26,586 nt of DNA from a virus: the IMG/VR virus record IMGVR_UViG_3300020054_000180, positions 1-26,586 of that record; one strand, written 5' to 3'. The position numbers were made by a program, and so were the translations under genes. This document shows positions 1-26,586 of the stretch, piece by piece; within the stretch, counting starts at the first letter, position 1, and each line of letters starts with the position of its first letter. The notes below the pieces were generated by a model. It saw only the letters and a program-made list of their open reading frames with translations. It did not search any database and was not told where the DNA came from.

Positions 1-83
1 GACGAGAGCAGAAACTATCTGGAAATGTTACTGTCAATGTAGATAACCTCTACCAAACTTACAGACAAATGCTTAAGGAGTAG
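1..83 (+). CDS. C-terminal end of an upstream phage gene (partial)
   Basis: An open frame enters from the left edge (codons start at base 3) and ends at the TAG at 81-83. About 26 residues are visible, ending in L-Y-Q-T-Y-R-Q-M-L-K-E. The reading is supported by tight packing: the stop lies 2 bases before the next ATG, and the AAGGAG Shine-Dalgarno of that gene is formed by the last codons of this one. The other two forward frames are closed by stops at about 40-45. The product is not recognisable from so short a tail. Confidence 0.6.
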   Translation, partial: REQKLSGNVTVNVDNLYQTYRQMLKE

Positions 84-85
84 AT

Positions 86-271
86 ATGTCACAAGCAGGT
101 AGCAGTATCACACCTGAACATTGGGAGAAGGCTAAGCAACTAGAGGATAATCTAGCTAAAGGTAAAGGCTTCTCTACTTATAAGAAGTATGCAAGACACA
201 GACAAGGTAAGAAACTAACCTTTGAAGTGGACACTCATGTTAATGTTAATGTTAATGTACAGGAGAATTAA
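86..271 (+). CDS. Small hypothetical protein (61 aa)
   Basis: A 61-residue, basic, soluble protein with no membrane segment and no motif I recognise. The ATG at 86 follows a strong AAGGAG site at 75-80, overlapping the end of the preceding gene. The C-terminus holds an alternating V-N-V-N-V-N-V stretch encoded by a perfect hexanucleotide repeat (237-258), which would form a short beta strand or an unstructured tail. The stop at 269-271 touches the GTG start of the membrane protein gene, so the two are probably co-translated. Its place just ahead of the primase-helicase suggests an early accessory role, but no function can be assigned. Confidence 0.7.
   Translation: MSQAGSSITPEHWEKAKQLEDNLAKGKGFSTYKKYARHRQGKKLTFEVDTHVNVNVNVQEN
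237..258 (+). repeat. Hexanucleotide tandem repeat (ATGTTA, about 3.7 copies)
   Basis: The unit ATGTTA is repeated at 237-242, 243-248 and 249-254, followed by ATGT. The period is six, so copy changes keep the reading frame and would only add or remove V-N pairs at the C-terminus of the 61-aa protein. Confidence 0.85.
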
Positions 272-273
272 GT

Positions 274-963
274 GTGGACAACTATTCGATTATTGACTTT
301 ATTGACTACTTCACTAGCTACTATTACGCTATTGTACCTAGTGTTCTTCTCTTACTCAGCGTACTATTTGCTTTTCTTGATGGGGCTAGGGTTTGGTTGT
401 TGGGTTGGGTGGATGACTTCGAAACTACATACAAGTCTGTCTTCGTCCCTTGGCTAGAATCTATATTTTTTACACCTATCAAAGTGCCAAAACTTAAAGG
501 TGCATTGAACTGCACTGATAGCTATTATGGAAAAGAAAAGCAGACTTACAAAGTAGGGCAGGTTCTTAAAGGTTCTAGCTCTTCTGCGTATCACGTAAGA
601 GTAGGAGGTTACTGGAGATACTTGGTATTTACCAACAAAGAAGATGCACTAGCTGTAAGTGCTTATGTTAAAACTCTTAAATCTTCTGAAGTAACAAAGT
701 TAGCTAGGGACCCTGACAAATTTTTCAGCAATGAGCCTAAGAAACCAGATACACACGTTACATTCCTATACCTAACCTTTGTGCTATTTGTTTTGTTCCT
801 AGTGTTACTTGCTTACAAACTACTTCCTACCCTAACAGTTGTAACAGTAACTACAATAGCTAGTGCCTTTGTAGTCCGTAAGGTAGTTCGTATTGGTAAG
901 AAGTTAAAGGCTCACATCTCTGACCCAGATGCACATAAAGTTAAGGAGGAAGTAAGTGAGTAA
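274..963 (+). CDS. Membrane protein of unknown function (229 aa)
   Basis: A predicted integral membrane protein. One hydrophobic segment lies near the N-terminus (about residues 18-36, rich in L, V and F). A soluble region of about 115 residues follows, with a Y-H-V-R-V-G-G-Y-W-R-Y-L-V-F core. Two further hydrophobic segments sit at about 162-182 and 184-203, before a basic, charged C-terminus. The start is a GTG at 274 with AGGAGAA at 261-267; a second GTG at 272 is in another frame and gives only a shadow. Its last 8 bases overlap the primase-helicase start, so the two are translationally linked. I do not recognise the family. The position beside the primase could mean membrane anchoring of replication or host takeover, but that is inference. 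Confidence 0.75.
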   Translation: MDNYSIIDFIDYFTSYYYAIVPSVLLLLSVLFAFLDGARVWLLGWVDDFETTYKSVFVPWLESIFFTPIKVPKLKGALNCTDSYYGKEKQTYKVGQVLKGSSSSAYHVRVGGYWRYLVFTNKEDALAVSAYVKTLKSSEVTKLARDPDKFFSNEPKKPDTHVTFLYLTFVLFVLFLVLLAYKLLPTLTVVTVTTIASAFVVRKVVRIGKKLKAHISDPDAHKVKEEVSE

Positions 964-2689
964 ACTCAAGATTGTAGGTGATACAGCCTGCCCTGAGTGT
1001 ACTGCTAGAGGTGGGGATCGTACTGGTAACCACATGCTCATCTTCGAGAACAAAGAAGGTGAGAGGTTTGGCAAGTGTACTAGGGGTAGCTGTGGATTCT
1101 ACATTGCACCTAAAGACTTTGACCCAGATAAGTACAAGGCAGCTAAGCGTACAGAGAAAACACCTGAACAGTGTGATGCTGAGCTAGCTGAACTACTTGA
1201 CTGTCCTTTCAAGAAGTTAGAATCACGTAACATTAAGGAGGCTGTATGCGAAAGGTTTGGAGTTAGGGTAGGGCTTGACCCTGTTAATGGGCAAGAGGTT
1301 ACTACGCACTTGTACCCTAAGTATAGAGATGGCAAGCTAGTGTCTTACAAACTGCGTAACCTAGTTCCTAAGTTCTTCTACTCTCTTGGACACAAAGCTA
1401 CTGACTGTGATCTGTTTGGGTTAGAGCAAGCCAAGAAGTCTGATGTAGGTAATCAATACCTATGGGTAGTAGAGGATGAGCTTAGTGCTATGTCCTGCTA
1501 CCAAGTATTAGATGAGTACAGTAAGACGACTAACAAGCCAGCAGTGGTTGGGCTACCTGATGGTACTGGTAGTATCTCTCGTGCTTTAGGTGAGCAACTG
1601 GACTGGGTTAACACCTTCAAGAATGTAGTCTTTGTAATGGATGGTGACAAGGCAGGGAAGAAAGCAGTAGAGGAAGGGCTTAAGCTAGTACCTCATGCTT
1701 TAGTTGTTGAGTTACCACCATTAAAGAACAAGAAGGAAGGTGTAGATCCTAATGACTACTTGATGAATGGTAAAGGTAGAGAACTGTTTAACTTCTTACT
1801 GTTCAGACAAGAAGCTCCTAAGATTGAAGGACTAGTTAGTGTACTTGATTGCTTAGATGAAGCACTAGAACCACCTGAGTATGGTGCTAGTTCTCCTTGG
1901 CCTGAGTTAGACAAGCTAACCTTTGGTCAAAGAACTAAGGAGATAGTAGCAGTAGGTGGTGGAGTAGGTTGTGGTAAGACCCTTATGGCTCACATGTTAG
2001 CTGCTTGGAACTGGGAGCAACATGGTAGAGCTGGCTTCTGTGTGATGCTTGAGGAGAACAACGGTGATACTGTTAAGAACATAGCAGGTAAGATCGATGA
2101 AGTCCCTTACCATAGACCAGACTTTGACTTTGATGTTGAGAAGTTAAGAGGTACAGCTACGAAGTTAAATGATGGTGTACACTTATGGAAGTCTTCAATC
2201 AATCAGAACATCCGTTATAACTTTGATAAGATTGAGCAAGCCATCCGATACCATGCTGCTGTTAATAATATCAAGGACGTATACTTTGATAACATTACTG
2301 CTGCTACTCAGCACTTAACTCCTAGTGAGATTAACACTGAGGTAGGTAGGATTGCTATGACACTAGCAGGATTGGCTGATGAGCTAGACCTACAGATCTT
2401 TATCTTCTCTCACCTTAACACTCCTAGCTCTGGCCCTAGTCATGAGGAAGGAGGGGAAGTTAAGGAGTTCCAGTTCACTGGATCGAGAGCACTGATGAGG
2501 TGGTGTCAAGTTATCATAGGCTTCGAACGTAACAAGCAAGCTGAAGGTGACACTAAGCATGAGAGTAGAATCAGACTACTCAAGCAACGTAAGTATGGAA
2601 CTACTGGTGTGGTAGATACACAGTATGTACCTAGTACTGGTATGTTAATTGAAAGACCTAAGGTCGAAGAAAAGAATGAGGAGTTTTAA
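956..2689 (+). CDS. Bifunctional DNA primase-helicase (T7 gp4-like)
   Basis: Synthesises RNA primers and unwinds the replication fork as a ring helicase. The 577 residues match T7 gp4 in length (566) and layout. An N-terminal zinc-binding domain has C12, C15, C41 and C46. The TOPRIM primase core has an acidic VVEDE segment near residue 172 and the D-G-D motif near 229-231. The RecA-like helicase has Walker A G-G-G-V-G-C-G-K-T at about 334-342, a Walker B-like segment ending V-Y-F-D-N, the S-H-L-N motif near 485, and an E-R-N-K-Q stretch near the expected arginine-finger region. The start is a GTG at 956 preceded by AAGGAGG (943-949) and overlaps the membrane protein gene by 8 bases. All catalytic elements appear intact. 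It would work with the polymerase and ssDNA-binding protein encoded just downstream. Confidence 0.95.
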   Translation: MSKLKIVGDTACPECTARGGDRTGNHMLIFENKEGERFGKCTRGSCGFYIAPKDFDPDKYKAAKRTEKTPEQCDAELAELLDCPFKKLESRNIKEAVCERFGVRVGLDPVNGQEVTTHLYPKYRDGKLVSYKLRNLVPKFFYSLGHKATDCDLFGLEQAKKSDVGNQYLWVVEDELSAMSCYQVLDEYSKTTNKPAVVGLPDGTGSISRALGEQLDWVNTFKNVVFVMDGDKAGKKAVEEGLKLVPHALVVELPPLKNKKEGVDPNDYLMNGKGRELFNFLLFRQEAPKIEGLVSVLDCLDEALEPPEYGASSPWPELDKLTFGQRTKEIVAVGGGVGCGKTLMAHMLAAWNWEQHGRAGFCVMLEENNGDTVKNIAGKIDEVPYHRPDFDFDVEKLRGTATKLNDGVHLWKSSINQNIRYNFDKIEQAIRYHAAVNNIKDVYFDNITAATQHLTPSEINTEVGRIAMTLAGLADELDLQIFIFSHLNTPSSGPSHEEGGEVKEFQFTGSRALMRWCQVIIGFERNKQAEGDTKHESRIRLLKQRKYGTTGVVDTQYVPSTGMLIERPKVEEKNEEF

Positions 2690-2691
2690 TT

Positions 2692-2898
2692 ATGAGTAAT
2701 AAATTTGTAAGCTTTAGTCGTAAACATATGGAAGGGGATGATCAGAAGATGATCTTACCTGCTGCTGTAATTGCAGAAGTTAACATTGCACTAGACAGTA
2801 GCGTATGGCTTAAGTATTGGGATGTTAAACTCCAAGAGTACAAGAGCTTCCCAGTAGCAGAAACCTTTAATGAGATGCAGAAAAAGTTAGGAGCTTAG
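2692..2898 (+). CDS. Small hypothetical protein (68 aa)
   Basis: A 68-residue protein starting 2 bases after the primase-helicase stop, with GAGGAG at 2678-2683 as ribosome binding site. The sequence has a mixed strand/helix look (I-L-P-A-A-V-I-A-E-V-N-I-A-L, then W-L-K-Y-W-D-V-K) and no cysteines or membrane span. I do not recognise the family. Its position between helicase and polymerase genes suggests a small replication accessory protein, without direct evidence. Confidence 0.65.
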   Translation: MSNKFVSFSRKHMEGDDQKMILPAAVIAEVNIALDSSVWLKYWDVKLQEYKSFPVAETFNEMQKKLGA

Positions 2899-2899
2899 T

Positions 2900-3100
2900 A
2901 TGGAACCAGCTACAATTGCTTTCCTTATCTTCGCAGGATACCCCTTACTTCAAGATGCCTATGACTTCTGGTTCACTGATGAGCCAGTAGCCAAGGAGTG
3001 TTGGACTCAGACCAAGAAGGATCCTGTAATCTATCAGTGGTTAGAGTGTAAGCCTGACCAAGAAGTAAAGGTACTACCTTCCAAAACTAAAGTAGGGTAA
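2900..3100 (+). CDS. Small hypothetical protein (66 aa)
   Basis: A 66-residue protein whose ATG follows the previous stop by one base, with AGGAG at 2889-2893. The first 18 residues are hydrophobic (A-T-I-A-F-L-I-F-A-G-Y-P-L-L) and could be a short membrane anchor or a buried helix; the remainder is polar with two cysteines. No family recognised. It sits immediately before the 3'-5' exonuclease in the same transcription unit. Confidence 0.6.
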   Translation: MEPATIAFLIFAGYPLLQDAYDFWFTDEPVAKECWTQTKKDPVIYQWLECKPDQEVKVLPSKTKVG

Positions 3101-3105
3101 TCCAA

Positions 3106-3630
3106 GTGAGTAAGACAGTAGTCTTCGATATTGAAACTGATGGATTCCTAGATGTGTTAACCCTAATGTCAGTGGCTTGGACATATTGTATTGAAGAGGG
3201 TGAGTGGATAGAGTGGAGAGAGTGGGAAGTTGATAAGCTAGTCGAGTACCTTAACACTAGCACTAGACTAGTGGCTCACAATGGCATAGCTTTCGATTCT
3301 CCTGCTGTTGAGAAGATTACTTCTACCCCTATTACTTCTCCTATCTTTGATACAATGGTAGCTAGTAGAGCACTTAACCCTGATAGGTACGGAGGCCATA
3401 GCCTAAAGGCTTGGGGTATACGGTTAGGAATCCTTAAAGGTTCTGTTGGAGAAGACGGAGATGAAGACATCGAAGAAGTATATGGTGTCTACACTCCTGA
3501 GTTAAGTGAGTACTGTAAGCAGGATGTGGTTGTAACAGTGGCACTCTTCAACAGGTTAACTGAATCAATGAGTCCTGAAGCTATCGACTTAGACCCTATC
3601 AATTGGGAGGAGTACAAATGCAAGACATGA
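3106..3630 (+). CDS. 3'-5' exonuclease (proofreading domain of split T7-type DNA polymerase)
   Basis: A free-standing DEDDy exonuclease corresponding to roughly the first 190 residues of T7 DNA polymerase. Exo I is D8-I-E10, exo II is H-N-G-I-A-F-D with N59 and D64, and exo III is Y136-C-K-Q-D140, followed by V-V-V-T-x-A-L as in T7. The G-G-H-S-L-K-A-W-G-I-R-L-G segment is also T7-like. The 174 residues stop exactly where the polymerase domain of T7 would continue; here that domain is a separate gene starting inside the last codons of this one. The start is a GTG at 3106 with only a weak upstream AGGG. It presumably proofreads in complex with the polymerase. All catalytic acids are present. 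Confidence 0.9.
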   Translation: MSKTVVFDIETDGFLDVLTLMSVAWTYCIEEGEWIEWREWEVDKLVEYLNTSTRLVAHNGIAFDSPAVEKITSTPITSPIFDTMVASRALNPDRYGGHSLKAWGIRLGILKGSVGEDGDEDIEEVYGVYTPELSEYCKQDVVVTVALFNRLTESMSPEAIDLDPINWEEYKCKT

Positions 3631-5108
3631 ACCTCCCTATGTGGTGTGAGACTCAAGTCGCTAGCATCATGTCTAAGCAGGAGATACATGGAGTTAACTT
3701 TGATAAGCGCAAGGCTAGCTTCTTAGTTCACCAACTGACTGAGGAGATTCTAAAGGTAGATCTTGAGGCTGTACCTCAACTTCCTAAGATGAAGAACGTA
3801 GCTGATGCCTACAAGAAACCTTTCCTTAAGAGTGGCAAGCTAGCTCATTGGCCTAAGTTATACTGTGAAGCTCACGGCATACCTGAGGAGTGGGTAGGTG
3901 GCCCATTCAGTAGAGTCTGGTACACTGATTTTGACATGGGTAAGACTGACCTAGTTAAGCGTGTACTAATCGACCACGGTTGGAAACCTACTGAGTGGAA
4001 CACTAAGAAGTTAGTTGGCCTAGACAATGCAGCAGAGTGGGTAGATAACTACATCACTAAGAACTTAGTAGAAGACAAGTCAGCTAACTTCAAAGACCTG
4101 AGGCTTAAGGAGATGAACTACAATGGTGTCCGTAACAGGAAATCCTTAGCTAAGTTCATGCTTAACCAAAGGTACATACCTACTTCTCCTAAGATTACTG
4201 AGGACTCTTTGAAGTCAGTAAGTGGTAGTGTCGGTGGTCTGGTTATGAAGCGAGTAGTCTTGTCTCATAGACGATCACTGACCAAAGGTTTGCTAGATAA
4301 GCTCAGACCTGATGGTAAGTTAGGTGCAGGGTGTAACCCTTGTGCTACCCCTACATTCAGGGCTAACTACAAGGTAGTAGTTAACATCCCTGCTGCTAGG
4401 TCAGTGTATGGTAAGCAGTTACGTAGCTTGTTCATACCTGACAATGAAGACCATGTATTCCTAGGCTCTGATGCTGCTGGCTTAGAAGCTAGGATGCTAT
4501 GCCATTACATGAATGATCCTAACTATACGGACATCTTGCTTAATGGTGACATCCATAGCTACAACCAAGAGCTAGCAGGTCTACCTACTAGGGATCATGC
4601 TAAAACTTTCTTCTACGCTTTCCTATATGGAGCTGGTGACGCTAACCTAGGAGCACAAGTAGGAGGAGGTAAGAAGGAAGGTGCTGAGATGAGAGCTAAC
4701 TTTCTTAATGGATTGCCTAAGCTGGATAACCTTATTAACAGGTTGACTAATGAGGCTAGTTCTGGTAAGATTGTTGGCCTAGATGGTAGGACTCTCCACA
4801 TGAGGAAAGGGTGGGATGGTCTACCTGAAACACACAAAGCTCTTAACACTCTCCTTCAATCTGCTGGTGCTATTGTAATGAAGTACGGTATGATCTTCTT
4901 AGATCATTGGGTAAGGCAAGCACAGTTAGAAGCTCATCAAGTAATCTGGATGCACGATGAGGTACAGTGGTCAGTACACAAAAAAGACCTAGAAGAGATG
5001 GAACTCTTCGCTAATAACTATGTCAGAGTAGCAGGTGAATTCTTAAACATGAATGTACCACTAGCTTCTGACGCTATGATTGGTAATAACTGGTATCAAA
5101 CACACTAA
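3618..5108 (+). CDS. Family A DNA polymerase, polymerase domain only (T7-type)
   Basis: Replicative DNA polymerase lacking its own exonuclease domain. I place the start at ATG 3618, not the upstream in-frame TTG at 3603, because GGGAGGAG (3605-3612) is correctly spaced for 3618; this gives 496 aa. Motif A is S-D285-A-A-G-L-E-A-R, motif B is R325-D-H-A-K329-T-F-F-Y333 followed by F-L-Y-G-A-G-D, and motif C is H446-D447-E448. The residue matching E. coli Pol I position 762 is Tyr (Y333), as in T7, a type linked to virulent phages and to poor discrimination against dideoxynucleotides. Motif A has Ala where T7 has Ser. No long thumb insertion like the T7 thioredoxin-binding loop is obvious. It overlaps the exonuclease gene by 13 bases in another frame. 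Confidence 0.95.
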   Translation: MQDMNLPMWCETQVASIMSKQEIHGVNFDKRKASFLVHQLTEEILKVDLEAVPQLPKMKNVADAYKKPFLKSGKLAHWPKLYCEAHGIPEEWVGGPFSRVWYTDFDMGKTDLVKRVLIDHGWKPTEWNTKKLVGLDNAAEWVDNYITKNLVEDKSANFKDLRLKEMNYNGVRNRKSLAKFMLNQRYIPTSPKITEDSLKSVSGSVGGLVMKRVVLSHRRSLTKGLLDKLRPDGKLGAGCNPCATPTFRANYKVVVNIPAARSVYGKQLRSLFIPDNEDHVFLGSDAAGLEARMLCHYMNDPNYTDILLNGDIHSYNQELAGLPTRDHAKTFFYAFLYGAGDANLGAQVGGGKKEGAEMRANFLNGLPKLDNLINRLTNEASSGKIVGLDGRTLHMRKGWDGLPETHKALNTLLQSAGAIVMKYGMIFLDHWVRQAQLEAHQVIWMHDEVQWSVHKKDLEEMELFANNYVRVAGEFLNMNVPLASDAMIGNNWYQTH

Positions 5109-5123
5109 AAAGGTATTTTAAAT

Positions 5124-5786
5124 ATGGCTAAGATCGCACAAGCAGGTTCAGCAAATAAGAAAGTCTACTCTCTAATCCCAACTGATGAGTACGAAGCACG
5201 TCTAGTTAGTTTTGTATTGATTGGTGTTCAGAAGCAACGACCATTCAAAGGTACACCTAAACCTGATGCACTAGTAGCTAAGATTAGTTATGAACTAATT
5301 GGTGAGACAGTAACAGTCACAGATGGTGAAGGTAATGAGGAGACTAAGCCAGCTATTGTCTTCCAAGATGTAGTAGTACCTGCTGCTGGTGTTACCCGTG
5401 GTCACATGTTCAACCTACTGCAAGCAACCACTGGTGACAAAGAAACCTATGATGACACTGACAAGTATGCTGACCTTATCGGTATGCCAGTAAGTCTACA
5501 GGTAGGTAGCTACACTGGTAAACAGGATGGAGTAGAGCGTAACTGTATCAATGCAGTTAACCCTATCCCTAAGAAGTACCGTGATGGTGTAGAGGATAGC
5601 ACAGTAGATACCCTCTTCTTCTGCTGCTATGATGACAGTGAGTCAGCTAAGGAGAAGTATGCAGGACTAGGTAACTTCCTACAAGGTAAGCTAGCAGAAG
5701 CTAGTGACAAGGACTTCCTACCGTGTATCACACAGGAGTGGCCTACTGAGAAACCTGCTGATGATGACGATGAAAAAGAATTCTAA
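5124..5786 (+). CDS. Probable single-stranded DNA-binding protein (220 aa)
   Basis: Likely coats single-stranded DNA at the fork, equivalent in role to T7 gp2.5. The support is its position directly after the polymerase, a beta-rich body of about 200 residues consistent with an OB-type fold, and a strongly acidic tail (A-D-D-D-D-E-K-E-F) ending in Phe. An acidic tail with a terminal aromatic residue is the hallmark of T7 gp2.5, which uses it to contact polymerase and helicase. The body is not clearly alignable to gp2.5 by eye and could belong to another phage SSB family. An intrinsic terminator follows 11 bases after the stop, fitting a gene at the end of a highly expressed replication block. 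Confidence 0.6.
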   Translation: MAKIAQAGSANKKVYSLIPTDEYEARLVSFVLIGVQKQRPFKGTPKPDALVAKISYELIGETVTVTDGEGNEETKPAIVFQDVVVPAAGVTRGHMFNLLQATTGDKETYDDTDKYADLIGMPVSLQVGSYTGKQDGVERNCINAVNPIPKKYRDGVEDSTVDTLFFCCYDDSESAKEKYAGLGNFLQGKLAEASDKDFLPCITQEWPTEKPADDDDEKEF

Positions 5787-5796
5787 TCAACAGGGT

Positions 5797-5830
5797 GGGG
5801 CTAGCAATAGCCCCTTACTTTTCTTCTTCT
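5797..5830 (+). terminator. Rho-independent terminator after the SSB gene
   Basis: A perfect 7-bp stem, GGGGCTA (5797-5803) with TAGCCCC (5808-5814), closed by a GCAA tetraloop of the stable GNRA class. It is followed by a T-rich run, TTACTTTTCTTCTTCT (5815-5830). It lies in the only sizeable gap of the left arm (61 bases). The T-tract is interrupted by C residues, so termination may be partial and allow read-through into the downstream nucleotide-metabolism genes. Confidence 0.8.
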
Positions 5831-5847
5831 AAAATAAGAGGTATTAC

Positions 5848-6123
5848 ATGGTTAAATTTCCACACGTAAAATCACAACTGCCACTAATGATGGACAACCC
5901 TGATCCTGATTCTCCTCTTGATGTACAAGTAGGAGGTGGTCACTACAAAGATCTACCTATCCAACCTATTGAGTACATCTACAAGAACAACCTTAACTTC
6001 TTACAAGGTAACATTGTTAAGTATGCTACTCGTTACAAAGACAAGAATGGTAAGGAGGATCTTGAGAAGGTTATCCACTATGCTCAACTACTGATTGCTA
6101 TGGAGTACTCAGATGATAGCTAA
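5848..6123 (+). CDS. DUF3310 protein (T7 gp1.7 nucleotide-kinase-like C-terminal domain)
   Basis: A 91-residue protein with the DUF3310 signature: G-G-x-H-Y-K, then I-Q-P-I-E-Y-I, L-x-F-L-Q-G-N-I-V-K-Y-A-T-R-Y-K, and K-E-D-L-E-K-V-I-H-Y-A. From memory, the same pattern forms the C-terminal part of T7 gp1.7, an unusual nucleotide kinase, and is common in phage genes beside nucleotide or replication functions. The biochemical role of the stand-alone domain is not established. The ATG at 5848 is preceded by AAGAGG. Its last 11 bases overlap the 5'-3' exonuclease start, so both are translated from one message that begins after, or reads through, the terminator at 5797. Confidence 0.85.
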   Translation: MVKFPHVKSQLPLMMDNPDPDSPLDVQVGGGHYKDLPIQPIEYIYKNNLNFLQGNIVKYATRYKDKNGKEDLEKVIHYAQLLIAMEYSDDS

Positions 6124-6976
6124 CATTGATGGTGATATACTTACCTACTCTGTTGGCTCATTCACTAATGATCACCCCTTCCTTAAAGATCAAGAAGGTA
6201 AACCTTTACAGATGCCAGTAAGTACTGAAGCTATCAAAGGGTTAGTTGATGATGAGATTAGGAAGATAGTAGAAGGTGCTGAGTGTACTGACTACCGTAT
6301 CTTCTTGAGTGGTAATAATAACTACAGAGTAGAGGTAGCTACTACCTATCCTTACAAAGGCAACAGGGATGGGTTAGAGAAACCTTACCACTGGCAAACA
6401 GTACGTGATTACCTAGAGTCCATAGCTTACAACATTTCTCCTGACAATGAAGCTGATGATGAGTTAGCTAATGCACAGACTGAAGACACTGTACTCTGCT
6501 CACTAGACAAAGATCTACTCATGGTAGTAGGTTGGCACTACAATTGGAGGAAAGAGGAGAAGCGTTATGTGTCAGACACAGAGGGCTACTATTGGTTCAT
6601 GTATCAACTTCTGGTTGGTGACTGGTCTACCGATGCAATCCTTGGCTGTGCTAAACTTGTTGAGAAAGTCTATGGCCCTAAAGCTAAGAAAGCTGGACAG
6701 ACTTACACAAGACGTGAAGGTGTCGGCCCTAAGAAAGCTGAAGAGATACTCAATGTCGAACCTAGTGAGATGCTAGACAAAGTAGTAGCTGCTTACAAGG
6801 CTGAATTTGGTACTGACTGGTTAGACAAACTTAATGAAATGGGTGCACTGCTGCACATGGGAGGACATAAAGATGACCACTGGAACTACGAAAGACAAAC
6901 AAACCACACTAGAGAAAGTGGACGATACTGTTTTCAACAGATCAGTACCTCTGATTCTGAAGCAGATTGTTTCTAA
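6113..6976 (+). CDS. 5'-3' exonuclease (T7 gp6 / flap-endonuclease type)
   Basis: Degrades host DNA and removes RNA primers. The acidic metal-site motifs of the PIN/FEN family are visible in order: D6-G-D8, Y-K-G-N-R at 81-85, E-A-D-D-E at 113-117, S-L-D-K-D at 130-134, and G-D-W-S-T-D at 169-174. The helix-3-turn-helix G-V-G-P-K-K-A is at 203-209. I take ATG 6113 (GGAG at 6102-6105) over an in-frame TTG at 6095; this gives 287 aa and overlaps the DUF3310 gene by 11 bases. The last 34 residues or so, after H-K-D-D-H-W, look unlike the rest and run over the start of another gene, so they may be a recent extension. Confidence 0.88.
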   Translation: MIANIDGDILTYSVGSFTNDHPFLKDQEGKPLQMPVSTEAIKGLVDDEIRKIVEGAECTDYRIFLSGNNNYRVEVATTYPYKGNRDGLEKPYHWQTVRDYLESIAYNISPDNEADDELANAQTEDTVLCSLDKDLLMVVGWHYNWRKEEKRYVSDTEGYYWFMYQLLVGDWSTDAILGCAKLVEKVYGPKAKKAGQTYTRREGVGPKKAEEILNVEPSEMLDKVVAAYKAEFGTDWLDKLNEMGALLHMGGHKDDHWNYERQTNHTRESGRYCFQQISTSDSEADCF

Positions 6977-7079
6977 GGTTAACGAACTAGTGGATAAGTA
7001 TAATGAGCAAGAAGCGATGGTACAAAGCAAGACCCGTAGTACAAAAGGTAACAAGCGAACAAACGGGACTGACGTATGA
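6873..7079 (+). CDS. Small overlapping hypothetical protein (68 aa, helical)
   Basis: An ORF lying mostly inside two neighbours: its first 104 bases overlap the end of the 5'-3' exonuclease and its last 77 overlap the start of endonuclease I, each in a different frame. I choose ATG 6873 because GGGAGG (6859-6864) precedes it at 8 bases; an upstream ATG at 6834 has no such site. Residues about 10-46 look like a real amphipathic helix (V-P-L-I-L-K-Q-I-V-S-K-V-N-E-L-V-D-K-Y), and the T/K-rich ends look disordered. The overlapped exonuclease tail looks less protein-like. No family recognised. Confidence 0.5.
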   Translation: MTTGTTKDKQTTLEKVDDTVFNRSVPLILKQIVSKVNELVDKYNEQEAMVQSKTRSTKGNKRTNGTDV

Positions 7080-7443
7080 CTCACTGTTAGAGTGTGAACT
7101 ACACGAAGGGGTGCTTAAAGATTTTGATAAGCACCCTTACACTATTGACTACACGGTCTCCCATAAATACCATCCTGACTTCTGTAATGATAAGCTAGTC
7201 ATTGAGTGCAAGGGGTTCTTCCAAGATTCCTCTGAAGCTAGGAAGTATAAAGAGATACGTAAAGAGCTAACTGACAAAGAGTTAGTATTTATATTTGAGA
7301 AGCCTGATACCCCTCTACCTTGGGCTACCAAGCGTAAGGATGGTACTCGAATGACCCACAAAGAGTGGGCTGAGTACAATGGGTTCAGAGCTTATGGCAA
7401 AGATGTAACACTTGAGGAACTAACTAATGTTAACTATGAATGA
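7003..7443 (+). CDS. Endonuclease I (T7 gp3-like Holliday junction resolvase)
   Basis: A PD-(D/E)XK nuclease that cuts branched DNA, resolving replication and recombination intermediates and helping break down host DNA. The 146 residues match T7 gp3 (149 aa). The catalytic set is visible: E30 in S-L-L-E-C-E, then H-P-D59-F and V-I-E68-C-K70. The spacing and the Y-x-P-D-F strand before the E-x-K strand resemble T7 (Y-T-P-D-F, V-E-T-K). The ATG at 7003 has only a weak GTGGAT upstream; its translation may be coupled to the overlapping small ORF. The gene ends 17 bases inside the MazG gene. Confidence 0.88.
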   Translation: MSKKRWYKARPVVQKVTSEQTGLTYDSLLECELHEGVLKDFDKHPYTIDYTVSHKYHPDFCNDKLVIECKGFFQDSSEARKYKEIRKELTDKELVFIFEKPDTPLPWATKRKDGTRMTHKEWAEYNGFRAYGKDVTLEELTNVNYE

Positions 7444-7735
7444 TTACCAAGCTAGAGCTTTAGCTACTGCTCTGTACAAAGATCCTCTCTATCCCCTTCT
7501 TGCTTTAGGTGAAGAGGTTGGAGAACTACAAGGAAAGTTTGCTAAGTTCTATCGGGGTGACAAGGAGCTAGTAGAAGCTGACATTAAGAAGGAAGCAGGG
7601 GATATCCTCTGGCAACTATCAGCCTTCTGCTATGAGCAAGGTTGGAGCTTAGAAGATGTAGCACAAACTAATCTTGATAAACTTGCTGATCGTAAAGCTA
7701 GGCAAGTGTTGCGTGGTGATGGGGATAACCGATGA
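7427..7735 (+). CDS. MazG-like nucleoside triphosphate pyrophosphohydrolase (102 aa)
   Basis: Hydrolyses nucleoside triphosphates to monophosphates and pyrophosphate, probably cleaning the nucleotide pool or altering nucleotide signalling in the host. The MazG metal-binding pattern is present as G-E29-E30-V-G-E33 and K-K-E56-A-G-D59-I-L-W, and the tail R-G-D-G-D-N-R is typical of short phage MazG proteins. A single domain of 102 residues is about the usual size. I keep ATG 7427 because GAGGAA (7413-7418) suits it better than the in-frame ATG at 7436. It overlaps endonuclease I at its start and the 31-aa gene at its end (ATGA). Confidence 0.88.
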   Translation: MLTMNDYQARALATALYKDPLYPLLALGEEVGELQGKFAKFYRGDKELVEADIKKEAGDILWQLSAFCYEQGWSLEDVAQTNLDKLADRKARQVLRGDGDNR

Positions 7736-7827
7736 GTGACAAAGATTGCAACTGTACAGACTGGGGAGAGGTAACTTTCTGGACTGGTGTAACAATAGTG
7801 CTAGTGGTTAATATAATCTGGGGATAG
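7732..7827 (+). CDS. 31-aa single-span membrane peptide
   Basis: A very small ORF between mazG and thyX. Its ATG at 7732 overlaps the MazG stop as ATGA, with GGGGA upstream, and its TAG ends 2 bases before the ThyX ATG, so it fills the gap exactly. The protein has a polar N-terminus with two cysteines (D-C-N-C-T-D-W) and a hydrophobic stretch (W-T-G-V-T-I-V-L-V-V-N-I-I-W) that would span a membrane once. Perfect packing and good start signals argue that it is real. Function unknown. Confidence 0.6.
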   Translation: MSDKDCNCTDWGEVTFWTGVTIVLVVNIIWG

Positions 7828-7829
7828 GA

Positions 7830-8834
7830 ATGACAGACATAACTGTAGAATTAATTGATAACAAACAAGATGATCTAACTGTAGTCAATGCAGCTAGGGT
7901 TAGTTTTGATAAAGAAAGTAAAGAGTTTACCTACCGAGAGGAAGTACCTAAAGGTAGTGATGAGGGGCTAGTAAACTATCTAGCTGCCCATGACCATTGG
8001 ACTCCCTTCTCTCATGTACGAGAAACATTTACTTTACCTGCCAAGTATTTTAGAGGAGGCCTCCTACCAGAGACTTATACAGGTATGGTATGTAAGGTAG
8101 ATGCTGAGTCCAAAAACATGATTAAGGTTAGGCATTCCCTTTGGGGCTGGGCGAAGTTACTTATCTCAAGTAAAGTTGTAGATCCTGCATCCACCCTAAT
8201 TGGCAACATGCTTGTTGATCGTTACCCTGTGTCTGCTAGAGCCTGTGGCCTATTGAGGAAACAAGCACAGCTATCAGCTATTGACGCCAACGTAGCTCTT
8301 GTTACAGAAGACACTGACCCTGACTACGTAGATGTAACTCTCCGAGAGACTGTACCCATCTTCGTAGCTAGGCAACGGTTCAAACACATGGTAGGCTTTA
8401 CTTACAATGAGGTTAGCCGTAGGTATGTAGATGATGCACCCACCTTTTATGTACCTGATACATGGCGTAGTCGTCCCGATGGTAGCGTAAAGCAGGGGAG
8501 TGGTGATGACTTCACCGGCTACTTCTGGACAGAGGAGGAAGCCTGCGTAGACAGGACTTTGGAAGAAGTTTACGAAGGCCATCTAGATGCCTGTTTAGAT
8601 TTTTACACAGAGATGATTGAAAAGGGCATAGCGCCCGAACTGGCTAGGATAGTGTTACCTCAGAGTATGATGACTTCTTACTATGTAACAGGCTCCCTGT
8701 CTGCCTTTGCTCGTATGGTTAAGCAACGTAAAGATCCACATGCTCAGAAGGAGATACAAGATCTAGCTAACAAAGTAGACAATGTAATCTCAGAACTACA
8801 CCCTAACCTTTGGAAAGAATCACTAGGAAATTAG
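7830..8834 (+). CDS. thyX: Flavin-dependent thymidylate synthase, enlarged variant
   Basis: Converts dUMP to dTMP using FAD, NADPH and methylene-tetrahydrofolate, feeding phage DNA synthesis. ThyX features in order: N-A-A-R-V-S-F near 20-26, H-D-H-W-T-P-F-S-H at 54-62, the signature region R181-Q-R-F-K-H-M-V-G-F-T-Y-N-E-V-S-R-R-Y199, and a C-terminal G-I-A-P-E-L-A-R-I-V-L-P-Q-S with H-A-Q-K-E-I near 304-309. The canonical R-H-R-x-x-S is altered to K-H-M-V-G-F-T, while the N-E-x-S-x-R-Y part is intact. The 334 residues exceed the usual 210-260, mainly through about 100 residues (75-172) between the two N-terminal motifs. The ATG at 7830 follows GGGGATAGGA. Confidence 0.9.
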   Translation: MTDITVELIDNKQDDLTVVNAARVSFDKESKEFTYREEVPKGSDEGLVNYLAAHDHWTPFSHVRETFTLPAKYFRGGLLPETYTGMVCKVDAESKNMIKVRHSLWGWAKLLISSKVVDPASTLIGNMLVDRYPVSARACGLLRKQAQLSAIDANVALVTEDTDPDYVDVTLRETVPIFVARQRFKHMVGFTYNEVSRRYVDDAPTFYVPDTWRSRPDGSVKQGSGDDFTGYFWTEEEACVDRTLEEVYEGHLDACLDFYTEMIEKGIAPELARIVLPQSMMTSYYVTGSLSAFARMVKQRKDPHAQKEIQDLANKVDNVISELHPNLWKESLGN

Positions 8835-8835
8835 T

Positions 8836-9114
8836 ATGAAGATTTATGTAGTAGTAGAGAACGGTACACCATTAATGCTAACAGAAGATCGTGACATAGC
8901 TATCAAGACACTAGCACTTGGAGCTATGGCAGGACAAACTATGAACTTATCAGTAGTTACTGACTTCATTACTAAAGCTGCTGATGGAGATACAATCGAT
9001 GAAGCTATTGAAGGGTCTAGAAAGCTTGACCCTGAGTTAGTAGATGATGCCTTATCTCAAGTACGTGAGCAAGTAGATCAACTAGACCCTATCGAGTTAA
9101 AGGTGGTACACTAA
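8836..9114 (+). CDS. Hypothetical acidic protein (92 aa)
   Basis: A 92-residue acidic, soluble protein starting one base after the ThyX stop, with an AGGAAA site overlapping that gene's end. The N-terminus (K-I-Y-V-V-V-E-N-G-T-P-L) looks like a beta strand; the C-terminal half is a charged helix (L-D-P-E-L-V-D-D-A-L-S-Q-V). No cysteine, no membrane span, no recognised family. It shares a TAATG stop/start overlap with the 52-aa gene downstream, which indicates co-translation inside the nucleotide-metabolism block. Confidence 0.65.
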   Translation: MKIYVVVENGTPLMLTEDRDIAIKTLALGAMAGQTMNLSVVTDFITKAADGDTIDEAIEGSRKLDPELVDDALSQVREQVDQLDPIELKVVH

Positions 9115-9272
9115 TGGCTGGTAAAACTAGTAGGAATTATCTCAATAGAACTAAAGCTTCCCGTGAAGTTATGGCATTACGATGGACACTAGGCTTTAGT
9201 AAATGTGAGAAAGAAAAGGAAGAAGCTCGTAAGAAACTGGTCGAGCTAGGAGAGATCAAAGAGGAGAAGTAG
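9114..9272 (+). CDS. Small basic/charged helical protein (52 aa)
   Basis: An ORF too short for routine calling but exactly filling the space between its neighbours. The ATG at 9114 overlaps the preceding TAA (TAATG), AAGGTGG lies at about 9099-9105, and the TAG at 9270-9272 abuts the next ATG at 9273. The N-terminal half is basic (A-G-K-T-S-R-N-Y-L-N-R-T-K). The C-terminal half is a highly charged K/E helix (C-E-K-E-K-E-E-A-R-K-K-L-V-E-L) that could form a coiled coil. Function unknown; its own 3' end carries the GAGGAGAAG ribosome binding site of the next gene. Confidence 0.6.
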   Translation: MAGKTSRNYLNRTKASREVMALRWTLGFSKCEKEKEEARKKLVELGEIKEEK

Positions 9273-9587
9273 ATGTACTACTCAGCGATTGTAGATCCAG
9301 ATAGCACTAATGAGGTAGAGCTAGGAGAGACAGATGTTCTAGTTGCTATCTCTGAAGCTTACAACATTGACCTAACCATAATCAAAGAACCTAGTGATGA
9401 GCTTCTTACTTTTGCTATTGAACAAGGTGCTATCCGTACACCAGTAGTAATGGCTGGTAAGAAGGTAGTAGGTTGGGGAGATGATGCAGTAATTAACCTG
9501 ATCAAACACCACAAGAAGTATCCACACGTAGAGTACTTAGGTGCTAGACACTATGATAATACCTATGCTAAGAGGTTAGCTGAATGA
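9273..9587 (+). CDS. Cysteine-free glutaredoxin-like protein (104 aa)
   Basis: The middle of this protein resembles the second half of a glutaredoxin: a helix, then R-T56-P57-V-V-M with the cis-proline expected in thioredoxin folds, G-K-K-V-V-G-W-G-D-D, and a final helix D-A-V-I-N-L-I-K-H-H. The N-terminal part has no C-x-x-C, and the protein contains no cysteine at all, so it cannot be an ordinary thiol reductant. It may be a degenerate, structural or regulatory version; a true thioredoxin-like protein is encoded 0.8 kb downstream beside the reductase genes. The fold assignment is by eye and moderate. It has a strong GAGGAGAAG site before ATG 9273 and an ATGA overlap with the phosphoesterase gene. 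Confidence 0.5.
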   Translation: MYYSAIVDPDSTNEVELGETDVLVAISEAYNIDLTIIKEPSDELLTFAIEQGAIRTPVVMAGKKVVGWGDDAVINLIKHHKKYPHVEYLGARHYDNTYAKRLAE

Positions 9588-10363
9588 AGATAGTAGTTAT
9601 CCCTGATACACAGGTTAAACCTAACACACCAACTAACCACATCTTAGCTGCTGGTAAGTACATCGTAAGGCATAGGCCTGATGTCGTAGTAGTGATAGGT
9701 GATTGGTGGGATATGGAGTCTCTGTCTAGGTTCTCTACTAAGAAGAAGGTAGAAGGTCAGAGAGTTCAGGAGGATCTTAAGGCAGGTGAAGATGCTATGG
9801 ATCTTTTCTTATGCCCTCTTAAGTCTCTTCAGCTTAAACAGAAGATTCAGAAGAAGAGAGTGTATAAACCTAGACTAGTCTTCTGTGTAGGTAACCATGA
9901 TCCACAGGTACGTATCCCTAGGTACATCGATGACAACCCTGTAATGGAAGGTATGTTCTCAGGGGATTGGACTAATGAGTACCTTGAACGCTGTGGCTTT
10001 GAGGTACACCAGTTCCTAGAGATCGTAGAGATTGAAGGTATTAGATTCTCTCACTACTTCCAGAACTCACACTCTGCTACTAAGTCTCCTCTTGGTGGAC
10101 AGATTGATACAATGATTAAGAATGCTGGCTTCTCCTTTGTACAAGGACATACTCAAGGTATGAAGATGGGTAAGCATTACTTAGGGGATGGAACTAAGAG
10201 GTTAGGTATTGTAGCTGGTAGCTTCTATCAGCATGAAGAAGATTACATGGGTGCTCAGGGTAACAACCATTGGAGAGGTATCATCCAGCTTAATGAAGTT
10301 GCTGATGGTAGTGCTGACATCTGTGAACTAAGCTTGAATTATTTATTGGAGAAGTATCTATGA
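9584..10363 (+). CDS. Calcineurin-like metallophosphoesterase (259 aa)
   Basis: A two-metal phosphoesterase; substrate unknown, with nucleotides or DNA ends plausible in this setting. Motifs: D8-T-Q10 (family norm D-x-H), G39-D-W-W-D43, G103-N-H-D106, S-H157-Y-F, and G188-H189-T-Q191 (norm G-H-x-H). Thus two metal-ligand histidines of the classical family are Gln here, in the first and last motifs. The D-T-Q form is, as I recall, common in a phage-specific branch, so the enzyme may still be active. It starts at ATG 9584 inside the preceding stop (ATGA) and ends in the same kind of overlap with the thioredoxin-like gene, implying tightly coupled translation. Confidence 0.85.
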   Translation: MKIVVIPDTQVKPNTPTNHILAAGKYIVRHRPDVVVVIGDWWDMESLSRFSTKKKVEGQRVQEDLKAGEDAMDLFLCPLKSLQLKQKIQKKRVYKPRLVFCVGNHDPQVRIPRYIDDNPVMEGMFSGDWTNEYLERCGFEVHQFLEIVEIEGIRFSHYFQNSHSATKSPLGGQIDTMIKNAGFSFVQGHTQGMKMGKHYLGDGTKRLGIVAGSFYQHEEDYMGAQGNNHWRGIIQLNEVADGSADICELSLNYLLEKYL

Positions 10364-10572
10364 AGCTATTCACCGCTAACTGGTGTATCAACTGTAAATC
10401 AGTAAAGCGTTTGCTAGATGAGAAAGGTATTGAGGTTGACATGGTTGATCTAGATGAGAAGCCAGAGTTAGCACAAGAGGCAGGGGTGAGAAGTATCCCT
10501 GCTCTTCAAGACTCCGAAGGTAACTTACACGTAGGTGTAAGTGCTATCGTAAAAGCAGTAGTAGGTAAGTAA
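10360..10572 (+). CDS. Thioredoxin/glutaredoxin (NrdH-like) redox protein
   Basis: A minimal thioredoxin-fold protein of 70 residues. The redox motif is W-C9-I-N-C12 after a short first strand (K-L-F-T-A-N), and the cis-proline is in S-I46-P47-A-L. The length is that of NrdH or phage glutaredoxins. It lies immediately before nrdB and nrdA, so the likely job is re-reducing the C-terminal cysteine pair of the ribonucleotide reductase large subunit. Supplying a polymerase processivity factor, as thioredoxin does for T7, is a less likely alternative because the polymerase lacks an obvious thioredoxin-binding insertion. The start overlaps the phosphoesterase stop (ATGA). Confidence 0.85.
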   Translation: MKLFTANWCINCKSVKRLLDEKGIEVDMVDLDEKPELAQEAGVRSIPALQDSEGNLHVGVSAIVKAVVGK

Positions 10573-10573
10573 T

Positions 10574-11557
10574 ATGATCCAGTGCAGAACTCCTAAGAAG
10601 ACTCCAACAGTAGACTATCCAGCTATTGTTCAAGCTATTGAAGCACAACAACATATCTTCTGGTTACCAACTGAACCTAAGGTAGAGAAAGATTTACACT
10701 GTATTAAGACTGAGCTAACTCCTGCTGAGTATCATGGAGTTCTCACTACTCTTAAACTGTTTACTCTTTATGAGATCGTAGCAGGCAATGAATACTGGGG
10801 TGGTAAGTTTAAGCGGTTGTTCCCTCGCTATGAGTTCCAAAGATTAGGGGCATGCTACTCTGACGTAGAGCTTAACATCCACTCCCCTTTCTACCAACGA
10901 GTAGATGAACTACTTGGACTTAACACAGATGAGTTCTACTCTTCCTTTACTGATGACCCTATCCTTAAGTCCCGTATGGATTTCTTAGATGAAGCAGTAG
11001 GAAGTGACAATGCTGCTTACTCAGTAGGTGTATTCAGTATGGTAGAAGGAGCTATCCTCTACTCATCCTTTGCTTTCCTTATGCACTTCCAGATGGCAGG
11101 TAAGAACCTACTACCTAACATACATGCTGGTCTAACCTTCAGTGTTAAGGACGAGAACCTACACTCTGAGACTGGTGCTTATGTGTACCGTACTATGGTT
11201 AAGGAGATGCAGGATAACAATGAGTTAACTGACAGTAGCTTACAGAAGCTAGAAGAGAAGTTATACCAAGCAGCCTCTCAGATTAGAGAGCATGAGTATC
11301 GTATCATTGAGATGGTATTCTCTGAAGGTAGTATCAAAGGTATTACTGAAACTCAGATGAAGAACTTTGTAGATAGCCGTATTGATCTATGCCTAGAGAA
11401 CTTAGGTTTGGATAAAGTATACAAGCCTAGCTACAACCCTATCGCTAACTGGTTCTATGATATGATTGGGGGAGATAGACAGCATGACTTCTTCTACACT
11501 ATAGACTCTTCTTATAATCGTAACTGGACTAAATCATCATTTGTTTGGAGTAATTAA
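10574..11557 (+). CDS. nrdB: Class I ribonucleotide reductase small subunit
   Basis: The radical-generating beta subunit, which works with NrdA to make deoxyribonucleotides. The ferritin-like di-metal helices are visible: Y-E67-I-V-A-G-N-E73 (first ligand candidate), V-E99-L-N-I-H103-S-P-F-Y107, M-V-E158-G-A, and K-D-E194-N-L-H197. Y107 sits four residues after the histidine, the position of the radical Tyr122 of E. coli. The first Glu-His pair is spaced E-x-x-x-H rather than the standard E-x-x-H; I recall similar E-L-N-x-H sequences in other phage NrdB proteins. At 327 residues it is slightly short of bacterial NrdB (about 375). It starts one base after the thioredoxin-like gene and overlaps nrdA by one base (TAATG). 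Confidence 0.9.
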   Translation: MIQCRTPKKTPTVDYPAIVQAIEAQQHIFWLPTEPKVEKDLHCIKTELTPAEYHGVLTTLKLFTLYEIVAGNEYWGGKFKRLFPRYEFQRLGACYSDVELNIHSPFYQRVDELLGLNTDEFYSSFTDDPILKSRMDFLDEAVGSDNAAYSVGVFSMVEGAILYSSFAFLMHFQMAGKNLLPNIHAGLTFSVKDENLHSETGAYVYRTMVKEMQDNNELTDSSLQKLEEKLYQAASQIREHEYRIIEMVFSEGSIKGITETQMKNFVDSRIDLCLENLGLDKVYKPSYNPIANWFYDMIGGDRQHDFFYTIDSSYNRNWTKSSFVWSN

Positions 11558-13251
11558 TGAGTGAACTTTTTGAAGAGCTATCACAAGAGCGTAAGGAATT
11601 ACAAGAAAGTGGTAAGCTACCTGCTTGGTTTACAACGATGGGCTGGCAAGCATTCAAGTCGAAGTACCTGTACCAAGCAGAAACCTATGAAGAACAGATA
11701 GACCGTATTGTCGAGACAGTAGCTAAGTATGCACACACTAAGCAAGACTACTTGAAGGTACGATGGAAAGAACTCTTCATGAATAACCACGCTTACTTAG
11801 CTACACCTGTACTAGCTAACACTGGTACAAATAGAGGCATGAGTGTCTCGTGTTCAGGTGGTTACATTGGTGATTCTATCTACGACTTTGGTCAAGCTAG
11901 ACTGGAAGGCTCAGTACTAAGTCAAGAAGGTTTTGGTACTTCTTCTTACTTAGGGGCTATCCGTGAGAGAGGTACACCAATCAGTAGAGGTGGGAAAGCT
12001 AATGGAGTAGAACCAGTCTTTGATGACATGGTGACTATGGCTCAGAAGGTGTCACAAGGTGGTACTCGTAGAGGTGCATGGGCTGGCTACTTACCACTGG
12101 AACATGGTGACTTCTGGGAGACTTCTAACTATGTTAAGAACTTCCCTGATGGTGCTAACGTAGGGTGGAACATCTACGATTCTACTATTGAGAAGTTAGA
12201 AGAGGGAGACTCAGACATAGTAAGTAGGTGGCAAGAAACTCTATACACTAAATGTATCACTGGTAGAGGTTACTACTTCTTCCCTGATAAAGTTAATCGA
12301 GCAGCACCTCAGATGTATAAAGATCATGGGTTAAGCTGTAAGGCTAGTAACCTGTGTACTGAGATTGCTCTACACTCTGATGAAGACCACACCTTCACTT
12401 GTGTAATCTCAGGAATGGTAGCTTCTACTTGGGATGAGTGGAAAGATACAGATGCTGTCTACTGTATGACTATCTTCTTAGACTGCCTAGTGTCTGAGTT
12501 CCTAGTACAAGCCCGTAATGTTAAGGGGTTAGAGAAAGCAGTAAGATGTACAGAGAAGGGTAGAGCTATTGGTCTAGGAGTATCAGGCTTCCATTCTCTA
12601 TTCCAGAAGAAGATGTACCCTTGGTCTTCTATGGAAGCTTACCTTCTGAATGTAGAGATTGCTAAGCACCTACATGATGAGACACTTAAAGCTAGTCAGT
12701 GGATGGCTAGTGAGTGGGGTGAACCAGAGTGGTGTGTAGGGTATGGAGTACGTAACACTCACCGTACTGCTTATGCACCTAATGTTACTAGCTCACTAAT
12801 CTTTGGTAGTGAGAGTCAAGGATGTACACCTTGGTATGGTAACGTGTTCAATGAAGGTGGAGCTGCTGGTGGTATGTTCCGTGTTAACCCTGAGTTTATC
12901 AAGGTACTTAAGAAGCATGGTAAGTATACACCTGAAATCTTAAAGCAAGTACTTAGTGATAACGGTAGTGCTCAAGGGTTAGGCTTCTTGTCTGACTTAG
13001 AGAAGGAAGTATTTAAGACTGCCTTTGAAATTAACCAGCTTGACATACTTAAACTAGCAGCAGCTAGACAGAAGTATACTTGTCAGGCTCAATCTATTAA
13101 CCTGTTCTTTGATGCTGATGAATCTGAAGAGTATATCGCTATGGTACACAAGGAAGCTTTCTTAGATGAGAGTATCCATAGTCTGTACTATATGAGGAGT
13201 AAGGCAGGAGTCCAAGCAAGCAAAGGGGACTGTGAGAACTGTGCATCTTAG
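11557..13251 (+). CDS. nrdA: Class I ribonucleotide reductase large subunit, compact form
   Basis: The catalytic alpha subunit that reduces ribonucleotides. Active-site residues are in place: C99 and C282 (matching E. coli C225/C462), N265-L-C267-T-E269 (the thiyl radical site), the paired tyrosines L-Y544-Y545 of the radical-transfer path, and a C-terminal C559-E-N-C562 re-reduction pair. The phosphate-binding region A-P-N-V-T-S-S-L-I-F-G-S-E is clear. At 564 residues it is about 200 shorter than E. coli NrdA (761). It starts almost directly in the core, so the N-terminal ATP-cone that mediates dATP inhibition is missing. Paired tyrosines and the adjacent nrdB rule out class II. GGAG at 11548-11551 serves the ATG at 11557. 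Confidence 0.93.
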   Translation: MSELFEELSQERKELQESGKLPAWFTTMGWQAFKSKYLYQAETYEEQIDRIVETVAKYAHTKQDYLKVRWKELFMNNHAYLATPVLANTGTNRGMSVSCSGGYIGDSIYDFGQARLEGSVLSQEGFGTSSYLGAIRERGTPISRGGKANGVEPVFDDMVTMAQKVSQGGTRRGAWAGYLPLEHGDFWETSNYVKNFPDGANVGWNIYDSTIEKLEEGDSDIVSRWQETLYTKCITGRGYYFFPDKVNRAAPQMYKDHGLSCKASNLCTEIALHSDEDHTFTCVISGMVASTWDEWKDTDAVYCMTIFLDCLVSEFLVQARNVKGLEKAVRCTEKGRAIGLGVSGFHSLFQKKMYPWSSMEAYLLNVEIAKHLHDETLKASQWMASEWGEPEWCVGYGVRNTHRTAYAPNVTSSLIFGSESQGCTPWYGNVFNEGGAAGGMFRVNPEFIKVLKKHGKYTPEILKQVLSDNGSAQGLGFLSDLEKEVFKTAFEINQLDILKLAAARQKYTCQAQSINLFFDADESEEYIAMVHKEAFLDESIHSLYYMRSKAGVQASKGDCENCAS

Positions 13252-13260
13252 GAGGTGCTT

Positions 13261-13371
13261 ATGGCTAAAGCTATGTTAGCTTTTATGGTAGTGGTAGTAG
13301 TGATGCTAGCAATTCATGAATGGTGGGTATTAGGGGGAGGTAGGAAGAAGTGGTGGGACTACTTAGAGTAG
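13261..13371 (+). CDS. 36-aa single-span membrane peptide
   Basis: The last gene of the left arm, too short for routine calling. AGGAGGT at 13250-13256, a full anti-Shine-Dalgarno match overlapping the NrdA stop, lies at ideal distance from ATG 13261. The peptide has one hydrophobic segment (M-L-A-F-M-V-V-V-V-V-M-L-A-I) followed by a Trp-rich basic tail (H-E-W-W ... R-K-K-W-W-D-Y). The positive tail predicts an N-out/C-in orientation with aromatic residues at the interface. The stop codon lies inside the hairpin at 13366-13386. A role in lysis, host membrane change or superinfection control is possible; none is shown. Confidence 0.65.
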   Translation: MAKAMLAFMVVVVVMLAIHEWWVLGGGRKKWWDYLE

Positions 13372-13386
13372 GGATAACCCCTACTC
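13366..13386. terminator. Hairpin between the convergent arms (possible bidirectional terminator)
   Basis: A perfect 8-bp inverted repeat, GAGTAGGG (13366-13373) and CCCTACTC (13379-13386), with a 5-base loop ATAAC. Both stop codons are part of it: TAG of the + strand peptide (13369-13371) and TAG of the - strand coiled-coil gene (complement of 13381-13383). No T-tract follows on either strand, so it is not a classical intrinsic terminator; it could slow converging polymerases or protect both 3' ends. Confidence 0.55.
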
Positions 13387-13737
13387 CTTAGTAACATTCT
13401 TAACACCAGTGTGTAGCTCTAGGATAACTACACGCTGGGTAAGAGTATTAATCTTAACGTAATGTTTAGCTAACTGTTTCCTTTGTTCAAGATCTTCCCT
13501 CTGGAAACTATCAGAAATATCCTGTATAGCCTCAATGAATCTCATCTCAGCTTCATTCTGCTTCTGTTCAATCCTCTCTAAATTACTGATAGCTGAAAAT
13601 ACTTTCTCTCTATACTTAGCTAGTTCAGTACTCATCTCTACTTGATGACTTAAACTCCAACCCATCAAGCCAATCTGTATAGCAAGTAAGGCTGAGCATA
13701 GCCAACCTACAACTGCTGCATCAACCTTACCGTTCAT
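13381..13737 (-). CDS. Membrane-anchored coiled-coil protein (118 aa), spanin-like topology
   Basis: The last gene of the virion arm. One hydrophobic segment near the N-terminus (about residues 7-27, V-V-G-W-L-C-S-A-L-L-A-I-Q-I) is followed by about 75 residues of charged heptad-like helix (L-E-R-I-E-Q-K-Q-N-E-A-E). An N-terminal anchor with a helical external domain is the layout of inner-membrane spanins (Rz), which act in the last step of lysis. Small virion-associated or holin-antagonist proteins can look similar, and no outer-membrane spanin (Rz1) is recognised nearby, so the role is only suggested. AATAGGAGTTAGC precedes the ATG at 13737. Confidence 0.6.
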   Translation of the reverse strand: MNGKVDAAVVGWLCSALLAIQIGLMGWSLSHQVEMSTELAKYREKVFSAISNLERIEQKQNEAEMRFIEAIQDISDSFQREDLEQRKQLAKHYVKINTLTQRVVILELHTGVKNVTKE

Positions 13738-13745
13738 GCTAACTC

Positions 13746-14258
13746 CTATTCAAAGAAGACATATTGTGAATCATACTGTACAGAATTACTACCATTGTTA
13801 TCATTCTGTAGTACGAATGTGTAATCCAATTCTGGAGCAAGTATCATAAAGGGTAGCTCTAATCCTGAACCCCCTTTGTTAGAGGATGACTCGTCTACTA
13901 CTACTTGAAATAGCTGAGTAGCTCCTGTTAAATCAATGCTACCTCCACTTCCTGATAATGCAACCTCTACTTCTCCTTGGAAAGGTTTATCCGATAGTCG
14001 ATTAACATTTACAGGAAGAGAAATAGGAATTCCTCCCGTAATAACACCTCCCTCATATACAGTAACCGTAAAGTTACCTGACCAAGCTGTAGTTGATAAG
14101 TTAAACTTAGCAGTCTGCGATAGGTTAACTGCTGAGAAAAGACTCTCGCCTGTAGCTAGTGATAGGTTACCATGGTTACGAAAGAGGTTACCCTGTACTA
14201 GAGCAACCCTTTCATCTGTGTAGAAGAAGTCCTTTTCAATAGTGGTTAAGTTAGGCAT
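13746..14258 (-). CDS. Beta-rich virion-associated protein of unknown function (170 aa)
   Basis: A 170-residue protein with many short V/T/S/G-rich segments (F-T-V-T-V-Y-E-G-G-V-I-T-G-G; V-E-V-A-L-S-G-S-G-G-S-I-D-L) typical of beta-sandwich phage surface proteins. No cysteines and no membrane segment. It sits between the 1000-aa internal virion protein and the membrane-anchored coiled-coil gene. A decoration protein, head fibre or minor tail part would fit, but no family was recognised. AAGAGGAGAAT precedes ATG 14258. Confidence 0.65.
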   Translation of the reverse strand: MPNLTTIEKDFFYTDERVALVQGNLFRNHGNLSLATGESLFSAVNLSQTAKFNLSTTAWSGNFTVTVYEGGVITGGIPISLPVNVNRLSDKPFQGEVEVALSGSGGSIDLTGATQLFQVVVDESSSNKGGSGLELPFMILAPELDYTFVLQNDNNGSNSVQYDSQYVFFE

Positions 14259-14284
14259 CTATTCTCCTCTTGTTGCCTGTGACA

Positions 14285-17200
14285 TTATAAACCTAGTTCA
14301 TCTCTCCAACCCCTAGCACTAGTTCCTACTGAGGCGAAGGCCATATCAGCTAAGTATTGTGATAGATCCATCTCACCACTGGCTAGCTTAGCTGCATTCT
14401 GAGAAGTAAGTGATACCATATCGCTAGCCATATGAGCACCTACACCGAAGAAGCTACTGTGAGGACTATCCCCATATTCATGTGAGTTAATAGCTTCACC
14501 AAACGCTTGAATAGATCTAGGAGTTACATACCTAAAGATGGAACTCATCACTAATTCTGTAGGATCTCTATCTAACTCTCTTCCACTTACTGCATCTCTT
14601 AAACTTATCTGCATAGAACCTACTAAGGCAATACCACCTAAGATGAATAACCCATCAATAACATCTGAAGGTGCACTCTTAAGCTTGTTACCTAGCAAAG
14701 GAAGAACAGAGTTAGTAAAGATAGTAGGGTAACTCTGTAGTTGGGAGAACAACCATAGGTGTTGGTTACTCATCCACAAAGGTCTATCACTAAAGGTAGG
14801 ACTAGGAGCTACCTTACGGTTGAACTGGTAGATAGCATCAGCCATAGCTTTGTTCTTAACTGCTTGAGGTGCACCAGAGTTAGGAAGTAGAGCATCCCTA
14901 GCTTGACCAACAATACCTAGCTCAGTAAGTCGTTGGTTAGCTCTCATAGCCTCACCACTACCTTGGAACTTAGCATTGTTAACTAGGTCTAGATCTTTAG
15001 TAACTTGTAGCCTAGTTGCTTCTGCTCCTACTTCTCTTACAAAGTGAGTCCAGTAAGATAGACCAGTCATCTTAAAGAAACCCCTAGTTACTTTAGCTGC
15101 CCTAGTTCCAATGTTAGGATCAGCAAGTCTAGCCATCATTAAGCTATCAGCAGTGTTAATAGACTGACCAGCCATACTCATCTGAGTAGCGTTAGTCTGC
15201 CAGCTCTCACTTGGGCCTCTAAGCATAGCTCTACGTACTAGGTTAACACCAGCTCTGTTCATAACACTAAGAGTAGACTGTACCATAGAACTCATATCAG
15301 TTCTCATAGCTACGTTAAAGATCTCAGTAAGAGAACCTAGAGTTACTAGTGGTAATGCTGCCATAGTAGAACCAGTCTTAGCTACAGTAGAGATCTTCCT
15401 AGCAGTAGGGTTCTGGATGGTACGGTAAGTGTTATCGTAAGCATCTACCATGTCATAGAAGGTAGAGACTTCATTAGCAGTTAGGGTAGGGTTACCACTT
15501 CCAGCTAACTCGGCTTGAGTCTCAAGGATTAAACGGTTAAGCTTCTCACCATTCTTACCTAGCATATCAGCACCAGCAATACGATGAGCTACCCCTTCCC
15601 CATAGTCAGCGATAGACTCTAGTGCAAACCTACCTTTGTTCTCTCCTACTGACCACTTGTTATAGAAGTCCTGCCCTACATTCCATCTACGTTGTCCCTC
15701 TAAGTTACCAGAGATGTTACCTACTCTAGTAGAACCTAGCTCTCCTCCTCTTACTTCTCCTCCGGTAACCTTATCTATCATGCTAGCTTCTAGCTTAGTA
15801 AGATCTTCCCCACCTTCTAACTTAGTAATAGCAGAAGTAAGTTTAGAGAAGTCACCAGTCTCTAACTGTTCTACGTATCTATCTACTTGAGCATTAAGAG
15901 TAGCTTCATCAGGAGTTCTACCTCTCTCAGCTAGTTGAGATCTTAGGTCAGACTTAAACTCATCAAGGTTGTTCTTGATATTATCCACATCCATTCTGCT
16001 AGGGATGTAGTCTTCAACTATTCTAGATTCAGGAAGTAGTTTAGCTTTCACACCCCTATCAGCTAGGTTAGCTAAGTGATCTCGTAATGCTTTAGCACTA
16101 CCACTGTCCTTACCTGCTGTGTAATCCTCTACTAGTTTATCTTCCCAACCTTTACCATATTCTTTCTGAGCTTGCTTATATACTTGCTCTCTGTCGTAGT
16201 TAATCTCATTACGTAACTTAGACTGTACACCGGTAAGGTCATCACCTAATGGATCATTAAAGATCCTAACCAAGTCTTGACCAGCAGCAGCTCTTGTAGC
16301 TTTAGGTGCAATAGAAGAAGTAATCTGTCCAGTGAACCAGTCATGAAGTCCACCTAACACCCCTAAGCTTCTCTCCTTCTGGAAAGATTGTGGAGCTTCT
16401 GGCATTACTACATTCTTAAGATTCTTATGCTTAATGTAACCTGAGACTGAACCTAAAGGAGCACCACCTAGTACACCTAATGCAGCAGACTCTTTCATAC
16501 GATTGTAGAAATCATCATAGTCTATATCTACATCAGCAACAGAGTGAGCACCAGCCTCTAGTAAAGCAGTAGAAGTAGTAGCCATACCTGAGCTTAACAC
16601 TGTAGCTTTAGCAGCTTCCTGTGCTACTGATGCTGATACACCACTACTGACTAGACCTTTCTCTAACTCAGCTTGTACCTTATCTGCTCCCTCCTTCTCA
16701 ACCATCTTCTTAACAGTTTCTTTGAAGAAAGGAGAAGCTAGTTTAGAGATACCAACTGTATCCAAAGCAGTAAGACCACCAGCTAATGCTGCTCCACCAG
16801 CTCCTAGTGTAGCTTCCTCACCACCTACTTCCTTGATTCTGGATTGTACAGCACCTACGTTAAGAGGGGCAGACACAGCAGCTACACCCACTCCTGCACC
16901 TACTGGGCCACCTACTAAGAAGCCTGTACCAGCAGCAGTAAGATAAGCAGCAGTGTCAGCTAATAGACTACCAGCACTAGTGGTAGCCCATGACACATAG
17001 TCTCCTAAAGCTTCAGCATCCTTAAACTCAATAGGAGCACCGTACTTAGCTGCCTCTTCTAGATTAGTAATCCTACCTTCTTTACCCCATTCAGCTAGAC
17101 CTTCCCAGTCAGTAGCTTCACCAATAGCTTCAGCAGCAGAGTAAAGGTTAGATTGGAATTGTTCTACTCCTCTACCTACACCTGAACTAAAAGTATTAGG

Positions 17201-17287
17201 GTCTACGGCTCTAGGAGCGAAAGGGTTACCCCCTTGCATACCAGCAAAAGGGTTAGCACTATTAGTGTTTGCAAAAGGGTTAGCCAT
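14285..17287 (-). CDS. Large internal virion / DNA ejection protein (1000 aa)
   Basis: Probably an ejection protein stored in the capsid core and released into the cell envelope with the DNA, as T7 gp15/gp16. Support: large size; position after three other Ala/Gly/Gln-rich internal-type proteins; an N-terminal third with Gly/Ala-rich, membrane-interacting stretches (A-G-T-G-F-L-V-G-G-P-V-G-A-G-V-G-V); and a long, mostly helical remainder. The N-terminus carries three N-P-F-A motifs at residues 3-6, 12-15 and 21-24, in a regular 9-residue repeat. I see no lytic transglycosylase motif like that of T7 gp16. AGGAGTAATGA precedes ATG 17287. Start and end fit tightly between neighbours. Confidence 0.75.
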   Translation of the reverse strand: MANPFANTNSANPFAGMQGGNPFAPRAVDPNTFSSGVGRGVEQFQSNLYSAAEAIGEATDWEGLAEWGKEGRITNLEEAAKYGAPIEFKDAEALGDYVSWATTSAGSLLADTAAYLTAAGTGFLVGGPVGAGVGVAAVSAPLNVGAVQSRIKEVGGEEATLGAGGAALAGGLTALDTVGISKLASPFFKETVKKMVEKEGADKVQAELEKGLVSSGVSASVAQEAAKATVLSSGMATTSTALLEAGAHSVADVDIDYDDFYNRMKESAALGVLGGAPLGSVSGYIKHKNLKNVVMPEAPQSFQKERSLGVLGGLHDWFTGQITSSIAPKATRAAAGQDLVRIFNDPLGDDLTGVQSKLRNEINYDREQVYKQAQKEYGKGWEDKLVEDYTAGKDSGSAKALRDHLANLADRGVKAKLLPESRIVEDYIPSRMDVDNIKNNLDEFKSDLRSQLAERGRTPDEATLNAQVDRYVEQLETGDFSKLTSAITKLEGGEDLTKLEASMIDKVTGGEVRGGELGSTRVGNISGNLEGQRRWNVGQDFYNKWSVGENKGRFALESIADYGEGVAHRIAGADMLGKNGEKLNRLILETQAELAGSGNPTLTANEVSTFYDMVDAYDNTYRTIQNPTARKISTVAKTGSTMAALPLVTLGSLTEIFNVAMRTDMSSMVQSTLSVMNRAGVNLVRRAMLRGPSESWQTNATQMSMAGQSINTADSLMMARLADPNIGTRAAKVTRGFFKMTGLSYWTHFVREVGAEATRLQVTKDLDLVNNAKFQGSGEAMRANQRLTELGIVGQARDALLPNSGAPQAVKNKAMADAIYQFNRKVAPSPTFSDRPLWMSNQHLWLFSQLQSYPTIFTNSVLPLLGNKLKSAPSDVIDGLFILGGIALVGSMQISLRDAVSGRELDRDPTELVMSSIFRYVTPRSIQAFGEAINSHEYGDSPHSSFFGVGAHMASDMVSLTSQNAAKLASGEMDLSQYLADMAFASVGTSARGWRDELGL

Positions 17288-17290
17288 TCA

Positions 17291-18418
17291 TTACTCCTGA
17301 GATTGACCTAGGAATTGCTGGAAGGACATAGGTTGTTGCCCTTGACTAGCAGCATTCCTCACGTAGTTCTTATAAGGGGTTACTTGTTCATTTAAAGCTT
17401 TAAGTACTTCCTCAGGACTAGCATCCATTACCCAGTTACCTAAGGCATCACCTAAGGCTTCTCGTAATGTAGAGTCTTGAGACAAGTTCTCTAAAGCAGA
17501 AGGACTAGGAGTAGACTGATCTACGATCTTGGCTACATCACTAGGTTTAAGTTGTGGTTGCTGGGCTTGTTGGTTAGCTCGTATGGTAGTAGCAGCTAGA
17601 CCAGCAGCTCTATCCTTAGCGTTCTCCTCTGCTTGCTGTTCCATACCATACATACCTTGGTATAGACCTAGAGTACCTCTAGCAATATCCCCAGCAGTAT
17701 TAGAGTAGCCTTTACTCTTAGCCCATGCAGTAGCAGCAGTACCAATTAAGGCAGCTTTAGTAGAAGGAGATAGACCAGACCAAGTGTCAGCAGTAAACTT
17801 AGCAGCACCCATTAACATGTTGCCTGCTTGGTTAACTAAGTCCATTAACCCTAAGTCATCTTCTGGTGTACCAGTCTCAATGATCTGCTTAGCTGACTGT
17901 TCTGCTCTCTTACCTACTTGTAAAGCTTGGTAATCCTGAGCTTGTTGTAGCTGTGTGTCTGCTTGTTGCTGTAGTTCAGGGATAGGAGTAAGGCCAATGC
18001 CTTGGCCAGTTAAGTTCTCCTGTCCACTCATAATAGCTTCGTTAGCTTGTACTGGATCTACTAGTACCATCTCACCACTAGGGGTAGGGAGGTAACCTGT
18101 ATCAGCTTGGATAGGTTGATCAATGTTACCAATCCTATCTGCTACCTGATCAAAGCCCATAGGTACAGGAGCACTACCAATGTTACCTACTCGGTTAGTA
18201 ACTTGGTCGAAACCCATAGGAGTGTCTATGATAGTAGGACTAGGCATCTCCCCCATAGGGATAGGTTCAGGGGCCATAGTAGATATAGAAGAAGGAGAAC
18301 TAGCGTTGATCCAACTATCTTCTAGCTGAGCCTCTGACGCTAAGTCTCCTACTCTATCTGCCATCATGTCTAGCCCAAAGATACCTTGAGCATTCTGAAA
18401 GATTTTCTCTTGTGCCAT
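17291..18418 (-). CDS. Internal virion protein with G-F-D-x-V repeats (375 aa)
   Basis: A Gln/Ala-rich protein in the internal-protein cluster. The N-terminal 100 residues are Pro-rich and hold a repeated element: P-M-G-F-D-Q-V-T-N-R-V-G-N-I at 67-80 and P-M-G-F-D-Q-V-A-D-R-I-G-N-I at 86-99, with a weaker copy G-L-D-M-M-A-D-R-V-G-D-L at 15-26. The rest is helical with a hydrophobic small-residue segment (T-K-A-A-L-I-G-T-A-A-T-A-W-A) near 215-230. Such short linear repeats often mediate assembly with a partner, perhaps the 1000-aa protein encoded 3 bases downstream. GGAGTAGATA precedes ATG 18418. No enzyme motif seen. Confidence 0.7.
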   Translation of the reverse strand: MAQEKIFQNAQGIFGLDMMADRVGDLASEAQLEDSWINASSPSSISTMAPEPIPMGEMPSPTIIDTPMGFDQVTNRVGNIGSAPVPMGFDQVADRIGNIDQPIQADTGYLPTPSGEMVLVDPVQANEAIMSGQENLTGQGIGLTPIPELQQQADTQLQQAQDYQALQVGKRAEQSAKQIIETGTPEDDLGLMDLVNQAGNMLMGAAKFTADTWSGLSPSTKAALIGTAATAWAKSKGYSNTAGDIARGTLGLYQGMYGMEQQAEENAKDRAAGLAATTIRANQQAQQPQLKPSDVAKIVDQSTPSPSALENLSQDSTLREALGDALGNWVMDASPEEVLKALNEQVTPYKNYVRNAASQGQQPMSFQQFLGQSQE

Positions 18419-18428
18419 TATCTACTCC

Positions 18429-19040
18429 TTAGAAAATACCACTGGTTAGTAGGCGACCACCAGCATACATGCCTAACCCGATAGGCCCACCTACCGCGGC
18501 TGCTGTACCTGCACCTGCTAGCTCAGAGGCTATACCAGCAGTCTTAGCATCTACACCTAGTGCCTCTAACCCTTCTTTACCAGCAAGTCTAGCACCTGTA
18601 CCAGCTAATCCAGCAGCACCAGCTCCTAACCCACTAGCACTATCTACAGCAGCTTCAGTACCAGCCTCAGCTACTGCTTGTCCACCTTGAGCCATAGCTT
18701 CTGAACCTACAGCAGTGGATGTATCAGAGAAGATAGAAGCAGCAGTGTTACCAAAAGGATTACCAGTACTTACCATCTCACCTGTGAAAGGAGAAGTCAT
18801 AGTATCTACTGTGGGAGCAGCAGCATTACTACCACCCCAGTCATAAAGGATACTACCACTACCTCTACCTGCTTCTTGCATAACAGCAGTAGGGACTTTA
18901 CCTAGGAATCCACCTACTTCTGCTTTCATAGCATTAGCTTCTTGTTGGATATTACCTAAGTTCTTCTGAGTAAGTTGCTTAAGTCTATTGCGAACAGGAG
19001 AAGTAGAGCTACCTGCAACAGACGTATTGTAATAAGACAT
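18429..19040 (-). CDS. Ala/Gly-rich internal virion protein (203 aa)
   Basis: A 203-residue protein, very rich in Ala, Gly, Ser and Thr, especially from residue 95 on (S-G-L-G-A-G-A-A-G-L-A-G-T-G-A-R-L-A-G), ending in a glycine-zipper-like segment (G-A-G-T-A-A-A-V-G-G-P-I-G-L-G-M-Y-A-G-G). This is typical of phage ejection proteins that enter the host membrane. It contains S-T-G-N-P-F-G-N-T near residue 93, echoing the N-P-F-A repeats of the 1000-aa protein. Its ATG overlaps the preceding stop (TAATG at 19040), with AAGGAGG inside that gene. No catalytic motif. Confidence 0.7.
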   Translation of the reverse strand: MSYYNTSVAGSSTSPVRNRLKQLTQKNLGNIQQEANAMKAEVGGFLGKVPTAVMQEAGRGSGSILYDWGGSNAAAPTVDTMTSPFTGEMVSTGNPFGNTAASIFSDTSTAVGSEAMAQGGQAVAEAGTEAAVDSASGLGAGAAGLAGTGARLAGKEGLEALGVDAKTAGIASELAGAGTAAAVGGPIGLGMYAGGRLLTSGIF

Positions 19041-19741
19041 TACTTACCTCCTTGCTGAGAGGTAACACCCCAACCACCCATATCAACATTAAGTAGATCA
19101 CGGATAGCTGTAAGCTCTTGTAAGTCAGCAGAAGATTCATACTGCCAACGGTTGAATAGATCATCAAGTACTGCTTGTTGTTCTCTCTGACTACCACCAG
19201 CAGCATACTCTAGACCAGAAGTAAGATTACCAAGGTTAGCAATAGCACCCTGCTGGTTAGCTTGCCAGTTTCCATAATCCTGAAACCTAAGCTGAGAAGC
19301 AAGGTCACTGATATCCTCAGTAGCTCCACGCATAGCAACACCTTCTGCAATACCATGTCGAGTACTCCCAAATTGACCAGCTTGTCCTGCTGCATCACCA
19401 ATACTAGTTAGGATATTCTCTTGTAAGTTACGAGTAATATCACCAGAAGCAGCATCAATAACTGATTGTAGTTGTGGGTTGTTAGGATCATAAGGAGCTA
19501 GTGTAGATTCTAGTCCACCAATAGCAGACTCTAGTGCTCCACCTTCCCCTGTTAACCTGTTAAACAATTGTTCTTGTTGTGGACTCCAACCTGCATAAGT
19601 CTCCTGACCTCCTGCAAAGTTTGGATCAACCAGTCCACCATCTGTACCTATTTGTCTAGTAAGTAGGTCTCGATAGTTACCCCACTCTTGGGATTGGGCT
19701 GGTGTCCATGATTCGTTAGACTGACCTCCGCCATCTGACAT
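19040..19741 (-). CDS. Internal virion / ejection protein (233 aa)
   Basis: A polar, Gln/Gly-rich helical protein. The central segment, with G-Q-A-G-Q-F-G-S-T-R-H-G-I-A-E-G and later Q-L-R-F-Q-D-Y-G-N-W-Q, resembles a pattern I remember from ejection or internal virion proteins of many podoviruses, where a G-x-x-G-S-S-R-x-G-I-A-E-G motif is common. Its position just after the gp13-like gene parallels T7 gp14. AAGAGGTTATAGCT lies before ATG 19741. The stop overlaps the next start by one base, linking their translation. No membrane span is obvious in this member of the cluster. Confidence 0.7.
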   Translation of the reverse strand: MSDGGGQSNESWTPAQSQEWGNYRDLLTRQIGTDGGLVDPNFAGGQETYAGWSPQQEQLFNRLTGEGGALESAIGGLESTLAPYDPNNPQLQSVIDAASGDITRNLQENILTSIGDAAGQAGQFGSTRHGIAEGVAMRGATEDISDLASQLRFQDYGNWQANQQGAIANLGNLTSGLEYAAGGSQREQQAVLDDLFNRWQYESSADLQELTAIRDLLNVDMGGWGVTSQQGGK

Positions 19742-19743
19742 AG

Positions 19744-20172
19744 CTATAACCTCTTAATTAGTTTAGTATGTTGCACCTCATAACCTTTAGCCAACCTAGC
19801 ATGAGCTGGTCTAGCTAAGATAGCTAGTGCATCAAAGTTTAAATCCTTAGCTAGATCTTCTACTTCACTGAACACAGTATCTATTACTGTTGCTAGTGTC
19901 TTAAGATCCCAAGGAGTATTGTCATTCTTAAATCCTGCTGTATGTGTAACCTGTAGTAGTCTAGCTGTAGCAGTAGTTATTACTTCGGTTACAAAGAGTA
20001 GCTTACCTTCTGATCCAGTCCATAACCATAGCTGTACTTTGTCTTCCATAAGTCTACGGTATAGATTCTCTACTGTCTCAAAGTTAATTGTAGTATCCCA
20101 GAACTGGTGTAAGGAGGCAAGTAAGGAGGGAGCTTCATCAGCTATAGTAGAAGTGGGTATATGTCTAATCAT
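19744..20172 (-). CDS. GNAT-like virion assembly protein (T7 gp13-type)
   Basis: A 142-residue protein with the shape of an N-acetyltransferase (GNAT) fold. It has an N-terminal helix pair (L-L-A-S-L-H-Q-F-W), strands L-W-L-W-T-G and K-L-L-F-V-T-E-V, a long helix, then a strand D-A-L-A-I-L-A-R followed by A-R-L-A-K-G-Y-E-V and a final strand. T7 gp13, needed for internal core assembly, has a similar degenerate GNAT-like layout and precedes gp14-16, which matches the order here. No clear acetyl-CoA P-loop (R/Q-x-x-G-x-G/A) is present, so activity is doubtful. It is the first gene after the promoter at 20291-20319; AGGGGTAACGACA precedes the ATG. Confidence 0.6.
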   Translation of the reverse strand: MIRHIPTSTIADEAPSLLASLHQFWDTTINFETVENLYRRLMEDKVQLWLWTGSEGKLLFVTEVITTATARLLQVTHTAGFKNDNTPWDLKTLATVIDTVFSEVEDLAKDLNFDALAILARPAHARLAKGYEVQHTKLIKRL

Positions 20173-20184
20173 TGTCGTTACCCC

Positions 20185-20257
20185 TAAGAAGTAGTGTTTA
20201 AGTTAGTTTTAAGAAGTAGAGTAAGAAAGTAGAAGACTTCTTATCTTAACTTCTTAA
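20185..20257 (-). promoter_or_regulatory. Repeat-rich untranslated leader of the internal-virion-protein transcript
   Basis: The 155-base gap 20173-20327 is AT-rich. On the + strand TAAGAAGTAG occurs at 20185-20194 and 20210-20219, with a one-base variant TAAGAAAGTAG at 20222-20232. Inverted ACTTCTTA copies lie at 20236-20243 and 20249-20256. TTAAGAAGT (20209-20217) and ACTTCTTAA (20249-20257) can pair as a 9-bp stem. All lie downstream of the promoter at 20291-20319 in its transcript, so they could fold in the leader RNA or bind a regulator at DNA level. Confidence 0.5.
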
Positions 20258-20290
20258 GTTAATCTTAATGCTACTCCTTAAGAGTATTTG

Positions 20291-20319
20291 AGTTTAGCAT
20301 ATTTTAAGAAGAAAGTCAA
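20291..20319 (-). promoter_or_regulatory. Near-consensus extended -10 sigma-70 promoter (leftward)
   Basis: Reading the - strand: -35 TTGACT (complement of 20314-20319), a 17-base spacer, and -10 TAAACT (complement of 20291-20296) preceded by TGC, which gives an extended -10 element. Predicted transcription start near 20284, giving a leader of about 110 bases before the gp13-like gene. It faces the internal virion genes and lies in the longest gap between genes of the right arm. Use of host RNA polymerase fits the absence of a phage RNA polymerase gene in this window. Confidence 0.65.
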
Positions 20320-20327
20320 CAGTAAGA

Positions 20328-20612
20328 TTAAACTATTTTAGTCCAACCAGTGGATTTGTATACATATAAACCTTCTCCTCCTCCTGTAGGGTTCCAACCT
20401 ACACCATCAGCATAAGCTACTAATCCTACAGTAACTCTTTCAGGTGCTTCAGTAAGAGGAGGATACTGATGTTCCAGTGAACTAATAGCTTGAGATACTC
20501 TCTGAAACTCCTCATACATCCAGCGAATGTAAGGACTAATCTCAGGAGTTATCTGCTCACGATTAGGAGGTACAGAAGCTACGTACCTAGTAGAACTAGA
20601 TTGTACTGCCAT
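20328..20612 (-). CDS. Small virion-associated protein (94 aa)
   Basis: I start this gene at ATG 20612, not the GTG three bases earlier, because GGAGG lies 6 bases before the ATG and only 3 before the GTG, and because ATG 20612 overlaps the upstream TGA (TGATG). The N-terminal half is a helical, Pro-flanked segment (I-R-W-M-Y-E-E-F-Q-R-V-S-Q-A-I). The C-terminal half has short strands ending W-N-P-T-G-G-G-E-G-L-Y-V-Y and S-T-G-W-T-K-I, a pattern I recall from small phage structural proteins beside tail genes. It is the last gene before the internal promoter; no terminator is visible after it, so upstream transcripts can continue. Confidence 0.65.
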   Translation of the reverse strand: MAVQSSSTRYVASVPPNREQITPEISPYIRWMYEEFQRVSQAISSLEHQYPPLTEAPERVTVGLVAYADGVGWNPTGGGEGLYVYKSTGWTKIV

Positions 20613-22153
20613 CACTTACCTCCCTCAGTTGTATACTGAATAGTGAAACTCTCAATCAGTGGTAAGGCTGTACCTGAGTTACCACTAAGCCTGAAGCTAA
20701 TGTATCGTCCCTGCCCCCTTAGGTAATGTCTGAACTTACCAACAGAGTACGTAGTAGGAGTCTTCCAGCTTACACCATCACCAGAGTTATACTGACTGCC
20801 TACCCTTACAGAGATAGTTCCTTCACCTGCAATGTTAGGTGTCATACTGTTCAAGTACTTAACCTTGGTCAAATCTCCTAAGGAAGCAGAGAGTTTCTCT
20901 AGTACCCACTCATAGGTTTGTCCATCAAACAAAGAAGAGTTGTCTACTTGATAGACAGCAGTGTCTTCCTTACTAGCCATCACAATAGATGAGTTAGCAG
21001 GAGAGTAAGCATTAGCATCCCAGTGTAATGATCCTAGATCCCATGATACATTCCTACCAGTGTTCCATACTTCATCTTCCTTAGGATCTACAATAGCTGT
21101 AGTAGCGTGTGCCAGATTAGGTAAGTCTCTGGTACTCCATGTGTTGTATACCCAGTTCCAGACAAGAGCAGTGTTACATGAACCATTAACACTGTTGTCA
21201 TCAGGGTAGCAGATCCATATCTCCTTCTCTTCTGGGTTACTTACAGTGAACACATTCTGATAGAAGTCTTGGTTTAAACTACGGAAGAATAGATCCTTAA
21301 CTTTCTTATCAGCAATAGAAGAATCTTGGATACCATCATGAATGTAGATGTCATCAAAGTCTACTACAAAGTGTTTACCTTCAAACTGGCTAACACACTC
21401 TCTGGATAACATTCCTCTATCTTCAAAGATCTTAGCAAAAGAAAAGACATAGATCCCCCCAATGAATTGACAAGAGTAGACAGAATCAGTCTTGTAGATA
21501 ATCAATTGATCTCTAAGCTGAGAAGCATCTACGAGCTCCCCATCTGTATCAGCCAATGCTAGTTGACCAGCTTGAGTAGTAGGATCAGTAACATCCCAAC
21601 TAGGAGGTTCTACACCTACATCAGCCGGATCACTCCACCTTAAACTAAGGGGTAAGGATTGACCAGACTCCTCGATGTTAAGGGCAAACAAGTAGTTCTT
21701 GAAACCCCTGAAAGTTTTAGCTTTGAAGTTAGCTGGTAAGTTAACAGAGTCTTTAAAGTCAGCATCAGCTACTTCTTTGACTTGTAACCTGTCTGACTCG
21801 TTGTTAAAGTATAAGCAACTGTTAAGAGCAGTGCTACTCCATCCAGCATCTACAGCATAGTTACCACCTGATGTACGAGTAACATCCTCCCATAATCCAT
21901 TAGAGTTCTTATAAAGTTTACCACTTCCTGCTACATAGATCTCAGGGGTATCATTCTGGATAAGACCTCTTACATGTTCAGGGTTAACAGGAGGTGGGTC
22001 AAAGACTCTAGAGTGTCCTTGTACAGGAGTAAGTCTCCCTGACTTCAACCTTAAGTTATGGATAGTGGAGAACTGATTATTCTCAAGATCCACAGCAGGG
22101 AGATCAGCTACTAGCCCACCTGATACTGAGATAGGCATATTCAGATAAGCCAT
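20612..22153 (-). CDS. Probable tail nozzle / stabilisation protein, beta-propeller type (513 aa)
   Basis: A 513-residue protein made of repeated short beta strands with Trp/Gly/Asp turns (E-I-Y-V-A-G-S-G-K-L-Y-K; F-V-V-D-F-D-D-I-Y-I-H-D-G; A-L-V-W-N-W-V-Y-N-T-W-S-T-R-D). This resembles beta-propeller tail proteins such as P22 gp10 stabilisation protein and the T7 gp12 nozzle. The opening, with S-V-S-G-G-L-V and later L-R-L-K-S-G-R-L-T-P-V-Q-G, is typical of that class. The C-terminus (R-Y-I-S-F-R-L-S-G-N) looks like a final sandwich domain. It lies between the tail-collar fibre gene and the small 94-aa gene. AAGGAGCTACTT precedes ATG 22153. The family is judged by eye and memory only. Confidence 0.6.
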   Translation of the reverse strand: MAYLNMPISVSGGLVADLPAVDLENNQFSTIHNLRLKSGRLTPVQGHSRVFDPPPVNPEHVRGLIQNDTPEIYVAGSGKLYKNSNGLWEDVTRTSGGNYAVDAGWSSTALNSCLYFNNESDRLQVKEVADADFKDSVNLPANFKAKTFRGFKNYLFALNIEESGQSLPLSLRWSDPADVGVEPPSWDVTDPTTQAGQLALADTDGELVDASQLRDQLIIYKTDSVYSCQFIGGIYVFSFAKIFEDRGMLSRECVSQFEGKHFVVDFDDIYIHDGIQDSSIADKKVKDLFFRSLNQDFYQNVFTVSNPEEKEIWICYPDDNSVNGSCNTALVWNWVYNTWSTRDLPNLAHATTAIVDPKEDEVWNTGRNVSWDLGSLHWDANAYSPANSSIVMASKEDTAVYQVDNSSLFDGQTYEWVLEKLSASLGDLTKVKYLNSMTPNIAGEGTISVRVGSQYNSGDGVSWKTPTTYSVGKFRHYLRGQGRYISFRLSGNSGTALPLIESFTIQYTTEGGK

Positions 22154-22163
22154 AAGTAGCTCC

Positions 22164-22814
22164 TTAAGTTTTCATAATGTAAGCAATAGCATAGTAAGGA
22201 GGGATGTTATCACCACTACCATCGAAGGTAATGTTGTGACTGTGCCCTTGTCCTCCACCTACATAACTAGTCAGTGGTGAATCATCAGATGATACAAGGC
22301 CACTACCTACAATACGGTTAGCAGTAGGGCCAGCAGTAGAAGTCCCATACTTAGTAGCATAAGCATTACAAGAACCACCTTGGTGTTGGTGATTAGGCAT
22401 CTGGTTTACTGTGAGTGTGTGAGACTCAGTAACAGTAGGGTGAGGGATATCAGCACTACCCCCAGTAGTGTTGACGTTATAACTACCACCAGTGTCTCCT
22501 GTAGCGGCTACTATAAATTTACCTCTTAGGTCAGGAGTACCAGCAGTGCCATCACACAATGTCCAACCATCTGGGATATTAGCTACTAACCCAGACCACA
22601 TAGAGATAAGTCCAGTAGGTATGAAGTTAGTAGGATCAGTTGTTAAGTTAAGTTGAGCAGGAGTAGCTGTCACTGCTCCATCAATGTTAGGGAAGGAGTT
22701 GAGCAATGTCTTCTTAATCAGACGTATATGATCATCCCCTTGCCTACGAGTATCAGTTCCAGTAGGGTTAGTTGCTACCAGATCATCAATGTATGTACCT
22801 GACTCTAATGGCAT
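22164..22814 (-). CDS. Tail-collar domain fibre protein (216 aa)
   Basis: A short tail fibre probably contacting the host surface. The N-terminal part (T-N-P-T-G-T-D-T-R-R-Q-G-D-D-H-I-R-L-I-K near 15-34, then F-P-N-I-D-G-A-V) is an attachment segment found in many phage fibres. Residues about 67-110 form a phage tail-collar domain: G-L-I-S-M-W-S-G, I-P-D-G-W-T-L-C-D-G-T, P-D-L-R-G-K-F-I-V-A. The C-terminal part has H-Q-H and H-S-H pairs, as in metal-binding T4 gp12-like tips, and ends N-I-P-P-Y-Y-A-I-A-Y-I-M-K-T, also standard for the family. AAGGAGTAACCT precedes ATG 22814. Confidence 0.88.
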   Translation of the reverse strand: MPLESGTYIDDLVATNPTGTDTRRQGDDHIRLIKKTLLNSFPNIDGAVTATPAQLNLTTDPTNFIPTGLISMWSGLVANIPDGWTLCDGTAGTPDLRGKFIVAATGDTGGSYNVNTTGGSADIPHPTVTESHTLTVNQMPNHQHQGGSCNAYATKYGTSTAGPTANRIVGSGLVSSDDSPLTSYVGGGQGHSHNITFDGSGDNIPPYYAIAYIMKT

Positions 22815-22824
22815 AGGTTACTCC

Positions 22825-22983
22825 TTAGCCTAAGAAAACTTTAGAAGCAGTCTCTACTTCCTTCACAATCTTATCATCAATCTTGGTCTCAGTAAGCTTA
22901 GCTAATTCTTTAAGTACTTTAACAGTAACATTGATTAGTAAACCACGGACTACAGGCATCTTTAGTAAAGTTAGAAAGTTCAT
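22825..22983 (-). CDS. Small protein (52 aa), possibly holin-like
   Basis: An ORF filling the 178-base gap between the collar fibre and the 167-aa gene. It runs from ATG 22983 (TAGGTAA upstream) to TAA at 22825-22827. The sequence has a mildly hydrophobic amphipathic stretch (P-V-V-R-G-L-L-I-N-V-T-V-K-V-L) followed by L-A-K-L-T-E-T-K-I-D-D-K-I-V. The T-x-T-K-x-D-D-x-I-V string recalls the tail of some small phage holins, but 52 residues with one weak hydrophobic segment is short for a holin. Function uncertain; the exact fit between neighbours and the ribosome binding site support a real gene. Confidence 0.6.
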   Translation of the reverse strand: MNFLTLLKMPVVRGLLINVTVKVLKELAKLTETKIDDKIVKEVETASKVFLG

Positions 22984-22992
22984 ATTGGTTAC

Positions 22993-23496
22993 CTATTTAG
23001 GATAGTTAGTTTTAATTGACTGGATAGTGTCAACCCAAGTGGTAGTACCTTCTACCTGATCATGGTATTGCATATCCAGTTGTTCTTCTTTAGAAGGATA
23101 AGCAGCAGCTCTTAGCTTAGAGTAGTTAATCTTCTTCCAAGCTTCTACTGATTCAGGGACATAGATCTTTTCTTCTACAGGTTCAGTTGGTTCAGTAGGA
23201 AGTATAGCATCTGGATCCCCTTTAGCTTCATACTCAGCTAGGGCTAAGTCGTAGTTGTCTTTAGACAGTAGGTATTGGTCGAAGGCTACTAAGTACTCTA
23301 AGTCACTAACCTTTTGTAAGTATTCTTGATAAGTGATAAACTTACTAATGAAAGTATCTACTAGCTCAGATCTCTTACCTTTGTGCTTGTTGATTACAGC
23401 AAAGACAGTAGCTTCAGTTACTACTTCAGGAGCCACTAAGGACTCCTGTTGAGTATCTAAGGAAGTTTCCTGTACAGGGGTTTCCTCAGGTGTCAT
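22993..23496 (-). CDS. Tail-fibre-linked small protein with C-terminal Y-P motif (167 aa)
   Basis: An acidic, Glu/Pro-rich N-terminus and a middle helical region lead to a C-terminal block, R-A-A-A-Y-P-S-K-E-E-Q-L-D-M-Q-Y-H-D followed by W-V-D-T-I-Q-S-I-K-T-N-Y-P-K. This R-x-x-x-Y-P-x-x-x-x-Q-L-D-x-x-Y-H ... I-K-x-x-Y-P block is one I recall from many small phage proteins encoded next to tail fibres. Some are thought to be fibre chaperones or fibre-bound parts; the function is not established. It follows the large tail fibre gene by 11 bases with AGGAGATTTATAA before ATG 23496, so it is co-transcribed with the fibre. Confidence 0.7.
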   Translation of the reverse strand: MTPEETPVQETSLDTQQESLVAPEVVTEATVFAVINKHKGKRSELVDTFISKFITYQEYLQKVSDLEYLVAFDQYLLSKDNYDLALAEYEAKGDPDAILPTEPTEPVEEKIYVPESVEAWKKINYSKLRAAAYPSKEEQLDMQYHDQVEGTTTWVDTIQSIKTNYPK

Positions 23497-23507
23497 TTAT
23501 AAATCTC

Positions 23508-26500
23508 CTATTTAGTGTTTCTAACCCAGCCTAGAGGTTTAGCTCCACGTTGGTTGAACTTAGTAATCGTGTTACCATTAAGGTCAGTACCAGAAGTAAC
23601 ACCATCCACAATATCAATAAGGTTATCATCACCCCATCCGTTGCCGTCCCATGCCATAAAATGAGGAACTCCATTCTCCCATAGAATAAGATCATTATGT
23701 TTCGACCACCTTGGATCACTTAGAGGTACTCCTATAGTGGCGGAACTTATATTTTTCCAATAACCTCGGAATCGTCCATCTGTCACATGATACCAAGTGT
23801 TAATAGTCCACCCTGTGTAAGTTTCTGGCTGATTCTCAAACTCAGTACCATTATCCAACGAGAAATCCCACACCATCTCCTTACCTTTGTAATCAATGAA
23901 CAGTTGTCCGTTGATCTCGGTTAGGGTTGAGAGTGCTTTTAGTGCCGTTGGCTGGGTTGACGGGGGAGAAGGTAAGTTAGTAGCTCCATGCTCAGGATAC
24001 CAACCAACTGCGGCTGGAAATTTCACGGTATCTGGTTGGATTTTATAACTAATTAACGCTTGGTTTTCATACAACGGTGTTTGTGTGCTTCCCTGTAAAA
24101 CCTTACCTATTGTTGATTCAGATAAGATGTTACCTTGTTGTGGTAGCTGTGGCATACCTAACCATACATCACCAATACCCTCATTACCCTTGTAAACCAC
24201 TGCATTATCAGCAGCCTCGGTCAGGTAGGCGTGGGCTGTGTAATCTTGTATAAAGACCACTCCTGTAGAAAGACTGGTAGTATACGCATTTAAGGTTGTA
24301 TTGAACGTTGGAGGGTAAGAAGGGTCACTTGTCCAACTACCTCCATTGTCTGCGGTATATACAGGGTTGTACACTGTACCTACTGTTTTTCTGGTAAATG
24401 AGTAGGTTTGAGAAGTCCCATCAGGAATCACAGGAATCCAATTACCTAACCAACCATTAGCAAGATCAGGTGTTGCAAGGATATTAGCAGGATCACCTAT
24501 GACATCAGTTTGTAGGAACTCTCCTGAGACTTGGTTGTTGGTAGGTGCTGATAAAACTGCGTGGTAACTTTTAGCACTATCTCTAACGTATGTACCATCA
24601 GACACATCCCAACCAACATAAGTATCAGGAGATATACTAGTCACTGTCGCGGCAGTAATTACTATAGCCCCTGCATCTACTACAGATATTGTATCACCAA
24701 GTGATATACCTGTGGTGTCTGGTGTCTGCCATATTGTTGAAGCAGCATTAAAACTTGTAGCGGGTTGTAGCTGTACGGTAGTAAATTCTAACTTCTGCAA
24801 GCCACGCTCTTCACCATTCTTAAAGCGAGCATCCTTCTCACCTAGAGCTTCTTCACGAGTAATACCCCAAGCACTTAACCGTAGGTCATCAACACCACCC
24901 TGACCATCTGCGTAGATAGCATCGTAGTAGCGTCCGTCTGGTCTGCCTGAATTTCCACTTGCAATGAAACCAAACCAATCGACCACCTTACTTGGTACTG
25001 TAGCAGGGGCAATATCGAAACAATCAGCTTTACTAGTGATAGTTGGTGCATCGGTCTTTTCGTACCAATACTTCTTGCCGTTGTAGTCAGACTGCCGCTT
25101 AAAGAAGCTACAACCCATACTGTTAAACGATGGGTGGTACGCTCCTTGGTTGAGTCTACTTACAACACCCAGAACCAAGAAGTAGCATTCACCGTTGACT
25201 GCTATGTTATCGTTTGTTGCACTGACCCTAGCTGCATATACACCTCTATGGTGCTCACCTGTATAGGTTAAGTCTGGATTCTCACTAACGTACCCGTTAA
25301 GGTAATCTACATCTAGACTAGTCACTGTGTCACGAGTGCCTTGTGGCATGACGTAAGCATACGCATCACTGCTCAACGTAGATGTTTTAGCAACATCAGT
25401 ATTTAACCACTTGCCATTACCCGCACCCGCAATAGTACGCTGTCTGATTCTCCGTTGAACCAAACGTCCATCATCTAGGTAATACAGGTTGTTATCTGGG
25501 TCACTCAACATGGCCTTCTGTGCTGACTCGCTGGACATCCAGAAGTTAACCCCTAGACCTTTAGAGGTAGTGTCACCATCAAACACGGCATAGTAGCTGT
25601 CAGGACGGTTAGAATTGCTAGTTGCAATACCATTCATGGTTGCAGCTTGTGATTGGATAAGACCGTTAGGGTAGATGTAAGGATTAGCCAGACTGACTTC
25701 TTCTAAGTATGCTTCTAGACCGAACAAGTCTTCTCGTTCAGCGACTACTTTGTTGGTAGCAGTCTCCGCAGCAAAGGCAGTAGCAGAATCAGCATGTTGG
25801 ACAATAGTACCCGTAGCACTGTCATAGGTGACTGTACCGTCTGGGGCATCAGAGAATTTGAACTTGTTAGGAGTTGAAGTAGATGAACTATTGATACCAT
25901 CCAGTACTGTTAGTACACCAGCCATGTTTACAACAGGTCGCTCAGTTTTAGAATCACCTATAGCAGAAGCACCTGCTCTTCCCAAAAAGACTTGTTGTAC
26001 ATCAGTAGAGTTAGTCCACATACCTTCGTTGACAACTCCCAATACATCCCCGCTCTCAGCTAAATGCTTACCAAAATGAACCATGCCAGAAGCAGCATAC
26101 TGTTCATTGTTCTGCTTACGGTTAGCTTCAAACACTAGCCCTGATCCAGCCTTAACAGCCAGAGCAGCAGTCAAATCAGTTTGGTCAGTTAGTGTACCAC
26201 CAATACCTCCCCACTCTAATCCTACAGCAGCACTAGCCTTAGCAGCCCAATGTTTAGCAGAGTACTTACCTGTCTCTACTTGTACATCTTCGTCTTCTTC
26301 AGCCCATTGTTCAGCTTTATTCTCAGAAGCAAGAGATTCAGCAGCACTTGTAGCACTTGCACTGGCAGAGTTAGCACTATCAGTAGCACTTACACCAGCA
26401 TTGATAGCTGATTGTTGTGCAGTACTAGAAGCTTGTTCAGCAGAGATACGTGCAGTCTCCGCTTGATCAGCAGATAGTTGAGCAGCACTAGCAGAGTTAC

Positions 26501-26586
26501 TAGCACTAGCAGCATCAGCCATAGCACTTGAAGCACTAGTAGCAGCATTAGATTCAGATTGAGCAGCAGCAGTCTCACTAGCTTCA
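23508..26586 (-). CDS. Large tail fibre / receptor-binding protein (partial, 5' end beyond window)
   Basis: The frame stays open from the right edge (no stop or start signal between 26523 and 26586), so the ATG at 26522 is an internal methionine and the gene is truncated by the window. At least 1025 residues are visible. The first 90 or so are an Ala/Ser/Thr/Gln/Glu-rich trimeric coiled-coil shaft, typical of T7-like fibres. A central domain contains D-S-Y-Y-A-V-F-D-G-D and V-Q-R-R-I-R-Q-R-T-I-A-G-A-G-N-G-K-W, which I recall from vibriophage fibres. The last third is beta-rich with many Trp/Gly repeats and ends P-L-G-W-V-R-N-T-K. The C-terminal part differs in base composition from the rest of the window, suggesting exchange of the receptor-binding tip. 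Confidence 0.85.
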   Translation of the reverse strand, partial: EASETAAAQSESNAATSASSAMADAASASNSASAAQLSADQAETARISAEQASSTAQQSAINAGVSATDSANSASASATSAAESLASENKAEQWAEEDEDVQVETGKYSAKHWAAKASAAVGLEWGGIGGTLTDQTDLTAALAVKAGSGLVFEANRKQNNEQYAASGMVHFGKHLAESGDVLGVVNEGMWTNSTDVQQVFLGRAGASAIGDSKTERPVVNMAGVLTVLDGINSSSTSTPNKFKFSDAPDGTVTYDSATGTIVQHADSATAFAAETATNKVVAEREDLFGLEAYLEEVSLANPYIYPNGLIQSQAATMNGIATSNSNRPDSYYAVFDGDTTSKGLGVNFWMSSESAQKAMLSDPDNNLYYLDDGRLVQRRIRQRTIAGAGNGKWLNTDVAKTSTLSSDAYAYVMPQGTRDTVTSLDVDYLNGYVSENPDLTYTGEHHRGVYAARVSATNDNIAVNGECYFLVLGVVSRLNQGAYHPSFNSMGCSFFKRQSDYNGKKYWYEKTDAPTITSKADCFDIAPATVPSKVVDWFGFIASGNSGRPDGRYYDAIYADGQGGVDDLRLSAWGITREEALGEKDARFKNGEERGLQKLEFTTVQLQPATSFNAASTIWQTPDTTGISLGDTISVVDAGAIVITAATVTSISPDTYVGWDVSDGTYVRDSAKSYHAVLSAPTNNQVSGEFLQTDVIGDPANILATPDLANGWLGNWIPVIPDGTSQTYSFTRKTVGTVYNPVYTADNGGSWTSDPSYPPTFNTTLNAYTTSLSTGVVFIQDYTAHAYLTEAADNAVVYKGNEGIGDVWLGMPQLPQQGNILSESTIGKVLQGSTQTPLYENQALISYKIQPDTVKFPAAVGWYPEHGATNLPSPPSTQPTALKALSTLTEINGQLFIDYKGKEMVWDFSLDNGTEFENQPETYTGWTINTWYHVTDGRFRGYWKNISSATIGVPLSDPRWSKHNDLILWENGVPHFMAWDGNGWGDDNLIDIVDGVTSGTDLNGNTITKFNQRGAKPLGWVRNTK

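Follow-up and report, generated by a model that had tools for sequence, protein, structure and literature searches.

The window, by which we mean the whole stretch of 26,586 bases analysed here, belongs to a phage that carries a PolA polymerase, a primase/helicase and ThyX. Its polymerase and structural genes resemble those of Pseudomonas LUZ24/tf-like phages, and the structural genes also resemble those of KIT05/VPp1-like Vibrio phages; from these relatives we infer a podovirus, and its host is probably a Vibrio. A nucleotide search of positions 1-25,000 against public phages returned only matches of 80-90% identity, in 36 records. The 20 matches listed were 113-128 bases long and all lay in a gene of the ribonucleotide reductase type, a presumptive name taken from the annotation of phage Ceto under the match. 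Among these listed matches, positions 12239-12366 share about 81-82% identity with Vibrio phage Ceto and its relatives.

At one end of the window lies a tail-fibre gene, followed by a gene for a 167-aa protein (Table 1). In the near-identical locus L002 the fibre has 1,058 aa. Its aa 251-1001 match PHROG 14489 (unknown function), and two tail-fibre PHROGs, 13980 and 19294, match within aa 7-100; the protein has no Pfam match at E 0.001, and a search of solved structures found no convincing relative (best E 0.023). The tail-fibre matches at the N-terminus and the position of the gene suggest that the protein binds a receptor. The PHROG matched by the 167-aa protein is of unknown function, and its position makes it a possible partner in fibre assembly.

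Table 1. Features of the fibre locus and of the structural gene used for comparison.
Feature	Position in window	Strand	Remarks
Tail-fibre gene, 5' end cut by window edge	23508..26586	-	1,025 codons open
Exchangeable fibre body, aa about 132-1004, presumably receptor-binding	23508..26129	-	homology and foreign composition
Phage-typical Ala/Ser-rich fibre N-terminal part, presumed tail anchor/stalk	26130..26586	-	composition
CTAG-free stretch, fibre ORF codons 630-996 (numbered from ATG at 26,522)	23534..24637	-	0 CTAG
167-aa protein downstream of fibre	22993..23496	-	PHROG 9114, E 2.4e-14, aa 115-167
1,000-aa virion structural protein gene, contains 15,001-16,100	14285..17287	-	PHROG 6958; 40 CTAG

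The initial annotation had described CTAG as very frequent in this phage and absent from part of the fibre gene. Exact counts bore out both numbers, as there were 18 sites in 15,001-16,100 and none in 23,534-24,637. The sites bounding the empty stretch start at 23,531 and 24,637, and no other spacing in the window is as long as these 1,106 bases; the next are 971 (22,267-23,238) and 799 bases (10,450-11,249). The distribution is uneven elsewhere too, with 2-15 sites per 1-kb bin, and the tail genes that neighbour the fibre (20,328-22,814) have a density of 4.0 per kb. The whole window holds 214 CTAG versus 99.2 expected from base composition, a 2.16-fold excess; a trinucleotide (maximal-order Markov) model predicts 236 (observed/expected 0.91).

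The frequency of CTAG is explained by codon usage and by the context at codon junctions. In the 27 genes covered by our codon nulls, CTAG occurs in only two phases, CTA-G (107) and NCT-AG (93), because the third would place a TAG stop in frame. When synonymous codons were drawn at their genome-wide frequency (plain codon null), 155.6 ± 10.5 CTAG were expected in these genes versus 200 seen, while a null that kept amino acids, codon usage and junction context (context null) gave 193.5 ± 11.0. The surplus over the plain null is thus due to junction context. After NNA codons, G was found 1,166 times (857 expected) and A 298 times (604 expected), and after NNT codons, A was found 1,188 times (962 expected) and T 354 times (572 expected); KIT05 and VPp1 show this junction bias in a milder form. 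G comes next after 49% of CTA codons, and because this share resembles those of GTA (55%), TTA (51%), TCA (57%) and GGA (52%), CTAG itself is not favoured. Its abundance, which had been considered odd in its own right, is therefore no separate phenomenon: codon usage and junction context account for the 200 sites, and CTAG departed from neither the codon-plus-context nor the trinucleotide null as a selected or depleted functional word would. The structural gene that contains 15,001-16,100 is slightly high compared with the context null (31.4 ± 4.2, P = 0.027), and its own trinucleotides predict 44.8 sites. ARAGORN detected no tRNA, and hence no tRNA-Leu to account for CTA, either in the window or in loci L001-L004. 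The rarity of CTAG in proteobacterial genomes, against which the abundance had been set, is not a relevant comparison, since the rarity in enterics is attributed to very short patch repair (PMC5591236) and the density varies among phages (1.2 to 7.1 per kb across the 10 public phage regions measured). The depletion in enterobacteria runs in the opposite direction, and CTAG in the window follows trinucleotide frequencies.

CTAG is one symptom of a broader signature, because other four-base palindromes in the window are skewed too. The enrichment of AGCT exceeds that of CTAG (267 versus 99 expected), GTAC is found 153 times (99 expected), and CCGG, CGCG and GCGC hardly occur (4, 2 and 2 versus 54 expected each). 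The dinucleotide odds of the window are 0.28 for CpG and 1.48 for AG/CT, with similar values in the replication half (0.30 and 1.48), the internal virion genes (0.20 and 1.61) and the tail and collar genes (0.16 and 1.44). In the 26 non-fibre genes, the observed/expected ratio of CpG is low in all three codon phases (0.48, 0.10 and 0.26).

The fibre gene departs from this signature. Its codon-likelihood z of -7.8 is the lowest among the 27 genes, followed by that of the ThyX gene (7,830-8,834; z -5.4); an endonuclease gene at 7,003-7,443 has z -3.9. Because these two genes are atypical too, atypical codons alone are not sufficient proof of transfer. The shift lies within the fibre gene: aa 1-100 have a codon z of +2.7, and the N-terminal region at 25,901-26,586 has CpG odds of 0.20, AG/CT of 1.62 and 11.7 CTAG per kb, versus CpG odds of 0.56 and AG/CT of 1.11 in the fibre body (23,508-26,129), and 0.47 and 0.98 in the CTAG-free stretch. 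It extends to CpG at codon junctions, where the observed/expected ratio is 0.56 in the fibre gene versus 0.26 in the other genes. Windows of 100 codons have z of -1.6 to -6.9 in the CTAG-free part, and those at 25,173-25,622, with 3 CTAG each, are strongly atypical as well (z -5.9 and -4.6). As this CTAG-bearing segment is comparably atypical, the gap in CTAG is not the boundary of the module. A codon model trained on seven homologous fibres versus the phage's other genes found aa 331-928 (25,532-23,739) to be the best-scoring foreign segment. The boundary is soft, with the codon segment beginning near aa 331 and homology, for most hits, near aa 132; weak Ala/Ser-rich matches to phages D63 and PG07 begin at aa 20-22. 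The suggestion that the loss of CTAG marks DNA of different origin is thus upheld in part: the composition is foreign and the module is shared with other phages, but the module is larger than the gap. The contrast in CpG and AG/CT traces the foreign body better than CTAG does.

How unexpected the gap is depends on the null. In joined-gene simulations, which exclude intergenic DNA, a CTAG-free run of at least 1,106 bases anywhere had P = 0.19 under genome-wide codon usage and P = 0.048 once junction context was added. For 23,534-24,637 itself, genome-wide codons predict 4.3 CTAG (P = 0.006 for zero) and the context null predicts 5.4 (zero in 0 of 1,000 simulations). The stretch's own codons predict about 2.6-2.75 (P = 0.04-0.05) and its own trinucleotides 2.15 (Poisson P about 0.12), so that the gap is unusual against the typical coding DNA of the phage but only mildly unexpected given the composition of the stretch itself. 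Elsewhere in the module (24,638-26,129) there are 9 CTAG, and the trinucleotides of that part predict 9.4. The stretch may still have a slight deficit beyond what these models explain, because the context null is borderline and zero sites have a probability of 0.04-0.05 under its own codons. Synonymous choice in the stretch differs from that of the phage in the shares of GTA (0.17 versus 0.55), GCT (0.32 versus 0.69), ACT (0.33 versus 0.58) and AAA (0.69 versus 0.37), and Leu-[GAVDE] pairs number 1.4 per 100 aa, versus 3.5 in other genes. A constraint against CTAG at the protein level was ruled out, as all eight homologous fibre C-termini compared contain the word (4, 2, 4, 2, 1, 2, 7 and 5 sites); these are 8 of 309 matching records, picked from among the higher-ranking ones, and four of the eight (D63, V6Aob, henriette 12B8 and RYC) align there only partly.

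Comparison of the fibre C-terminus with other phages, a check that the initial annotation had proposed, found homologs in Vibrio phages. Of 50,697 phage records, 309 contain a match to the fibre protein, in every case below 60% identity; 308 of them are named for Vibrio and one for Pseudoalteromonas. Of the 40 tblastn hits listed, 38 begin at aa 131-138 and two at aa 258. Matches to the body occur in KIT05, PG07 (Demerecviridae), RYC (158 kb) and henriette 12B8, and the eight matching records that we compared (KIT05, V07, PG07, D63, V6Aob, henriette 12B8, 230E39-1 and RYC) differ in gene set and size. The fibre combines a phage-specific N-terminal part with a body common to otherwise different phages, as a module does.

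The body also differs between close relatives at this locus, because in KIT05 and VPp1 the particle, tail-fibre/collar and constituent proteins beside the fibre are 96.6%, 76.6% and 98.2% identical, whereas the fibre alignment is confined to aa 1-119 (79%). Such alike flanks with different bodies were found in one compared pair, KIT05/VPp1. Between the window and KIT05, the fibres are 38% identical over 914 columns, and the 513-aa, 233-aa and 1,000-aa structural proteins 27-31%. This contrast in rate between the fibre and its neighbours is weakened by the 216-aa collar protein, which at 38.5% is as similar to KIT05 as the fibre is. We found no fibre swap within the phage's own population, where identity to the window is 99.8-99.9% in both sibling contigs that cover the fibre (L002/L010 and L003/L009). 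Across six sibling loci, which come from four contigs, identity to the window is 99.7-99.9%; the polymerase search turned up three further near-identical contigs (L098, L101 and L102).

We consider it very probable that the CTAG pattern results from a phage-wide codon and dinucleotide signature together with a fibre body that came from another Vibrio phage and has been partly ameliorated. The signature would consist of avoidance of CpG, preference for AG/CT and TA, for NCT and GTA/CTA codons, and for A followed by G and T followed by A at codon boundaries, with CTAG as a by-product. The fibre body (about aa 132-1004) may be a receptor-binding module that was recombined in from another Vibrio phage and replaced an earlier receptor-binding part downstream of the phage-specific anchor. 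It would lack the phage signature because it was acquired and has been ameliorated only in part; its CpG odds of 0.56 lie between the 0.28 of the phage and the 0.64-1.08 of the homolog regions, as would be expected if it were drifting to the phage signature. The 1.1-kb gap would then be where, within the module, no CTAG is left through the combined effect of atypical codons, a lower number of Leu-[GAVDE] pairs and chance. The transfer event in this phage is what we infer from these observations.

A native fibre body could also give such a picture, if it were less translationally optimised or free of codon selection and its signature had decayed in place without transfer. The atypical codons of ThyX and of the gene at 7,003-7,443 speak for this explanation, but the shift takes place inside one gene, with a typical N-terminal part and an atypical body, and includes CpG at codon junctions. 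Moreover, dissimilar Vibrio phages carry relatives of the body, and KIT05 and VPp1 differ from each other in the homologous body, so that decay in place seems unlikely. It is less probable still, and in our view very unlikely, that the fibre is not foreign and that its gap arose from chance and amino-acid composition, Leu-[GAVDE] pairs being scarce. The scarcity of these pairs in the stretch and the P of 0.19 for such a run anywhere under the codon null are in its favour; however, synonymous choice differs (GTA, GCT, AAA), which amino-acid composition cannot explain. Amino-acid composition alone had been named initially as a finding that would overturn the idea of foreign DNA, and the statistics restricted to synonymous codons differ, so this did not hold. 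The least credible explanation, which we regard as extremely improbable, is that CTAG was selected as a functional motif (e.g. a regulatory, packaging or modification site) and lost in the fibre. The 2.16-fold excess over base composition and the 200 sites versus 155.6 ± 10.5 under the plain codon null would suit it, but the excess vanishes when codon-junction context is modelled, AGCT is more enriched, and the genic sites are divided between two codon phases.

We tentatively suggest, as a possibility that we rate as rather doubtful, that a phage-specific pressure acts against CpG itself and that the acquired body, at 0.56, serves as a clock of amelioration towards it. Such pressure could come from a context-dependent bias of the phage replication machinery or from a CpG-sensing host defence. 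Decay of CpG driven by methylation is disfavoured because the accompanying gain in CA/TG is nearly absent (odds of 1.07 in the window). Avoidance of GC-rich restriction sites containing CG is unlikely, as CG is lowest relative to GC between A/T bases (156 WCGW versus 755 WGCW; 23 SCGS versus 36 SGCS). No direct precedent for a CpG bias in a tailed phage was found in the listed titles and abstract openings of papers on CpG bias, PMC3308326 among them. In a set of 104 pieces of 8 kb or more, this phage and its siblings account for the 11 lowest CpG values (0.25-0.34, with 0.28 for the window); the next-lowest is 0.37, and the median, those 11 included, is 0.68. The set is neither random nor independent, as it contains relatives of two phage enzymes and fibre homologs, and includes several overlapping pieces from a single contig. 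Among IMG/VR contigs whose PolA is related, several have CpG of 0.37-0.5, and others are near 0.7-0.8 (L103, L104). The CpG of this phage therefore looks like the end of a continuum. In the eight Vibrio phage regions that carry fibre homologs, CpG is 0.64-1.08. The strong avoidance of CpG is the only mildly unusual part of the case.

Overall, the fibre represents ordinary receptor-module mosaicism, which is established in phage evolution. It recalls the exchanged tail-fibre module for host recognition in Alteromonas phages A5/V22 (PMC10579305) and the domain shuffling of phage receptor-binding proteins (PMC10684548) in that a body common to phages of different families is joined to a phage-specific N-terminus, and in that closely related phages have near-identical N-termini with unrelated C-terminal parts. 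A possible difference is that the 167-aa downstream protein, a putative assembly partner with a phage-typical composition (CpG odds 0.12, measured for 22,815-23,507), does not look as if it moved with the body. The KIT05 fibre (KIT05_12, AP019417) occupies the same tail-gene position and is 38% identical over aa 135-1002, but its N-terminal part has no match to the window fibre, and in KIT05 CTAG is near expectation (0.9-fold) and the CpG odds are 0.65. A contrast in a single word such as CTAG can reflect dinucleotide and codon-junction biases in a phage, and the fibre module is an example, well within established phage biology, of Vibrio phages of different kinds sharing parts for host recognition.

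Two further observations concern the fibre relatives. The C-terminal 118 or so fibre residues (23508-23864) align in KIT05, V07, PG07 and 230E39-1; the alignment ends at aa 886 in V6Aob, D63 and RYC, and in henriette 12B8 it resumes only at aa 956-1002. This uneven C-terminal alignment hints that the fibre tip is another exchange unit, nested within the first. The homologous region L006 (MT135025.1, 331,680-349,331) belongs to the record of Vibrio phage V07, which is 349 kb long and classed as Schizotequatrovirus. The end of this record holds the fibre and its neighbours with the same gene lengths as in KIT05 (708, 849 and 2,097 bases), and the record is possibly a chimeric assembly.
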